Position numbers and translations under genes: made by a program. A model generated the notes under the pieces. The model was not told the origin of the DNA. It searched no databases and was given only the letters and a program-made list of their open reading frames with translations. From Clostridia bacterium (GTDB taxonomy: Bacteria > Bacillota > Clostridia > Saccharofermentanales > Saccharofermentanaceae): a DNA stretch of 64,000 nucleotides. This document shows positions 1-64,000 of this stretch, piece by piece. How positions within the stretch are numbered: position 1 is the first letter of the stretch; each line of letters starts with the position of its first letter. The stretch lies in assembly GCA_024403735.1 (NCBI GenBank), contig JAKSRG010000001.1, forward strand, positions 124,001-188,000, in the 5' to 3' direction.

Positions 1-585
1 ATTGTTGTAATTGATAATCGTACAAAGGCTTGTGAGAATATTGCTAATGCACTCGATGTTGAGACTGTATGTGCTGATGCTTCTACAGTTCAAGGATTAA
101 GTAGTGCTTGTGATGGTGCAGATATTCTTGTAGCTTTAACAGGTAATGATGAGAACAACTTCGTTACTTGTCAGATTGCTAAGAAGTATTACAAAGTTCC
201 TCTTACAATCTCACGAATCAATAGTCCTAAGAATAATAAGATTGCAGAATACTTTGGTGTTGATAAGTCTTTCTGCGGAACAGATATTATTGTTGACCTT
301 GTTGAGAATGAGATTGAATATGAGGGAATGAAGATTGCATCTAGAATCGATAATACTGACTATGTGATCATTGAGTTCAAGTTATCTCCTAAGTCTCCTG
401 CTTGTGAGAAGACATTGATGGAATATAAGTTTATTAAGGATTCAAAAGTCGTTGTTATTACATCGACTGATGGTAAAACAAATACTCCTCAAGGTAATAC
501 AGTTATGCATGCTGGTGATGATATGCTTATGGTATGTCGTGAGAAGTATCTTGAAGATATCTGGAAAGAGATGGTTAAGGATTAA
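1..585 (+). CDS. trkA: Trk/Ktr potassium uptake regulatory subunit TrkA (5' end outside window)
   Basis: Frame 1 is open from the first base to a TAA at 583-585, giving the last 194 residues of a TrkA/KtrA-type cytoplasmic NAD-binding subunit. The visible part starts inside the RCK Rossmann fold (VVIDNR, the beta-2 acidic end that binds NAD ribose), continues with ALTGNDENN and ends in a TrkA-C domain (about the last 80 residues, with GDDMLMV). It gates the K+ channel encoded immediately downstream, with which it shares one base (TAATG). The pairing with a TrkH-type protein supports the call. The N-terminus lies before the window, so the full length is unknown. Confidence 0.9.
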   Translation: MVVIDNRTKACENIANALDVETVCADASTVQGLSSACDGADILVALTGNDENNFVTCQIAKKYYKVPLTISRINSPKNNKIAEYFGVDKSFCGTDIIVDLVENEIEYEGMKIASRIDNTDYVIIEFKLSPKSPACEKTLMEYKFIKDSKVVVITSTDGKTNTPQGNTVMHAGDDMLMVCREKYLEDIWKEMVKD

Positions 586-1985
586 TGTTAGTTAAGAAAT
601 CTCTTCCAAATAGAATATTAGAGTGGATTTTGGATAACCCAAGTAGATTAATTATATTTTCATTCTTGCTTGTTATCTTGATAGGAAGTGTTTTGTTATT
701 CCTTCCATTCTCAACATATGCTGGTCATCACTTGAATTACTTCGAGGCATTGTTCACAGCTGTATCTGCGACATGTGTTACAGGTCTTATTGTAACGGAT
801 ACTGCAACAACGTTTACTTTGTTCGGAAAGATAGTTCTTATTTGCTTAATTCAGGTAGGTGGATTAGGACTTGTAACAATTGCTTCTTTTATTTTTTCTT
901 TTACTCGTAAGAAGCAGGATATTAGATCTAGAATGCTCCAGTTAGAGACTTCAGGAAGCTTTAGTATTAAGGAAGCTCCTACGCTTCTTAAGTATATTTT
1001 CGGTATAACATTCTCAATTGAATTTCTTGGTGGATGTTTACTATCAATCGCATATGTACCTAAGTTTGGTGTGGTAAATGGTCTAGGTAAGGCTTTCTTC
1101 CAGTCAATCTCTGCATACTGTAATGCTGGTTTTGATCTTCTTGGTAGTACAGAAGCTGGCCCATATTCTAGCTTAACAGGTTTTTATAACTCATCTCTAG
1201 TAATCATCGTTACTGCTTTTCTTATTTTGTTTGGTGGTCTTGGTTTTACTGTATGGGTTGATTTATTTGGATTATTTAAGAAGAAAAAGATGAGAGTTCA
1301 TTCTAAGATTGTTCTTGAATGGACACTTGGTCTTACATTATTTGGTTTCTTATTCCTTCTTATAATTGAATCATTCAATGCAAAGAGTATGGGTGACTTC
1401 AGTTTTAAAAATCAGATGTTATCGGCTTTCTTCCAGTCCGTATCGTTCAGAACGGCGGGATTTAATTCAATTGATTTGGCAGCAATGACAGATGGTTCTA
1501 AGACTGTTGCAATTATCTTGATGCTTATAGGTGCTGGTTCAGGTTCAACAGGTGGTGGTATTAAGATTACTACATTTGCAATCCTTATCTATGCTGTTAT
1601 CTCAGAACTTAGAGGTGAGGAGAGTACAATTACACATAAGAGTAAAATCCCTGCAGCTCTTGTAAGACGTGCATTGGCTTTGTTTACAATTGGTATTGCA
1701 GTAGTAGCTGTTCTTTCAGTTGTAATCTCAATATTTGAGTATGAAGCTATAAGTAATGGTGATTTCTCATTCATAGATATTGTTTTCGAGGCAACTTCAG
1801 CATTTGCTACAGTTGGCTTGTCTACAGCTGGAACACCTAATCTTACGGTGTTCAGTAAGATATTTATCATTCCTGCTATGTTCCTTGGTCGTGTTGGACC
1901 TTTGTCTTTGGCAGTAAGTCTTACAATGAAGGGCGAAAAGAAGATTGGTAAAGTTCTTCCAGAAACTGATGTTCATATTGGTTAA
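585..1985 (+). CDS. Trk/Ktr potassium uptake membrane subunit
   Basis: A 466-residue TrkH/KtrB-family K+ translocating subunit. It has the four-fold M1-P-M2 layout of the family, and the four half-filter motifs are visible: SATCVTGL (about residue 63), AYCNAGF (about 179), SFRTAGF (about 290) and SAFATVGL (about 409). Each keeps the central glycine that lines the K+ selectivity filter. The length fits KtrB better than the longer Gram-negative TrkH. The ATG overlaps the trkA stop by one base, implying translational coupling and 1:1 assembly with the regulator. No separate promoter is visible between the two genes. Confidence 0.93.
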   Translation: MLVKKSLPNRILEWILDNPSRLIIFSFLLVILIGSVLLFLPFSTYAGHHLNYFEALFTAVSATCVTGLIVTDTATTFTLFGKIVLICLIQVGGLGLVTIASFIFSFTRKKQDIRSRMLQLETSGSFSIKEAPTLLKYIFGITFSIEFLGGCLLSIAYVPKFGVVNGLGKAFFQSISAYCNAGFDLLGSTEAGPYSSLTGFYNSSLVIIVTAFLILFGGLGFTVWVDLFGLFKKKKMRVHSKIVLEWTLGLTLFGFLFLLIIESFNAKSMGDFSFKNQMLSAFFQSVSFRTAGFNSIDLAAMTDGSKTVAIILMLIGAGSGSTGGGIKITTFAILIYAVISELRGEESTITHKSKIPAALVRRALALFTIGIAVVAVLSVVISIFEYEAISNGDFSFIDIVFEATSAFATVGLSTAGTPNLTVFSKIFIIPAMFLGRVGPLSLAVSLTMKGEKKIGKVLPETDVHIG

Positions 1986-1996
1986 GGTGAATACTT

Positions 1997-2539
1997 ATGG
2001 AAATGCTCGATATTGTTGATAAGTTTGGTAATCCTACTGGTGAGGTTGTAGAGCGTTCAATTGCTCATAGAGATAGCGTGATGCATAGGACATCTCATGT
2101 ATGGATCCTTCGTAGGCATGAGGGTTCCATTCAGATACTTCTTCAAATGAGAAGTAGTGATAAGGATGCTTTTCCTGGTTGTTATGATATTTCTAGTGCG
2201 GGACATATTCCGGCTGGAGTAGATTATATTCCATCGGCTATTCGCGAACTTCAAGAAGAATTAGGTGTGATTGCTACAGAAGATGAGTTTATATTCTGTG
2301 GTGATAGGACTGTTGATTGGGATGATTGCTTCCATGGCGAAGAATTCCATGATCGTCAGTATTCAAGAGTGTTCTGTATTTGGAAAGATATGGAAGTTGA
2401 AGATTTTACTCTTCAAGAGGAAGAAGTAGATGGAATTCTTTGGATGAACTTCGATGAATGTATTGAAGCGGTAAAGAATAACACTATAAAACACTGTATT
2501 CTTGTTGAAGAATTGATGATGGTTAAAAATGCGATTTAA
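1997..2539 (+). CDS. Nudix hydrolase, IPP-isomerase-like subfamily
   Basis: A 180-residue protein starting MLDIVDKFGNPTGEVVERS, the N-terminal signature of the IDI-like/YfcD-like Nudix group (DxxG..G....R..aH). The Nudix box is around residues 73-95: G-x5-V-x7-REL-QEELGV. The REUXEEXGU core is intact, but the first Glu of the canonical G-x5-E-x7 pattern is Val. These enzymes usually hydrolyse nucleoside-diphosphate derivatives; the substrate here is unknown. An AGGTG ribosome-binding site precedes the ATG, and the gene lies 11 bases after the K+ transporter gene, so it may be the last gene of that operon, ahead of a hairpin at 2546. Confidence 0.88.
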   Translation: MEMLDIVDKFGNPTGEVVERSIAHRDSVMHRTSHVWILRRHEGSIQILLQMRSSDKDAFPGCYDISSAGHIPAGVDYIPSAIRELQEELGVIATEDEFIFCGDRTVDWDDCFHGEEFHDRQYSRVFCIWKDMEVEDFTLQEEEVDGILWMNFDECIEAVKNNTIKHCILVEELMMVKNAI

Positions 2540-2545
2540 ATAATT

Positions 2546-2590
2546 AGAGGTTGTCTGGAAGCAAATATGCTCCGAGGCAACCTCTGTTTT
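2546..2590 (+). terminator. Rho-independent terminator after the Nudix gene
   Basis: AGAGGTTGTCT (2546-2556) pairs with AGGCAACCTCT (2575-2585) with one G-U pair. The loop region adds further complementary bases (GGA/TCC and GCA/TGC). A T-run follows at 2587-2591. It sits between convergent genes. Confidence 0.85.
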
Positions 2591-3447
2591 TATCCAAGAC
2601 TTAGCTTCTCACTATTAGCTAGTTTACGCTTTTTGTTAAGTGTTATTACTTCTATAACAATCAGTACTGGAATAAGGACTTCTGATAATTCAACTAAGAT
2701 GAAGAGCAGAATATTAGTAGAAAACATCAATGCTGCGAGGCCTGTAAATAAGAGAAGTATTACGTGTTCCGTGATTATAAGAACATTAAGAATGATACTC
2801 CAGAGTTTTGTGTGTTTGTTTTTACAGAAATACTCAATTGAAGCAATAATTAGAATAATCCTTGACACAAGAATGACACAGGTAAGTGGCAATTCGTGAT
2901 TAATGAATATTTTGTAGTTATCATTAATAGCATCATATGCATTGTAGATGGTGTATAAGCAACTGAATGTAAAGAATGCAGAAGTTATAATTCCGATATT
3001 TTTAGGTGTAAGATTGCCTCTAAGCGCCAGAATAAATCCTACTATGAAGATGATTGCTTGAAACGCTAAGATGAAAGTTGATAGTGTAATCGGAGTTTTC
3101 TCCAGTTTGATGAAAAAGCCAATATTTGAGACCTCATCAACGACACTTACTAGAAATGAAGTAGCAATAAAAGCATAGAGAAGTAAGATGATCTTCTTAG
3201 TAATTGAATTCTCAACAATAGGTGATTTCTCAACTACTGTTGAAAGAGCGGTGTCCGCCATTAGATTGTCCATAGAAACCTCCAAAATAGTAGAGATCTT
3301 CTTTGTTGTAGCGAGATCAGGAAATCTTTCACCGCGTTCCCAACGTGATACAGCCTGTCTGGTTACAAAAAGTTGATCTGCAAGAGACTGCTGAGTTAAT
3401 CCCTTAGCTTCTCTTGCTTTCTTTAGTTGTTCACCAAATTCAATCAT
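2590..3447 (-). CDS. XRE-family regulator with C-terminal membrane domain
   Basis: A 285-residue protein with an N-terminal HTH_3 domain (about residues 5-63, with the core LTQQSLADQLFVTRQAVSRW) followed by a linker and roughly five to six hydrophobic segments (from about residue 83 to 275). This architecture, an XRE DNA-binding domain on a polytopic membrane module, occurs in Firmicutes as a candidate membrane-tethered regulator. The ligand or signal cannot be read from the sequence. On the minus strand GAGGTGACGTC precedes the start codon. The gene is divergent from the BlaI-type repressor, and a quasi-palindrome at 3527-3543 in the shared intergenic region is a candidate operator. Confidence 0.85.
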   Translation of the reverse strand: MIEFGEQLKKAREAKGLTQQSLADQLFVTRQAVSRWERGERFPDLATTKKISTILEVSMDNLMADTALSTVVEKSPIVENSITKKIILLLYAFIATSFLVSVVDEVSNIGFFIKLEKTPITLSTFILAFQAIIFIVGFILALRGNLTPKNIGIITSAFFTFSCLYTIYNAYDAINDNYKIFINHELPLTCVILVSRIILIIASIEYFCKNKHTKLWSIILNVLIITEHVILLLFTGLAALMFSTNILLFILVELSEVLIPVLIVIEVITLNKKRKLANSEKLSLG

Positions 3448-3526
3448 GACGTCACCTCGTAATTGGTTATGGATTAAGTATGACTGAACATCTCGAAAAC
3501 ATCAAGCAACGCCTTAAATTTTATGT

Positions 3527-3543
3527 GTCGCCATTATGGTGAC
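3527..3543. promoter_or_regulatory. Quasi-palindrome upstream of the XRE gene
   Basis: GTCGCCAT-T-ATGGTGAC is an 8+1+8 dyad with one mismatched position. It lies about 80 bases upstream of the minus-strand XRE start and just before the blaI-type promoter. It could be the site of the XRE regulator, but nothing links it to a named consensus. Confidence 0.4.
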
Positions 3544-3595
3544 AGCGGTGTATCAGGTGTTTTGGAATGTTTTTGATTATTGATTAACATGGTGG

Positions 3596-3624
3596 TTGAC
3601 AAATGTATACCACATTGATATATT
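3596..3624 (+). promoter_or_regulatory. Consensus sigma-A-type promoter of the blaI/M56 operon
   Basis: A perfect -35 TTGACA (3596-3601), 17-base spacer and -10 TATATT (3619-3624). The predicted start is near 3631, about 30 bases upstream of the repressor ATG. Dyads lie within the spacer and just downstream, as expected for a promoter kept off by a repressor. Confidence 0.8.
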
Positions 3625-3643
3625 ACGAGTATACACATGTGTA
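3603..3643. promoter_or_regulatory. Two operator-like dyads flanking the blaI-type promoter -10
   Basis: Dyad 1 is ATGT-ATACC-ACAT (3603-3615), inside the promoter spacer. Dyad 2 is the perfect 12-base palindrome TACACATGTGTA (3632-3643), at and just after the predicted start. BlaI/MecI repressors are known to bind TACA...TGTA dyads; dyad 2 has exactly this form. The centres are about 28 bases apart. I infer autoregulation by the downstream repressor. Confidence 0.65.
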
Positions 3644-3662
3644 CCTATAAGGGAGATTTAGT

Positions 3663-4022
3663 ATGATTAAATTATCTGATGCAGAATGGAAGATTGCCAC
3701 TAAACTTTGGGAGAATGGTTCAATGACTATTACTGAGCTTACAAAGTGTTTGAAAGATGAGACAGGTTGGTCTAAGAACAGTATCATTACTCTTTTGAAG
3801 CGAATGGAAGAGAAAGAAGCAGTTTATTATGTTCAGCAGGAGAAGGCTAAGTTATTCTATCCTAAGATTGATAGAACAGAAGCTGAACTTGAAGAGACAA
3901 CATCTTTTTTGGACAAGATTTATAGTGGTAATGTTGGTCTTATGATTTCTAATCTAATTAAATCTAATAAGTTAACCAAGGATGATATTGAAGAATTACA
4001 GAAGTTATTAGAGGAGAAATAA
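3663..4022 (+). CDS. BlaI/MecI-family transcriptional repressor
   Basis: A 119-residue penicillinase-repressor family protein. It has an N-terminal winged helix (LSDAEWKIATKLWENGSMTI and ITLLKRMEEKEAVYY, about residues 3-60) and a C-terminal dimerisation region in which BlaI proteins are cleaved upon signalling. The start MIKLSDAEW is typical of the family, and GGGAG precedes the ATG. The M56 peptidase gene starts 2 bases after its stop, the classical repressor/sensor-protease pair. Two dyads at its own promoter suggest autorepression. Targets outside the window are unknown. Confidence 0.93.
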   Translation: MIKLSDAEWKIATKLWENGSMTITELTKCLKDETGWSKNSIITLLKRMEEKEAVYYVQQEKAKLFYPKIDRTEAELEETTSFLDKIYSGNVGLMISNLIKSNKLTKDDIEELQKLLEEK

Positions 4023-4023
4023 T

Positions 4024-5799
4024 ATGCTTAGGTATTTTATTGGTGTTACGCTTATTTCTCTAGTACTCATTATCTTAAGGAAGGTAATGGGGAATAAGAT
4101 TAGTAAGCTACTAAGGTACTCCTTGTGGTTAATTATCCCTATATATATGGTGATTGCTCCGTTCTATTCAATAGACGTAGTAATACCATCTCAAGTAAGT
4201 ACAGTTAACGAGCGGACTAATGAATTGAATATTATTACTGATGAGAATATGGTTCCTGTTCCTTTAGGACAGTACCCAAATTCAGAGAAGGATGTTTCTA
4301 CTAATCTTTCAGTAAAGCGTTCAACACATATTGATTGGTCGAAAACTATTAAGTACACATATTTCTCAATTACAGCATTATTTTTAGTGTTTATTAGTGT
4401 CTATAACATGGGATTTATTTTTTACTGTAGGAATAAGAGAAAATATATTGAGACTGATACTTGTGGACTTAAAGTTTTTAGTATTGAGCATTCTAGCGCA
4501 CCTTTCTTGCTTGGTAATAAGATTTATCTAAGTAATCTTGTTACTCAGGATATGCGAAACCATGCAATTATTCATGAATATTGTCATTACAAGCATGGTG
4601 ATATGTTCTGGAATATTATTAGATATTTAGTTCTTGCCGTTAACTGGTTTAACCCAATCGTCTGGTATGCATTCATGTTATCTGAGCAGGACTGTGAACT
4701 AGCCTGCGATGAAGCTGTTCTTAGAATAATTGGTAATGATCAGTATGTAGAATACGGTAAGGTTCTTCTAGATTTACTTGCTAATAAGTCTCTTGGAAAA
4801 CATGATTTCTACCTTTCGACTGCGATGAATGGAAGGAGTAAGAGATTTATGAAAGAACGAATAGTAAGCATCAAGAATAGAAGTAATTATGGTGTAGTTT
4901 CAGTTATATTTTCTTTGGTTATAGCTGTGTCTGTTGCAGGATGTTCTTTAATCAAGACTAAGACAGATGAAGACAGGGAGGCTCATAACGAGGAACTTGC
5001 TAAAGTTCTCGAAGACATAGATGAAGCTAATAGTACTTCTGAAACGAAAGATATCGAAGAACATAATAAAGCAGTAGAGGAGGCTTTGGCAGCAATTGAT
5101 GAGGCTAATGGAACAGGAGCTGAAGGATTTGATGCTCTTGAGATTAGTGAACTATCAGATGGTTTATACACAGTTATTATGACTAACTATGGTGGTTATT
5201 ATGATGGTGTTCAGACATGTATAGTTTATCCATGGAGCCAGTTCGAATTTGATCAAGACTATATCGATAACTTACAAGTAGGTGATGCTATTGATATCAC
5301 TAATGGTAATTATGGTTATCTAAGTGACGATGGAGGTATGAAGATTTTCTATACTGAGATTGAAGTAGAAAAACTACAGTATACGACTATTGAGCCTATG
5401 TGCCTTTATGGAACTGAATATGATGGCAATGTGTTGCTAGTTAATGATTTCCACAGTGCATATTTATTAAAGGTTGCTAATTCTGATAAATGGAAGCTAT
5501 TCCATGAGAATGATACCCCGATTTGCACAGCAGGTGGCAATCCATTGAGACTTAAGGTAAGCTCTGACATTAATATCTACGATGGTTTCGCAATATTTGC
5601 TGATCAATATGAAGATATAAATTTGTCTTACGAAGAGAAAAAGGCTATTGCGACTTTCCAAGATACGGATACTGTTGATATTCAGCTTGATAGCATCAAT
5701 GAATTCGTAGGATTTGATTATGATGATTGGTATGATTATACAGTTGTTAATGTTCAGAATAATGAAGTAACAGATATCTATTTCTGGTATCATCCTTAA
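4024..5799 (+). CDS. BlaR1/MecR1-like M56 membrane metalloprotease with non-penicillin-binding sensor region
   Basis: A 591-residue protein. Residues 1 to about 310 match the M56 membrane peptidase module: N-terminal hydrophobic segments, the zinc motif HEYCH (about H184-H188) and the downstream CELACDEAV, with a last membrane segment near residues 290-310. The C-terminal half is extracellular or lumenal but shows no SxxK or other transpeptidase motif of BlaR1 sensors. Instead it has two related units ending in IDEAN (about residues 335-365), followed by an unrecognised acidic, aromatic-rich domain. I infer a signal-activated protease that inactivates the adjacent BlaI-type repressor, sensing something other than a classic beta-lactam acylation. 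It shares the operon with the repressor. Confidence 0.88.
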   Translation: MLRYFIGVTLISLVLIILRKVMGNKISKLLRYSLWLIIPIYMVIAPFYSIDVVIPSQVSTVNERTNELNIITDENMVPVPLGQYPNSEKDVSTNLSVKRSTHIDWSKTIKYTYFSITALFLVFISVYNMGFIFYCRNKRKYIETDTCGLKVFSIEHSSAPFLLGNKIYLSNLVTQDMRNHAIIHEYCHYKHGDMFWNIIRYLVLAVNWFNPIVWYAFMLSEQDCELACDEAVLRIIGNDQYVEYGKVLLDLLANKSLGKHDFYLSTAMNGRSKRFMKERIVSIKNRSNYGVVSVIFSLVIAVSVAGCSLIKTKTDEDREAHNEELAKVLEDIDEANSTSETKDIEEHNKAVEEALAAIDEANGTGAEGFDALEISELSDGLYTVIMTNYGGYYDGVQTCIVYPWSQFEFDQDYIDNLQVGDAIDITNGNYGYLSDDGGMKIFYTEIEVEKLQYTTIEPMCLYGTEYDGNVLLVNDFHSAYLLKVANSDKWKLFHENDTPICTAGGNPLRLKVSSDINIYDGFAIFADQYEDINLSYEEKKAIATFQDTDTVDIQLDSINEFVGFDYDDWYDYTVVNVQNNEVTDIYFWYHP

Positions 5800-5823
5800 T
5801 CAGTAATTGAATGTTTTGTATTT

Positions 5824-5870
5824 TCCTCCAGTGAGTGTAGAATGGTGATTGAGTTCTTACCACTGGAGGA
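5824..5870 (+). promoter_or_regulatory. Hairpin sequestering the Shine-Dalgarno of the DMT transporter gene
   Basis: TCCTCCAGTG (5824-5833) is perfectly complementary to CACTGGAGGA (5861-5870), and the right arm contains the GGAGG ribosome-binding site (5865-5869) of the ATG at 5875. The loop can extend the stem: GT-AGAA (5837-5842) with TTCT-T-AC (5854-5860), one bulge. Folding would block initiation. TTTT after the hairpin also leaves a weak terminator reading possible. Confidence 0.6.
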
Positions 5871-5874
5871 TTTT

Positions 5875-6303
5875 ATGTTTGCTTATATTTGGCCACTAAT
5901 TCTTGTAGTTATTTCTAATACTTTTTATCAGGTGTGCGCTAAGTCAGTACCTGATAAAATTAATCCTTTTGCATCTTTGACAATCACATATTTGGTTGGC
6001 GCCTTGATGTCATTGATTTTGTATTTCGTACTTAATAAAGGTGGAAACCTTATTAACGAATATAAGCATGTTAACTGGGCTCCTTTTGTATTGGGTCTTG
6101 TTATTGTAGGCCTTGAAGTTGGTTATATCTATATGTATAAGGCTGGATGGCAGGTAAGTGTTGCTCAGATAGTTCAGGCTGCAATCATTGCTGTATTACT
6201 TATTTTCATCGGTTACTGGTTTTATAAAGAAGCAATTACATGGAATAAAGTTGTGGGTATAGTGGTTTGTCTAGGAGGTCTTTTCCTGATCAACATTAAA
6301 TAA
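5875..6303 (+). CDS. Small DMT/EamA-like membrane transporter (half-size)
   Basis: A 142-residue protein with about five hydrophobic helices. The end GYWFYKEAITWNKVVGIVVCLGGLFLI is the terminal-helix signature of EamA/DMT-superfamily carriers. Full EamA proteins have ten helices (about 300 residues), so this is a half-size member that should dimerise. I chose ATG 5875 because GGAGG sits 5 bases upstream; an in-frame ATG at 5842 has no clear ribosome-binding site and lies in the loop of the SD-sequestering hairpin. The substrate is not readable. It follows the M56 gene but has its own leader. Confidence 0.75.
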   Translation: MFAYIWPLILVVISNTFYQVCAKSVPDKINPFASLTITYLVGALMSLILYFVLNKGGNLINEYKHVNWAPFVLGLVIVGLEVGYIYMYKAGWQVSVAQIVQAAIIAVLLIFIGYWFYKEAITWNKVVGIVVCLGGLFLINIK

Positions 6304-6433
6304 GAAGAAGTGCTGCGTTAATTGTAATAAGTGCTTTGACCTTATGGATCCTGGCCATACAAGAATTGGATGTATTGTAAGAGATATGGATGAATTCTAT
6401 CCATTATTTGCTAAACATGTGTTAAATAGATGA
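6302..6433 (+). pseudogene. Possible remnant: Cys-rich C-terminal tail of an NADH:flavin oxidoreductase-like protein
   Basis: Between two genes, a reading frame without a start codon encodes CCVNCNKCFDLMD followed by GHTRIGCIVRD and ends at a TGA (6431-6433). Upstream in this frame are stop codons inside the DMT gene, so no full protein exists. The CxxCxKC pattern followed by a short Cys-containing tail resembles the C-terminus of some FMN-dependent NADH:flavin oxidoreductases of Clostridia. It could be a decayed gene end left by a deletion. The homology is a judgement by eye on about 40 residues. Confidence 0.35.
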
Positions 6434-6448
6434 TTTTGTAAGTAATTT

Positions 6449-6457
6449 TGCTATACT
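6449..6457 (+). promoter_or_regulatory. Extended -10 promoter candidate for the orphan gene at 6522
   Basis: TGCTATACT (6449-6457) fits the extended -10 form TGn-TAtaaT. No good -35 is seen. The predicted start is near 6464, so the 29-base palindrome at 6480-6508 would lie in the leader. Confidence 0.45.
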
Positions 6458-6479
6458 TTGTGGGCTTATTATTTTTTTT

Positions 6480-6508
6480 GATAAATCTATAATCATTATA
6501 GATTTATC
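6480..6508. repeat. Perfect 14+1+14 palindrome directly before a ribosome-binding site
   Basis: GATAAATCTATAAT (6480-6493), one central base, then its exact reverse complement (6495-6508). It ends immediately before GGGGGATAAG and the ATG at 6522, and is preceded by T8. It contains TATAAT on both strands around its centre. It could be a repressor site or an mRNA hairpin next to the ribosome-binding site. Confidence 0.7.
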
Positions 6509-6521
6509 GGGGGATAAGTAT

Positions 6522-7073
6522 ATGAAAGTTAAGCCACAGAAAAGTAGTAGTGAGATTAAATATCCTAGAGTTAATAGAATAGCCAAGAAGTGTGCTATCG
6601 TAGCTGCTGGTGCAGCTGTCGCATCTACTGTATTGGGATTTGTTTGGTATTCTGATATGCCTGTAGTAAGAAGTGTTAGAGAAGACTATTCGCTAAGTGA
6701 GATCTTTCCAGAAAATGGCGTATTGAGAATTAATGGTAGTGATAATAGTACTGTGAATTATACAGTTATTAGATATTCAGACCCTGATTATCAAAAAGCT
6801 TGTCAATATCGTAATGGATGTCAGTTATTTGTGCAGGGAATATCAATAGTTCGCTTTTACAATATAACTTCCGAGGAGTTATTAAAAGATGAATATATTC
6901 AATCACTTTTGGAGGATTATGATTTGTTAAGCGTAACCAGTGGTTGCGTTCTTGTTCCTAAGAATGATGATGGCTATTTTGTGGCTTATCCAGAGGAGCA
7001 TGAAGCTAGAGGGTGTTATGCAGGTGGAATGAATTACACTGATGATCTTCATGATTATGATTACATAAATTAA
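6522..7073 (+). CDS. Orphan protein with single N-terminal membrane anchor
   Basis: A 183-residue protein I do not recognise. Residues 1-23 are basic, residues 24-44 form one hydrophobic segment (CAIVAAGAAVASTVLGFVWY), and the rest is a soluble domain presumably outside the membrane, with two Cys in its first half (QKACQYRNGCQLF) and more Cys near the end (SGCVLVP, ARGCYAGG). The end is rich in D, Y and H. A strong GGGGGATAAG ribosome-binding site lies directly after a 29-base palindrome. It stands alone, with a terminator at 7074 shared with the convergent glnS. Function unknown. Confidence 0.7.
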   Translation: MKVKPQKSSSEIKYPRVNRIAKKCAIVAAGAAVASTVLGFVWYSDMPVVRSVREDYSLSEIFPENGVLRINGSDNSTVNYTVIRYSDPDYQKACQYRNGCQLFVQGISIVRFYNITSEELLKDEYIQSLLEDYDLLSVTSGCVLVPKNDDGYFVAYPEEHEARGCYAGGMNYTDDLHDYDYIN

Positions 7074-7112
7074 AAAATACCTGCCACACAACATTGTGTG
7101 ACAGGTATTTTA
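7074..7112. terminator. Bidirectional terminator between the orphan gene and glnS
   Basis: AAAATACCTGCCACACAA pairs with TTGTGTGACAGGTATTTT (one C/A mismatch) over a 4-base loop. A-runs on the left and T-runs on the right make it usable on both strands, as needed for convergent genes. Confidence 0.88.
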
Positions 7113-7133
7113 GTATGCATTCAAATCAAATGA

Positions 7134-8798
7134 TTAAACACTTGGCTTGTAACCATCTTTGAGTGATACTGCGCGGTTGAATACGAGGTTATCAGCATTG
7201 AAGTCTTTGTTATCAGCACAGAAGTAACCAAGTCTTAAGAACTGGAATCTGTCTTCTGGCTTAGCATTCTTTAATGAAGCTTCAACTTTTGCATTCTTAA
7301 CAATTGTAAGTGAATCAGGATTGATGAAATCGAGATAGTTACAATCAGCAAGGTCAGGTGCTTCAACTGTGAAGAGTCTGTCGTAAAGACGAATCTCAGC
7401 ATCAAGAGCTGTATTAGCATCAACCCAGTGGATTGTTGACTTAATTCTTCTACCATCAGCTGTATTACCACCACGTGACTCTACATCATATTCAGCGTGA
7501 ACAGCAATTACATTACCATTCTCATCTTTGTCGCAGCCAGTGCACTTGATTACGTAAGCACTCTTAAGTCTTACCTCATTACCAGGGAAGAGACGGAAAT
7601 ACTTCTTTTCTGGAACTTCCATGAAGTCTTCAGCTTCAATCCAGAGGTTCTTAGAGAATGAAATCTCACGTGAACCAGTCTCTGGCTTTTCAGGGTTGTT
7701 CTCAACTGTAAATGTCTCAGTCATATCTTCTGGGTAATTATCAATGATGAGCTTAATAGGATGAACTACACCCATAACTCTCTGAGCATTAGCATTAAGA
7801 TCTTCTCTGAGGCAGTACTCAAGGAATGCGAAGTCAACTACAGCGTTAACCTTAGATACACCATTACGTGAGTGGAAGTTACGGATTGACTCTGGTGTAT
7901 AACCACGACGACGAAGACCACAAAGTGTAGGCATGCGTGGATCATCCCATCCTGATACCATACCGTTTTCTACGAGGTTTCTGAGCTTTCTCTTTGAAAG
8001 TACTGTATGAGTAATACCAAGTCTTGCGAACTCAATCTGACGTGGCTTGCAAGGTACAGAAACATTGTTTACAACCCAGTCGTAAAGAGGACGGTGAGCC
8101 TCGAACTCAAGAGAGCAGAGGGAATGTGTAATTCCTTCTAATGCATCTTCGATAGGATGAGCGAAGTCATACATAGGGTAGATGCACCACTCGTTACCAG
8201 TTCTGTGGTGTGGAAGACGATTGATTCTGTAGATAACTGGATCACGCATGTTGAAGTTACCAGAAGCGAGATCGATTTTTGCACGAAGTGTGAGCTTACC
8301 ATCTTCGAATTCACCAGCACGCATGCGCTTAAAGAGGTCAAGGCTCTCTTCGATTGGTCTGTCTCTATATGGGCTCTGAGCAGGTGTAGAAGTATCACCA
8401 CGCATTTCCTTCATCTGCTCTGGTGTGAGCTCACATACGTATGCAAGACCTTTTTCGATGAGTTCGATTGCGTACTCATACATCTTCTCGAAATATTCAG
8501 AAGCATAGAAAAATCTATCATCCCAATCATGGCCTAACCAGTGGATATCTTCCTTAATTGCTTCTACGAATTCTTCATCTTCCTTTGTAGGATTAGTATC
8601 ATCCATACGAAGGTTACAAATACCGCCATAGAGCTCTGCAGTACCGAAGTCAATCTCGAGAGCTTTAGCGTGTCCAATATGAAGATAGCCATTAGGCTCA
8701 GGTGGGAAACGTGTATGAATCTTCTGACCGTAACAGCGTCCGCCTTCCTTTAATTCTTCATCAATAATTTCATGAATAAAATGCTTATTATCAGCCAT
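7134..8798 (-). CDS. glnS: Glutaminyl-tRNA synthetase
   Basis: A 554-residue class I synthetase that charges tRNA-Gln directly with glutamine. It shows the HIGH motif in PPEPNGYLHIGHAK (about residues 31-44), the KMSKS-like loop VLSKRKL, the GlnRS-specific LCSLEFEAHRPLYDW and GWDDPRMPTL, and a complete C-terminal anticodon-binding region. The length equals typical bacterial GlnRS. GGAG precedes the ATG on the minus strand. It is the second gene of a gltX-glnS operon (10 bases apart). Many Firmicutes lack GlnRS and use GatCAB, so its presence helps narrow the lineage. Confidence 0.97.
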   Translation of the reverse strand: MADNKHFIHEIIDEELKEGGRCYGQKIHTRFPPEPNGYLHIGHAKALEIDFGTAELYGGICNLRMDDTNPTKEDEEFVEAIKEDIHWLGHDWDDRFFYASEYFEKMYEYAIELIEKGLAYVCELTPEQMKEMRGDTSTPAQSPYRDRPIEESLDLFKRMRAGEFEDGKLTLRAKIDLASGNFNMRDPVIYRINRLPHHRTGNEWCIYPMYDFAHPIEDALEGITHSLCSLEFEAHRPLYDWVVNNVSVPCKPRQIEFARLGITHTVLSKRKLRNLVENGMVSGWDDPRMPTLCGLRRRGYTPESIRNFHSRNGVSKVNAVVDFAFLEYCLREDLNANAQRVMGVVHPIKLIIDNYPEDMTETFTVENNPEKPETGSREISFSKNLWIEAEDFMEVPEKKYFRLFPGNEVRLKSAYVIKCTGCDKDENGNVIAVHAEYDVESRGGNTADGRRIKSTIHWVDANTALDAEIRLYDRLFTVEAPDLADCNYLDFINPDSLTIVKNAKVEASLKNAKPEDRFQFLRLGYFCADNKDFNADNLVFNRAVSLKDGYKPSV

Positions 8799-8808
8799 TT
8801 TTATCTCC

Positions 8809-10272
8809 TTATTTACTTAAACGGTCAAGACCGATCTTAATTCTTCTAATAGATTCATCTTTGCCGAGAAGCATAAGTACTTCAGCACATCCACCAGGAG
8901 TTACTGCTACACCAGCAGCTGCAATTCTAACTGGCCACATAACAAGAGCATTCTTCATCTCGTTAGCTGTAGCATATTCTGTGAGTGCATTAGTAATTGC
9001 ATCTCTGTTCCAATCCAAGCTCTCAAGAGTAGGGATGAGGGCTTCGAGGATTGCCTTTGAAGTCTCAAGTGTTGACTTACTCTTCTTGTGCTCGAAAAGG
9101 CTAAGGTCAAACTCACCAAACTCCTTAAGGAATAAAAGCTTCTCAGTAATTTGTGTAAATCTTGTAATTCTAGGCTTTAAGATTTCCTCGAGCATCTCAT
9201 AGTTAGCAGCATCGATACCAAGGTCATCATAGAATGGCTTAGCGTTCTTTAAGAACTCAGCTGAATCCATCTTCTTAATGTATTCTGCGTTAACCCACTC
9301 AAGCTTGTCGTAATCGAAAACACTTGGTGACTTTGAGATACCTGCTGGATCGAATGCCTTGATGAGCTCATCCATTGAGAAAATCTCTGTGTTATCTGTA
9401 GGTGCCCAGCCAAGAAGCGCAATGTAGTTAATGATTGCCTCAGGGAGGAAACCTTCGTTAATGAGATCCATAAATCCTGTTGAACCATGTCTCTTTGAAA
9501 GCTTTGATACAACTTCCTTACCATCTTCATCAACTGACTTACCCATGATAAGTGGAAGATGTACGTATGTAGGAATATCCCATCCAAATGCCTCGTAAAG
9601 AGCATTGTACTTAGGTGTTGATGAGAGATACTCAGAACCTCTTACAACGTGTGTGATACCCATGAGGTGGTCATCGATTACGTTAGCGAAGTTATAAGTA
9701 GGGAAGCCATCAGCCTTAATGAGAACCTGGTCATCAAGATCAGCATTAGGAATAGTGATCTCACCATAAACTAAATCTGTATATGTTGATTCTCCATCAA
9801 GTGCCATCTTCTGACGAATAACATATGGAGTACCTGCATCCAAAAGTCGCTGGACTTCTTCTTGTGGAAGATCTCTGCAGTGACGGTCGTAACCAACTAC
9901 ATCCTTTGAATCTGCAGATGCTCTAAGTGATTCGAGACGCTCCTTAGTGCAGAAGCAATAGTATGCCTTGCCTTCCTTAACGAGCTGTTCAGCATATGGC
10001 TTATAGAGGTTCAAACGCTCAGATTGAACGTATGGACCAAAGTCACCACCAAGATCTGGACCTTCATCGTGGATAAGACCAGCAATCTTAAGTGTGTCAT
10101 ATATTACCTGTGTAGCACCTTCAACGTAGCGCTCTTGATCTGTGTCTTCAATTCTAAGTACGAATGTACCATTCTCATGCTTAGCTGTAAGATACTCATA
10201 AAGAGCTGTTCTCAAATTACCTACGTGCATAAAACCCGTTGGGCTTGGTGCAAATCTTGTTCTAACTGTCAT
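8809..10272 (-). CDS. gltX: Glutamyl-tRNA synthetase
   Basis: A 487-residue class I GluRS. The HIGH-like motif FAPSPTGFMHVGN is at residues 7-19, and the KMSKS-like KLSKRHG is in the middle; RIEDTDQER and PTYNFANVIDDHLMGITHVVRG are family signatures. I start at residue MTVRTRF (10272) because AAGGTG lies just upstream and the longer frame adds only a hydrophobic, non-homologous stretch. No zinc-binding CxC...C set of the E. coli type stands out. It is the first gene of the operon with glnS; a TGTTAAAAT extended -10 is present on the minus strand near 10313-10321. Confidence 0.97.
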   Translation of the reverse strand: MTVRTRFAPSPTGFMHVGNLRTALYEYLTAKHENGTFVLRIEDTDQERYVEGATQVIYDTLKIAGLIHDEGPDLGGDFGPYVQSERLNLYKPYAEQLVKEGKAYYCFCTKERLESLRASADSKDVVGYDRHCRDLPQEEVQRLLDAGTPYVIRQKMALDGESTYTDLVYGEITIPNADLDDQVLIKADGFPTYNFANVIDDHLMGITHVVRGSEYLSSTPKYNALYEAFGWDIPTYVHLPLIMGKSVDEDGKEVVSKLSKRHGSTGFMDLINEGFLPEAIINYIALLGWAPTDNTEIFSMDELIKAFDPAGISKSPSVFDYDKLEWVNAEYIKKMDSAEFLKNAKPFYDDLGIDAANYEMLEEILKPRITRFTQITEKLLFLKEFGEFDLSLFEHKKSKSTLETSKAILEALIPTLESLDWNRDAITNALTEYATANEMKNALVMWPVRIAAAGVAVTPGGCAEVLMLLGKDESIRRIKIGLDRLSK

Positions 10273-10312
10273 ATTTTTCACCTTACTTATTAATATAAAT
10301 ATAAACCAAAAC

Positions 10313-10321
10313 ATTTTAACA
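10313..10321 (-). promoter_or_regulatory. Extended -10 promoter candidate of gltX-glnS
   Basis: The minus strand reads TGTTAAAAT here, the TGn-TAnAAT form, about 40 bases upstream of the gltX ATG. No convincing -35 was found. Confidence 0.45.
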
Positions 10322-10359
10322 CAACTTTTAGATATCGAAAACGTATTTGCGTGTTTTAG

Positions 10360-10368
10360 TGGTATAAT
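10360..10368 (+). promoter_or_regulatory. Extended -10 promoter 7 bases from an ATG (leaderless candidate)
   Basis: TGGTATAAT (10360-10368) is a perfect extended -10. Transcription would start about 7 bases downstream, at or next to the A of the ATG at 10376. No ribosome-binding site precedes that ATG. Confidence 0.6.
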
Positions 10369-10375
10369 TTCAACT

Positions 10376-11401
10376 ATGGATAAATTAATTACAAACAGAA
10401 ATATTGATTACTATTGTGGCAACGGCATTGCATTTGATTATGTCGCTGAATTTTTGGTGCAGAAATATGGAATAACATCTAGCACCAAGATTGCAATTTG
10501 TTCAGATAGAGAAGTGAGTGGTTATTACTATAATCGCTTCGAGGAGCAGTTCATAAAGATGGGCATCAAGCCTTATCTTGCAGTTGTTGATTCACGAACA
10601 AATTTTAAGGGTTTATCTCAGGCAGATAGCCTTATTAAGTCTCTTGTTGATTTTGATTATGGTTGCAATGACTGGCTCATTAGCTTTGGTGGCGGTGGAG
10701 TTCTCGATATTTGTGGCTCGGTTGTATCACTATTCTCATGTGGTATTAATCTCATGGTTGTTCCTACAACACTCAATAGTATGATCTCTGGCGCACTTTC
10801 TAACAAGTCATACTTGAATTGTGGTTCTCACAAGAATGAGATATCTACTGAGTTTAATCCATCAAGTGTAATTATTGATCCGACTTTCTTGAAAACAGTA
10901 TCTCCTAAGGTTAAGTCTAGTGGATATGCTACAGTTATCCGTATTGCATTGCTTTCAGATTTATCTCTTATGTCTGGCTTAGATGGAAACATTGAGTTAC
11001 GTGTGTTTCTCAATGCCTTGTATTCAGCATGGGCAAGAATTGAAAGTAACAATCCATTACTTCTTACTATTGGTGATGAACTAGCTAATAGTATTGAGAG
11101 TTATTTCAGATTTATGAAGTATTCAGAAGGTGAAGCATTGGCATTAAGCCTTCTCACAGTGGTAGACCATCAGAAACTAGCACCTATTAAGAGTATTTAT
11201 TCTGCACTTAATTTGCCTACAAAATTAGAGGGCTGTGCGGCTAAAATGATTATTAAGAACCTTTCTGAGAGTTTTGAGCATAAAGGTTTGTCTTCCGTTA
11301 CGATGGTTGATTTTGTTGATGGAGAATACAAGGTTGTTGAGTATGACATTGACAAAGCGCTTAGCGTTTTCGAGAAGCGTCTTAGCGTAATAATGGATTA
11401 A
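10376..11401 (+). CDS. 3-dehydroquinate-synthase-like protein lacking the metal ligands
   Basis: A 341-residue protein with the AroB/iron-ADH fold pattern: GGGGVLD (105-111), the VPTTL loop (129-133), a KN pair (153-154), VIIDPTFLKT (165-174) and SGYATVIR (182-189). Canonical AroB has GxAEVIK, GHTxGHA and HGEA here, supplying the Glu/His/His metal ligands. This protein has SGYATVIR (Glu to Thr), GDELANS (233-239) and SEGEA (250-254), so all three ligands appear lost. I infer a non-catalytic or re-purposed paralogue. It has no visible ribosome-binding site and may be leaderless. The lipoprotein gene follows 6 bases later. Confidence 0.7.
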   Translation: MDKLITNRNIDYYCGNGIAFDYVAEFLVQKYGITSSTKIAICSDREVSGYYYNRFEEQFIKMGIKPYLAVVDSRTNFKGLSQADSLIKSLVDFDYGCNDWLISFGGGGVLDICGSVVSLFSCGINLMVVPTTLNSMISGALSNKSYLNCGSHKNEISTEFNPSSVIIDPTFLKTVSPKVKSSGYATVIRIALLSDLSLMSGLDGNIELRVFLNALYSAWARIESNNPLLLTIGDELANSIESYFRFMKYSEGEALALSLLTVVDHQKLAPIKSIYSALNLPTKLEGCAAKMIIKNLSESFEHKGLSSVTMVDFVDGEYKVVEYDIDKALSVFEKRLSVIMD

Positions 11402-11407
11402 GAGGTT

Positions 11408-12616
11408 ATGATGAAGAATATATTACGTAAGTTTGTATCGTTGCTGCTTTGTATAAGTATGCTTCTTGTACTTGTGGCTTGTGGCGATGATGATAAGAAT
11501 ATAGTTACTTTGTTGCCGGCAGATTTTGGTTCATATGGCGCTGAATTTGCTAGAGCATTAGCAGAGGAACATCCATTTCGTAAGGCTTATTCTGATGGTG
11601 AGAAGTCAGCTGGCATTATGATTAAGGAGGAGTTCGAATCTCTAGGCTATGATGTAGAAGTTCAGAACTTTAAGAGTATCTATGGAAGTGATAGTGCTAA
11701 TTACGTTATCCACATTAAAGGTAGCGGTTTTATCAAAGTTAATGATGATAACTCAATAAGTGATGTAAGACGACTTGTAGTTATTGGAGCTCATTATGAT
11801 GATGCTTTTAAGTTAGAAGAAGTTCCAGAAGGATACACATACGATGGTATTTCTGATAATGCATCAGCTATTGGATGTCTTATGACTATCGCTAGCCAGA
11901 TTAAGAATTATGAGAATTTAGCATTTGACGTTGATATTGTTGCATTTGGTGCTGGTGGAGACGAATTTGCAGGCGCTAAGTACTATTACAATTCTTTGGA
12001 TGCATCATCTAAGAATAGCATTGAAGTAATGTACTGTATCGAGAATATTTATGCAGGTGATAAGATGTATGCCAATGCTGGTTGGAATTCACTTATTCAT
12101 GATCAGAAGTATCAGATGAGAAGAAAGCTATATCAGGCATATGACGTCGCTTATGATGAGATGCTCGCTAGTTATAACGGCTACAGTCTCCTATATAACG
12201 AGTGTGGACTTATTGTAGATGTTAATGGAGATGGTGTATCAGATATTTATAGAGAAGTATCTGTTAATAAATCTGACTACTGTGTTTTCGATGAACACAA
12301 TATACCAGTTGTATTCTTTGATTCAGGTGACTATTTCTTCGATAAGATGGAAAAGATGAAAGAGACAAAGAACCTCAATTTCCAGGAATTTGATGGACAG
12401 ATTTCAAATACTTATCTTGATTCGTCAGAAATGCTCGATGAAGTCTTGAAGTCTGATGAGAAGGATGTTTTAGAGATAAGAATTAATAACACTGCTTTTG
12501 TTATTATGGAGTCACTTGAGAAGGGTTCAGATTACGCAATGACACCTAAGCAGTATGAAACTTATAAGAATACTCCTACAACTGTAGAAACTAAGGAAAC
12601 AAAGAAGAACGGCTAA
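11408..12616 (+). CDS. M28-type metallopeptidase lipoprotein
   Basis: A 402-residue lipoprotein: signal peptide with lipobox LVAC (Cys about 25), then a zinc aminopeptidase-like domain. The M28 pattern is visible as VIGAHYDD (first His/Asp ligands), YDGISDNASA (bridging Asp, family GADDNASG) and FGAGGDEFAGAKYY (family EExGLxGS; the first Glu is Asp here). Near residues 270-285 there is DVNGDGVSD, a dockerin-like calcium loop. It should act on peptides outside the cell, anchored to the membrane. It is 6 bases after the AroB-like gene, so the two are probably cotranscribed, ending at the terminator at 12663. Confidence 0.8.
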   Translation: MMKNILRKFVSLLLCISMLLVLVACGDDDKNIVTLLPADFGSYGAEFARALAEEHPFRKAYSDGEKSAGIMIKEEFESLGYDVEVQNFKSIYGSDSANYVIHIKGSGFIKVNDDNSISDVRRLVVIGAHYDDAFKLEEVPEGYTYDGISDNASAIGCLMTIASQIKNYENLAFDVDIVAFGAGGDEFAGAKYYYNSLDASSKNSIEVMYCIENIYAGDKMYANAGWNSLIHDQKYQMRRKLYQAYDVAYDEMLASYNGYSLLYNECGLIVDVNGDGVSDIYREVSVNKSDYCVFDEHNIPVVFFDSGDYFFDKMEKMKETKNLNFQEFDGQISNTYLDSSEMLDEVLKSDEKDVLEIRINNTAFVIMESLEKGSDYAMTPKQYETYKNTPTTVETKETKKNG

Positions 12617-12662
12617 ATATTCATTTAGCAAGTAGTCTGATAACAATTAAAATTAAGCATAA

Positions 12663-12692
12663 AAAATGTCGCCTCATGTGAGACGACATTTT
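12663..12692. terminator. Bidirectional terminator between the M28 gene and ilvE
   Basis: AAAATGTCGCCTCA pairs with TGAGACGACATTTT over TG, one mismatch near the loop. A- and T-runs on both sides serve the two convergent genes. Confidence 0.87.
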
Positions 12693-12714
12693 GTTTTGTA
12701 AGTTTAAGTTAATA

Positions 12715-13788
12715 TCAAACCTTAACAACCCAGTTGTATGTGTCTTCAACCTTACCAGACTGAATACCTGTGATTGTATCGTAGAACTTCTGTGTGATAG
12801 GACCAATCTCACCATTGTTGATAGTGATAACTGTATCCTCATACTTAAGTTCACCAACAGGTGAAACTACAGCAGCTGTACCACAACCGAAGCACTCCTG
12901 CATACGGCCTGACTTACCAGCTTCGATAACTTCTTCAATAGAAATCTTACGCTCTTCAACTTCCATACCCATTGACTTAGCGATCTCAATACATGAACGT
13001 CTTGTGATACCAGGGAGGATTGAACCAGCTGCGATTGAAGGAGTAACGAGCTTGCCATCGATAACGAACATGATGTTCATAGCGCCAACTTCTTCAATGT
13101 ACTTCTGCTCAACACCATCGAGCCACAATACCTGCTCATAACCCTTATCATGAGCGATTGTCTGAGCGATAAGTGAACAAGCGTAGTTACCAGCACACTT
13201 TGTGAAACCTGTACCACCACGTACTGCACGTACATATGTATCCTCAACGTAAATCTTAACTGGCTTAATGCCGTGAGCATAGTAAGCACCAGAAGGTGAG
13301 AGCAAGATAAAGAACTTATAAGTATCAGAAGCTCTAACACCGAGGAATGGGTCTGTAGCGATAACGAATGGTCTGATGTAGAGTGACTCACCCTTACCAG
13401 ATGGGATCCAATCTTTATCAATATCAACGAGCATCTTTGTAGCGTGAACGCAGAAATCTACGTCAACCTCTGGAATAACGAGACGGTCGTTAGAATTGTT
13501 CATTCTCTCGAAGTTGCAAGATGGACGGAAGAGGTTAATGGTGCCATCTTCGCACTTGTAAGCCTTCATACCCTCGAATACAGCCTGACCATAATGGAAA
13601 ACCATTGCTGCTGGATCAATCTCGAATGGTGCATATGGAACGATTCTTGGGTTAATCCAACCCTCGCCACGAACGTAATCCATTACGAACATGTGATCTG
13701 AAAAGTTTCTACCAAATGGAAGTGGCTGACCAGCTACAGGCTTCTGCTTTGGTGTAGTTGTTTTTGTAATTTTAATCTCAGGAAACAT
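12715..13788 (-). CDS. ilvE: Branched-chain-amino-acid aminotransferase
   Basis: A 357-residue fold-type IV PLP enzyme that makes Val, Leu and Ile from 2-oxo acids and glutamate. Landmarks: [15 protein letters not shown] (about 64-78), [18 protein letters not shown] with the PLP Lys near residue 200, [21 protein letters not shown], and [11 protein letters not shown]. The length matches the longer clade of BCATs (about 350-360). AGGAGGG precedes the ATG on the minus strand. It stands alone with a terminator shared with its convergent neighbour. The upstream 199 bases hold a pyrimidine-rich tract. Confidence 0.96.
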
Positions 13789-13970
13789 CTAAATCCCTCC
13801 TATATTATTTTTTCGAATGAATTGATTATAATACTTTTTTGGAAAAACATACAAAAAATATTAATATTGTGCGATTTATTCCTTTTTTCTTTTTCTTTTT
13901 TCACTAGAGTGGAAAAATTTTATTATTAATATGCTTATTTTAAAGAATAAACAGTTATACTAGGTTAGTG

Positions 13971-13990
13971 CATAGGTTTGGCAGCCTATG
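13971..13990 (+). repeat. Inverted repeat overlapping the proposed PHP start codon
   Basis: CATAGG (13971-13976) and CCTATG (13985-13990) pair over an 8-base loop; the ATG at 13988-13990 is inside the right arm and the only nearby AGG is in the left arm. If the start at 13988 is real, both initiation elements can be base-paired. Confidence 0.45.
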
Positions 13991-14776
13991 TTTGGCAATT
14001 ATTGTGTGGCAGGTATTATTGTGATTTTAACTAGTAATTATGATTTTGATTTGATAAAGCCTTTCTTCGAAGAAGGTCATGAAGGTTTTTGTCTTGAAAC
14101 ACATCTTCATACAGCTGATTCAAGTGCGTGTGGATGTGTTAATGCTAGAGATATGGTTCGCATGTATAAAAAAGCTGGTTATGATGGAGTGATTGTTACT
14201 GATCACTTTTTGACTGGTAATACATGTGTTAGTAGAGAACTTCCATGGAAAAAACAGGTTGAACGTTTCTTTCAGGGCTTCGAAGAAGCTTATGACGAAG
14301 GCCAAAAGATTGGATTAAGAATTTTCGAGGGCCTCGAATATAGTAACTTCGGTACTGATTTTATCGTACTAGGTCTTGATAGACAGTGGATTTGCGACAA
14401 TCAGGAAATGATTTATATGACACCAGATGAATTCTTGCCAATGTTTAAGAACGCTGGCGCTACTATTATTCAGGCACATCCATATCGTGAGGCTGATTAT
14501 ATTAGAACTGTTAGACCATACCCACATCTCGTAGATGCTATTGAAGTTGTTAACTTAGGTAATCGCGATGATGAGTGGAACAAAAAAGCTTATAAGTTAG
14601 CTCAAATGATGGATAAGCCAATGACTGGTGGTTCAGATTGTCATAGATTTGGTAATGATTATTTTGGTGCGGGTATCCGAATTGATCATGAACCTAAGGA
14701 TTTAGCTGAACTGTGCGAGATTATTAAGTCTGGTAAGGGTTTCCATTTTTTTGGAGGTTCAAGTGAGGTTAGATAA
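13988..14776 (+). CDS. PHP-domain metal-dependent phosphoesterase
   Basis: A 262-residue PHP (polymerase and histidinol phosphatase) protein. The metal-binding motifs are HLHTADSS (about 38-45), TDHF (about 71-74), QAHPYR (about 159-164) and GSDCHR (about 216-221). The family hydrolyses phosphoesters, from histidinol phosphate to nucleotides; the substrate here is unknown. The start is uncertain: ATG 13988 lies in a small inverted repeat, while GTG codons at 14006 and 14021 are alternatives, the latter after GGCAGGT. The stop overlaps the beginning of nagA, suggesting coupled expression. Confidence 0.85.
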   Translation: MFGNYCVAGIIVILTSNYDFDLIKPFFEEGHEGFCLETHLHTADSSACGCVNARDMVRMYKKAGYDGVIVTDHFLTGNTCVSRELPWKKQVERFFQGFEEAYDEGQKIGLRIFEGLEYSNFGTDFIVLGLDRQWICDNQEMIYMTPDEFLPMFKNAGATIIQAHPYREADYIRTVRPYPHLVDAIEVVNLGNRDDEWNKKAYKLAQMMDKPMTGGSDCHRFGNDYFGAGIRIDHEPKDLAELCEIIKSGKGFHFFGGSSEVR

Positions 14777-15938
14777 TGTAAGACTATTTGGATCAGATAA
14801 GTATCTGTCAATTGAAGTTGATGAGGCTACAGGTGAGATTATTAATATCATTTCATCTAGTATTCCTATGCCAACTACTAAGAATGGAACTAATCTTCTA
14901 GGTATGTACATTACACCTGGTTTTGTGGATACTCATATCCACGGTGCTTTTGGATATGATGTATGTGATATGGATAGCGCATCAATTATTGAAATATCTA
15001 AGGGATTGGCTGCCAAGGGTGTTTCTGCGTTCTGTCCTACTACAATGACTATTTCATTAGATAAGCTTTATAAGACAATTGATGCTGTATGGAATGCAAA
15101 AAAATCTTTGGAATTAGATGATACGCCTCATGCTGATATCCTTGGACTTCATTTGGAAGGCCCATTTCTTAACCCATCAAAGTGTGGAGTTCAGAATGTA
15201 GAGGACTCAATACTTCCGTCAAATGCATCTGAAGTTATTGACTATATCGAAAACAATTATCCTGGTCTCATGAAAATTGTTGATATCGCTCCTGAAATGG
15301 AAGGTGGTATTGACCTGTTATCTAAATACTCAGATAAATATGTTTTCTCAATTGCTCATTCTGAAGCTGATTACGATGTTTCTATTAGTGCTTTTAATGC
15401 AGGTGCTAAGAGTGTTACACATGTATTGAACGCAATGAATCCAATGCTTAAAAGGGCACCTGGAATATTAGGTGCTGCTATTGATTCAGATGTTTATGTT
15501 GAAGTTATTTCTGATGGACATCATATTCATAATTCATACCTCAAATTGCTTTATTCAGATGTTCTCGAAAAGTCTGTTATTACGGTGTCAGATTCAATGA
15601 GAGGCGCTGGAATGCCTAATGGTTTATATGATCTAGGTGGTGTAGAAGTAGAAGTAAGAGATGGAAGAACATATTTTGGTAAAGATGGCAATCTAGCTGG
15701 TTCTGTATCATGCCTTACAGAGGAGTTTGCTAATCTTTTTAATGCTGGAATTAATCCTGCAAGAATTATTAACTCAATGACGGTGACACCTCTTAGACGA
15801 CTAGGATTGTGTGACTTAACTTCATATGAAGAACTCATCGATATTGGTTCAATGGCAACTTTTAATATTTTCGATAATAATGCTAAAATGATTGGAGCAA
15901 TTAATAGAGGTAAAATCCTCTGGTTAGATGAGGTTTAA
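14763..15938 (+). CDS. nagA: N-acetylglucosamine-6-phosphate deacetylase
   Basis: A 391-residue amidohydrolase that converts GlcNAc-6-P to GlcN-6-P plus acetate in amino-sugar recycling. Motifs: TPGFVDTHIHG, HLEGPFLNPSKCG, AHSEA (usual GHSxA), THVLNAM, ISDGHH and VSDSM, which contains the catalytic Asp position (usual TDA). I start at GTG 14763 because GGAGG (14753-14757) is 5 bases upstream; a TTG at 14751 would leave no spacing. It overlaps the PHP gene by 14 bases and is followed 2 bases later by a Crp/Fnr regulator, so the three form one operon. No nagB is in the window. Confidence 0.94.
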   Translation: MRLDNVRLFGSDKYLSIEVDEATGEIINIISSSIPMPTTKNGTNLLGMYITPGFVDTHIHGAFGYDVCDMDSASIIEISKGLAAKGVSAFCPTTMTISLDKLYKTIDAVWNAKKSLELDDTPHADILGLHLEGPFLNPSKCGVQNVEDSILPSNASEVIDYIENNYPGLMKIVDIAPEMEGGIDLLSKYSDKYVFSIAHSEADYDVSISAFNAGAKSVTHVLNAMNPMLKRAPGILGAAIDSDVYVEVISDGHHIHNSYLKLLYSDVLEKSVITVSDSMRGAGMPNGLYDLGGVEVEVRDGRTYFGKDGNLAGSVSCLTEEFANLFNAGINPARIINSMTVTPLRRLGLCDLTSYEELIDIGSMATFNIFDNNAKMIGAINRGKILWLDEV

Positions 15939-15940
15939 TA

Positions 15941-16720
15941 ATGCTAGCAAATTGTTCCAGAAAAGTTGTGTGCGATTCTCCTTTGTTTGCAGGAGTTGAT
16001 GTGAACGATTTTAAGGATTTCTTCACGCGTACAAGAACTAGAAGTTATGATAAAGGTGAGATTATTGCTTCTGAAGGTAAGAATTGTACCTCAATTGGAA
16101 TTATTACTCAGGGACAGGTAGCTGTTCAGAAAATCTCTGGTAGTGGTGAGTTTGCAACAATTGCACTTCTAACTACAGGCGATTTCTTTGGTGAAGATAT
16201 GCTTTATAGTTCTAGCAGTGTTTTCACAACAACGCTTGAAGCGATGTCTAGTTGCGAAGTTCATTTTGTTAGTAAAGATATAATGAACGCTTTGATGATA
16301 CAAAGCCCTGTAGTAAAGGATAATTTCTTACGAATTCTGTCTGATAGACTTAAAGCTCAGAACAGAAGAATTGAGTTGTTATCTCAGAAAACCCTTAGAG
16401 AGAAGATAGCTTATTATCTTATAGATTTATTTAATCAGCAGCGCGGAAATAAGGTCGAAGTAGAGTCAGATTCTTGTCAGGGATGTGACTATTATGGAAC
16501 AGTATCTTGTAAGTACCCAAGTGCTTCTCGTAAGGTTGTTTTACCAGTATCTAAAGAAGTTGTAGCAAAGTTTTTGGCTATGCCTAGACCATCTTTTTCA
16601 AGAGAATTAATTGCAATGGAAAAGGATGGATTAATCAAAGTTGATGGTCGAGTTATCACACTTTGTGATGTTTCTAAGCTCGAAACAGAGATTGTAGAAG
16701 GACTAGCCGCAAATAACTAA
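15941..16720 (+). CDS. Crp/Fnr-family regulator with a Cys-containing insertion
   Basis: A 259-residue protein: cyclic-nucleotide-binding-type beta roll (about 12-125, with GEIIASEG and LTTGDFFGED), dimerisation helix (about 126-165) and HTH_Crp domain with VSKEVVAKFLAMPRPSFSREL (203-223). Between the dimer helix and the recognition region is an extra segment, about residues 171-200, containing CQGC (179-182) and Cys190. There are also Cys at 5, 11, 49 and 105. Usual family members have only a few residues here. The cluster could bind metal or an Fe-S centre, or sense redox, but that is inference. It starts 2 bases after nagA and probably answers to the same condition. Confidence 0.88.
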   Translation: MLANCSRKVVCDSPLFAGVDVNDFKDFFTRTRTRSYDKGEIIASEGKNCTSIGIITQGQVAVQKISGSGEFATIALLTTGDFFGEDMLYSSSSVFTTTLEAMSSCEVHFVSKDIMNALMIQSPVVKDNFLRILSDRLKAQNRRIELLSQKTLREKIAYYLIDLFNQQRGNKVEVESDSCQGCDYYGTVSCKYPSASRKVVLPVSKEVVAKFLAMPRPSFSRELIAMEKDGLIKVDGRVITLCDVSKLETEIVEGLAANN

Positions 16721-16738
16721 TATGTTTTGTTCATTCTA

Positions 16739-16747
16739 TGATATAAT
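16739..16747 (+). promoter_or_regulatory. Extended -10 promoter of the diadenylate cyclase gene
   Basis: TGATATAAT (16739-16747) is a perfect TGn-TATAAT element, 31 bases before the TTG start, after the stop of the Crp/Fnr gene. No clear -35 is seen. Confidence 0.6.
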
Positions 16748-16777
16748 TATCATTAGATTTTTCTGGAGGAGCGCGTT

Positions 16778-18181
16778 TTGGATTCCTTAACAAAGTTTGT
16801 AGATTTTATCGAAGAGTTGTTTAAGAGTCTTAGCAATGGTTATCTGTTTTTTGGTAGCATTGCAGATTTAATACGTTCATTTTGTGATATAGCTCTTATT
16901 GCGTTCCTTGTATATTGGGCTCTCGTATTTATTAAGCATAGTAGAGCTTGGCAGCTAATTAAAGGTATCATTTTTGTATACGCATTTGTTTTCCTTTGTA
17001 GTTTGTTTGGACTACAAATGGTTGGCTTCTTGTTCAGTAACTTCCTTTATATCTTTGCGATTATGTTCGTAGTTATTTTCCAGCCTGAACTTCGAAGAGC
17101 ACTTGAGACTGTAGGTATTAAGTCTTTTACATCAATTCGTGATGTAGTTGTTGGTAATTCAGTTGAGAACAAAGATCAGGCAGTGACACTCATTGATGAG
17201 ATTTGCGATGCTTGTAATGAGATGTGTAAGACTTATACTGGCGCATTGATGCTTTTGGAACGTAACACTAAGTTAGATGAACTTATGACACAGGAGAATG
17301 CTGTATCGTTAGAAGCAACTGTAACTAGTATGTTCCTTCAGTCTTTGTTTTATAAAGGCGCTCCAATGCATGATGGTGCCGCACTTATTAGAGATGGTAA
17401 GGTTATTGCAGCTCGTTGTCATATCAATGCTCCTGTTACTTTGCATCAGCTCGAGAGATCAGGAACTCGTCATAAGGCCGCAGTAGCAGCTAGTGAGATG
17501 GGTGATACAATTGCTATTGCTGTATCTGAAGAGAGAGGTAAGACATCTATTGCTCTTAATGGACAACTCTATGAGATGAAGAATACTAATGAACTTAGAG
17601 CTAATCTCATGTATTTGTTCGGATTGTCTGATGTTAATGAGAATAAGAAGGGTATTGGTGGAGCTATCAAAGGCCTTTCAAAGAAAAAGTCATCAAAGGC
17701 ATCTGCTAATACAACTAAAGTTGTTGTTGCTCAGAGTGAACCAGAAGTTTCTAGTGAAAAGCCAAATATGGCTAATGGTATTAAGAATTTCGAGAAGGTT
17801 AATAATAAGGCTTCTGTATCTGAGAAAGTTATGTTGCTTGTTGTCTCAATCTTAATCTCAACTGGTTTGTGGATTTATATTCAGATTAATAATAATCCTG
17901 TTGTGAATAAGCATTATACAGTTCCTATTACTTACACAAATGCGTCACTTAATTACCAAGTTTCTTATCCAGTTGATACAGTTGAAGTAACAATTGTTGG
18001 TAGACAGAAGACTTTAGAGAAGATTACTGCTAATAGCATTTCTGCAACAATTGATTTTAGTGGTATTGAAGAGTCAGGTGTATTTGAGTGTCCTGTAATA
18101 GTTGAATCTAAGGATTCGAAAACTTACTTCCGTGTAGAGCAGCAGATACCTGGAAATATATCTGTAACTGTTTTCAAGTAA
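16778..18181 (+). CDS. cdaA: Diadenylate cyclase CdaA fused to a YbbR (CdaR-like) domain
   Basis: A 467-residue protein. Residues about 25-110 carry three membrane helices and IFQPELRRALE, the CdaA signature. The DAC catalytic domain follows with MHDGAALI (DGA at 199-201) and GTRHKAAVAASE (229-240; the family has RHR, here RHK). It makes c-di-AMP from two ATP. After a K/S-rich linker (about 285-345) there is a fourth hydrophobic segment (about 351-370) and one YbbR repeat, the domain of the CdaA regulator CdaR/YbbR. In well-studied Firmicutes cdaA and cdaR are separate genes followed by glmM; here both are one chain with no glmM nearby. TTG start with GGAGG 8 bases upstream. Confidence 0.92.
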   Translation: MDSLTKFVDFIEELFKSLSNGYLFFGSIADLIRSFCDIALIAFLVYWALVFIKHSRAWQLIKGIIFVYAFVFLCSLFGLQMVGFLFSNFLYIFAIMFVVIFQPELRRALETVGIKSFTSIRDVVVGNSVENKDQAVTLIDEICDACNEMCKTYTGALMLLERNTKLDELMTQENAVSLEATVTSMFLQSLFYKGAPMHDGAALIRDGKVIAARCHINAPVTLHQLERSGTRHKAAVAASEMGDTIAIAVSEERGKTSIALNGQLYEMKNTNELRANLMYLFGLSDVNENKKGIGGAIKGLSKKKSSKASANTTKVVVAQSEPEVSSEKPNMANGIKNFEKVNNKASVSEKVMLLVVSILISTGLWIYIQINNNPVVNKHYTVPITYTNASLNYQVSYPVDTVEVTIVGRQKTLEKITANSISATIDFSGIEESGVFECPVIVESKDSKTYFRVEQQIPGNISVTVFK

Positions 18182-18204
18182 TATCAAAATTTGTAAATAT
18201 GAGA

Positions 18205-18242
18205 AACCACTTGGACCTAATGTTCAAGTGGTTAAATTTTTG
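18205..18242 (+). terminator. Terminator after cdaA
   Basis: AACCACTTG (18205-18213) pairs perfectly with CAAGTGGTT (18225-18233), followed by AAATTTTT. Confidence 0.85.
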
Positions 18243-18262
18243 CATAAAAAGGGAAAAAGGGC

Positions 18263-18292
18263 AAAAAAATACCGCTCTTACTAGGAGCGGAT
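18263..18292 (-). terminator. Terminator of the HEAT-repeat gene (minus strand)
   Basis: CCGCTC (18272-18277) pairs with GAGCGG (18285-18290); on the minus strand the hairpin is followed by a run of seven T (A-run at 18263-18269). Confidence 0.8.
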
Positions 18293-18306
18293 TTCTTCTC
18301 GACGGT

Positions 18307-18636
18307 TTAAACAAGTCTAGTTTTAATCCTATCGAACGCCTCACGAGCAATCTGTCGTACGGATGGATCAGAGTCTGCAAAAGCTAATTTCTTAACATAC
18401 TCCTCACAATGCTTCGCGTTAATGTCTGCTACTGATGTAGCGGCAGCTGCACGAACAATTGGGGAAGAATCTCGTAAAAGAGGGATTAATGCCATTCCGC
18501 TTTCATATGTAGAAATCTGTCCCATCGACTTAGCAACGGCTGCACGTACTTCATCATCTGGATCTAATGATGCCTTAATGAGATCGTTCAGTTTTTGTTT
18601 TTTGCCCAATTTCATAATCTTTTCAAGATTTGCCAA
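18307..18636 (-). CDS. Small HEAT-repeat protein
   Basis: A 109-residue all-helical protein of about three HEAT/PBS-lyase-type repeats, seen from the spaced DPDDEVRAAVAKSMG, DSSPIVRAAAATSVA and DSDPSVRQIAREAFD, each about 31-35 residues apart. Such proteins are scaffolds for protein contacts; the partner is unknown. I start at TTG 18636 because a full GGAGGTGATC ribosome-binding site lies 8 bases upstream and would be inside the coding frame of the longer GTG start at 18651. It is a single-gene unit with its own terminator at 18263. Confidence 0.85.
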   Translation of the reverse strand: MANLEKIMKLGKKQKLNDLIKASLDPDDEVRAAVAKSMGQISTYESGMALIPLLRDSSPIVRAAAATSVADINAKHCEEYVKKLAFADSDPSVRQIAREAFDRIKTRLV

Positions 18637-18841
18637 ACTGATCACCTCCACAAGGATATTGCCTAGATATATTATGCAATAATTTTTCTTTTTTTCAAAT
18701 ACAATTATACATTATCTTAATACTTTTTTTGAAAACAATTCGTGAACAGTTCAAATATTTTTATGAATATCAGTTCAGTAAAAAGATATGATATTTGAAA
18801 TATTTATTAGATATTATAAACACAATTAATGAGAATTAATA

Positions 18842-18847
18842 TATAAT
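18842..18847 (+). promoter_or_regulatory. -10 element candidate for the GH5 gene
   Basis: TATAAT at 18842-18847 lies 32 bases before the chosen ATG. No clear -35. The rest of 18637-18878 is very AT-rich and I see no gene in it. Confidence 0.4.
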
Positions 18848-18878
18848 ATTTGTGCAATTTGTATTTGTGAGGTGCTTT

Positions 18879-20102
18879 ATGGCAAAGATTAGACCTATTA
18901 TGAAGATTGCTGCTTTGGTAGTTATGGGTTCGTTGGTTTTATCTGCTTGTTCCAAGAAACTTCCTGAGGAGACAACTCCTTCAACTGTAGCTACTGAAGC
19001 TACTACAACTGTTGAAGTTGTTGAGACAGAAGCGACTGAGGAAACAACAGTTGAGACTGAACCTGCAGAGACAGAGCCATCACATGGACCATTCAGTACA
19101 GCTGTAGTTACTGATAGAGTTGTTGATATTAATGGTATGTTATCTGTCAAGGATGGAACTCTTGTTAATCAGGATGGCGATCCAATTCAGCTTCGTGGAA
19201 TGAGTTCATATGGTATGCAGGCTGTTGGTAACTTCTTTAATGAAGCTGCAATTCAGACACTTGCAGAGGACTGGGGTTGTACAGTTATTCGTTTCGCTAT
19301 GTACACAGTAAGTGAAGGAAATGGTGAGGCATACATTCGTAACCCAGACAAGTATTTCCAGATGATGTGTGAATGTATTGACCTTTGTATTGATCAGGGT
19401 GTTTATTGCATCGTTGACTGGCATATCCTTGGTGAAGGTGATCCAATGGAGCGTAAGGAAGAGGCTCTCGATTTCTTCTCAAGAATTTCAGCTATTTATG
19501 GTGATTGTCCAAATATTATCTACGAGCTTTGTAATGAGCCAAATGGTAAGTGTTTCGATAATCCAGATGAGATTGTTAGCTGGGAGAAGTGCATTAAGCC
19601 ATATGCAGAGGAGATTATTCCTGCTATTAGAGAGAATTCACCAAATAACATTATTGTAGTTGGTACACCTAACTGGTGTCAGCATGTAGATGAAGTAGTT
19701 GGTAGCCCTATTACAGGTTATGATAACATCATGTATTCATTGCACTTCTATGCTGCATCACATGGTCAGGATATCAGAGATCGTGCAGATATCGCACTTG
19801 CTGCAGGTCTTCCAATTTTCTGTACTGAATGGGGTACAACATCAGATTCTGGTGGAGGAACAGTAAATACTGAGGCTTCTGATGAATGGATGGTATATCT
19901 TAAGGAACATAATATCAGCTGGTGTAACTGGTCTATTGGTGGACCTAATGCTGAGCTTTCTAATGCACTTAAGTTCCAGTCAAAGGTTCTTACAATTGAA
20001 GAAAAGTATCTTGGTCATTGGCCTGATGAGTTTATCTCAAGATCTGGTTATTACGTAAGATGTCAGATTTTGGAGATACCATATGAGCCACTTGAGGGCT
20101 AA
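18879..20102 (+). CDS. GH5-family glycoside hydrolase lipoprotein
   Basis: A 407-residue secreted lipoprotein. Signal peptide with lipobox LSAC, then a Thr/Glu-rich linker (about residues 25-70), then a GH5 cellulase-type barrel: LRGMSSYGMQ near the domain start, YCIVDWHILGEG, acid/base Glu in YELCNEPNG (about E220), YSLHFYAASHG, and nucleophile Glu in FCTEWGT (about E317). It should cleave beta-1,4-linked glucan or mannan-type polysaccharides at the cell surface; the exact substrate cannot be read. ATG 18879 has GTGAGGTG upstream, while a TTG 27 bases earlier does not. A strong terminator follows at 20118. Confidence 0.93.
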   Translation: MAKIRPIMKIAALVVMGSLVLSACSKKLPEETTPSTVATEATTTVEVVETEATEETTVETEPAETEPSHGPFSTAVVTDRVVDINGMLSVKDGTLVNQDGDPIQLRGMSSYGMQAVGNFFNEAAIQTLAEDWGCTVIRFAMYTVSEGNGEAYIRNPDKYFQMMCECIDLCIDQGVYCIVDWHILGEGDPMERKEEALDFFSRISAIYGDCPNIIYELCNEPNGKCFDNPDEIVSWEKCIKPYAEEIIPAIRENSPNNIIVVGTPNWCQHVDEVVGSPITGYDNIMYSLHFYAASHGQDIRDRADIALAAGLPIFCTEWGTTSDSGGGTVNTEASDEWMVYLKEHNISWCNWSIGGPNAELSNALKFQSKVLTIEEKYLGHWPDEFISRSGYYVRCQILEIPYEPLEG

Positions 20103-20117
20103 TTAATGAATGATTTG

Positions 20118-20143
20118 GGGCTACCTTTTGGTAGCCCTTTTTT
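20118..20143 (+). terminator. Strong terminator after the GH5 gene
   Basis: GGGCTACC-TTTT-GGTAGCCC followed by TTTTTT; a textbook 8-bp intrinsic terminator. Confidence 0.95.
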
Positions 20144-20144
20144 A

Positions 20145-20153
20145 TGTTAGAAT
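20145..20153 (+). promoter_or_regulatory. Extended -10 promoter candidate for the HAD gene
   Basis: TGTTAGAAT (TGn-TAnAAT form) lies 40 bases before the HAD ATG and directly after the preceding terminator. Confidence 0.4.
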
Positions 20154-20192
20154 TAGTTGTGCAAATAATTGAGATGAATAGGTGGTTAAGAA

Positions 20193-20843
20193 ATGCTCGA
20201 GAACATTAAAGCAGTCATTTTTGATTTAGATGGAACTCTTATTGATACTTGTAAGATATATAGACAAGTATGGCCTAAGGCTGTTGCTGATATGGGCTAT
20301 GAAATGAAGGATGAGCATTATCTTGCTATGCGTTCATTAGGTAGACCATTTGCGCCTAAGAAGATGGCGGAATGGTTTGGTCCTGATTTTGACTATGATG
20401 AGGCTAGACGTATTCGTAAAGGATATTTTGATGCTTATATAAATGAGAATGGTATCCAGAAGAAAAAAGGAGCAATTGAACTATTAACATACCTTAGAAG
20501 TAAGGGAATAATTACTGCAATTGCGACAGCTACTGATATTAAAAGAGCCACAGAGTATTTGAATATGACTGGTTTAGAGGGATTTTTCGATAAGGTCATT
20601 AGTGCAACTATGGTTAAGGAGGGTAAACCTTCTCCAGATGTATATTTGTATGCGTGTGAGACATTAGGCCTAGCTCCTAGTGAATGCGTAGCAGTTGAAG
20701 ATGCACCAAATGGTATTACGTCTGCATACAAAGCTGGTCTTAATGTTGTTATGGTACCTGATCAATCTGCCCCAACAGATGATGATTTATCGAAAACATA
20801 TGCGTGTGTTGATAGTTTGGACAAGATAATGGATATAATTTGA
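20193..20843 (+). CDS. HAD-superfamily phosphatase or phosphoglucomutase-like hydrolase
   Basis: A 216-residue HAD subclass I protein. Motif I is IFDLDGTLIDT (about 10-20), motif II is the ATATD region (about 111-115), motif III is K at EGKPSPDVY (about 149) and motif IV is VAVEDAPNGI (about 168-177). The cap is helical, as in phosphoglycolate phosphatase and beta-phosphoglucomutase. The ED-A-PNG-I motif resembles the beta-PGM/sugar-phosphatase side, but the substrate cannot be decided. It lies alone between a terminator and the CapA-like gene, 70 bases away. Confidence 0.9.
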   Translation: MLENIKAVIFDLDGTLIDTCKIYRQVWPKAVADMGYEMKDEHYLAMRSLGRPFAPKKMAEWFGPDFDYDEARRIRKGYFDAYINENGIQKKKGAIELLTYLRSKGIITAIATATDIKRATEYLNMTGLEGFFDKVISATMVKEGKPSPDVYLYACETLGLAPSECVAVEDAPNGITSAYKAGLNVVMVPDQSAPTDDDLSKTYACVDSLDKIMDII

Positions 20844-20916
20844 TTTTGCTGTTGGGATTATTTATGTATAATAGTTCTGTTCTTTCGTATTGAAATTGAC
20901 AGATGAGGTTGTAGTT

Positions 20917-22053
20917 TTGAAGAAATATAAGGTTTTGTCAGTTTTTTTGATTATTTCATTGATGACTTGTATCTTTACAGGTTGTCCTAAAATTGTTGCA
21001 ACAAATGAAGAACCTACGAGTATTACTGGTAGTTCAGTTTCTGGTGATACGGCTACTACAACTGAGAGCGTTGTGTCTGATGTAAGTGTTGAGGCAACGG
21101 TAGTAGAGACGACTCCTGCTCCAACGCCTATTCCTACACCAACACCTGAGCCTGAGCATATTTTGATTAGTTTTATTGGTGACTGTACTTTGGGTGAAGC
21201 TAAAGCATGGGATGGTTCGCCAATTGGTTTTGATGCAGTTGTAAATGGTGATTATACATATAATTTCAAGAATGCGAGTGAGATTTTAAGTCAGGATGAT
21301 ATGACATTAGCAAATCTCGAGGGTGCATTAACTACTGCAACTTCTTATAAGGAGAAGGAATTCGTATTTGGTTCACCATTAGAGTATGTTCAGATACTTC
21401 AAAATGGTAGTGTAGAAGCAGTTAATCTTGCTAATAATCACTCAGAAGATTACTGGCAGCAGGGACTTGATGATACAAGACAAGTTTTGACTGATAATGG
21501 AATTGTGTGGAGCGATGAGGCTTATACAGGTATTTATGAGGTTAAAGGCATAAAAATTGGTATGGCAGGAACTACATTCCCAACTAATCAGCAAGCTATG
21601 TATAATGCAATTGATTATCTTAAGGGTGAGGGTTGTAATATCATTATTATTTCTTGCCACTGGGGTATTGAGAAAGATTACTATCCTCGTCAAGATCAGA
21701 TTACTCTTGGTCATAATTTGATTGATTATGGTGCTGATATTGTTATTGGAACTCATCCGCATAGATTACAGCCTATCGAGTACTATAACGGCCACTACAT
21801 TGCATACAGTCTTTCTAACTTCGTATTTGGTGGTAACACTTCTCTTGGAGATCCAGATACATGTATTCTTCAGTGTGAATTTGTTATGGATGAGACTAAT
21901 ACATATGTAGAAAGTTATAACATTAATGTAATACCTTACAGACAGACTACGAAATATCCAGGAAATGACTATTGTCCAATGCCATACGATTGGAGCTCAG
22001 ATGATTACTATAGAGTTCTCGAGAGATTGGACTGGTTACAAGAAGATGAATAA
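20917..22053 (+). CDS. CapA-like (PGA_cap) lipoprotein
   Basis: A 378-residue lipoprotein: hydrophobic signal with TGC lipobox, a Thr/Ser/Val-rich then PTPIPTPTPEPE linker, and a CapA calcineurin-like domain. Family motifs are FIGDCTLGEAKAWDG, LANLEGALT, VNLANNHSEDYWQQG, SCHWGIEKDYYP, GADIVIGTHPHRLQPIE and YIAYSLSNFVFG. CapA proteins take part in poly-gamma-glutamate capsule or related surface polymer handling, but many members have unknown function. I prefer the TTG at about 20917, which has GAGGTTG upstream, over an earlier TTG. No capB/capC is nearby, so capsule synthesis is not implied. A hairpin terminator follows. Confidence 0.9.
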   Translation: MKKYKVLSVFLIISLMTCIFTGCPKIVATNEEPTSITGSSVSGDTATTTESVVSDVSVEATVVETTPAPTPIPTPTPEPEHILISFIGDCTLGEAKAWDGSPIGFDAVVNGDYTYNFKNASEILSQDDMTLANLEGALTTATSYKEKEFVFGSPLEYVQILQNGSVEAVNLANNHSEDYWQQGLDDTRQVLTDNGIVWSDEAYTGIYEVKGIKIGMAGTTFPTNQQAMYNAIDYLKGEGCNIIIISCHWGIEKDYYPRQDQITLGHNLIDYGADIVIGTHPHRLQPIEYYNGHYIAYSLSNFVFGGNTSLGDPDTCILQCEFVMDETNTYVESYNINVIPYRQTTKYPGNDYCPMPYDWSSDDYYRVLERLDWLQEDE

Positions 22054-22057
22054 ATAT

Positions 22058-22104
22058 ATGCCAAGATTTTATGCAAAATACTGCACGAATTCTTGGCATT
22101 TTTA
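22058..22104 (+). terminator. Terminator between the CapA-like gene and purE
   Basis: ATGCCAAGA (22058-22066) pairs exactly with TCTTGGCAT (22091-22099), followed by a T-rich tail. The 24-base loop holds a smaller TTTT-ATGC-AAAA hairpin. Confidence 0.75.
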
Positions 22105-22107
22105 TTA

Positions 22108-22113
22108 TATAAT
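22108..22113 (+). promoter_or_regulatory. -10 element candidate of the purine operon
   Basis: TATAAT at 22108-22113, right after the terminator T-tract, 33 bases before the purE ATG. With a leader this short there is no room for a purine riboswitch. Confidence 0.5.
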
Positions 22114-22145
22114 CTTAAGGTATCTTTTTTATAAGGGGAGCGACT

Positions 22146-22649
22146 ATGAAAAAAGTTTTAGTTGTTATGGGTTCTGATTCAGATTTTCCTGTAATGGAAG
22201 GCTGTTTTAAGATGCTTAAGAAGTTTGGAGTAGAGTTTGAAGCTAATGTTTGTTCAGCTCACAGAACTCCAGAAAAGGCTATTAAGTTGGCAAAAGAAGC
22301 TAAAGATAATGGCTTTGCTGTTGTTATTGCAGCTGCTGGTCTTGCAGCACACTTAGGTGGTGTTCTTGCTGCTAATACAGTATTACCTGTTATTGGTGTT
22401 CCTTGTAAGGGTGGTGCACTTAATGGTGTAGATGCTCTTTATGCCACAGTTCAGATGCCTACTGGTATACCTGTAGCAACAGTAGCTATTGATGGTGGTT
22501 CAAATGCAGCAATTCTTGCATGTCAGATGCTTGCTATTAGTGATGAAGAGTTGTCACAGAAGCTTGCTGATTATAAGGCTTCACTTGCTGCTTCAGTAGA
22601 AGAAAGAGACGCAAGACTTAAGCAGAAGATTGCTGACATGGAGGCTTAA
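22146..22649 (+). CDS. purE: 5-(carboxyamino)imidazole ribonucleotide mutase
   Basis: A 167-residue PurE of class I. It moves the carboxyl group of N5-CAIR to give CAIR in purine synthesis. Signature motifs are VMGSDSD (about 6-12), CSAHRTPEK (about 37-45), AAAGLAAHLGG and VPCKGG. AGGGGAG precedes the ATG. It is the first gene of a purE-purN-purO-AICARFT operon; purN begins with no gap. purK is not in the window. Confidence 0.97.
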   Translation: MKKVLVVMGSDSDFPVMEGCFKMLKKFGVEFEANVCSAHRTPEKAIKLAKEAKDNGFAVVIAAAGLAAHLGGVLAANTVLPVIGVPCKGGALNGVDALYATVQMPTGIPVATVAIDGGSNAAILACQMLAISDEELSQKLADYKASLAASVEERDARLKQKIADMEA

Positions 22650-23270
22650 ATGAAGATTGCAGTATTTGTCTCTGGTGGTGGCACAAATTTGCAGGCTATC
22701 ATCGACAATATTAAGAGTGGCTATCTTGAAGGTGTAGAAATCTCTCTTGTTGTTGCATCAAATGAGAATGCATATGCGATTACAAGAGCTGCTGATAATG
22801 GTATTCCTTCAAAGGTGTTGTCAGTAAAGGCTTTTAATTCACGTGAAGAATGGGATGAGGAAGTTCTTAAAAGTGTAGAGGCTTCTGGTGCTGAACTTAT
22901 TGTTCTCGCTGGGTATTTATCACTTCTTGGTAACAAGGTTGTTAAGGCTTTCTCTAATAGAATTATAAATATTCATCCAGCACTTATTCCTGCTTTTTGT
23001 GGTGCAGGTATGTATGGCATTAAGCCTCATGAGGCTGTTATTGCTAAGGGTGTTAAGATCTCAGGTGCAACAGTTCATTTTGTAAATGAGAACTATGATG
23101 AAGGTCCTATCATTTTCCAGAAGGCCGTAGATGTTCTTCCTGATGATACTCCTGAAGTTCTTCAGAAGCGTATTATGAAGGAATGTGAGCAAGTTATTCT
23201 TCCTAAGGCAATTCGTTATATCGCTGATGGTAAGATTGAAGTAGTTAATAATAGAGTAGAGTTCAAATAA
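22650..23270 (+). CDS. purN: Phosphoribosylglycinamide formyltransferase
   Basis: A 206-residue folate-dependent GAR transformylase (10-formyl-THF donor). It has VSGGGTNLQAI (about 8-18), NIHPALIPAF with the catalytic Asn and His (about 110-119), and NENYDEGPII with the catalytic Asp. The ATG follows the purE stop directly. The length is typical. Confidence 0.96.
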   Translation: MKIAVFVSGGGTNLQAIIDNIKSGYLEGVEISLVVASNENAYAITRAADNGIPSKVLSVKAFNSREEWDEEVLKSVEASGAELIVLAGYLSLLGNKVVKAFSNRIINIHPALIPAFCGAGMYGIKPHEAVIAKGVKISGATVHFVNENYDEGPIIFQKAVDVLPDDTPEVLQKRIMKECEQVILPKAIRYIADGKIEVVNNRVEFK

Positions 23271-23281
23271 AGGAGATTTTT

Positions 23282-23998
23282 ATGAAGACATTAGATCTTG
23301 AGAAGTTACTTACAGAAAACGCTTATCCTGGAAGAGGAATCGTTATTGGTATGTCTGCTGACGGTAAGAGTGCAGTAACTGCATATTTTATTATGGGTAG
23401 AAGTGCTAGTAGCCGTAACAGAGTTTTTACAACAACTGAGGATGGTATCCAGACAGAAGCTTTTGATCCTAGCACACTTCTTGTTGCACCTGAGCTTATT
23501 ATTTATCATCCAGTAAGAGTATTAGGCAACACAACAATCGTTACTAACGGTGATCAGACAGATACAGTTCGTGATGGCTTGAATGCTGGTAAGACATTTG
23601 AAGAGTCTTTGAGAGAGAGGAAGTATGAGCATGATGCTCCTAACTATACTCCTAGAATTTCTGGTGTTATGAACGTAGTAGATGGCAAGTATGATTTTGC
23701 TTTGTCAATCCTTAAGTCAGATGATGGCGATCCAGATTGCTGCATCAGAAATACATACACATATGATAATCCTAAGGCTGGTATTGGTAGATTTATCCAT
23801 ACATATATGGGGGATGGTTCACCACTTCCATCTTTTGAAGGTGAGCCTGAGAAGGTTGCTCTTTCAGGTGATATCGATGAGTTTACAAACTTGGTATGGA
23901 ATAGCCTTAATGAAGATAACAAGGTATCTTTGTTCGTAAGATATATTGATATTGCTACAGGTAAGGCAGATACAAGAATTATCAATAAGAATGTTTAA
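23282..23998 (+). CDS. purO: IMP cyclohydrolase, PurO-type
   Basis: A 238-residue protein of the IMP_cyclohyd family first known from archaea: N-terminal ENAYPGRGIVIGMSADGKSAV and YFIMGRSASSRNRVF. It closes the purine ring of FAICAR to IMP, the step done in most bacteria by the N-terminal MGS-like domain of bifunctional PurH. AAGGAG precedes the ATG. The next gene encodes AICAR transformylase without a cyclohydrolase domain, so the two proteins together replace PurH. Confidence 0.9.
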   Translation: MKTLDLEKLLTENAYPGRGIVIGMSADGKSAVTAYFIMGRSASSRNRVFTTTEDGIQTEAFDPSTLLVAPELIIYHPVRVLGNTTIVTNGDQTDTVRDGLNAGKTFEESLRERKYEHDAPNYTPRISGVMNVVDGKYDFALSILKSDDGDPDCCIRNTYTYDNPKAGIGRFIHTYMGDGSPLPSFEGEPEKVALSGDIDEFTNLVWNSLNEDNKVSLFVRYIDIATGKADTRIINKNV

Positions 23999-24014
23999 TA
24001 TAAGGAGTTAACAC

Positions 24015-25196
24015 ATGTCTAACGAAATGCAGTTAAAGTATGGATGTAATCCAAATCAGAAGCCATCTAGAGTTTACATGAACGATGGTTCAGAACTTCC
24101 AATTGAGGTATTGAATGGTAAGCCAGGTTATATCAACCTTCTTGATGCTTTTAATGGTTGGCAGCTCGTAAAGGAGCTTAAGGCTGCTACAGGTCTTCCA
24201 GCAGCAACATCATTTAAGCACGTTTCTCCAGCTGGTGCAGCTGTAGGTATTCCACTTACAGATGTTCTTAAGAAGATTTATTGGGTAGATGATTTGGGTG
24301 AGCTTTCACCACTTGCTTGCGCTTATGCTAGAGCAAGAGGCGCAGATAGAATGTCATCATTTGGTGATTTCATTTCTCTTTCTGATAAGGTTGACGTATG
24401 CACAGCTAAGATGATTCAGAGAGAAGTATCTGACGGTGTTATTGCTCCTGATTATGAGCTAGAAGCTCTTGAGATTTTGAAGACAAAGAAGAAGGGTAAC
24501 TACGCAATCATTAAGATTGATCCTAATTATGTTCCAGCTCCACTCGAGCACAAGGAAGTATTTGGTGTTACATTTGAGCAGGGTAGAAACGAGCTTGTTA
24601 TCGATGATTCACTTTTCGAGAACATCCCAACAGCTAACAAGAATTTCCCAGCTCAGGCTAAGATGGACCTCATCATCTCACTTATTACTCTTAAGTACAC
24701 ACAGTCAAACTCAGTTTGCTATGTTAAGGATGGTCAGGCAATTGGTATCGGTGCTGGTCAGCAGTCAAGAATTCACTGCACACGTCTTGCTGGTTCTAAG
24801 GCTGATAACTGGTGGCTCCGTCAGTCTCCAGAAGTTCTTAACCTCCCATTCCGTGAGGATATTAAGAGAGCTGATAGAGATAACTCAATCGATCTTTATA
24901 TCGGTGAAGATTATATGGACGTTCTTGCTGAAGGTAAGTGGCAGAACATCTTTACAACAAAGCCAGAAGTATTCACAGCTGAAAAGAAGAGAGCATGGCT
25001 TGATAAGCTCACAGATGTAGCTCTTGGTTCTGATGCATTCTTCCCATTCTCAGATAACATTGAGCGTGGTTACAGAAGTGGTGCTAGATACATTGCTCAG
25101 CCAGGTGGATCTGTTAGAGATGATCTCGTTATTAAGGCTTGTGATGATTTGGGTCTTGCAATGGCATTTACAGGAATTCGTTTGTTCCATCACTAA
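24015..25196 (+). CDS. AICAR transformylase (stand-alone PurH C-terminal activity)
   Basis: A 393-residue protein that covers only the AICARFT part of PurH. The catalytic Lys-His occurs in [13 protein letters not shown] (about 66-78); [61 protein letters not shown] and [12 protein letters not shown] are family signatures. It transfers a formyl group from 10-formyl-THF to AICAR. The N-terminal IMP cyclohydrolase domain is absent and its role is taken by the PurO-type protein encoded 16 bases upstream. A terminator follows. Confidence 0.93.
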
Positions 25197-25217
25197 TACT
25201 TAATTAAGTTGATTATT

Positions 25218-25251
25218 AGGGGCTCGCTCGCTAATGAGTGGGCCTCTTTTA
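25218..25251 (+). terminator. Terminator of the purE-to-AICARFT operon
   Basis: AGGGGCTCGCTC (25218-25229) pairs with GAGTGGGCCTCT (25236-25247), 12 bp with three G-U pairs, then TTTT. Confidence 0.8.
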
Positions 25252-25262
25252 AGTAGTAAAAC

Positions 25263-25291
25263 AACGCTATTTGTAGTAAACTACAAACGTT
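25263..25291. promoter_or_regulatory. Inverted repeat upstream of purD
   Basis: TTTGTAG-TAAA-CTACAAA (25270-25287), flanked at a distance by AACG (25263-25266) and CGTT (25288-25291). It is in the short gap between the purine operon terminator and purD and could be an operator. It does not match the enteric PurR box or the Bacillus PurBox as I know them. Confidence 0.45.
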
Positions 25292-25318
25292 ATTATGAAA
25301 CATTTATAGGAGAATACT

Positions 25319-26599
25319 ATGAAGAATATACTTGTAGTTGGTGGCGGCGGAAGAGAGCACGCTATCATTATGAAGCTTTCAGAGAGCTCAAAGGTTGGTA
25401 AGATTTATTGTGCACCAGGTAATGCTGGCATCTCTAAGTTTGCTGAGTGTTACGATGTTAAGGCAACTGATGTTGAGGGTATGGTTAAGCTCGCTAAGGA
25501 ACTTAAGCCTGATATGGTTGTTGTTGCTCCAGATGATCCACTTGTTCTTGGCATGGTTGATGCAATGCAGGCAGAAGGTTTTATGACATTTGGTCCTAAG
25601 GCTAATGCTGCTATTATTGAAGGTTCAAAGGTTTTCTCTAAGGACCTTATGAAGAAATATGATATTCCAACTGCTTATTATGAGGTATTCACAGATAGTG
25701 ATAGTGCCATTGCATATCTTAAGGAGCAGAATTCATATCCTACAGTTATTAAGGCTGATGGTCTTGCTCTTGGTAAGGGTGTAATTATTGCACAGAATGA
25801 GGAAGAAGCTATTACAGCTGTTAAGGAAATGATTGATGATCTTAAGTTTGGTAAGTCATCAAGCCGCGTTGTAATTGAGGAATTCTTAACAGGTCCTGAA
25901 GTATCTGTTCTTGCTTTTACTGATGGTAAGACAATGGTACCAATGATCTCATCAATGGATCATAAGCGTGCGCTTGATGGAGATGAAGGTCTTAATACAG
26001 GTGGTATGGGTACTATTTCTCCAAATCCTTGCTATACAGAAGAACTCGCTAAGGAGAGCATGGAGAAGATTTTCATTCCTACAATGAATGCAATGAATGC
26101 TGAAGGTAGAACATTCGAAGGATGTTTGTACTTTGGTCTTATGATGACACCTAAGGGACCAAAGGTAATTGAGTACAATTGTCGTTTTGGTGACCCTGAG
26201 ACACAGGTTGTTCTTCCAATGCTTGATGGTGATTTGTACGATATCTTTGAGGGTATCTATAATCACACATTGGATCAGGTTGACATTAAGTGGAAAGATG
26301 GCGCTTGTGCATGTGTAATCATGGCTTCTGGTGGATACCCAGAGAGCTATAAGAAGGGTATTGAGATGCATGGTTTTGATGAGAAGGGTCAGGTTGATGG
26401 CTGCTTCGTATATCATGCTGGTACAAAGCTTTCTGATGACGGTAAGTTCCTTACAAATGGTGGACGAGTTATTGGTGTTACATGTAATGCTGATACACTT
26501 GAGAATGCTCTTGCTAAGGCTTATGAAGGTGTTAAGAAGATTGATTTTGAAGGTGCTCACTACCGTAAGGATATTGGTCACAGAGCATTGAATAGATAA
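25319..26599 (+). CDS. purD: Phosphoribosylamine-glycine ligase
   Basis: A 426-residue ATP-grasp enzyme that makes GAR from phosphoribosylamine and glycine. N-terminal VVGGGGREHAI (about 6-15), the ATP-grasp core from PTVIKADGLALGKGV, GPEVSVLAFTDG, KRALDGDEGLNTGGMG, and YNCRFGDPETQ are all present. The length is standard. ATAGGAG precedes the ATG. It has its own transcription unit after the main pur operon, and the NadD-YqeK gene follows 16 bases later. Confidence 0.97.
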   Translation: MKNILVVGGGGREHAIIMKLSESSKVGKIYCAPGNAGISKFAECYDVKATDVEGMVKLAKELKPDMVVVAPDDPLVLGMVDAMQAEGFMTFGPKANAAIIEGSKVFSKDLMKKYDIPTAYYEVFTDSDSAIAYLKEQNSYPTVIKADGLALGKGVIIAQNEEEAITAVKEMIDDLKFGKSSSRVVIEEFLTGPEVSVLAFTDGKTMVPMISSMDHKRALDGDEGLNTGGMGTISPNPCYTEELAKESMEKIFIPTMNAMNAEGRTFEGCLYFGLMMTPKGPKVIEYNCRFGDPETQVVLPMLDGDLYDIFEGIYNHTLDQVDIKWKDGACACVIMASGGYPESYKKGIEMHGFDEKGQVDGCFVYHAGTKLSDDGKFLTNGGRVIGVTCNADTLENALAKAYEGVKKIDFEGAHYRKDIGHRALNR

Positions 26600-26615
26600 T
26601 TTTCTTAGGTGACTT

Positions 26616-27809
26616 ATGAAAGTTGGTTTGTTCGGTGGATCATTTGATCCAATTCATAAAGGGCATATTTCTATAATTGAAGGTGCTCTTAAGAAAATGG
26701 ACTATATCGTAGTTATTCCTTCCGCGCGTAATTCTTTTAAGCGCGGAAGAATACTTAATCCAGCTCCATATCGTTATTATATGACTGTGGATGCGATGGA
26801 AAAATTCGATAATAGAGTTATAGTTTCTGATATAGAATTTAGTATTCCTGGAATTAGCTATACATATCTGACTATTAGCAAGCTTTTGGAAAACAACTAC
26901 CTTAACAATCTTATCGGTACAAAAGAAGATATTGATTTGTTTTGGATTTGTGGTTCAGATATTCTGAAGTCTTTTGATAAATGGCGTAATCCTGAGAAGA
27001 TTTTGGAGAAAACTACTTTATTAGTTGCTAGAAGACCTGGTGAAGATGACACTTTTATAGATGATATTGAACGTCTTCAGAATATGTACAATACGAAGAT
27101 TAAGACATTTAATATCAAGGGTGTTGAGGCAGCTTCTTCTAGTCTTAGAGATGAGCTTGTAGAGAAGAAGATTCAAAATGTAGTATCTGATTTCATTAAA
27201 ACTCATGATTTGTATCTAGAAGTTAATTACTTGGATTATTGTTCTGACAAAGCTATTGAAGAGTTTTACGAATACTGTATTTCTCTATACTTTATTCTTA
27301 GACGTAAAAGACTTTTGCATACTATAAATGTTGCGATTATGTCAGTTAAGTTTGCTGTTCATCATAATATTGATCCAGACAAAGCATTGATAGCAGGTGT
27401 CCTTCATGATTGTGCCAAAGAATTAGATAAAGAAGTGCAATCAAAGTATTCTATGGAGATTGGCGGACCCGATTTTGATGTAGATAAGCTTTGGCATGGT
27501 CCAGCAGGTGTTAAGTATGCTAGAGATGTCTTAAATGTTACTGATGTCGAGATCCTTGATGCAATTAAATATCATACAACTGGTCGTCCTGGTATGACTG
27601 GATTAGATAAAGTTGTATATCTTGCGGATAAACTTGAACCAGCAAGAACCTATGATGATTTGGAAGCTATTCGTATAATAGCTGAGAAAGATTTAGATCA
27701 AGCAATGGTTATTAGTATTAATGAATTCAAAAAGAAATTAATACAAAAGAAAATGGAAATGCATCCGTTGACTCTTGCTTGTTTGAAGGAACTCGGAGAT
27801 AATAAATAA
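26616..27809 (+). CDS. NadD-YqeK fusion: NaMN adenylyltransferase plus HD-domain Ap4A hydrolase
   Basis: A 397-residue two-domain protein. Residues 1 to about 200 are nicotinate-nucleotide adenylyltransferase: GGSFDPIHKGH (7-17), the DLFWICGSDILKSFDKWRNP segment and the SSSLRDEL motif (about 173). From about residue 215 there is a YqeK HD domain: HTINVAIMSVKFA, VLHDCAKELD (HD about 264-265), HGPAGVKYAR and DAIKYHTTGRPGM. NadD makes deamido-NAD; YqeK proteins hydrolyse Ap4A. In B. subtilis they are adjacent separate genes followed by rsfS, as rsfS follows here. Confidence 0.95.
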   Translation: MKVGLFGGSFDPIHKGHISIIEGALKKMDYIVVIPSARNSFKRGRILNPAPYRYYMTVDAMEKFDNRVIVSDIEFSIPGISYTYLTISKLLENNYLNNLIGTKEDIDLFWICGSDILKSFDKWRNPEKILEKTTLLVARRPGEDDTFIDDIERLQNMYNTKIKTFNIKGVEAASSSLRDELVEKKIQNVVSDFIKTHDLYLEVNYLDYCSDKAIEEFYEYCISLYFILRRKRLLHTINVAIMSVKFAVHHNIDPDKALIAGVLHDCAKELDKEVQSKYSMEIGGPDFDVDKLWHGPAGVKYARDVLNVTDVEILDAIKYHTTGRPGMTGLDKVVYLADKLEPARTYDDLEAIRIIAEKDLDQAMVISINEFKKKLIQKKMEMHPLTLACLKELGDNK

Positions 27810-27828
27810 AAAGACATGGAGGAATTTT

Positions 27829-28164
27829 ATGGATAGTAAAGAATTAGCAGATAAGATTGTTGAAATTCTTGATAGCAAGAAGGGTATTGATATTGAAGTT
27901 ATTGATGTAACTGGTAAGACAACTCTTGCTGATTATTTTGTTATTTGTAGCGGTAATTCTACAACACAGATCAAAGCTTTATCTGATGAAGTTGAGTATG
28001 TTTTGAAGAATGAATGCAATATTTATGCTGATCATGTAGAAGGACATAACAGCAATCGTTGGGTTCTTATTGATTTCAAGGATGTTGTTGTTCATGTTTT
28101 CCATCCAGAAGATCGCGCTAACTATGATCTTGAGAAGCTTTGGAATACTAAGGGTTCTAACTGA
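27829..28164 (+). CDS. rsfS: Ribosomal silencing factor
   Basis: A 111-residue RsfS (Iojap/YbeB) protein. It binds ribosomal protein L14 and blocks subunit joining when nutrients are low. Family motifs are DVTGKTTLADYFVICSGNS, HVEGHNSNRWVLIDFKDVVVHVFH and YDLEKLW near the end. ATGGAGGAATT supplies the ribosome-binding site. The gene order nadD-yqeK-rsfS is common in Firmicutes. Confidence 0.96.
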   Translation: MDSKELADKIVEILDSKKGIDIEVIDVTGKTTLADYFVICSGNSTTQIKALSDEVEYVLKNECNIYADHVEGHNSNRWVLIDFKDVVVHVFHPEDRANYDLEKLWNTKGSN

Positions 28165-28237
28165 TTTGTAGTTTTTGTTTTATTTGTCGTTAATATGTGA
28201 TTTTATTATGTGCTACCTTTTATCTAAGAGGTAGCAC

Positions 28238-28927
28238 ATGTCATTTGATAAGAAAAAAGTATACATTTTAGCATTTGGAATAATCATTGCTGGAAGTTTG
28301 ATATATAAGCTGGTATTTAAAGGGATTTTTATCTCATCTGATAAAGATGAGTATATAGTTGATGTTGCTGATGAAACAGAAGTTTCAACTGTTACTGAAG
28401 CACCTGTAGTGACAGAAACTTTTAATAGTGAATATCTTGTTAAATGCCGAGTATATATATGTGGGCAAGTTAATTATCCAGGCGTATATGAAGTTGATAA
28501 CGGAATGCTACTTTGCGATGTAGTTGATATGGCTGGTGGTCTTACTGAATTAGCACCTGTTGAGAATATTAATCTTGTATATGAGATAACGGATAACATT
28601 TCAATTTACATCCCGTCTTATGATGAACTAAGTACACTTACATTTGATTCTAATATAGTTAGGACTAATGAAATAAGTGTATGGGGTAGTAGTTTAGATA
28701 TTGAAGAAAGTACTAGCGAACTAGATACGAGTAGTAATTTAATAAATATCAATACAGCATCAAAAGGTGAGCTTATGACATTACCAGGAATAGGTGATGT
28801 ATTGGCTGATGCAATTATTACATATAGGGGAGATAATCCTTTTAATAGCATTGAGGAATTAAAAGAAGTACCAGGTATTGGTGATGCTAAGTATGCAAAG
28901 GTTAAAGATTATATTTGTACTAGTTAA
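28238..28927 (+). CDS. comEA: ComEA-like DNA-uptake receptor
   Basis: A 229-residue protein with one N-terminal membrane anchor (about residues 8-28), a Thr/Val/Glu linker, an SLBB domain (VYICGQVNYPGVYEV, about 75-130) and a C-terminal double helix-hairpin-helix: NINTASKGELMTLPGIGDVLADAII and IEELKEVPGIGDAKYAKVKDYI. ComEA binds incoming double-stranded DNA outside the membrane during transformation. No comEC or comEB follows; the T-box and thrS come next. comM and dprA homologues at 51.9-54.5 kb are consistent with natural competence capacity. Confidence 0.9.
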   Translation: MSFDKKKVYILAFGIIIAGSLIYKLVFKGIFISSDKDEYIVDVADETEVSTVTEAPVVTETFNSEYLVKCRVYICGQVNYPGVYEVDNGMLLCDVVDMAGGLTELAPVENINLVYEITDNISIYIPSYDELSTLTFDSNIVRTNEISVWGSSLDIEESTSELDTSSNLININTASKGELMTLPGIGDVLADAIITYRGDNPFNSIEELKEVPGIGDAKYAKVKDYICTS

Positions 28928-28967
28928 TATACTTGATTGAATTAATTATTAGGTGTAAACTTGTGTT

Positions 28968-29220
28968 CTAAAAGCGATGACAAGGACACGTGCCTTAGAT
29001 TAGACGTCTACAGAGAATTGAAGTTATTAGCTGAGAGCTTCATAGATAGGATTTATGGTATACAACCTTCGAGCTGCTGGGGTAAATCTATTTCTTAGAG
29101 TAACCTACGCCGTTGAGAGCTACGTTAGTGCTAAATGAGTGGTACGCGAAGATATTATGCGTGCAATATGGGTGGAACCGTGCAACCATGCATCCCATTG
29201 TTTGGGGCATGGTGTTTTTT
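28968..29220 (+). ncRNA. T-box leader of thrS
   Basis: The 347-base gap before thrS holds a T-box. AGCGATGACAAGGACACG (from 28973) is the typical 5' side of stem I with the GA-rich loop. A candidate Thr specifier ACC is at 29103-29105. A stem III (GTACGC 29142-29147 with GCGTGC 29159-29164) precedes the T-box proper TGGGTGGAACCGTG (29169-29182). The terminator pairs ACCATGCATCCCA (29185-29197) with TGGGGCATGGT (29203-29213), then T6. Uncharged tRNA-Thr should favour the antiterminator and read-through into thrS. The exact 5' end is estimated and the specifier choice is by eye. Confidence 0.92.
29185..29220 (+). terminator. T-box regulatory terminator
   Basis: A hairpin 29185-29213 followed by TTTTTT (29215-29220); it competes with the antiterminator formed by the T-box sequence at 29169-29182. 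Confidence 0.9.
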
Positions 29221-29274
29221 ATGCAAAAATACCGTGCTGGAAAACTACCAAAGAAATAATAAGGAGGTACAAAA

Positions 29275-31053
29275 ATGGTAGATTTTAATGATGAAGCTCA
29301 AAGAAAGATGTACAGACACACAACTGCACACGTTATGGCACAGGCAGTAAAGAGATTATGGCCTGACACAAAACTTACTATTGGTCCTGCTATTGACGAT
29401 GGTTTTTACTATGACTTCCAGCATGAAGGAACATTCTCAGTTGAAGATTTGAAGAAGATTGAAGACGAGATGAAGAAGATTATTAAGGAGAATCTCCCAC
29501 TTGAGAGATTTGAACTCCCTAGAGCAGAAGCTGTTAAGTTCATGGAGGAGAGAAACGAGCCATTCAAGGTAGAACTTATTAATGATCTTCCTGATGATGC
29601 AGTTATCTCATTCTATAAGCAGGGTGATTTTGTTGATCTTTGTGCTGGTCCTCATATCGAGAGAACAGGTGAGATTAAAGCATTTAAACTCACATCAACA
29701 TCTGCTTCATATTGGAGAGGTGACTCAAATAGAGAGAGCCTTCAGAGAATTTATGGTACATCATTCCCTAATAAGGATATGCTTAATGAGTATCTTACAA
29801 AGCTTGAAGAAGCTAAGAAGCGTGACCATAACAAGCTTGGTCGTGAACTCGAGTATTTTACAACAGTAGATTACATCGGTCAGGGTCTTCCTATTCTTCT
29901 TCCAAAGGGTACAAAGGTTATCCAGATTCTCCAGAGATGGGTAGAGGACTTGGAAGCATCTAAGGGTTGTATCCTTACAAAGACACCTCTTATGGCTAAG
30001 CGTGATCTTTATAAGATTTCTGGTCACTGGGATCATTATTTGGATGGAATGTTCGTTATGGGTGATCCAGCTGATGAGACAAAGGAGTGTTTTGCTCTTC
30101 GTCCTATGACATGTCCATTCCAGTATCAGGTATACCTTAACAGACAGAGAAGTTATAGAGATCTTCCTATGAGACTTACAGAAACATCAACACTCTTCCG
30201 TAATGAGGATAGTGGTGAGATGCATGGTCTTATCAGAGTTCGTCAGTTCACAATTTCTGAAGGTCACTATATCTTGAGACCTGATCAGCTCGAAGAAGAG
30301 TTCAAGGGATGTTTGGAACTTGCTAAGTACTGTCTTGATACAGTTGGTCTTCTTGATGACTGTACATTCAGATTCTCACAGTGGGATCCAGCTAACCCTA
30401 AGAATAAGTATGAAGGTACAAAAGAGCAGTGGGAAGAGGCTCAGGCTACAATGGGTAAGATCCTTGATAATCTTGGTGTTAAGTACTCAATTGGTATTGA
30501 TGAGGCTGCTTTCTATGGTCCTAAGCTTGATATTCAGTACAAGAATGTATTCGGCAAGGAAGATACACTTGTAACAATTCAGATTGATATGCTTCTTGCT
30601 AAGAAGTTTGGTATGGAATATATCGATGCTGATGGTTCAAAGAAGAATCCTTACATCATTCATAGAACAAGCCTTGGTTGCTATGAGAGAACTCTTGCAT
30701 ATCTTATTGAGAAGTATGCTGGTGTGCTTCCACTTTGGATGGCTCCAGAGCAGGTTAGAATTCTTCCTATCTCTGATAAGCAGGTTGATAAGGCATATGA
30801 GGTTCGTGACTACTTGAGAAGCCGTGGTCTTAGAGCAGAAGTTGACGATAGAAGCGAGAAGGTTGGTAAGAAGATTCGTGAAGCTAGACTTGATAAGCTT
30901 ATCTACTGGTTCGTAATCGGTGATAACGAAGTTGAGAACAATACAGTTGCTGTAAGCTCAAGATTTGAGCAGGGTTCAGAGACACTCTCTGTAGAAGCAG
31001 CTGCTGATAAGCTTCTCGATGAAGTAAAGAATTATGTAAGAAGAGATGTTTAA
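29275..31053 (+). CDS. thrS: Threonyl-tRNA synthetase without TGS domain
   Basis: A 592-residue class II synthetase. It opens directly with the editing domain (HTTAH about 15-19; CAGPH further on), so the N-terminal TGS domain of about 60 residues seen in E. coli and B. subtilis enzymes is missing. The catalytic core keeps three zinc ligands: Cys in RPMTCPFQ (family MNCPGH), His in ISEGH and His in IIHRTSLGCYERTL. The anticodon-binding domain is at the C-terminus (APEQVRILPISDKQ onward). AAGGAGGT precedes the ATG 55 bases after the T-box terminator. Several core positions differ from the E. coli type, suggesting a separate ThrRS branch. Confidence 0.95.
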   Translation: MVDFNDEAQRKMYRHTTAHVMAQAVKRLWPDTKLTIGPAIDDGFYYDFQHEGTFSVEDLKKIEDEMKKIIKENLPLERFELPRAEAVKFMEERNEPFKVELINDLPDDAVISFYKQGDFVDLCAGPHIERTGEIKAFKLTSTSASYWRGDSNRESLQRIYGTSFPNKDMLNEYLTKLEEAKKRDHNKLGRELEYFTTVDYIGQGLPILLPKGTKVIQILQRWVEDLEASKGCILTKTPLMAKRDLYKISGHWDHYLDGMFVMGDPADETKECFALRPMTCPFQYQVYLNRQRSYRDLPMRLTETSTLFRNEDSGEMHGLIRVRQFTISEGHYILRPDQLEEEFKGCLELAKYCLDTVGLLDDCTFRFSQWDPANPKNKYEGTKEQWEEAQATMGKILDNLGVKYSIGIDEAAFYGPKLDIQYKNVFGKEDTLVTIQIDMLLAKKFGMEYIDADGSKKNPYIIHRTSLGCYERTLAYLIEKYAGVLPLWMAPEQVRILPISDKQVDKAYEVRDYLRSRGLRAEVDDRSEKVGKKIREARLDKLIYWFVIGDNEVENNTVAVSSRFEQGSETLSVEAAADKLLDEVKNYVRRDV

Positions 31054-31072
31054 TTCTTATTAACTGAATAAC

Positions 31073-31112
31073 AAAGCGGTATCTGGAGAATGTTCCAGGT
31101 ACCGCTTTTTAC
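31073..31112 (+). terminator. Terminator of thrS
   Basis: AAAGCGGTATCTGGA (31073-31087) pairs with TCCAGGTACCGCTTT (31093-31107) with one G-U pair, then T-run. Confidence 0.92.
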
Positions 31113-31130
31113 ATTGAAAGTATTAAATTC

Positions 31131-31166
31131 CAAAATAAAAAGGCTTCGAAATAATTCGAAGCCTTT
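31131..31166 (-). terminator. Terminator of the acidic lipoprotein gene (minus strand)
   Basis: AAAGGCTTCGAA (31139-31150) and TTCGAAGCCTTT (31155-31166) pair perfectly; the minus strand continues with a T-rich tail (TTTATTTT). Confidence 0.88.
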
Positions 31167-31191
31167 GGAATATTATCGAACAAACTATTAA

Positions 31192-31794
31192 TTAGAGAAG
31201 TTCAGAAGGTGACTCAGAACCAATTGCATCAAAGATAGCATCCATATCCTCGAGAACATCAGCCTTCTTGCTCTCAGCAGATACTGTAAACATAGTAACA
31301 GTAGAACCATCGAGTTCAACAGCCATAAACATCTTAGCATCGTCAAATTCAACTGCTGCCTTGAAGTAGTTGTCATCATCATCTGTCTCAGCATCTAACA
31401 TATCAGCTGATTCTTCAAGTTCATCTACCTGATCGTCAAAGTAGTCTTCAGCTGTATCCTTATCGCTAAATTCGATAGAATAAACAATCAAAGTACCCTT
31501 TTTGTTTTCCTTCATTGCAACAAATACAGACTTGATATCATCCTCATCAATATCCAAAGAGTCAGCAAGATCTTCAAAATTGTCTGAATCCTTCAATGTG
31601 ATGTATACACCACTCTCGAAATCGTCTTCGTAATCGTCTTCAAAATCATCAGGATCAAAATCCTTCTCGTCAACCTTAACGAAATCCTGCTTATCACATG
31701 CCTTAGCGATCTTAGAAGATGCGCTACCGCAACCAGCAAGAGTAAAAGCCATAGCTAAAGTTAAACCAAGTGCGATTAACTTCTTTGTTTTCAT
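31192..31794 (-). CDS. Acidic lipoprotein of unknown function
   Basis: A 200-residue protein with a clear lipoprotein signal (MKTKKLIALGLTLAMAF, lipobox LAGC, Cys about 22). The mature part is highly acidic, with runs such as DPDDFEDDYEDDFES and DAETDDDDNYF, and alternates predicted strands and helices. I do not recognise a named family. It should be anchored on the outer face of the membrane. GGAGGG precedes the ATG on the minus strand. It lies 76 bases downstream of the MATE gene on the same strand and could be read from its transcript. Confidence 0.8.
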   Translation of the reverse strand: MKTKKLIALGLTLAMAFTLAGCGSASSKIAKACDKQDFVKVDEKDFDPDDFEDDYEDDFESGVYITLKDSDNFEDLADSLDIDEDDIKSVFVAMKENKKGTLIVYSIEFSDKDTAEDYFDDQVDELEESADMLDAETDDDDNYFKAAVEFDDAKMFMAVELDGSTVTMFTVSAESKKADVLEDMDAIFDAIGSESPSELL

Positions 31795-31870
31795 AAATAA
31801 TTCCCTCCATCAATTCGAATGTAACTTAATTGTACAAATAGTTCTTTGGTATGTATATCAACAAATATGT

Positions 31871-33235
31871 TTAATTTTTTGTCGATTTGAGTGTCATTTT
31901 TCTATAAACAGTAAAATACATTGTAATAAAACTTGCCGAACCTCCGATTATGTTGGAGATTGGTTCAGCCCAGAATACTCCTGAAATGCTGTTTGTCATA
32001 ACAAGTGGAAGTATAAGGGTGAGAGGTACTACAATGATTATCTTACGGAATATTGAGAAACTAATTGCTGGGAGTCTTTTACCTAAAGCCATAAAAGTTG
32101 ATTGACCTGAGAACTGTAATGACATAAAGATGTAACCCATAAAGTAAATGTTCAAATATGGTGTAGCCATATCAAGAATTGTTTTATCGTTAGTGAACAA
32201 AGATATTAATAGACGAGGGCAGAGAATAACGAATAGCCAAGCTATAGCTGTGTACGCAATGCCTATTATAGTGTTTGATCTGATAGCTGCACGAACTCTA
32301 TCGTAGTTTTTAGCTCCATAATTATGGCCCATTACAGGCTGAGCTCCTGCAATAAGACCACTAACAAATAATCCAAGTATTGCTCTAACTGAATTAATAA
32401 CGGTCATAATCATTACAAAATCATCACCGCCATAGTAAGAAAGTGATTTATTGCACACAATCTGAATAATGCAGTTAGAAGCTTCCATTACGAAATTTGT
32501 TATTCCATAAGACATTATTAGTACAGAAGTCTTGAATTGAAATCCATTTCTAAGTGGTTCGAGTTTAGTATCGCTCTTTGTTGAAAAGATAAACAAGATT
32601 ACCCATATAAAAGAAACGAACTGTGAAATGATGGACGCATAAGCAGCACCTTCAATTCCGAGTTTGAATACGAAGATGAAGATTGGATCAAGGATTGTAT
32701 TAACTAAAGCTCCAGACAGTGTTGTGATCATAGCTGTCATTGGTTTGCCTTGTGCGGAGATATAATAATTCATTCCACTACCAATCATGAGGAATGGTGT
32801 TCCGAGTATGTATATACGTAGATACTTGGAAGCATAGATGTAGGTGTTATCGCTCGCACCTAAAGCGTAGAGAATAGGTTTTGTAGCAATAAGAATAGAC
32901 CCAAGAATGATTAATGAGGAAACTGATAGAAGAATAAATGAATGGTTCATTATATTCTTGGCTTTGGCATGATTACCTTCGCCTCGAGAAATAGAGAATA
33001 GAGGAACACCGCCTAAACCAAACAAAAGGGTAAAAGCGAGGATAATAGAAATAAGTGGAAAACAAATGCCTAATCCAGCAAGGGAATCTTTACCAACACC
33101 TTCTATGTGACCAATGAAAACTCTGTCTTCAATTGAGTATACTAACTGAGCAAGTTGTGCGATGATGAGTGGTACAGCTTGTTTAAGTATAATTACTGTT
33201 ATATTTCCTTGTGTAAAATCTACTCTTTTTCCCAT
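31871..33235 (-). CDS. MATE-family multidrug efflux transporter
   Basis: A 454-residue protein with about 12 hydrophobic helices in two similar halves. It begins with the MATE-like DFTQGNITVIILKQAVPLIIAQLAQLVYSIEDRVFIGH and contains LGIEGAAYASIISQF and GLIAGAQPVMGHNYGAKNYDRV, typical of MATE exporters that use Na+ or H+ gradients. The substrate is unknown. Its upstream region has an AT-rich inverted repeat (33242-33262) next to the start, in the gap shared with the divergent gene at 33331. Confidence 0.93.
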   Translation of the reverse strand: MGKRVDFTQGNITVIILKQAVPLIIAQLAQLVYSIEDRVFIGHIEGVGKDSLAGLGICFPLISIILAFTLLFGLGGVPLFSISRGEGNHAKAKNIMNHSFILLSVSSLIILGSILIATKPILYALGASDNTYIYASKYLRIYILGTPFLMIGSGMNYYISAQGKPMTAMITTLSGALVNTILDPIFIFVFKLGIEGAAYASIISQFVSFIWVILFIFSTKSDTKLEPLRNGFQFKTSVLIMSYGITNFVMEASNCIIQIVCNKSLSYYGGDDFVMIMTVINSVRAILGLFVSGLIAGAQPVMGHNYGAKNYDRVRAAIRSNTIIGIAYTAIAWLFVILCPRLLISLFTNDKTILDMATPYLNIYFMGYIFMSLQFSGQSTFMALGKRLPAISFSIFRKIIIVVPLTLILPLVMTNSISGVFWAEPISNIIGGSASFITMYFTVYRKMTLKSTKN

Positions 33236-33241
33236 AATTAT

Positions 33242-33262
33242 AAATATACATCTTGTATATTT
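33242..33262. promoter_or_regulatory. Inverted repeat at the MATE gene start
   Basis: AAATATAC-ATCTT-GTATATTT, 8 bp arms, directly upstream of the minus-strand ATG of the MATE gene; candidate operator. Confidence 0.4.
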
Positions 33263-33288
33263 ATATTGCTACATATATTGATTGAATA

Positions 33289-33297
33289 TGATAGAAT
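33289..33297 (+). promoter_or_regulatory. Extended -10 promoter candidate for the gene at 33331
   Basis: TGATAGAAT (TGn-TAnAAT form) ends 33 bases before the ATG. Confidence 0.4.
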
Positions 33298-33330
33298 GAT
33301 AAATATTTTTGAAATATTGGTGAGGTATAT

Positions 33331-34338
33331 ATGTTTAAAGAGAGAATGGCTACAAAAGTTATGTTGCCTATTTTTACAGTATTGACTGTATTTGCTTTGA
33401 TGAGCGCTAATTTTTATGGCTTTATGAAGTATATGTTGTTAAATGCTGATTATTGGATTGATCAGTTAGTTAGTGATTATGTAATTGATGCTGTTTATGA
33501 TGACCTTATCGGTGAGCTTGAATATGAGGTTAGTTTGCCAAATGATTCAGATATGGATACCGATGAATTCATGAGAGAGTTATTTGATAAGGATTTCGTG
33601 AAATTCTTTGCCAAAGAGATTTACGAAGCAGGTTTTACTGGAGATACTGATTTTGATGAGGACTACTTATACGATTGGATCGACGATAAGGAAGATTTAT
33701 TCGAAGAGGCTGGTCTCTCTAAGAGTGAGATTAAAGAATTAAAGAAAGAGCTTCCAGGAGTTATTGAGGATACTCTCGAAGAGTCTGAAGAAGAACTTAA
33801 AGAGGAGATTGAAGATGTTTTTAGTGAAATAAGAGAAACTGTAGGCTTACAGCTTGATGTTTATTTCTATGGAAGTCTTATAGCGATTGTTGTAATGCTT
33901 GTAGTTCTTTTGATTGTGGCTAAGAATAAGTATTTACCAATCAGAAACTTTGGTATCTCTCTTGTTTGTGGAGAAGCTTCATGTCTTGCTATTGTTGGAT
34001 TATTTGATTTCATTTTCCAAATGGCTTTGAAAGAAGTAGAAGATTTTGAAGATGTTGTATATCATTTGTTAAGAAGTGTGTTTAATAGTGCTTATTTGGT
34101 TTTAGGTATTGGACTTGTTATTGGTATTGTACTTCTTGTTGTATTTGCAATTTTGAGCAAGAAGTATGTAAATGCTAAGAATGCTGAATATGCTGAAGAG
34201 CATGTAGGCGAAGGTATGGGTTATGGTAATGCTGCAAATTATGGTGCATATACATATGATCCTAACGTTACATATGGTAATCCAAACGGTGGATACTCAT
34301 CAAATACACCTAATGATGATTGGTCTCGTAACGAATAA
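33331..34338 (+). CDS. Membrane protein with large acidic extracytoplasmic loop, unknown function
   Basis: A 335-residue protein I do not recognise. A first hydrophobic segment (about 10-32) is followed by about 145 residues that are very acidic and helical (for example EESEEELKEEIEDVF), then three hydrophobic segments (about 178-198, 211-232, 248-275) and a Gly/Asn/Tyr-rich tail (MGYGNAANYGAYTYDPN). GAGG precedes the ATG. The next gene, a secreted CHAP protein, begins 13 bases after its stop, so the two may act together at the envelope. Confidence 0.8.
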   Translation: MFKERMATKVMLPIFTVLTVFALMSANFYGFMKYMLLNADYWIDQLVSDYVIDAVYDDLIGELEYEVSLPNDSDMDTDEFMRELFDKDFVKFFAKEIYEAGFTGDTDFDEDYLYDWIDDKEDLFEEAGLSKSEIKELKKELPGVIEDTLEESEEELKEEIEDVFSEIRETVGLQLDVYFYGSLIAIVVMLVVLLIVAKNKYLPIRNFGISLVCGEASCLAIVGLFDFIFQMALKEVEDFEDVVYHLLRSVFNSAYLVLGIGLVIGIVLLVVFAILSKKYVNAKNAEYAEEHVGEGMGYGNAANYGAYTYDPNVTYGNPNGGYSSNTPNDDWSRNE

Positions 34339-34351
34339 TTGAGGTAGTTTA

Positions 34352-36010
34352 GTGAAGAATTATAAAGTATTTGTTGTTTCGTTGTTGGTAAGTCTTTTGA
34401 TGATTGGCTCAACTGTTTTTGCAGATGAGACTGTTAATGTTGAAGATGTTGATGTTTCAGATGATAATGTGATTTCAGAAGATGTAGAAGACAATGAAGT
34501 AGAAGCTATTGAAGAAGACAACTATATTGATGTTTCTCTTGAAGAGAGTGAAGTATCAGAAGATGATTTAGTTATCTCAGATGAAGACGTGGATAGTGTA
34601 GATACTTTGTTCAGTAACTATGAGATAGAGGTTGAAGCAGAAAGTAGTTACGGTGTTTCTATGTTGGTTGAACCTGATGAAGAGGTACCAACAGTAACAC
34701 CAACAGTTACACCAACAGTTACTCCTACTGTAACCCCTGAGGTTACACCAGAAGCAACTCCTTCTGTTACTCCTGAAGTTACTCCTGAAGTAACACCAAC
34801 TCCTGCGGATGATGAATTACCTTCTGAGAATAGCAGTGATGAGGAATATATTAGAGCATTTGTTGAGCGTTTGTATTCTAAGTGTCTTAATAGAGGTTCT
34901 GATGTTCAGGGTATAAACTATTGGACAAATGAGATTAGTTCAGGTCAGAAGACTGGTGCGAAAGTTGCTAGCCTGTTTGTATTCAGTTCTGAGTATATAA
35001 ATAAGAAAACTACTGATGAAGAATTCGTGACAATGCTTTATTATGCGTTCTTCAACAGAGAACCTGATGCTGCAGGATATGCTTACTGGCTTAATATGCT
35101 TAGTGGAATTCATACAAGAGAGTATGTTTTCGCGAGCTTCGTAAACTCTGATGAGTTCATGGGGATTTGCGAGAAGTATGGAATTGAAAGAGGTTCATAT
35201 CATTCACCACATCCTTGTGATTATTCTCTTGATGTAGCAGGTTTTGCTGAGAGACTATATTCTAAGGCTCTTGGCAGAAAGCCAGATGTTGATGGTATCG
35301 ACTATTGGACTGTTGAATTGTCTACTTTTAAGAAGTCTCCTTTTGAAGTAGCTAAGGATTTCTTCTTTAGTAATGAGTTTGTTAATAAGAACTTAAGTGA
35401 TGAGGAATTCATCAAAGTTTTGTATCTCACTTGTATGAATAGAGAAGCTGAAAGTGATGGTTTGAACTTCTGGCTTTCAAAACTCGAGAGTGGTGAGTAT
35501 ACAAAGAATTATATTTTGAATTATTTCTTAACTTGCTCAGAATTCCAGGGAATTATGGCTGAGAGTGGAGTTGTAGAAAAAGATATTGTTACTGTTGCTA
35601 AGACACAGCTCGGCGAGGCAGGAGGTCTTAAGTACTGCAATTGGTACGGATATAGATATCGAATTGAGTGGTGCGCTTGTTTTGTAAGTTGGTGTGCTGA
35701 TCAATGTGGCTATATTAATGGTGGTATTGTTCCTAAGTATAAGTGGTGTCTTGATGCTAAGGCATGGTTTGTACAGAGAAATCAGTGGGTATCAGATCCA
35801 AATTATCGTCCAAAGAGTGGAGATATTATCTTCTTCGATTGGAATGGTAATGGTGTTATTGATCACACAGGTATTGTTCTTGGTACTGAGGCTAATGGAA
35901 GAATTCATACAATTGAAGGAAATGCTGACGATGTAGTAAAGAATGACAGAGTTCTTTATGTTGGTGATCCTGATATTTGTGGATATGGAATACCAGCTTA
36001 TGGTAGCTAA
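34352..36010 (+). CDS. Secreted DUF4214 x2 + CHAP-domain cell-wall protein
   Basis: A 552-residue exported protein. It has a signal peptide (to about residue 24), an acidic segment, a Pro/Thr repeat linker (VTPT/VTPE units, about 110-150), then two DUF4214 modules (about 168-280 and 292-405), each with paired YWxxxL and F.S.EF..... patterns, and a C-terminal CHAP domain (about 410-552). The CHAP residues are Cys in EWCACFVSW, His in IDHTGIV and IEGN. CHAP domains cut peptidoglycan cross-links or stems. The start is GTG with GAGGTAG upstream. DUF4214 has no settled function. The gene ends just before tRNA-Pro. Confidence 0.9.
   Translation: MKNYKVFVVSLLVSLLMIGSTVFADETVNVEDVDVSDDNVISEDVEDNEVEAIEEDNYIDVSLEESEVSEDDLVISDEDVDSVDTLFSNYEIEVEAESSYGVSMLVEPDEEVPTVTPTVTPTVTPTVTPEVTPEATPSVTPEVTPEVTPTPADDELPSENSSDEEYIRAFVERLYSKCLNRGSDVQGINYWTNEISSGQKTGAKVASLFVFSSEYINKKTTDEEFVTMLYYAFFNREPDAAGYAYWLNMLSGIHTREYVFASFVNSDEFMGICEKYGIERGSYHSPHPCDYSLDVAGFAERLYSKALGRKPDVDGIDYWTVELSTFKKSPFEVAKDFFFSNEFVNKNLSDEEFIKVLYLTCMNREAESDGLNFWLSKLESGEYTKNYILNYFLTCSEFQGIMAESGVVEKDIVTVAKTQLGEAGGLKYCNWYGYRYRIEWCACFVSWCADQCGYINGGIVPKYKWCLDAKAWFVQRNQWVSDPNYRPKSGDIIFFDWNGNGVIDHTGIVLGTEANGRIHTIEGNADDVVKNDRVLYVGDPDICGYGIPAYGS
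34679..34806 (+). repeat. Short tandem repeat coding for a Pro/Thr linker
   Basis: Repeated units of about 12 bases (variants of GTTACACCAACA and GTTACTCCTGAA) encode VTPT/VTPE repeats between the acidic segment and the DUF4214 modules. Copy number may vary between strains. Confidence 0.85.
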
Positions 36011-36025
36011 TTAATGATGGTCTGA

Positions 36026-36101
36026 CGGGGTGTAGCTCAGGTGGTAGAGCGCTTGTTTCGGGAACAAGAGGCCATGGGTTCGAGTCCCGTCACTCCGACC
36101 A
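36026..36101 (+). tRNA. tRNA-Pro (anticodon CGG)
   Basis: Cloverleaf: acceptor CGGGGTG/CACTCCG, D arm GCTC..GAGC, anticodon arm CTTGT-TTCGGGA-ACAAG with anticodon CGG (reads CCG), T arm ATGGG-TTCGAGT-CCCGT, and encoded CCA at 36099-36101. It is isolated, 15 bases after the CHAP gene and 20 before a DMT gene, so it may be cut from a longer transcript. Confidence 0.97.
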
Positions 36102-36120
36102 TTTGTTGTGAGGTAGAGTT

Positions 36121-37017
36121 TTGGATTTTAAGAAGATTAGAAATCCTTTGTTTTTGTTTCTAGCTGCCTTTATTTGGGGTTTAGCCTTTGTAGCGCAGAG
36201 TAAAGGAATGGATTATATAGGTCCATTTACATTTAACTTTTATAGAAACGTACTTGCAGTTATTGCTCTTTTGCCAGTTATTCTTTTTACAGATCGTAAA
36301 AAGGGCAGAAAAACTACTATTCAATCCTTTTTTAACAAGAAATTAGTCACAAGTGGAATCATTTGTGGCTTATTTTTGTGTTCTGCTACTATGTTTCAAC
36401 AGTATGGATTGAGCCTTGGAACAGAGTCTGGTAAAGCTGGTTTTATTACTTCTTTATACATACTTTTTGTTCCTATCATTTGTATGTTTTTTGGTAAGAA
36501 AACGCCTCTGGTTGTGTGGTTTAGTTTGCCGGTTGCGCTATTTGGTCTTTATTTGCTATGCGTAAATAATACTATTTCAATTAGATTAAGTGACGCCGTT
36601 GTTTTTGTATGCGCAATATTATTTGCATGCCAGATTATTGCAATTGATAGAGCAGGAGAAAGTGTTGATTCTGTTAAATTAGCGTGGTTTCAGTTTTTGG
36701 TTAGTGCAGCCTTGTGTTCTATTCCTACATTTGTTATGGAAAGAAATTCATTTTCGCAAGTCCTTCAGTGTGTGATTCCTATTGCTTATACTGGTATATT
36801 TTCTAGTGGAGTAGCATATACATTCCAAGTTATTGGTCAGAGGAATGTTAATCCTACAATTGCGTCACTTATTATGAGCTTTGAATCTGTATTTTCTGTA
36901 TTAGCTGGTTGGGTGATCCTGAAAGACCGCCTTGGAGTAAGAGAGATTTTAGGTTGTATACTTGTTTTTGTAGCGATTGTCGTTGTTCAAATAATTCCCA
37001 ATAAGAAATCACAATAA
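36121..37017 (+). CDS. EamA/DMT-family permease
   Basis: A 298-residue ten-helix DMT transporter with two EamA halves. Landmarks are FLAAFIWGLAFVAQSKGMDYIGPFTF at the start and SLIMSFESVFSVLAGWVILKDRLGVREILGC at the end. The substrate is unknown. The start is TTG 36121 with GAGGTAG 8 bases upstream. It is full-length, unlike the half-size family member at 5875. Confidence 0.9.
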   Translation: MDFKKIRNPLFLFLAAFIWGLAFVAQSKGMDYIGPFTFNFYRNVLAVIALLPVILFTDRKKGRKTTIQSFFNKKLVTSGIICGLFLCSATMFQQYGLSLGTESGKAGFITSLYILFVPIICMFFGKKTPLVVWFSLPVALFGLYLLCVNNTISIRLSDAVVFVCAILFACQIIAIDRAGESVDSVKLAWFQFLVSAALCSIPTFVMERNSFSQVLQCVIPIAYTGIFSSGVAYTFQVIGQRNVNPTIASLIMSFESVFSVLAGWVILKDRLGVREILGCILVFVAIVVVQIIPNKKSQ

Positions 37018-37121
37018 AAGCTCTAATATATAGGCATTTTTCGTGCATATATACATCATTGAGATTATGTAAAGTAGTGTATATTGATATTCGTGTTATT
37101 AAGTAAATATAGAGGTACACT

Positions 37122-38786
37122 ATGTCTATTACAAAATCTAAGAGACCATTCTTTGGTCACTACAAGAAAATCTTTGTTAACGAGTTCAGAGGTTATTCTG
37201 GTAAGAAGTTAGTAGGTGATATTGCAGCTGGTATCACTGTTGGTGCTGTAGCACTTCCTCTTGCACTCGCTTTTGGTGCAGCCAGTGTTGATGCTGCACA
37301 TGCTGCAATTGGTATTGCTGGTGGTCTTATCACAGCTATTATGGCTGGTATAATCAGTGGTCTTCTCGGTGGTGGTAGCTTCCAGATTTCAGGTCCTACT
37401 GGTGCTATGGCTGTTGTTCTCGGAACAATCGTATCTGGTAAGTACGGAATTACAGGTATGTTCCTTGCAACATTTATGTCTGGATTAGTATTGCTGCTAT
37501 GTGGTCTTTTGCGATTTGGTAAACTGGTTCAGTTTATTCCAAAGCCTGTAGTTACTGGATTTACTTCTGGTATTGCTTGTGTTATTGCGATTGGTCAGTT
37601 GGGAAATGCTTTTGGTGTTTCTGTTACTGGTGAAACAACAATAGACAAAGTTATGTGCTTCTTCTCAAATATTAAGGATACACATGTTCTTACACTTATC
37701 CTTACAGCTGTAGTTGTTGTAATCATGTTCGTTTATCCTAAGAAGTGGGGTAAATATGTTCCTGCTTCTCTTGTATCTCTTATCATCCTTACAGCAGCTT
37801 CAATCATCTTTGGCTTGAGTGGTGAGAAGTATGGTATCAGAATTATTGATAAGATCCCAAGATCAATCATCAATGATGAAGTGCTTAATCTTAAGAATGT
37901 TGATCTCGAGATGATTAAGAGTGTTGCTAGCTACGCTGTTACAATCTCACTCCTCGGTATGATTGAGTCACTCCTTTGTGGTACATGTGCTGCTGCAATG
38001 AAGAAGGAGAAGTTCGACTCTAACGTTGAGCTTATCGCTCAGGGTGTTGCTAATATGGCAGTTCCATTCTTCGGTGGTGTTCCTTCAACAGCTGCTATTG
38101 CTAGAACATCCGTTGCTATTAAGAGTGGTTGTAATACAAGACTTACATCAGTGTTCCAGTCATTGTTCCTTATTCTTTGTATGTTCATTTTGAACCCTGT
38201 TATTGCTCAGGTTCCATATGCTGCACTCGCTGGTGTTCTTATTGTTACAGCAATCAGAATGAATGACTTTAAGACAATTGGTTCTTACTTCAAGCAGAAG
38301 CTTTATGAGCCACTCGTTCTTTTCTTCGTTACAATGTTCGCTACAATCATCCTTGACCTTACATACGCCATCTTGATTGGTGTTGGTCTTTCAATGGTTA
38401 TCATGATTAAGAACCTTGCTTCTATTAAGGTTACTGTTGAAGAAGAGACACTTATCGAAAACAAGGATTGTGCTGTTGTATATAGTGTAGGTGCTTACTT
38501 CTTTGCTAATGGTCGTGAGCTTCTTAAGGCAATTGAGAAGGCTAACAAGCAGTATGATACATACATTTTCTCATTCAGAGGTGTTGTATTTGTTGACCTT
38601 TCTGCTGAGGAAGATTTCCTTGAGGCTATTGAGTACATTAAGTCTAAGGGTGCTGAGTACTGCTTCGTAGGTATTAATGATACTGTTATGCAGTCATTAA
38701 AGCAGGTAGGTTTCCCTGAGAAGGTTGGTAAAGAGCACATTTATGCTAACCTTGAAGAGTATGTAAAGATGGCTTCTAACAAGTAA
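37122..38786 (+). CDS. SulP-family anion permease with STAS domain
   Basis: A 554-residue SulP/SLC26 transporter. It has the first-helix signature GDIAAGITVGAVALPLALAFG, LLGGGSFQISGPTGAM, IPKPVVTGFTSGIA and GGVPSTAAIARTSVAIKSG. A C-terminal STAS domain (about 430-550) contains SFRGVVFVDLSAEEDFLEA. It probably imports sulfate, bicarbonate or a dicarboxylate; the substrate cannot be read. GAGGT precedes the ATG. It is a single-gene unit with its own terminator. Confidence 0.94.
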   Translation: MSITKSKRPFFGHYKKIFVNEFRGYSGKKLVGDIAAGITVGAVALPLALAFGAASVDAAHAAIGIAGGLITAIMAGIISGLLGGGSFQISGPTGAMAVVLGTIVSGKYGITGMFLATFMSGLVLLLCGLLRFGKLVQFIPKPVVTGFTSGIACVIAIGQLGNAFGVSVTGETTIDKVMCFFSNIKDTHVLTLILTAVVVVIMFVYPKKWGKYVPASLVSLIILTAASIIFGLSGEKYGIRIIDKIPRSIINDEVLNLKNVDLEMIKSVASYAVTISLLGMIESLLCGTCAAAMKKEKFDSNVELIAQGVANMAVPFFGGVPSTAAIARTSVAIKSGCNTRLTSVFQSLFLILCMFILNPVIAQVPYAALAGVLIVTAIRMNDFKTIGSYFKQKLYEPLVLFFVTMFATIILDLTYAILIGVGLSMVIMIKNLASIKVTVEEETLIENKDCAVVYSVGAYFFANGRELLKAIEKANKQYDTYIFSFRGVVFVDLSAEEDFLEAIEYIKSKGAEYCFVGINDTVMQSLKQVGFPEKVGKEHIYANLEEYVKMASNK

Positions 38787-38812
38787 TTCTTTAGTATAGT
38801 TTTAATAGACAT

Positions 38813-38847
38813 GGGACTGTTTCATAAGTATGAGACAGTCCCTTTTT
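38813..38847 (+). terminator. Terminator of the SulP gene
   Basis: GGGACTGT (38813-38820) pairs with ACAGTCCC (38835-38842), the loop bases extend the stem, and TTTTT follows. Confidence 0.92.
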
Positions 38848-38862
38848 GTATGTTTGGTATTA

Positions 38863-38871
38863 TGTTATAAT
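38863..38871 (+). promoter_or_regulatory. Extended -10 promoter of thyA-folA
   Basis: TGTTATAAT (38863-38871), a perfect extended -10, 33 bases before the thyA ATG. Confidence 0.6.
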
Positions 38872-38903
38872 TTTTTTACTGCTTTTTTGAGAGGTAATAT
38901 GGT

Positions 38904-39734
38904 ATGAGTTACGCTGATGATATTTTCGATCAGAACATTAGAGATATATTGGAAAATGGTTTTTCTACTGAGAATGAGAAGGTAAGACCTCATTGGGAAG
39001 ATGGTACTTCTGCTTTTACATATAAGAAATTCTGCATTGTAAATAGATATGATTTGTCAAAAGAATTTCCTATTATGACACAGCGTTATATTAACTTTAA
39101 GGCTGCTGTAGATGAGCTTTTGTGGATTTGGCAGAAGAAGTCTAATAATGTTAATGATTTGAATTCACATATTTGGGATGCATGGGCTGATGAGACTGGT
39201 TCAATTGGTAAGGCTTATGGTTATCAGCTTGGTGTTAAGCATCAGTATAAGGAAGGCTTGATGGATCAGGTTGATAGAGTTATTTTCGATCTCAAGAACA
39301 ATCCTCAGAGCAGAAGAATTATCACTAATATTTATGTTCATGAAGATCTTCACGAGATGAATTTGTATCCATGTGCTTATTCAATGACTTTTAATGTTAC
39401 TGGCAATAAGCTAAATGGAATTCTTAATCAGAGATCTAACGATATGCTTGTAGCAAATTCATGGAATGTTTGTCAGTATGCGGTACTTGTTCATCTTCTT
39501 GCTAGATGCTGTAATCTTGAAGTAGGTGAGTTCGTACATGTAATCGCTGATGCGCATGTATACGATAGACATGTTCCTATTGTTAAGGAGCTTATCGAGC
39601 GTCCTAAGTTTGCTGCTCCTAAGCTTGTTCTTGATGAAGGAATTACTGATTTTTATGCGTTCACTACTGATAACATTCATCTTGAAGGTTATGAGTATGG
39701 TCCTAAGATAACTAAGATTCCAGTAGCGATTTAA
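38904..39734 (+). CDS. thyA: Thymidylate synthase (divergent)
   Basis: A 276-residue ThyA that makes dTMP from dUMP and methylene-THF. The nucleophile Cys is in NLYPCAYSMTF (about C157), where the usual His after Cys is Ala. QRSNDMLVANSWNV holds the dUMP-binding Arg-Ser, Asp and Asn, with the usual GLGxPxN region altered. DELLWIW, WADETGSIGKAYG and VHVIADAHVYDRH are clear family motifs. The pairing with folA 11 bases downstream supports the assignment. It belongs to a divergent ThyA branch, not ThyX. Confidence 0.92.
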   Translation: MSYADDIFDQNIRDILENGFSTENEKVRPHWEDGTSAFTYKKFCIVNRYDLSKEFPIMTQRYINFKAAVDELLWIWQKKSNNVNDLNSHIWDAWADETGSIGKAYGYQLGVKHQYKEGLMDQVDRVIFDLKNNPQSRRIITNIYVHEDLHEMNLYPCAYSMTFNVTGNKLNGILNQRSNDMLVANSWNVCQYAVLVHLLARCCNLEVGEFVHVIADAHVYDRHVPIVKELIERPKFAAPKLVLDEGITDFYAFTTDNIHLEGYEYGPKITKIPVAI

Positions 39735-39745
39735 GGAGATTTCAG

Positions 39746-40243
39746 ATGATTGCAATTGCAGCTGTAGATAAAAATTGGGCTATTGGAAATAAGGGTGAAC
39801 TACTTATTTCATTGCCTGAAGATCAGAAGGGTGTATTCCGTAAATACACTATTGAGTCGACTGTTGTATTCGGTCGTAAGACATTACTTACTTTCCGTGA
39901 TCAGAAGCTTCTCCCTAAGCGTAAGAATGTAATTCTCAGTCGTAATATGGATTTTGAGAAAGAGGGAGCAGTAATACTTCATTCAACAGAAGAATTGGAT
40001 CAGTATAAGGCTGAGCATCCAGAAGAGAAAATCTTTATTATTGGTGGTGCTGAGATTTATAAAACAATGCTTCCAATTTGTGACGAAGCGATTATCACTT
40101 ATATTAATGCTGAATTTGAGGCAGATGCGTATTTCCCTAATTTGGATGAAGACGATGAATGGGAGTTAGTAGAGGTCGAACCTGAAATAATGTCTGAAAA
40201 GGGTGTTAGTTTCAATGTTAGACACTACAAGCGTAAGGCTTGA
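39746..40243 (+). CDS. folA: Dihydrofolate reductase
   Basis: A 165-residue DHFR that regenerates THF after the ThyA reaction. Motifs are AVDKNWAIGNKGELL, LPEDQKGVFRKYT with the active-site Asp, VVFGRKTLLTF and IFIIGGAEIYKTML. The ATG follows AAGGAG, 11 bases after thyA. A strong terminator follows at 40265. Confidence 0.95.
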   Translation: MIAIAAVDKNWAIGNKGELLISLPEDQKGVFRKYTIESTVVFGRKTLLTFRDQKLLPKRKNVILSRNMDFEKEGAVILHSTEELDQYKAEHPEEKIFIIGGAEIYKTMLPICDEAIITYINAEFEADAYFPNLDEDDEWELVEVEPEIMSEKGVSFNVRHYKRKA

Positions 40244-40264
40244 TTTTATAAGAGCTTTCAATTG

Positions 40265-40295
40265 ATGCACACAGTAAGATGTGTGCATTCTTTTT
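40265..40295 (+). terminator. Terminator of thyA-folA
   Basis: ATGCACACA (40265-40273) pairs exactly with TGTGTGCAT (40280-40288), then TCTTTTT. Confidence 0.93.
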
Positions 40296-40321
40296 GGTGC
40301 AATTTTGTGTGAGTAATATTA

Positions 40322-40333
40322 ATACGCGCGTAT
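40322..40333. promoter_or_regulatory. ATACGCGCGTAT palindrome upstream of a promoter
   Basis: A perfect 12-base palindrome with a GC-rich centre in otherwise very AT-rich DNA. It sits in the -35 zone of the extended -10 at 40347-40355, so it could be an activator or repressor site. Confidence 0.5.
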
Positions 40334-40346
40334 ATTATAATAAATA

Positions 40347-40355
40347 TGATATAAT
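40347..40355 (+). promoter_or_regulatory. Extended -10 promoter of the gene at 40398
   Basis: TGATATAAT, identical to the element before cdaA, 43 bases upstream of the ATG. Confidence 0.6.
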
Positions 40356-40397
40356 TGGTTACAAAATGTGTTTTTGTGCGTTGATTTAGGAGAAGAT

Positions 40398-41135
40398 ATG
40401 AATAAATATTTGTTTAATGCTAGGGATATTGCTGCTTATATGAAGTGGTTTAGCGTTCCTAGTCATCTCGAAGTTACATATATGCAGTATTTCTTCTCAA
40501 TCGGAAATAAGATTATTGCAGAACCTCTTACGAGGGATTTCGAGAGTTTTAAGAATGAGATTTACAGAGAATTATACTATTTGTGGGCTAATGGCTTCGA
40601 AGACGATAAGTCAGATATTTCTAAGATGAACATTAATGGTGCTTTGTCACTCATTTGTGATCAGGAATGCGTTAACCTTGAGTCTTATATGAAGCTCATC
40701 ACACTTCATTTGATTTTCTCTAAATATCTTCCATACGTAAAAGTGAATTTTTATGGTATTCCTTGGACACTTGGTATTGAGTGTGATATGGAAGTGTTTG
40801 AGAAGAATGTTTTAATGGCAATGGAAGGATTAAACCTTACATGTAAAGATGTTTTTGGTAATCCTTTTGATATTAAGCTTGGAGTTCCAGACGAACTTCT
40901 TTGTGTTTCGTTGAATGATGAATTTAAGAAGTTACTAGCTGATGAAGAGGATTTCAGAATGCTTCTTAGAAATAAAGAATCAGAGCATATGAAGCAATTG
41001 AAAGCTAAGTCTTTGGAAGTTTTCAAGCCAATGAATAATGAATTAATGGATAAGGTTTCTAAACCTTCATCTAGATCATCGAAGAAGTCAGTTAATAAGG
41101 TTAGTAAGCAGCCTAAGGGTGCACCTCTTAAGTAA
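40398..41135 (+). CDS. Uncharacterised protein preceding the giant activase
   Basis: A 245-residue soluble protein I do not recognise. It is acidic and helical through most of its length (MNKYLFNARDIAAYMKWFSV at the start; FEDDKSDISKMNINGAL), and ends in a basic Ser/Lys-rich tail (about 215-245, for example KPSSRSSKKSVNKVSKQ). There is no signal peptide or membrane helix. ATG 40398 follows TAGGAGAAG; an in-frame TTG or ATG 30 bases upstream lacks a site. The activase gene starts 20 bases after its stop, so the two are probably one transcript. Confidence 0.8.
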   Translation: MNKYLFNARDIAAYMKWFSVPSHLEVTYMQYFFSIGNKIIAEPLTRDFESFKNEIYRELYYLWANGFEDDKSDISKMNINGALSLICDQECVNLESYMKLITLHLIFSKYLPYVKVNFYGIPWTLGIECDMEVFEKNVLMAMEGLNLTCKDVFGNPFDIKLGVPDELLCVSLNDEFKKLLADEEDFRMLLRNKESEHMKQLKAKSLEVFKPMNNELMDKVSKPSSRSSKKSVNKVSKQPKGAPLK

Positions 41136-41154
41136 AGTGTTTTGAAGGGTAAGT

Positions 41155-44100
41155 ATGAAGAGTTATAAGTTAGGAATTGATATTGGTTCAACTACTATTA
41201 AGATAGTTTTGTTGGAGAATGAAGAGATTGTTTATCAGGAATACAGAAGACATCATTCTGATATTTCTGGTCTTTTGAATGTTCTTTTTGAAGAACTTAA
41301 TACAAAGTATCCAGAGCTTAGTACACAGGTTACTATTACTGGTTCAGGTGGATTGTCTGTAGCTAATTGGCTTAAGTTAGACTTCATTCAGGAAGTAATG
41401 GCTGAGACAGTTGCTATTAATAAGTATCATCCTGAGACAGATGTTATCATTGAGCTTGGTGGTGAGGATGCTAAGATTACATACATGCATCCTGTACTTG
41501 AGCAACGTATGAATGGTACTTGTGCAGGTGGTACAGGTGCATTTATCGATCAGATGGCTCAGCTTCTTCAAACTGATGCTGATGGTCTTAATGAGTATGC
41601 AAAAGATTATCGTTCACTTTATACAATTGCTAGCCGTTGTGGTGTATTTGCTAAGAGTGATCTTCAGCCACTTATTAATGAAGGTGCTGCAAAGCAGGAT
41701 CTCGCAGCATCTATTTTCCAGTCTGTAGTTAATCAGACTATTGCTGGTCTTGCTTGTGGTAGACCGATTAAGGGTCACGTTGCTTTCTTGGGTGGTCCAT
41801 TGTTCTTCAATTCAGAACTTAGAAAAGCTTTTGAGAGAACTCTTAAGGATAATGTTGATTCTTTCTGGATGCCAGATGAGGCTCAGATTTATGTAGCTCT
41901 TGGTGCTGCATTAAGCGCAAAAGGAGAGGCTGTACTTCTCTCAGATTTGATGCTCAGATTTAATAACAAGGAAGGTTTCACACCTGACATTATTAGAATT
42001 GATCCGCTCTTTAAGAATGAGGAAGAGAAAGCCGAGTTCGACGAGAGACATGACAAGGATACTATCGAAGTTCATCCTTTTGAAAAGCAGACAGGCCCTT
42101 GCTATCTCGGTATCGACGCTGGTTCTACAACTACTAAGGCTGTAGTTATTAATGATGAAGGCCAGCTCGTATATACTTTCTATGCTAGTAATAAGGGTAA
42201 TCCTGTTATGAGTGCTGTATCAATCCTTAAGGATGTCTATAAGCAGATGCCTAAGGATTGCTATATTGCTTATTCATGTGTAACAGGTTACGGTGAAAAC
42301 ATTATTAAGGCTTCACTTGGCGTTGATACAGGTGAGATTGAGACAATGGCACACTTCCAGTCAGCTAAGTTCTTCTGTCCAGATGTTGACTTTATTATCG
42401 ATATCGGTGGTCAGGATATGAAGTGTATGAGAATCAGAAACGGCGTTATCGATTCTATTATGCTTAATGAGGCATGTTCATCTGGTTGTGGTTCATTTAT
42501 TCAGACTTTTGCTCAGACTCTTGAGATGGATGCTCATTCTTTCTCTGTTGAAGCATTGAAGGCATCTAATCCAGTTGATTTAGGTACTAGATGTACAGTT
42601 TTCATGAACTCAAAGGTAAAGCAGGCTCAGAAAGAGGGCGCATCAGTTGGTGATATTTCTGCTGGTCTCTCATATTCTGTAGTTCGTAATGCTCTTTATA
42701 AAGTTATCAAGATTAGAGATACAGAGCAGCTCGGTAAGAACATCGTTGTACAGGGCGGTACATTCCTTAACGATGCTATTCTTCGTTGTTTTGAGCTCGT
42801 ATCTAAGAGAGATGTTATTAGACCTAATGTGGCTGGTTTGATGGGTGCTTTTGGTGCTGCTCTTATCGCTAAGAAGCGTTGTCCAGATAAGATTTGGAAG
42901 TCTGGTCTTCTTGATATATATCAGCTCGAGCAGTTCACAATGAATACTGAGAATACTCGTTGTGAGCACTGTGCTAACCACTGTAAGCTCACTATTTCAG
43001 TTTTCTCTAATGGTAAGAGATTTGTATCTGGTAACAGATGTGAAAAGGGTGAAGGTAAGATCGAATCTGATAATAAGATTGAGATCCCTAATATGTTCAA
43101 GTATAAGTACGAGAGAACTTTCCAGTACTATAAACCACTTGCAGAAAAAGACGCTAAGCGTGGTGTTATTGGTATTCCTCGAGCTCTTAACCAGTATGAG
43201 AATTACCCATTCTGGTTTACAGTTCTTACTAAGCTTGGTTTCTCTGTTAAGGTATCTGCTCGTTCTACACATGCTTTGTTTGAGCGTGGTATGGATACAA
43301 TTCCTTCTGAGAGTGTATGTTATCCAGCTAAGCTCGTACACGGACATATCGAAAACTTGATCTCACGTGGTATCACTACTATTTTCTATCCTGATGTTCC
43401 ATATGAGACAAATGAGAACCAGAATTCTGGTAACCACTACAATTGTCCGATTGTATGTTCATATCCTGAAGTAATTAAGAATAACGTTGAGGATTTGAAG
43501 GAGAAGAACATCAAGTTCTTAAATCCATTTGTTTCTTTCGATAATCTTAATTCACTTGCTGAAAAGTTAGTGGTTGTTTTCGATTACCTCGGAGTAACAA
43601 AAGAAGAAGCATATGCAGCTGTAAAAGCTGGTGAGGAAGAATATAAGAAATTCAAGGAAGACATTAGAAACAAGGGTAAGGAAGTAATTAAGTACCTTGA
43701 TGATAACAAGCTTAAGGGTATTGTTCTATCAGGTCGTCCTTATCATGTTGATCCTGAGATTCATCACGGAATTCCAGAGATGATTAATTCGCTTGGTCTT
43801 GCTGTGCTTACTGAGGATAGTGTTGCTGTTCCAGGTACTCTTGGTCGTCCTATCCGTGTAGTTGACCAGTGGATGTATCACTCTAGACTATATGAAGCTG
43901 CTGCCTTTGTTATTACTAAGCCAAATCTTGAACTTGTACAGATGACAAGCTTTGGTTGTGGTCTTGATGCTGTAACTTCTGATCAGGTTCAGGAAATCCT
44001 TGAATCATCAGGTAAGTTATATACACTTCTTAAGATTGATGAAGTAAGTAACCTCGGTGCTGCTAGAATTCGTATGCGTTCATTGGTTGTTGCAATGGAT

Positions 44101-45549
44101 GAACGTGAAGATGCAGCTAATGCCTCTACAAAGAATATGAAGGACTCATATCTCCTTAAGAGAGTTGAGTTTACAGCAGAAGACAAGAAAAAACATACAA
44201 TTATTGCTCCACAGATGGCTCCGATTTCATTCGATTTTGTAGAGGCGGCATTCCGTAATAGCGGCTACAGAATGAAGATTTTGAAGAAGGCTACAAGAGA
44301 AGACATTGAATGTGGTCTTAAGTATGTAAATAACGATGCTTGTTATCCTTCAATTATTGTAGTTGGTCAGATGGTTAATGCTGTATTAAGTGGCGAGATT
44401 GACCCTAATAATGTGACACTTGCAATTACTCAGACAGGTGGTGGTTGCCGTGCTACTAACTATGTTGCATTCCTTCGTAAGGCACTTAAGGAAGCTGGAT
44501 ATCCTAATATTCCAGTTGTTGCTATTTCTGCTCAGGGAATTGAGAAGAATAGTGGTCTTAAGTATACTCCTAAGATTTTGAATGATGCACTTAGAGGTCT
44601 TGTATTTGGTGATATGATTGCAACAATGCTCTACCGAGTTCGTCCTTATGAGCTTGTTCCTGGTAGTGCGAATGCGCTTTATTCTTATATTAACCAGATT
44701 GGTATTAACCTCCTTAATAAGTCTGGTTTTGAGGGTAAGTTAACTGAGAGATATGATGAATTGATGCCAGGATCTTACTATTCTCGTACACCTGAAGAGA
44801 AGAAAAAGATTAGAGATGTTCTCGCTGATATTGGTGTAGATCTCGAAAACATTCCTACAATTAGAAGTGCAAAGAAGTTCATTAAGTTTGCAGTTGAGAA
44901 ATTTGACAAATTACCACTTCAGGATATTCCACGTAAGCCTAGAGTAGGTCTTGTAGGTGAGATTCTAGTTAAGTTCCAGCCTGACGCTAATAACAATGCA
45001 ATTGATGTTATCGAGTCTGAAGGTTGTGAAGCAGTACTTCCTGGAGTTATTGATTTTTTCCTCTACTGTTGTCATAACCCAATTTGGTCAGCAGAAAATA
45101 TCGGTAAGAGCAAGAAGACTGCAATGATTAATAAGGCGGTAATCAATGTTATTGAGAAATATCGTAAACCTGTTAACGATGCATTCAAGAAGACAGGTAA
45201 GTTTATGCTTTCTGAGAGAATTGAGGAACTTGCTGAGAAGTCTGCTTCTGTCTTGAGTTGTGGTAACTTCTGCGGTGAAGGTTGGTTCTTGACAGCTGAG
45301 ATGATTGAGTTAATTCAGGAAGGTGTTCCTAATATTATTTGTGCTCAACCATTTGCTTGTCTTCCAAATCATGTAACTGGTAAGGGTATGATTAAGGAAC
45401 TTAGAAGACAGTATCCTCAGTCAAATATTATTCCAATTGACTATGATCCAGGTGCTTCAGAAGCAAATCAGCTCAATAGAATTAAGCTTATGATTAGTAC
45501 TGCTCATGCTCAGCATGCTAAGAAGTTAGCAGAGAATAAAGATAATTAA
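41155..45549 (+). CDS. Giant 2-hydroxyacyl-CoA dehydratase activase-type ATPase (two activase modules, DUF2229, dehydratase-like part)
   Basis: A 1464-residue protein. Module 1 (about 1-270) and module 2 (about 320-590) are both BadF/BcrA/HgdC-type ASKHA ATPases: GIDIGSTTIK and GIDAGSTTTK; GGEDAK and GGQDMK; Cys pairs 123/162 (NGTCAGGTG, SRCGVF) and 441/480 (NEACSSGCG, TRCTVF) as in the [4Fe-4S] cluster that bridges activase dimers. Then comes a CEHCANHC cluster (Cys 603, 606, 610), DUF2229 (from about 668, RGVIGIPRAL) and a long part similar to dehydratase D subunits (about 850-1464). Such giant proteins occur in Clostridia without an assigned reaction; an ATP-driven electron donor with its own acceptor domain is an inference. 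Confidence 0.92.
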   Translation: MKSYKLGIDIGSTTIKIVLLENEEIVYQEYRRHHSDISGLLNVLFEELNTKYPELSTQVTITGSGGLSVANWLKLDFIQEVMAETVAINKYHPETDVIIELGGEDAKITYMHPVLEQRMNGTCAGGTGAFIDQMAQLLQTDADGLNEYAKDYRSLYTIASRCGVFAKSDLQPLINEGAAKQDLAASIFQSVVNQTIAGLACGRPIKGHVAFLGGPLFFNSELRKAFERTLKDNVDSFWMPDEAQIYVALGAALSAKGEAVLLSDLMLRFNNKEGFTPDIIRIDPLFKNEEEKAEFDERHDKDTIEVHPFEKQTGPCYLGIDAGSTTTKAVVINDEGQLVYTFYASNKGNPVMSAVSILKDVYKQMPKDCYIAYSCVTGYGENIIKASLGVDTGEIETMAHFQSAKFFCPDVDFIIDIGGQDMKCMRIRNGVIDSIMLNEACSSGCGSFIQTFAQTLEMDAHSFSVEALKASNPVDLGTRCTVFMNSKVKQAQKEGASVGDISAGLSYSVVRNALYKVIKIRDTEQLGKNIVVQGGTFLNDAILRCFELVSKRDVIRPNVAGLMGAFGAALIAKKRCPDKIWKSGLLDIYQLEQFTMNTENTRCEHCANHCKLTISVFSNGKRFVSGNRCEKGEGKIESDNKIEIPNMFKYKYERTFQYYKPLAEKDAKRGVIGIPRALNQYENYPFWFTVLTKLGFSVKVSARSTHALFERGMDTIPSESVCYPAKLVHGHIENLISRGITTIFYPDVPYETNENQNSGNHYNCPIVCSYPEVIKNNVEDLKEKNIKFLNPFVSFDNLNSLAEKLVVVFDYLGVTKEEAYAAVKAGEEEYKKFKEDIRNKGKEVIKYLDDNKLKGIVLSGRPYHVDPEIHHGIPEMINSLGLAVLTEDSVAVPGTLGRPIRVVDQWMYHSRLYEAAAFVITKPNLELVQMTSFGCGLDAVTSDQVQEILESSGKLYTLLKIDEVSNLGAARIRMRSLVVAMDEREDAANASTKNMKDSYLLKRVEFTAEDKKKHTIIAPQMAPISFDFVEAAFRNSGYRMKILKKATREDIECGLKYVNNDACYPSIIVVGQMVNAVLSGEIDPNNVTLAITQTGGGCRATNYVAFLRKALKEAGYPNIPVVAISAQGIEKNSGLKYTPKILNDALRGLVFGDMIATMLYRVRPYELVPGSANALYSYINQIGINLLNKSGFEGKLTERYDELMPGSYYSRTPEEKKKIRDVLADIGVDLENIPTIRSAKKFIKFAVEKFDKLPLQDIPRKPRVGLVGEILVKFQPDANNNAIDVIESEGCEAVLPGVIDFFLYCCHNPIWSAENIGKSKKTAMINKAVINVIEKYRKPVNDAFKKTGKFMLSERIEELAEKSASVLSCGNFCGEGWFLTAEMIELIQEGVPNIICAQPFACLPNHVTGKGMIKELRRQYPQSNIIPIDYDPGASEANQLNRIKLMISTAHAQHAKKLAENKDN

Positions 45550-45566
45550 TCTAGTAAGGTGATTGT

Positions 45567-48287
45567 ATGAATAAACTACTTCTTGTTGACGGATATTCAA
45601 TTATGTATCGTTCTCATTTTGCTTATGCAGGTAGAGCGATGCTCACCAGTCCTGATGGAACTCCTACAGGCGCGATTAGTGGTTTTTTCAATTCGCTATT
45701 TAGTGTTATAGATGAGTATCAGCCAACTCATATTTGTGTTTGCTTTGATGTTCATGCGCCAACATTTAGACATTTATTATCAGCTGATTACAAGGCAACT
45801 CGTAAGCCAATGCCAGATGAACTTCGTGTTCAGATGCCTATCCTCAAAGAGATACTTGATATGATGGGGATTGCTCGTATTGAGAAAGAGACTTTTGAGG
45901 CTGATGACTTGATTGGTACTATTTCTCTTATGACATCTGAAGCTGGTGATGAAGCTTATATCTATTCTGGTGATCACGATGATTTTCAGCTCATTGGTGA
46001 TAAGGTATCTGTAATTCTTCCACAGTCTGGTAAAAATAAGCCACCAAGAGTCTTGATTACTAGAGATGTATTCGTTGAGATGTATGGTATTGAGCCATCT
46101 AGTTTCATATATGTTAAAGCTCTTATGGGAGATAACTCTGATAATATCAAGGGTATTGATAAAGTTGGTGAGAAGACTGCTTTTAAGTTGATTTCTGATT
46201 ACCATACAATTGATGAATTGTACTCAAGATTGGACGAAGTTAAGGGTGCACTTCATAATAATTTGGTAGGTAAAGAGGAGCATCTTGCACTCAGCTTGAA
46301 ACTTTGTACGATTGATAGACATGTTCCAATTGATATGACTATTGGTGATATGATTTATAAGAATTCCAAGAGTCAGGAATTGTTCGATTTACTTAACAGA
46401 CTAGCACTTAAGGCTGTAATCAAGAAACTTGGTATGACTTCTATGAAGCCAACGAATGTTACTATTATTGCTGATGATTCAGATGAAACAGTTACTGGTT
46501 TATCAGATGAGATTACTAGTGTTTTGTCAAAGAAAATCACTGTAAAGAGTATTGATAGTTCAGTAGCTTCTGAGATTATTAATGCGTATGACAAACTATC
46601 AGAAGAAGATAGAATGCATCCTTTTTATTCAATTGGTTTTGTTAATGAAGCAGCACTTATTGGAATCCGTGGTAGTGAGATTGTATATAAGGTTGATTTT
46701 TCTGATTTAGATTGTGTTTTCGAGCAGATCATATCTAAGGGTATTAAGAACCTTCCTGCATCTATATCATATAAGACAGCATCTAAGTGCTTAGCTAAGC
46801 CAATCTCTGGACTTAACAGCATATTTGATGTAGAGATTTGCGCTTATGTCCTTAATCTTGTCGCTGGAACTAACGTAAGTTTCCAGACAATTTATGAGAG
46901 ATCTTTGGGCCTTAATTATCCAATTGACTCAACAGATTCTTATGCTGGTCAGATGTCTTTGTTTGATACTGTTAGTGAAGAGGATAAGCTCGTAGAAGCT
47001 GCTTCTGATGTATTCTTGTGCATTTATGTTGCTATTAAGCAGAATATGGAGATTGTTTCAAAGAAGCTAAATACACTTCTTTATAGTATTGAGTTCCCAC
47101 TTGTACTTACACTTGATAACATCGAACGTAATGGTATGTATGTTTCTTCTGAGGAACTTCAGAGACTTCATAAGGATTTCAGTCAGAGATTAGAGCTTCT
47201 TCAGGAAGATATCTATGAGAAGACAGGTGAGAAATTCCTCATTAGTTCTCCTAAGCAGTTGTCTACTGTTTTGTTTGATAATCTTGGATTGAAGCATGGA
47301 AAGAAGGGTAAGACAGGTACATATTCAACTTCAATAGATGTGCTTAATAGCCTTATTGATGATCACCCATGCATTAGACCAATTATTGAATATAGAAGCT
47401 TATCAAAGCTTGATTCAACATATGCAACAGGACTTTTCGACAAAATCGAAAACGATGGTCGTATTAGAACTACATTTACGCAGGCTCTTACTAATACTGG
47501 TAGACTTTCTTCAACTGAGCCTAATCTTCAGAATATCCCAGTTAGAACAACTGAAGGTGAGAAGATTAGAAATGCTTTTGTTGCTCCTGAAGGACGTGTA
47601 TTAGTAGATGCTGACTATTCTCAGATTGAGCTTCGACTTCTAGCTTCTATGTCTGGTGATGAGGCCATGATCTCAGCATTTAATGATGGTGTTGATATTC
47701 ATAGAAGAACAGCCGCTAAGATTTTTGGAGTTAGTGAAGATGAGGTTACTTCAAAGATGAGATCAGCTGCAAAAACTGTAAACTTTAGTATTGTTTATGG
47801 TGTTACTGAGTATGGTTTGTCACAGGATTTAGGATGCACTTATTCTGAAGCTAAATCACTTATTGAGTCTTATGGTGTACAGTTCCCTAAGGTAATGAGC
47901 TTTCTTAATAGTCTTAAGAAGCGTGGCGAAGAATTAGGATATGTAGATACTTTGTTTGGTAGAAGACGTAATTTACATGAATTATCTTCAGCTAATAAGA
48001 ATCTTCGTGAGTTCGGCTTAAGAGCCGCTATGAATACTCCAATTCAAGGTACTGCAGCAGATATTATTAAGATTGCTATGAATAGAGTTAGGAGAGCTCT
48101 AGCTAAAAACTTCCCAGATGCTAAGCTCGTAATGCAGGTTCACGATGAGCTTATTGTAGAGTGTTCAGAGGCTGATATGGAAGGTTGTAGAGAGCTTCTA
48201 AAGAATGAGATGGAAGCTGCTGTAGAACTTAAAGTTAAGCTTGTATCAGATTGTAATACAGGTAAGACTTGGCTAGAGGCTAAATAA
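45567..48287 (+). CDS. polA: DNA polymerase I
   Basis: A 906-residue family A polymerase. The N-terminal 5'-3' nuclease (about 1-290) has VDGYSIMYRSHFAY, CFDVHAPTFRH, EADDLIGT and YSGDHDDFQL. The middle 3'-5' exonuclease-like region (about 310-490) lacks the DxE metal motif, so proofreading is probably absent, as in other Gram-positive PolA. The polymerase domain has LDSTYATGL, TGRLSSTEPNLQNIP, ADYSQIELRLLA, RSAAKTVNFSIVYG and VMQVHDELIVE. GGTGATT precedes the ATG. coaE follows 17 bases later, a common Firmicute order. Confidence 0.97.
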   Translation: MNKLLLVDGYSIMYRSHFAYAGRAMLTSPDGTPTGAISGFFNSLFSVIDEYQPTHICVCFDVHAPTFRHLLSADYKATRKPMPDELRVQMPILKEILDMMGIARIEKETFEADDLIGTISLMTSEAGDEAYIYSGDHDDFQLIGDKVSVILPQSGKNKPPRVLITRDVFVEMYGIEPSSFIYVKALMGDNSDNIKGIDKVGEKTAFKLISDYHTIDELYSRLDEVKGALHNNLVGKEEHLALSLKLCTIDRHVPIDMTIGDMIYKNSKSQELFDLLNRLALKAVIKKLGMTSMKPTNVTIIADDSDETVTGLSDEITSVLSKKITVKSIDSSVASEIINAYDKLSEEDRMHPFYSIGFVNEAALIGIRGSEIVYKVDFSDLDCVFEQIISKGIKNLPASISYKTASKCLAKPISGLNSIFDVEICAYVLNLVAGTNVSFQTIYERSLGLNYPIDSTDSYAGQMSLFDTVSEEDKLVEAASDVFLCIYVAIKQNMEIVSKKLNTLLYSIEFPLVLTLDNIERNGMYVSSEELQRLHKDFSQRLELLQEDIYEKTGEKFLISSPKQLSTVLFDNLGLKHGKKGKTGTYSTSIDVLNSLIDDHPCIRPIIEYRSLSKLDSTYATGLFDKIENDGRIRTTFTQALTNTGRLSSTEPNLQNIPVRTTEGEKIRNAFVAPEGRVLVDADYSQIELRLLASMSGDEAMISAFNDGVDIHRRTAAKIFGVSEDEVTSKMRSAAKTVNFSIVYGVTEYGLSQDLGCTYSEAKSLIESYGVQFPKVMSFLNSLKKRGEELGYVDTLFGRRRNLHELSSANKNLREFGLRAAMNTPIQGTAADIIKIAMNRVRRALAKNFPDAKLVMQVHDELIVECSEADMEGCRELLKNEMEAAVELKVKLVSDCNTGKTWLEAK

Positions 48288-48304
48288 TATTATTTGAGGT
48301 TAGT

Positions 48305-48910
48305 ATGTTTGTATTAGGTATTACAGGTGGAATTGGATCTGGTAAGAGTACAGTTAGTGAGATACTTGGTAATAGAGGTATCAGAGTACTTGATGCAGAT
48401 AAGATTTCTCGAGAAGTAACTGATTTAAACGGTATTGCACTTCCTGAGATTGCTGAGGTGTTCGGTAACAGAGCAATTAAGAATAGTGCGCTTGATAGAA
48501 AGTTTATTTCGAATATAGTTTTTAATGATAAAACTAAGTTGGATGTATTGTCATCAATCATACATCGTTATGTTCTTGAGTATATTGCTCAGGAGATTGA
48601 TAAGGAGCGTAATAAGGGTACTAAGTGCGTGGTTCTTGATGTTCCAATTCCTGTACGTAAAGGTTTTTTGGATAAGTGTAATCAGGTATGGGTTGTTACA
48701 TGTGATATGGATATAAGACTTGATCGTCTTATGAATCGTGGAATGAATATTGATGATGCTAAAAGAAGAATTGCTATGCAGATGACTGATGAAGAATATG
48801 TTTCATTGGGAGATTTTGAAATTAATAATTCAGGTTCACTTGAAGAATTAAATCAGAAAGTAGAAGAACTCATTACAAAGCAACTACATGAGCGAGGAAT
48901 AAGAATATGA
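48305..48910 (+). CDS. coaE: Dephospho-CoA kinase
   Basis: A 201-residue P-loop kinase that catalyses the last step of CoA synthesis. Motifs are GITGGIGSGKST (about 5-16), VLDADKISREV, VLDVPIP and the lid RLMNRGMNIDDAKRRIAMQM. It lies downstream of polA, and its last four bases overlap the next ATG (ATGA). Confidence 0.95.
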   Translation: MFVLGITGGIGSGKSTVSEILGNRGIRVLDADKISREVTDLNGIALPEIAEVFGNRAIKNSALDRKFISNIVFNDKTKLDVLSSIIHRYVLEYIAQEIDKERNKGTKCVVLDVPIPVRKGFLDKCNQVWVVTCDMDIRLDRLMNRGMNIDDAKRRIAMQMTDEEYVSLGDFEINNSGSLEELNQKVEELITKQLHERGIRI

Positions 48911-49248
48911 CGATTTCACAGATTATTGCTGTTTGCTTTTTTGTGTTTTCAATGCTTTGCTTGTTTTTTGTTATTAAGAGTAATGTATTTACTCCACAGA
49001 ATTTCAAGAAGTTCTTTATAGCAACAACAGCTATTTATGTTTCTGGAACAATTCTAGTTTTTGCTATTGTTTTCGCGCAGCCATTGTTGCCATGGACTTT
49101 TGCAGTTGCATCAGAAGTTAGTATTATATTTGTTTATGCTTTTTCTATGTATATGATTCACAGGATGGGTCGTAATCTTTTGGCAATTTCAGAAGAGATT
49201 GAAAAGAAAAAGAATAAAAAGGATATGGATAATGAAGAAAATAATTAA
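48907..49248 (+). CDS. Small three-helix membrane protein
   Basis: A 113-residue protein with three hydrophobic segments (about 5-22, 37-56 and 64-83) and a charged Lys/Glu/Asn tail. There is no recognised domain. It starts in an ATGA overlap with coaE and its tail overlaps the next gene by 17 bases, so it is translationally tied to both neighbours. Confidence 0.75.
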   Translation: MTISQIIAVCFFVFSMLCLFFVIKSNVFTPQNFKKFFIATTAIYVSGTILVFAIVFAQPLLPWTFAVASEVSIIFVYAFSMYMIHRMGRNLLAISEEIEKKKNKKDMDNEENN

Positions 49249-49891
49249 GGGAATAGTTATTCTATTCTTGATATGTGTAATCTTAGTAGTATCTATTAAC
49301 TTGTATGTTTGTCTATCTATTGATAAGTCTATAATAACTGAAGCTGAAGTAGTTGCTGATGATTATGATGCGATTATTGTTCTTGGTTGTGGAGTTACAC
49401 CTGATGGAGTACCTACGAGAATGCTCAAGGATAGATTAGATACAGCTATTAGGTTATACAAAGATGGTAAGTGTGATACTATTCTTATGAGTGGTGATCA
49501 CGGTACAGATGGATACGATGAAGTTAACTGTATGTTCAATTATGCAATAGAGCACGGTGTAGCTAGTGAAGATGTGTTTTTGGATCATGCAGGGTTTTCA
49601 ACGTATGAGACTATGATAAGAGCTAGTAAGATTTTTGGAATCAAGAAAGCTATTATCGTTACACAAGAGTATCATTTGTATAGAGCTGTCTATAATGCAA
49701 ATAGTATGGGAATTGAAGCAGTTGGAGTAAAAGCTGAAAGTGATCCTTTTGTTGAGCAACCATATTATTCTTTGAGAGAATATGGTGCTCGAGTAAAGGA
49801 TTTCTTCTTTGATTTATTCAAACCTAATCCAACTTATTTGGGTGATTCAATTGATATTCATGGCGATAGTTCTGTTACTTTTGATGAATAA
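49232..49891 (+). CDS. DUF218 (SanA/YdcF-like) membrane-anchored protein
   Basis: A 219-residue protein: one N-terminal membrane helix (about 5-25) and a DUF218 domain with AIIVLGCGVTPDGVPTRMLKDRLDTAI, ILMSGDHGTDGYDEV, AGFSTYETMIRA, AIIVTQEYHLYRAVY. The SanA/YdcF group is linked to envelope barrier functions in some bacteria, with no enzyme activity agreed. I start at ATG 49232 (MKKIIKGIVIL) with AGGA upstream, giving a normal signal-anchor; the longer frame would add an Arg/Lys-rich stretch encoded within the previous gene. Confidence 0.87.
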   Translation: MKKIIKGIVILFLICVILVVSINLYVCLSIDKSIITEAEVVADDYDAIIVLGCGVTPDGVPTRMLKDRLDTAIRLYKDGKCDTILMSGDHGTDGYDEVNCMFNYAIEHGVASEDVFLDHAGFSTYETMIRASKIFGIKKAIIVTQEYHLYRAVYNANSMGIEAVGVKAESDPFVEQPYYSLREYGARVKDFFFDLFKPNPTYLGDSIDIHGDSSVTFDE

Positions 49892-49914
49892 TTTTTGTGG
49901 TTGGAGGTGTAGTT

Positions 49915-50430
49915 ATGTCTAAGAAGGCATCAAGTTTTCTAGTATCATTGTTATATCTATTGTTAGGTATTGTTTTCCTTATCTATAAGGATAGTATCTT
50001 TTCAACAATGAAGTTCGTTATTGGTATTGTTTTACTTATTGTTGGTGCTATTAGAATAATTTCTGTTTTCGTCAAGAATAAGGATTCTAAGAAGCTTTCT
50101 TTGATAGGTGATTTTATTATTGGATTAATAATCGCAGTTGTTGGTATTTTGTTGCTACTTCCAATTTTCGATAGTGTCTTCAAGTATGCCTTTGGTCTAT
50201 TCTTTATTGTTGATGGTGTTGGTAAGCTTATTGAAGCTGTATCACATGCTAATGTTAAGAATAAAGGCTGGTGGGTAGCACTCATAGTAGCTCTCTTGAT
50301 TGTTGTAGTTGGTGTACTTGTTATTGTTCTTTGGAATACAGTAGTTTCTTATATTGCTATTATCGTAGGAATTATGCTTATTATCAGCGGTATTCAGGGA
50401 TTTATCGCAATCCTATCAGGTAAGAAGTAA
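49915..50430 (+). CDS. DUF308/HdeD-like membrane protein
   Basis: A 171-residue protein of about six hydrophobic segments with repeated LLIVGAIRIISV-, FIVDGVGKLIEAV- and LIISGIQGFIAI-like units, the pattern of DUF308 (HdeD-related) proteins. The function is unknown in Firmicutes; HdeD is tied to acid stress in E. coli. ATG 49915 follows GGAGGTG. It ends the polA-coaE gene run before the terminator at 50465. Confidence 0.8.
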   Translation: MSKKASSFLVSLLYLLLGIVFLIYKDSIFSTMKFVIGIVLLIVGAIRIISVFVKNKDSKKLSLIGDFIIGLIIAVVGILLLLPIFDSVFKYAFGLFFIVDGVGKLIEAVSHANVKNKGWWVALIVALLIVVVGVLVIVLWNTVVSYIAIIVGIMLIISGIQGFIAILSGKK

Positions 50431-50464
50431 TAGACTATTAGTTGTTAGTTAAATAGTTCAATAT

Positions 50465-50501
50465 AAAAGGCTTCCATTCGGATATAGAATGGAAGCCTTT
50501 A
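50465..50501. terminator. Bidirectional terminator between the DUF308 gene and ychF
   Basis: AAAAGGCTTCCATTC (50465-50479) and GAATGGAAGCCTTT (50487-50500) pair with no mismatch; A- and T-rich flanks serve both convergent genes. Confidence 0.93.
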
Positions 50502-50527
50502 TTATATGTGTAATCTAAAATCTAAAC

Positions 50528-51619
50528 TTATACGTTAAATCTGAAGAGAACAACATCTCCATCTTTCATAACATATTCTTTACCTTCTGATCTAACAAGA
50601 CCCTTTTCCTTGGCAGCTGTATATGTGCCACAAGCCATAAGATCATCAAAAGCAACTACTTCAGCGCGGATGAAGCCTCTTTCAAAGTCTGAGTGGATCT
50701 TACCAGCAGCCTGAGGAGCCTTAGTACCATTCTTGATTGTCCAAGCACGAACTTCCTGTGGACCAGCAGTGAGGTAAGAGATAAGACCAAGAAGCTTATA
50801 AGAAGCCTGAATCATCTTATCAAGACCAGCACTATCAATTCCTAAATCTTCAAGGAACATTTCCTTGTCTTCTGGATCGAGCTGAGAAAGTTCTTCTTCA
50901 ATCTTAGCTGAAATAACTACAACTTCAGCATCCTGAGAAGCAGCAATCTTCTTAACTGTGTTTACATATGGAATGTCTGGGTTCTTAATATCTGCTTCAG
51001 CTATGTTAGCACAATAGAGAATAGGCTTAAGTGTAATAAGCTGGAGATCCTTAGTAAGAGCGAGCTCTTCATCGTCGAACTCGAGTGATCTTGCAGGTTT
51101 TTCTTCTTCGAGACACTTATAGATTCTCTCATAGAGTGCAAGAGCAGGAGCATAAGATTTATCTCCGCCTTTCATCATTTTAGATGTCTTCTCGATACGC
51201 TTTTCCATAATCTCCATATCAGAGAGGATAAGCTCGAGTTCAATAACACTAATATCTCTTTCAGGGTCAGCGCCACCATCAACGTGAACAACGTTAGAAT
51301 CATCAAAGCATCTAACAACGTGACAGATAGCATCAACTTCTCTGATGTTTGACAAGAATTTATTACCGAGACCTTCGCCCTTACTAGCACCCTTAACGAG
51401 ACCAGCAATATCAACGAATTCTACAATTGCAGGAGTATATTTCTGAGGGTCGTACATCTTTGCCAACTCATCTAATCTTGAGTCAGGAACTGCAACAACA
51501 CCTACATTTGGCTCAATAGTACAGAATGGGTAGTTAGCAGATTCAGCACCAGCCTTAGTGATTGCATTGAAAAGAGTACTCTTACCAACGTTTGGTAAGC
51601 CAACGATACCAAGTTTCAT
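50528..51619 (-). CDS. ychF: YchF/OLA1-family redox-responsive ATPase
   Basis: A 363-residue Obg-like ATPase. G1 is GLPNVGKST (about 6-14), with [22 protein letters not shown] as G3, and YCANIAEAD in place of the NKxD G4 motif, the reason YchF prefers ATP. A coiled-coil arm is in the middle and the C-terminal TGS domain includes [13 protein letters not shown] and [14 protein letters not shown]. It binds ribosomes and affects stress tolerance in several bacteria. It is monocistronic. Confidence 0.96.
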
Positions 51620-51704
51620 ATTTAATACCTCTAATCTAGTTTATATAACTAAAAGATTATACACTAGTTTCATTTTTATTAGTACTTTAATTATTGTATT
51701 AATG

Positions 51705-51725
51705 TAGTTAATTATATATTAACTA
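51705..51725. repeat. AT-rich inverted repeat between ychF and comM
   Basis: TAGTTAAT-TATAT-ATTAACTA, 8-bp arms, in the 238-base divergent gap between ychF and comM. The rest of this gap is AT-rich without a visible gene. Role unknown. Confidence 0.4.
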
Positions 51726-51857
51726 TATTATTGTTTTTGTTCAGTATTTATATACATAAGATGCTTGTGTATGTTTTGTAGATTTTAGTGTTTTTTGTCG
51801 ACACATTGAATATTCCTATTTTGGTACTATCACTTCATAAGGAAAGAGGTGATATTT

Positions 51858-53402
51858 ATGTCTTCAAGAACAATAACAGGGAAGGTTTATTCTAGTTTCA
51901 TCAATGGTGTTGAAGGTGAATTAGTAACAATCGAGATATCGAATTCACCAGGGTTACCTTCATTCGATATTATAGGGATGTGTGATACTTCAATTCGTGA
52001 ATCTAGAGGAAGAATACAGTCAGCCATTAAGCAGTCTGGTTTTAGTATTCCTAAAGGTCATATTACAGTTAGTATATCTCCAGCGTTTTTACGTAAGACT
52101 GGTTCAGGATTTGATTTACCGATTGCTATTGGAATACTTATGGTATCTAACCAGATACCAGGATTAGGTTCACTTAAGATATATGCTAATGGTGAGTTGT
52201 CCTTAAACGGAGATGTTCATTCTACTCCTGGTTCAGTACTAAGATTGCAGGCAATAAAGAATACAAAGTTTAATGCATGTATTATTCCTTCTGAAGAGAA
52301 AGATAGCTCGGCTTGCTCAATGGTTCCATGCTCTTTTGTAAGTGATTTAAGAGAAGTATGTGGAATGATAACTACATCTTCATTTAAGAATTACATTCCT
52401 GAGATTCAGAAATACGTGGATGTTGAAGATGTAGTTCTAGATTTTTCAGTGTTAAAAGGACAAGAGAAAGCTTCTCGAACAATACTTTTAGCAGCTAGTG
52501 GATGGCATAATACACTACTTATTGGTAGTAGTGGTTCAGGAAAAACTACTGCAGCTGAGATTATTAGGGGATTATTACCACCATTGAATCAAAGAGAACT
52601 ATCTGAAGTATTTGCTCTTAATAATGCTTTAGGAAATCAGCAAAGAGTAACATCTGAATCTTATATTAGACCATTTAGATGCATTAATCCCAGTGTGAAT
52701 AGCTCTGGGCTTATAGGTAATTCAAATAGTTTTAAACCTGGTGAGATAAGTTTGTCTAACCACGGTGTTTTGTTTATGGATGAATTATGTGAATGTAATT
52801 CTAAGTTATTAGATCAATTAAGAATCTCCATGGAAGACCGTGAGATTTCTCTCAAGAAGAATGGTAAATCCATAACATATCCTTGCAACTTCTTGTTTGT
52901 AGGAGCTACTAATCCTTGTAGATGTGGCATGTATCTAGAGAAACCATCTAAATGTACATGTTCTCAATCTGTTAGAAGTAATTACATGAATAAGCTATCA
53001 GGTCCTTTTATAGACAGAATTGACCTAGTTACTGAAATGTATTCAGTTGATGCTGTTGGCCTAAAGGAAGCAGTTTCTTCAAGTAATAAGAATATGAGTA
53101 GGGAATTAAGAAAACGTGTTACAGAATGCTGGCGGATTCAAAGAGAAAGATATTTACATACAGATAATCCATATGCTCTTAATGGTAGTTTTGATAGCGA
53201 TAATCTTGCTGATGTATTAAGAGCAGATAGTAAGGTTGTCGAGAAAGCTGCACAAGCAGCATCGGTAGGTGGATATTCAGTTAGAAGTTTCAAGAGACTA
53301 TTAAAAGTTGGTAGAACAATTGCTGATCTTGAAGGTAGAGAAGATTTAGTTCAGTCAGATATTACTGAAGCTATGAGTTACAGATTCAGGAGGAATGTAT
53401 GA
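51858..53402 (+). CDS. comM: ComM/YifB-type Mg-chelatase-like AAA+ helicase
   Basis: A 514-residue protein: N-terminal ChlI-like domain (SSPGLPSFDIIGMCDTSIRE and IAIGILM), central AAA+ with Walker A IGSSGSGKTT (about 220-229) and Walker B VLFMDELCE, a CxCGMYLEKPSKCTCS cysteine cluster (about 355-375) and a C-terminal Mg_chelatase_C domain. In Vibrio ComM is a helicase that extends branch migration during transformation; in Gram-positives its role is assumed similar. ATG 51858 follows AAAGAGGTGAT. It overlaps dprA by 4 bases. Confidence 0.93.
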   Translation: MSSRTITGKVYSSFINGVEGELVTIEISNSPGLPSFDIIGMCDTSIRESRGRIQSAIKQSGFSIPKGHITVSISPAFLRKTGSGFDLPIAIGILMVSNQIPGLGSLKIYANGELSLNGDVHSTPGSVLRLQAIKNTKFNACIIPSEEKDSSACSMVPCSFVSDLREVCGMITTSSFKNYIPEIQKYVDVEDVVLDFSVLKGQEKASRTILLAASGWHNTLLIGSSGSGKTTAAEIIRGLLPPLNQRELSEVFALNNALGNQQRVTSESYIRPFRCINPSVNSSGLIGNSNSFKPGEISLSNHGVLFMDELCECNSKLLDQLRISMEDREISLKKNGKSITYPCNFLFVGATNPCRCGMYLEKPSKCTCSQSVRSNYMNKLSGPFIDRIDLVTEMYSVDAVGLKEAVSSSNKNMSRELRKRVTECWRIQRERYLHTDNPYALNGSFDSDNLADVLRADSKVVEKAAQAASVGGYSVRSFKRLLKVGRTIADLEGREDLVQSDITEAMSYRFRRNV

Positions 53403-54541
53403 TTGATAATCTTAAATTTATGTGGGTTGCAGCATTTCATCTTGGATACTTCAATAACAAAGATATTAATGAGTTGCTGAACCTAAAACTAATAGACAAA
53501 TTCTACGACGTGATGAGTAGTGAATTTCTTGAAAACATAGTAGCCATATCTTGTAGTGCGAAACTGAAATTAAAGCTTACTGAAATGAGTAAAAAAATAA
53601 CTGATATAAGTAAGACTGCGCAGATGTATGAGGACAGATGTAATCAGCTAAATGCTTTTATGATTTGTGAGGATGATATGGATTATCCTAATAATTGGAG
53701 AATGCTCTCAGGAATGCCAAGAATTGTATTTGGAAAAGGTAGACGTGAACTTATTAATATTGATAAGACAGGTGGAGTTGCTATTGTTGGATCACGAAAA
53801 TGTAGCAATTACGCAAAAGTTGCCACAATAATGTTTACCCAAGAACTTGTAAAAAGGGGTATATCAATAATATCTGGAATGGCTGATGGAATTGATAGAG
53901 CAGCTCATGAGACTGCTCTTGTAAATAGTGGTAATACAATTGCATTTCTGGCAGGAGGTGTCGATAACATCTATCCATGGGTAAATAAGGATATTTATGA
54001 TCAATTGATAGTAAATGGTTTAGTTCTTTCTGAGATGCCACCAGGTACTAAAGCACAAAAACAGTATTTTCCGTCACGAAATAGATTAATTTCAGCGTTA
54101 TCTGATACGTGTATGATTATGGAAGCAGGTACTTACAGTGGAACTCTTCACACAGCATCTTTTGCAGCTGCTCAAGGTAAGAATGTTTTTGTATTGCCAA
54201 ATACAATATATTCGGAGAATACTCTTGGTGGTTTGGAATTGATTGCAGATGGAGCAAGAATTCTACTTAAACCAGAAGATGTTATTGATGAGGTGGCAGA
54301 ATGTTGTTTGAATAAATTGTTGCTTAAAGGTGATTTAGGATTAGATAAGAATAGTTCTCGAGTATTAACATCAGAGGATAAGATTACAGAAGAATTAAGT
54401 GTTAAACCAAGAACTGCTGATGAGCTAGTTCAACTTACTTCAATATCGTATACGGAGCTATCTGTACTGTTATCTGAGATGGAGATTAGGGGATCTATTA
54501 TTGTGGAACGTGGAAAATTTACTTTGACAAGATTTAATTAA
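53399..54541 (+). CDS. dprA: DNA-processing protein DprA
   Basis: A 380-residue DprA/Smf protein. The Rossmann core has VAIVGSRKCSNYA, IISGMADGIDRAAHETAL, IAFLAGGVDNIYP, FPSRNRLISALSD and AGTYSGTLHTASFAAAQGKNVFVLP. A DUF-type N-terminal helical region precedes it and a C-terminal winged helix (about 310-380) follows. DprA protects incoming ssDNA and loads RecA during transformation. The start overlaps comM (ATGA), and topA follows 47 bases downstream, an order typical of Firmicutes. Confidence 0.95.
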   Translation: MIDNLKFMWVAAFHLGYFNNKDINELLNLKLIDKFYDVMSSEFLENIVAISCSAKLKLKLTEMSKKITDISKTAQMYEDRCNQLNAFMICEDDMDYPNNWRMLSGMPRIVFGKGRRELINIDKTGGVAIVGSRKCSNYAKVATIMFTQELVKRGISIISGMADGIDRAAHETALVNSGNTIAFLAGGVDNIYPWVNKDIYDQLIVNGLVLSEMPPGTKAQKQYFPSRNRLISALSDTCMIMEAGTYSGTLHTASFAAAQGKNVFVLPNTIYSENTLGGLELIADGARILLKPEDVIDEVAECCLNKLLLKGDLGLDKNSSRVLTSEDKITEELSVKPRTADELVQLTSISYTELSVLLSEMEIRGSIIVERGKFTLTRFN

Positions 54542-54588
54542 TGAAGTATATGTATTATTTGTATGAATAAACTGAGTAAGGTGAAGTT

Positions 54589-56730
54589 ATGAGTAAGAAG
54601 TTAGTTATTGTTGAGTCTCCTGCAAAGGCAAAGACAATTGGTAGATATTTAGGTAAAGAATATAAGATTGCTGCATCAGTAGGTCATATTAGAGATTTAC
54701 CAGAGGGTACTATCGCAGTTGATGTTAAGTGTGGATATAAGCCAACTTATATTACAATGCGTGGTAAAGAGAAGATTATTAAGGAATTAAAAGAACTTAG
54801 TAAAGATGTAGATTTTGTATATATCGCAACTGACCCGGACCGTGAGGGTGAAGCAATTGCATGGCATATTGCTAAGGTTTTGAATATTGATTTAGATACA
54901 GAGTGTAGAATTACTTTTAACGAAATCACTAAGAATGCAGTACAGGCTGCTATTTCTTCTCCTAGAAAGATTGACATTGATTTATTTAATGCTCAGCAGG
55001 CAAGACGTGTACTTGATAGATTGGTTGGTTATGAGCTTAGCCCACTTCTTTGGTCAAAAATCCGTAAGGGCCTCTCAGCTGGTAGAGTACAGTCAGTAGC
55101 TACAAAGATTGTTATGGATCGTGATGCTGAGATTGATGCATTTGAGCCTGAAGAGTACTGGCTTGTAAGTGCAATGCTTTCACCAATTGGTAACGATCAC
55201 AAATTTAAAGCTAGATTCTATGGTGTAAATAACGGCACAAAAGTTGAAAAGATTAAACTCCAGAATAAAGAGGATGCTGATAAGGTAATTAATGGTATTG
55301 GCAATTCTAATTTTTCTGCTACAACTGTAAAGAAGGGCAAGAAACAGCGTAATCCTTTCCCACCATTTACAACTTCAACACTTCAGCAGGAAGCATCTAA
55401 GAGATTAGGCTTCTCATCTAGAAAGACTATGTCTGTTGCTCAGCAGCTTTATGAAGGTGTTGAGATTCAGGGATTTGGTCAGAATGCTCTTGTTTCATAC
55501 ATTCGTACCGACTCTGTACGTGTTTCTGAGGAAGCTTCAAACTTCGCTCGTAAGCATATTGAGACAAAGTATGGTAAAGAATACTTGCCAAAGACAAAGA
55601 GAGTATATTCTAATAAGAATTCTTCACAGGATGCACACGAAGCTATTCGTCCTGCTCACTTTGAATTTGCGCCAGATTCAATTAAGACATCTTTGCAGCC
55701 AGATCAGTACAAGCTTTATAAATTGATTTGGGAGAGATTTATCGCTTCACAGATGGCTTCAGCAATTGTTGATACAGTTAGTGTTGATTTGGATGCTAAT
55801 AGCTATGTATTTAGAACACAGGGGGAGACTACTGTATTCCCAGGTTTCTTAGCTGTATATGCTGATGTAAACGAGGAAGTACAGGATAACTCAGACGATG
55901 ATTCAAAGGTTAAGCTTCCAGAGATTAAGGAAGGTGACACACTTAATAATTTGGGAGTTACTGGTGAACAGAAGCATACACTTCCACCTCCACATTTTAC
56001 AGAAGCTACTTTGATTAAGACTATGGAGGAAAATGGTATTGGTCGTCCATCAACATATGCTCCAACAATTTCTACAATTCTTGATAGAGAGTATGTTGCT
56101 AAAGAAGGCAGACTAATAAAGATTACTGAACTTGGTAAGCTTGTTACTGAGATGCTTTCTGGTAGTTTTAAGCAGATTGTTGATGTTTCATTTACTGCAG
56201 ATATGGAAGCTCAGCTTGATGAAGTTGAAACTGGTAAGACTGACTGGATCAATGTTATGGATTCATTTTATCCTGATTTCCATGAGCAGATTGTTGATGC
56301 TGGAAAGACAATTGAAAAGGTTAAGTTTGCTGAAGAGCACACTGGTGAAACATGTCCTAAGTGTCAGAAGGGTGAGCTTTTGATTAAGGTTGGACGTTTT
56401 GGTAAGTTTATTGCTTGCTCGAATTTCCCAGAGTGTAGTTATACAGATACTGTTAAGAAGAAGGCAGAAGGTGCTAGTTGTCCTATTTGTGGTTCAGGCC
56501 TTAACGTTATGCAGTCTCGTAAGCATAGAAATAAGACTTTCTATGTTTGTGATAAGCAGGGTAGCAATCCAAATTGTGATTTTATTACTTGGGATCTTCC
56601 AGCTAAGGACAAGACTTGTGAAACTTGTGGTTCATACATGGTATGGAAGAACTTCAGAGGAAAGAAGTATTGTCGTTGTGCTAACAAAGATTGTCCTTCT
56701 AATGCTAAAAAAACTAAGTCAGATACTTAA
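54589..56730 (+). CDS. topA: DNA topoisomerase I
   Basis: A 713-residue type IA topoisomerase that relaxes negative supercoils. The Toprim domain (1-115) has VIVESPAKAKTIGRYLG and ATDPDREGEAIAWH; the catalytic Tyr is in VSYIRTDSVRVS (about Y304). Three C-terminal zinc ribbons are visible from about residue 585: CPKCQKG..CSNFPEC, CPICGSG..CDKQGSNPNC and CETCGSY..CANKDC. GGTGAAG precedes the ATG. trmFO follows 14 bases later, so the two are cotranscribed. Confidence 0.97.
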   Translation: MSKKLVIVESPAKAKTIGRYLGKEYKIAASVGHIRDLPEGTIAVDVKCGYKPTYITMRGKEKIIKELKELSKDVDFVYIATDPDREGEAIAWHIAKVLNIDLDTECRITFNEITKNAVQAAISSPRKIDIDLFNAQQARRVLDRLVGYELSPLLWSKIRKGLSAGRVQSVATKIVMDRDAEIDAFEPEEYWLVSAMLSPIGNDHKFKARFYGVNNGTKVEKIKLQNKEDADKVINGIGNSNFSATTVKKGKKQRNPFPPFTTSTLQQEASKRLGFSSRKTMSVAQQLYEGVEIQGFGQNALVSYIRTDSVRVSEEASNFARKHIETKYGKEYLPKTKRVYSNKNSSQDAHEAIRPAHFEFAPDSIKTSLQPDQYKLYKLIWERFIASQMASAIVDTVSVDLDANSYVFRTQGETTVFPGFLAVYADVNEEVQDNSDDDSKVKLPEIKEGDTLNNLGVTGEQKHTLPPPHFTEATLIKTMEENGIGRPSTYAPTISTILDREYVAKEGRLIKITELGKLVTEMLSGSFKQIVDVSFTADMEAQLDEVETGKTDWINVMDSFYPDFHEQIVDAGKTIEKVKFAEEHTGETCPKCQKGELLIKVGRFGKFIACSNFPECSYTDTVKKKAEGASCPICGSGLNVMQSRKHRNKTFYVCDKQGSNPNCDFITWDLPAKDKTCETCGSYMVWKNFRGKKYCRCANKDCPSNAKKTKSDT

Positions 56731-56744
56731 GAAAAGGTGTTTAT

Positions 56745-58094
56745 ATGCAGAATAAAGCAGATTATGTAAATGTAGTAGGTGCAGGATTGGCCGGTTCTGA
56801 GGCTGCATGGTTACTAGCATCAATGGGTATTAATGTTCATCTTTATGAGATGAAACCAAATAAGAAAAGTGATGCGCATAAATCTGATGGTTTTGCAGAG
56901 CTTGTTGGTAGTAATTCATTGAGAGCTGCTTCAATTGAGAATGCTATTGGTCTTCTTAAAGAAGAATTAAGAAGAATGGGTTCTCTTATTATGGAGGCTG
57001 CAGATGCTTCAGAAGTTCCTGCTGGTGGTGCTTTAGCAGTTGATAGAGATGAATTCTCATCTTATGTTACAAATAAAATTAAGAGTTGTCCTAGAATTAC
57101 TATTATCAGCGAAGAAATTAAGAAAATCCCTACAGATGCTATTACAATTATTGCAACTGGACCTTTGACAGATGGTGAATTGTTTGATGAAATTCTGAAA
57201 CTCTGTGATGGAAAAGATTTACATTTCTTTGATGCTGCAGCTCCAATTGTTACATACGATTCAATTGATATGAGTAAAGCTTTTGCTGCTTCTAGATATG
57301 GTAAGGGCGGTGATGACTATATTAATTGCCCTATGAATAAAGAGGAATACTTGCGTTTCTATAATGAATTAATTAAAGCGGAGCAGGCTGAAGTTAAGGG
57401 ATTTGATAAAGAGATTGTTTTTGAAGGATGTATGCCTATTGAGACAATGGCTAAGCGTGGAGAGGATACAATGAGATTTGGTCCACTTAAGCCAGTTGGT
57501 CTCATTGATCCAAGAACGAATGAAGAACCATATGCTTGTTTGCAGTTAAGACAGGATAACAGAGCTAAGAGCATGTTTAATCTTGTTGGTTTTCAGACAC
57601 GTTTAAAGTGGCCTGAGCAGAAGAGAGTATTTGGCTTAATTCCAGGTCTTGAGAATGCAGAATACTATCGAATGGGTGTTATGCACAGAAATACTTATTT
57701 GAGATCTCCAGAACTTCTTAATGACGATTATTCTATGCGTTGCAATCCTGATTTGTTCTTTGCTGGTCAGATTACAGGTGTTGAAGGTTACATTGAATCA
57801 ACGGGTTCTGGTTTCCTTGCTGGTTACTACGCTGCACATAGATTCTTCAATATTGAGCCTAAGTATCACTTTGATAGTGAGACTGTTATTGGTGCAATGG
57901 CTCAATATGTTTCTGATTCTAACGTTAAGAAGTTTGTTCCTATGAACGCTAATCTTGGCATTATTAAGCCATTTGATATAAAATTTAAAGGTAAGACTGC
58001 TAAGAAGGATAAGTGTATTGCAGTTGCTAATCGTTCGCTCAAGCGAATTGAAGAATATTGTGAGTATATAACTTCACTTAAGGAGAATATCTGA
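56745..58094 (+). CDS. trmFO: Folate/FAD-dependent tRNA m5U54 methyltransferase (one catalytic Cys replaced)
   Basis: A 449-residue TrmFO: FAD-binding NVVGAGLAGSEAAWLLA (9-25), YEMKP, AVDRDEFSSYVT, FDAAAPIVTYDSIDM, NCPMNKEEY, FEGCMPIETMAKRG, QLRQDNRA and FAGQITGVEGYIES. It methylates U54 of tRNA using methylene-THF. Two Cys are conserved in the family (B. subtilis Cys53 and Cys226). The second is kept in FEGCMPIE, but the first, usually in ELVCSNSLR, is Gly55 here (ELVGSNSLR, GGT codon). Activity may be changed. The gene order topA-trmFO is conserved, which supports the call; the next gene overlaps its stop. Confidence 0.95.
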   Translation: MQNKADYVNVVGAGLAGSEAAWLLASMGINVHLYEMKPNKKSDAHKSDGFAELVGSNSLRAASIENAIGLLKEELRRMGSLIMEAADASEVPAGGALAVDRDEFSSYVTNKIKSCPRITIISEEIKKIPTDAITIIATGPLTDGELFDEILKLCDGKDLHFFDAAAPIVTYDSIDMSKAFAASRYGKGGDDYINCPMNKEEYLRFYNELIKAEQAEVKGFDKEIVFEGCMPIETMAKRGEDTMRFGPLKPVGLIDPRTNEEPYACLQLRQDNRAKSMFNLVGFQTRLKWPEQKRVFGLIPGLENAEYYRMGVMHRNTYLRSPELLNDDYSMRCNPDLFFAGQITGVEGYIESTGSGFLAGYYAAHRFFNIEPKYHFDSETVIGAMAQYVSDSNVKKFVPMNANLGIIKPFDIKFKGKTAKKDKCIAVANRSLKRIEEYCEYITSLKENI

Positions 58095-59164
58095 TGTTGT
58101 TTAGTAAAAAGGTTCCAGAGCAAGACTTAGAGTATGATGAATATTCACATGGTCCTGTTTATAGATTTTTTAGAGGCTATTCAACTTACTTTATTAAGTT
58201 GATGAGTGTTAATCTATTATTTGTAATCTGTAATATTCCTGCGATGCTTGTTGCTTTCGCGTACTGTTTGATATTTTTGCCTAACTTTAATGAAGTTTTT
58301 ATTCCTGAAAATTTCATCAACTATGTAACAGAATTAGGCTTAATTGGTAATCCAAATATTAATGATATTGGTAATGAGGCAGGATTTGAGCTTTATTATA
58401 TTATTGTATTGTTCTGTGTAATGTTTTTGCTTGGAACTACATTGATATGTGTTGGTCCTTTTCAATCAGGTTTTGATACTATCTATAAGAATATAGCTAG
58501 AGGTAATGGCGTCTTTATTTTTAATGATTTTAAAGATGGAATAAAGAAGAACTGGAAACAGTCCTTAAAGAATACTGTTGTATCTTTGATCATTTCTGCG
58601 ATTATTATGTTTAGTATAGGTTTTTATGCTAATCATTTTGATTCAGTTGGAACAACAGTTTCTGTGTTCTTTTTGGTTCTTTTATGTGCTTTTGTCATTA
58701 TTCAGAACGTTGTCAATTACTTGATAGTTACAATCGATTTGCCACTTGGTAAGCTTTATAAGAATGCTATATTATTCTTGTTTATTAAGTTATTTACTTA
58801 TGTTCTTTTACTTGCGTTAACAGTAGTTATGCTTCTTGTTATTCCAGTAGCTTTATTATTGACTGCAACATGGTTTGGTTATGCTATTGCTGTTATTTAT
58901 TACTTAACTTTGGCATTTATTTTCCCTCAGTATGCATTTGCTTTTTTTACAAATGAAATGGTTGATTTGTATATTCTTCCTAAGACAAAAAAGGTTCAGG
59001 ATGCTTTAAAGGCAAAAGCAGAAAATATTGAATCGGACGAAGACGATGATGAGTCTGATGAAGATGAAGCTGACGATGATGACGAAGATGAAGACGAAGA
59101 TGACGAAGGTGAAGAACCTGATAGTAGTGAAACATCTGAAGAGGAAGAAGATAACAACAAATAA
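58094..59164 (+). CDS. YesL-like (DUF624) membrane protein with polyacidic tail
   Basis: A 356-residue protein. Residues 1 to about 305 form five to six membrane helices with the DUF624/YesL pattern (GPVYRFFRGYSTYFIKLMSVNLLFVICNIPAM; the conserved NIP and GPFQSGFDTIYKNIARG). The last 45 or so residues consist almost only of Asp, Glu and Ser, which is not usual for YesL. The DNA for this tail (59035-59160) is a GA-rich low-complexity stretch. It starts on the trmFO stop (TGATG) and is followed 16 bases later by the PP2C gene. Confidence 0.85.
   Translation: MLFSKKVPEQDLEYDEYSHGPVYRFFRGYSTYFIKLMSVNLLFVICNIPAMLVAFAYCLIFLPNFNEVFIPENFINYVTELGLIGNPNINDIGNEAGFELYYIIVLFCVMFLLGTTLICVGPFQSGFDTIYKNIARGNGVFIFNDFKDGIKKNWKQSLKNTVVSLIISAIIMFSIGFYANHFDSVGTTVSVFFLVLLCAFVIIQNVVNYLIVTIDLPLGKLYKNAILFLFIKLFTYVLLLALTVVMLLVIPVALLLTATWFGYAIAVIYYLTLAFIFPQYAFAFFTNEMVDLYILPKTKKVQDALKAKAENIESDEDDDESDEDEADDDDEDEDEDDEGEEPDSSETSEEEEDNNK
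59035..59160 (+). repeat. GA-rich low-complexity tract coding for a polyacidic tail
   Basis: Successive GAC/GAT/GAA/GAG codons give strong purine bias on the plus strand. It is prone to slippage, so the tail length could vary. Confidence 0.8.
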
Positions 59165-59180
59165 GTGGAGTTGAGTTGAA

Positions 59181-60065
59181 GTGAATATTGCAGTTCTACC
59201 AACAGAATCAAGAATTGCTTTATATGTTCTGGGATTGTTAGTTATTGCAGTTCTATTTTCATTTGTTTGGATTTTACTTTTTATTATTAAATATGCTAAA
59301 CATGTAAGAACTGAAGATGAGAAACTTCCATTATTTGCTGACGTAGCTTATTTCTATGAAAAAGGTAAGAGAGAACGTCAAGAAGACTCTGTTTATATCT
59401 CTTCATTAGACAAATATACTACTAATGGTATCCTCGCGTGTGTATCTGATGGTATGGGTGGTCTTAAGTATGGTAAGGAGATATCCAAGTCTATTGTTGA
59501 TGACTTAGATAAGATTTTTCCTTTTCCGTTTAATGATGTTGAAAATACTGTTTCAAAGATAACAAGAATTTCTACAGAGATTTTTAGACGTTACGGAAGA
59601 CGTGGCGGAGCTACTCTTGCGTTGGTTCATATTTTCAAAGATAGAATGCATATATATTCTGTAGGTGATAGTAATATAATTCTTGTTAGAAATGATAGAG
59701 CTACGGTTCTTAATCAGAAGCAGAATTATTACAATATCCTTGTTAAAGATTTAGCTAATTGCGGACTTACGACAGAAGAAGCATACTTGAATAAAAAGAG
59801 TAGAGCACTTACTGATTTTATGGGTAATGTAAATACTCGAGTTATGAATACTAATGTTCCTTTTAATCTTTTGCCAGGAGATACAATAATCATTTGTTCT
59901 GATGGTGTAACAGATGCAATTCCTTATGATAAACTTCCAATATATGTAGGATTAAATGCAAAAAGAACTGCGGATGAGATTAAACTAAATATTAGACAGA
60001 AGAATCTATCTAAGCAGGATAACTATTCTTGTATAGTTGTTAAACTTGATCGTTACAATTTCTGA
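59181..60065 (+). CDS. Membrane-anchored PP2C-type Ser/Thr phosphatase
   Basis: A 294-residue protein with one N-terminal membrane helix (about 14-37) and a cytoplasmic PP2C domain. The metal and catalytic motifs are complete: RERQEDS (Asp69), CVSDGMGG (Asp90-Gly91), YSVGDSNI, ICSDGVTD (about Asp241) and QDNYSCIVV (about Asp280). PP2Cs remove phosphate from Ser/Thr kinase targets; no kinase gene is in the window. Unlike B. subtilis PrpC it has a membrane anchor ahead of the domain. GTG start with GGAG 10 bases upstream. A degenerate PP2C-like gene follows 8 bases later. Confidence 0.93.
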   Translation: MNIAVLPTESRIALYVLGLLVIAVLFSFVWILLFIIKYAKHVRTEDEKLPLFADVAYFYEKGKRERQEDSVYISSLDKYTTNGILACVSDGMGGLKYGKEISKSIVDDLDKIFPFPFNDVENTVSKITRISTEIFRRYGRRGGATLALVHIFKDRMHIYSVGDSNIILVRNDRATVLNQKQNYYNILVKDLANCGLTTEEAYLNKKSRALTDFMGNVNTRVMNTNVPFNLLPGDTIIICSDGVTDAIPYDKLPIYVGLNAKRTADEIKLNIRQKNLSKQDNYSCIVVKLDRYNF

Positions 60066-60073
60066 GGTGCTAG

Positions 60074-60637
60074 ATGATTGAGAGTTATAGTTTTTGCCAT
60101 TCAGGTGGATTAGAAGCCTATTTGGACAAAGTATACGTAAGTTATGGAATTGAAACTTATGTAACTATAGTAAATGGAATGAATGATGTTGATTCTTGTG
60201 CTCGAGTATCAAAAGCAATTCTTAATGTGTTCGATAGTAAAGCAGAGAATGCTGATTTTAAATCTGTATCAGCTGAGATTTCAAAAAAAGTAAAAAGTAC
60301 CGATGAGTATTTGCTGGTAAGTATTGATGATAGTCGAATTATTACTGAACAACATGGTGATGTTAAGGGATACTTGATAAGAGATGGTTCAATTGTAAGA
60401 ATTACTAATGGTTTGATTAATCTTCATAATGAAGATCGTATTATTTTTGCTACTGGAAGGTTTTTGGATAAACTATCAGAAGAGATGATACTGATTGATG
60501 CATTAACATCATTAAGCGCAGAAGAGTGGATGGATTTCCTAGTTTGCAGAATTTCTGAGATAAATATGTTATCAGGAAATAATCGCTCAGCAGTTACATT
60601 AATCGTTAGAAACACAGAAGACATTAAGCTCGTATAA
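60074..60637 (+). CDS. Degenerate PP2C-like protein (predicted inactive)
   Basis: A 187-residue protein with the PP2C layout but lost metal residues. TIVNGMND (31-38) aligns with the vxDGMGG loop, with Asn for Asp. HGDVKGYLIRDGSIVRIT (94-111) aligns with the GDSRaYLIRDG strand pair. DRIIFATGRFLDKLS (121-135) aligns with DRIIlCSDGltD..., with Thr-Gly for Asp-Gly. The C-terminal NRSAVTLIVR aligns with DNxTxIvv, with Arg for Asp. I infer a pseudophosphatase that may regulate or recruit the active PP2C encoded 8 bases upstream. The family call rests on eye alignment. Confidence 0.65.
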   Translation: MIESYSFCHSGGLEAYLDKVYVSYGIETYVTIVNGMNDVDSCARVSKAILNVFDSKAENADFKSVSAEISKKVKSTDEYLLVSIDDSRIITEQHGDVKGYLIRDGSIVRITNGLINLHNEDRIIFATGRFLDKLSEEMILIDALTSLSAEEWMDFLVCRISEINMLSGNNRSAVTLIVRNTEDIKLV

Positions 60638-60655
60638 GCTTAATGTCTTCTTTTG
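60617..60655. terminator. Bidirectional terminator overlapping a stop codon
   Basis: GAAGACATTAAGCT (60617-60630) and AGCTTAATGTCTTC (60637-60650) pair perfectly, 14 bp over CGTATA, then TTTT. The left arm and loop include the end of the pseudo-PP2C gene (stop 60635-60637). It also serves tgt on the other strand. Confidence 0.93.
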
Positions 60656-60662
60656 TTTGATA

Positions 60663-62836
<2,174 letters not shown>

Positions 62837-62925
62837 AAAAACCTCTTAAAATAAACTAAATATAATTATACACAAACTAATAGATAATACTATTCGCAAA
62901 GTATGAATATAAGCTACCAAAATAA

Positions 62926-62955
62926 TTGACTATTATCTCGTAGTAGTGCTACAAT
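62926..62955 (+). promoter_or_regulatory. Promoter of dapA-dapB
   Basis: TTGACT (62926-62931), 18-base spacer, TACAAT (62950-62955), with TG at 62947-62948 making it also an extended -10. The predicted start is near 62962, about 40 bases before the ATG. No lysine riboswitch fits in this gap. Confidence 0.7.
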
Positions 62956-63003
62956 TTATCGAATTATTCATTTATTAATATTTAAAAGAAGGAGGAAAAT
63001 AAC

Positions 63004-63918
63004 ATGAATAAGCCAATTTTCGAGGGCTCAGCTGTAGCTATCGTTACACCTTTCAATAAAGAAGGAGGTGTCAACTTTAAGAAACTTGAGCAGCTTGTTG
63101 ATTTCCACCTCCAGAATGGTACTGATGCAATTGTAGTTTGTGGTTCTACAGGTGAAGCTTCAACTATGCCTGATGAGGAGCATATTGCTACTGTTAAATG
63201 TGTTGTAGATGCTGTTAATCACAAGGTTCCAGTTATCGCTGGTACTGGTTCTAACGATACAGCTCATGGTATTGAACTTACAAAGAAGGCTTGTGCAGTT
63301 GGTGTTGACGCTACTTTGATTGTTACACCTTACTATAACAAGTGTACAAAAGAGGGATTGATTAAGCATTACACAGCTATGGCTTCAAATTGCGATGCTC
63401 CTGTAATTCTTTATAATGTTCCTTCAAGAACAAACGTAAATATCACACCTGAGATTCTTTATAAGTTAGCTGATATTGAGAATATCGTTGCTGTTAAGGA
63501 ATGTAACTTTGGTCAGGTACCTGAAGTTGTTAGTATGTGTGGTGATCGTTATGCTTTGTACTCTGGTGAAGATGGACTTGTAGTTCCAATGCTTTCTCTT
63601 GGTGCAAAGGGTGTTATTTCTGTAGTTGCTAACGTACTTCCTGGTCATATGTCTCAGATGGTACATGCTTATCTTAACGGTGATATTGAGAAGGCTAGAA
63701 AGATGCAGATTGATATCATTCCAATGGTTAAGGCTATGTTCTGTGAGGTTAATCCAATTCCTGTTAAGGAAGCAGTTGATTATCTCGGATTTAAGACTGG
63801 TGAATGCAGACTTCCACTTTGCAATATGAGCGAAGCTAATAGAAAGTTCCTCATTGATACTCTTGCTAAGTATGATATGAGCCATATTGATGCTTTCCTT
63901 AAGGGGGCTGAATTATAA
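63004..63918 (+). CDS. dapA: 4-hydroxy-tetrahydrodipicolinate synthase
   Basis: A 304-residue DapA that condenses pyruvate with aspartate semialdehyde in lysine and diaminopimelate synthesis. Motifs are VAIVTPFNKEGGVNF, VVCGSTGEASTM, VIAGTGSNDT, VTPYYNKCTKEGL, ILYNVPSRTNV with the catalytic Tyr, and AVKECNFG with the Schiff-base Lys. AGGAGGAAAATAAC precedes the ATG. dapB starts on its stop codon. Confidence 0.97.
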   Translation: MNKPIFEGSAVAIVTPFNKEGGVNFKKLEQLVDFHLQNGTDAIVVCGSTGEASTMPDEEHIATVKCVVDAVNHKVPVIAGTGSNDTAHGIELTKKACAVGVDATLIVTPYYNKCTKEGLIKHYTAMASNCDAPVILYNVPSRTNVNITPEILYKLADIENIVAVKECNFGQVPEVVSMCGDRYALYSGEDGLVVPMLSLGAKGVISVVANVLPGHMSQMVHAYLNGDIEKARKMQIDIIPMVKAMFCEVNPIPVKEAVDYLGFKTGECRLPLCNMSEANRKFLIDTLAKYDMSHIDAFLKGAEL

Positions 63919-64000
63919 TGGCTGTTAGAGTATTTATGAATGGTTGCTGTGGCCGTATGGGTAGAGCAATCAATGAGATGTGTCTTGAGAACCCAACAGT
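63918..64000 (+). CDS. dapB: 4-hydroxy-tetrahydrodipicolinate reductase (3' end outside window)
   Basis: The first 27 codons are present: MAVRVFMNGCCGRMGRAI, the N-terminal nucleotide-binding motif of DapB (GxxGRMG). The ATG overlaps the dapA stop (TAATG). It reduces the DapA product with NAD(P)H. The rest lies beyond the window. Confidence 0.88.
   Translation, partial: MAVRVFMNGCCGRMGRAINEMCLENPT

Follow-up and report, generated by a model that had tools for sequence, protein, structure and literature searches.

The locus considered here raises the question whether the diadenylate cyclase CdaA and its regulator CdaR, otherwise known as separate products of a cdaA-cdaR-glmM operon (PMC8573169), are joined in a single protein, and, if so, whether this protein is a local peculiarity or a regular form of the module. 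The window (i.e., the whole stretch of 64,000 nucleotides analysed) belongs to a genome of 2.66 Mb in 59 contigs with a completeness of 99.5%.

Structure of the fused gene

The gene consists of one uninterrupted frame of 467 codons with zero internal stops (Table 1). The preliminary description had named two results that would count against its own reading, a stop between the two parts and a C-terminal part without a YbbR match. Neither applies, and all three domains of the encoded protein exceed the Pfam gathering cut-offs: CdaA_N with 31.1 bits (E 2.7e-7; cut-off 23.8), DAC with 102.4 bits (E 1.5e-29; cut-off 27), and YbbR with 30.6 bits (E 4.4e-7; cut-off 22.3). CdaA and a CdaR part are hence united in one protein, as previously claimed, and the fused gene is confirmed as real. 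The positions given earlier for the DGA and GTRHK motifs agree with ours, only a single YbbR match is found, and a 1:1 stoichiometry of the CdaA and CdaR parts follows from the single-chain construction. Equally, the K/S-rich linker (12 K and 8 S, net charge +7) and a further membrane helix were recovered; hydrophobic peaks are situated near residues 34-52, 64-82, 82-100, and 352-370. In profile searches of the whole genome, the fusion gene provides both the sole DAC match and the sole YbbR match, such that its product is, judging from these profiles, the only recognisable c-di-AMP synthase of the cell.

Table 1. Features of the fused gene and its surroundings (positions in the window; residues of the 467-aa protein).
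Feature	Position	Strand	Basis or remark
nagA-like amidohydrolase gene, upstream	14751..15938	+	Amidohydro_1; usual neighbour in the genus
Crp/FNR-type regulator gene, directly upstream	15941..16720	+	neighbour conserved in close relatives
Shine-Dalgarno-like GGAGG	16765..16769	+	8 nt 5' of TTG
cdaA-cdaR fusion gene (CdaAR)	16778..18181	+	467 aa, TTG start
CdaA_N three-helix membrane part, residues 32-104	16871..17089	+	Pfam PF19293; model helices
DAC catalytic domain, residues 144-263	17207..17566	+	Pfam PF02457; Foldseek
HDGA motif, residues 198-201	17369..17380	+	close relatives mostly HDGG
CHINAP, residues 214-219, in place of near-invariant CHVPLS	17417..17434	+	comparison with relatives
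GTRHK, residues 229-233, where relatives carry GTRHR	17462..17476	+	comparison with relatives
K-rich cytoplasmic linker, unconserved, residues 286-346, net +7	17633..17815	+	alignment; low pLDDT
Fourth membrane helix (TM4), CdaR anchor, residues 347-372	17816..17893	+	model; hydrophobicity
Single YbbR repeat, residues 382-465, CdaR repeat 1	17921..18172	+	Pfam PF07949; repeat test
Intrinsic-terminator-like hairpin with T tail, 3' of the fusion gene	18205..18233	+	

Concerning the predicted structure, an AlphaFold model (alignment of 23 rows, mean pLDDT 71.7, pTM 0.39) contains helices at residues 28-54, 56-76, and 80-101, followed by the DAC fold, a stretch of low confidence (287-343, pLDDT < 50), a further helix (347-372), and beta strands up to residue 466. 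The top Foldseek matches are the CdaA catalytic domains of B. subtilis and L. monocytogenes (TMt about 0.9), with B. subtilis CdaA 9g0g as the best one (TMt 0.90). A search for a solved CdaR structure, with one outgroup CdaR as query, returned none; an alignment profile matches 2kxy weakly (E 3.5e-4). The model fits a layout in which the DAC domain and the basic linker would be cytoplasmic and TM4 would be followed by an outward-facing YbbR part, as in the separate CdaA and CdaR proteins, the membrane topology of which has been described (PMC8316131). Owing to the pTM of 0.39, the relative placement of the domains and a contact between TM4 and TM1-3 are proposals only.

Two further features of the window were noted in passing. 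At 26616-27809 (+), a nadD-type adenylyltransferase and a YqeK-type HD hydrolase apparently form one frame of 397 aa, as judged by eye, which would be a second fusion of neighbouring functions. An ordinary T-box leader (28968-29200, +; 94.8 bits, just above gathering) precedes a threonyl-tRNA synthetase-like frame at 29275.

Distribution of the fusion

A DAC domain is carried by 108 of the 115 genomes of the family and by 176 of the 188 genomes of the order, which we take to be Saccharofermentanales of GTDB. The DNA of 138 loci with a DAC motif was read, and after removal of partial, non-fused, and duplicate copies 111 distinct fused sequences remained, the window included. Every complete copy examined, from four families of the order, is fused, and in an alignment of 40 sequences from these four families invariant positions occur in the DAC domain as well as in TM4/YbbR. 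Among the relatives are Mageeibacillus UBA MAGs, Ruminococcaceae bacterium YRB3002, Candidatus Scatonaster, and other Clostridia, several of them from rumen or gut. The earlier reading of the protein as a fusion of CdaA with one YbbR repeat is correct in itself, but the architecture is not peculiar to this protein: it is the standard arrangement, fixed across the whole order, and no local oddity. The literature search found no description of it; a 2023 survey of DAC architectures lay outside that search, and prior mention is possible.

Outside the order, a profile of the fusion was run against 391 genomes from the class and 398 from the phylum (a few order members being contained in both sets, and some genomes shared between them). 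Among the 150 best matches of each search, an uninterrupted match through YbbR is restricted to members of the order, and no fusion was found in about 375 other Clostridia or about 384 other genomes of the phylum; a rare distant fusion may exist among weaker matches beyond these 150. In the sampled outsiders, cdaA and cdaR each have an ORF of their own, and frequently the one adjoins the other in the same frame. Five candidates for independent fusions in the class and nine in the phylum proved to consist of separate cdaA and cdaR ORFs, and since the DNA of such candidates reads cdaA, stop, cdaR, a long open frame in the search table is not in itself proof of fusion. Four short frames are cut by contig ends. 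An apparently non-fused member of the order (family f1, G107:C64:1458-2892), in which cdaA (304 aa) stands apart beside a frame of 340 aa that gives three YbbR matches, was rejected as a likely contaminant, because the same genome (6% contamination) also holds a copy of the fusion.

At twelve loci outside the order, cdaA and cdaR lie in the same frame and one stop codon is all that separates them.

Given that the two genes so often abut outside the order, a single base error could mimic a fusion, and an artefact of assembly, frameshift, or gene calling would have to be considered. However, intact frames of 400-570 aa occur in independent assemblies throughout the order, a linker stands where the intergenic junction would be, and the additional YbbR repeats are missing order-wide. 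The same build in 111 distinct sequences from independent assemblies means that the fusion is neither chance nor assembly error, and the probability left to an artefact is negligible.

Origin of the fusion and gene neighbourhood

When the CdaA parts of 31 fused and 16 separate sequences were placed in a tree, a branch with 100/100 support grouped all fused sequences together; the tree shows a single origin for the CdaA part of the fused form. The fused YbbR repeat, taken without the TM helix, was made into a profile and compared to outgroup CdaR proteins, in which mostly 2-4 repeats are recognised by Pfam. Repeat 1 scored best in 17 of 17 proteins, showing the kept part to be, by sequence similarity, the first repeat of CdaR together with its TM helix.

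Concerning the surroundings, a same-strand glmM homologue mostly follows next in families f2-f4 and in part of f1, several times followed in turn by glmS. At the level of gene order, this shows an evident descent of the fusion from a cdaA-cdaR-glmM operon whose first two genes merged. In the genus of the window, the nagA-like upstream gene is widely conserved; glmM is found nearby in some species and a hexapeptide transferase in others, whereas the window possesses neither, glmM and the hexapeptide gene being located together on contig C6 of the genome. The preliminary description had listed the missing glmM neighbour among the reasons why regulation of c-di-AMP may differ. It is indeed missing at this locus, but as the succession fusion-glmM(-glmS) persists in families f2-f4 and in part of f1, its absence is a secondary rearrangement, and with glmM present elsewhere in the genome a loss of GlmM control does not follow from the neighbourhood.

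The proposed course is that the fusion arose once, in the ancestor of the order, when the stop that separated cdaA from cdaR in a canonical cdaA-cdaR-glmM(-glmS) operon disappeared, the two genes probably having been in frame beforehand, and that CdaR repeats 2-n were lost as well. Several outgroups have cdaA and cdaR directly adjoining in one frame, separated by a single stop codon, so that loss of this stop would be an easy path to fusion; the order's own ancestor presumably had this layout as well, and the fusion may have occurred in a single step.

Active site of the window protein

The preliminary description had pointed to the change from RHR to RHK. This change is unusual, since position 233, the last of RHR, is R in 110 of the 111 distinct sequences and K in the window alone, but the departure is not limited to it: P217N, L218A, and G237A are likewise found in the window only. 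All four substitutions sit at DAC positions that are otherwise 99% conserved. Counting the 56 DAC columns with at least 95% conservation, the window departs at five, whereas the mean of the others is 0.63 and a few distant members of the order reach 5-7. In the same comparison of 111 sequences, no departure at conserved columns was found in TM1-3 or in TM4-YbbR of the window. The loop around N217/A218 presumably contacts the nucleotide. By alignment, these residues correspond approximately to B. subtilis CdaA 189-190, beside position 187, which is mutated in structure 6hvn (Y187A). The motifs of B. subtilis CdaA are D171GA and R203HR (PMC8573169), and in DisA of M. tuberculosis a replacement of RHR by AAA abolishes both ATP binding and activity (PMC3328451). 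Although the change to RHK is conservative and the fusion family overall carries RHR, the window protein is on account of RHK best termed a divergent CdaA-type protein, rather than CdaA without qualification.

DAC proteins normally possess HDGA. Among the 138 fusion loci, 77 exhibit HDGG (four loci were noted as examples) and 61 HDGA; the window belongs to the latter group, in contrast to its closest relatives, which carry HDGG.

The four substitutions could mean that the DAC of the window species is being inactivated or strongly weakened, with c-di-AMP synthesis lost or minimal, which would agree with the long terminal branch of the window in the tree (0.43, vs 0.042 and 0.11 for two sister sequences). 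This is improbable, however, for the frame is intact, the TM and YbbR parts are free of departures at conserved sites, D199, R231, and H232 are kept, and the fusion is the only DAC of a genome that also possesses a PgpH-type protein and a c-di-AMP riboswitch. This riboswitch (RF00379, 55 bits) lies at C1:117072-117192 (+), around 7 kb left of the window start, and a citrate synthase gene follows 81 nt downstream of it. In addition to the PgpH-type 7TM-HD protein, the genome contains TrkA/KtrA-like genes and a TrkH/KtrB transporter (KtrAB). GdpP was considered as well, but the longest DHH-protein frame is RecJ-like, and the PgpH-type protein was found instead. As the sole DAC in a genome with riboswitch, PgpH, and KtrAB, the fusion protein can be argued to be active: c-di-AMP signalling looks live, and the window protein probably retains cyclase activity. 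A tentative and rather speculative idea is that the window cyclase is re-tuned, its four changes in the nucleotide loop and RHR region, confined to DAC, altering rate, feedback, or substrate choice alongside the riboswitch upstream of citrate synthase.

Citrate synthase is an unexpected target of a c-di-AMP riboswitch, and 58 other species of the genus, searched with stricter filters, yielded no such riboswitch.

Proposed regulation in one chain

CdaR contacts the TM region of CdaA, on which it can have an activating or a repressing effect (PMC8573169, PMC8316131), and disruption of ybbR in S. aureus raises c-di-AMP (PMC11520302); the manner of this control has been called unclear (PMC8573169). 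Our main reading, to which we assign a probability of roughly 75%, is that the fusion protein constitutes an ancestral, constitutively coupled CdaA-CdaR of one origin, with the cyclase joined via a flexible linker to the TM helix and repeat 1 of CdaR and regulated in cis. Three helices would anchor the cytoplasmic DAC domain at the membrane, and TM4 would place YbbR outside it and pack on TM1-3, like a separate CdaR acting in trans, such that the state of the envelope could be passed in cis to the oligomerisation of DAC. The stoichiometry of CdaA and CdaR would be an obligate 1:1, and GlmM would still act from the cytoplasm. Obligate cis regulation and continued GlmM control are proposed features of this reading, and an altered regulation of c-di-AMP by the fusion, as proposed earlier, is plausible. 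The sign of the effect of the CdaR part cannot be predicted, because CdaR both activates and represses CdaA (PMC8573169; PMC11520302). Against the main reading count the four substitutions of the window DAC at positions with 99% conservation elsewhere, one of them in the RHR motif, as well as the low pTM of the model and the modest sequence conservation of YbbR.

The YbbR part might instead be a structural remnant or second anchor, in a plain CdaA set by GlmM and metabolites and no longer regulated by the truncated CdaR. The loss of CdaR repeats 2-n, a linker which is unconserved in sequence and between 22 and 119 aa long, and the presence of only 8 columns with at least 95% conservation in TM4+YbbR (vs 56 in DAC) would agree with this. 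It is nevertheless rather unlikely, considering that TM4+YbbR is retained in all complete copies of the four families, that P374 and R409 are invariant and W365 is nearly so in the 40-sequence alignment, and that the window keeps 8 of the 8 conserved columns.

Comparison with known systems

The fusion protein resembles CdaA (DacA) of Bacillota in CdaA_N and DAC, in the D-G-A motif, and in the fold match to solved structures, but adds the linker, TM4, and a YbbR repeat, and in the window exhibits RHK for RHR; against the CdaA equivalog TIGR00159 of NCBIfam it scores 158.8 bits, below the cut-off of 188.8. With CdaR/YbbR it shares a TM helix and, after it, a YbbR repeat that corresponds to repeat 1, whereas a separate gene is lacking and there is one repeat instead of the mostly 2-4 in the outgroup proteins scanned. 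Many lineages of the order have glmM, and several times also glmS, behind the fusion, which recalls the known operon, except that its first two genes are merged and glmM of the window genome lies on another contig. DisA, CdaS, CdaM, and DacZ have the DAC domain in common with the fusion, but their profiles score below that of CdaA and they possess no YbbR part. The best reading is that of a variant of the CdaA/CdaR module, the component parts of which are already known and the one-chain form of which is fixed across an order.

As a single-chain CdaA-CdaR, the protein would show what evolution has kept as sufficient, i.e., the TM helix and repeat 1, and it may serve structural and biochemical studies as a stoichiometric complex that is locked covalently. 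Across the order, fusions that have a glmM neighbour and fusions that lack one would constitute a natural comparison of envelope and metabolic control of c-di-AMP.
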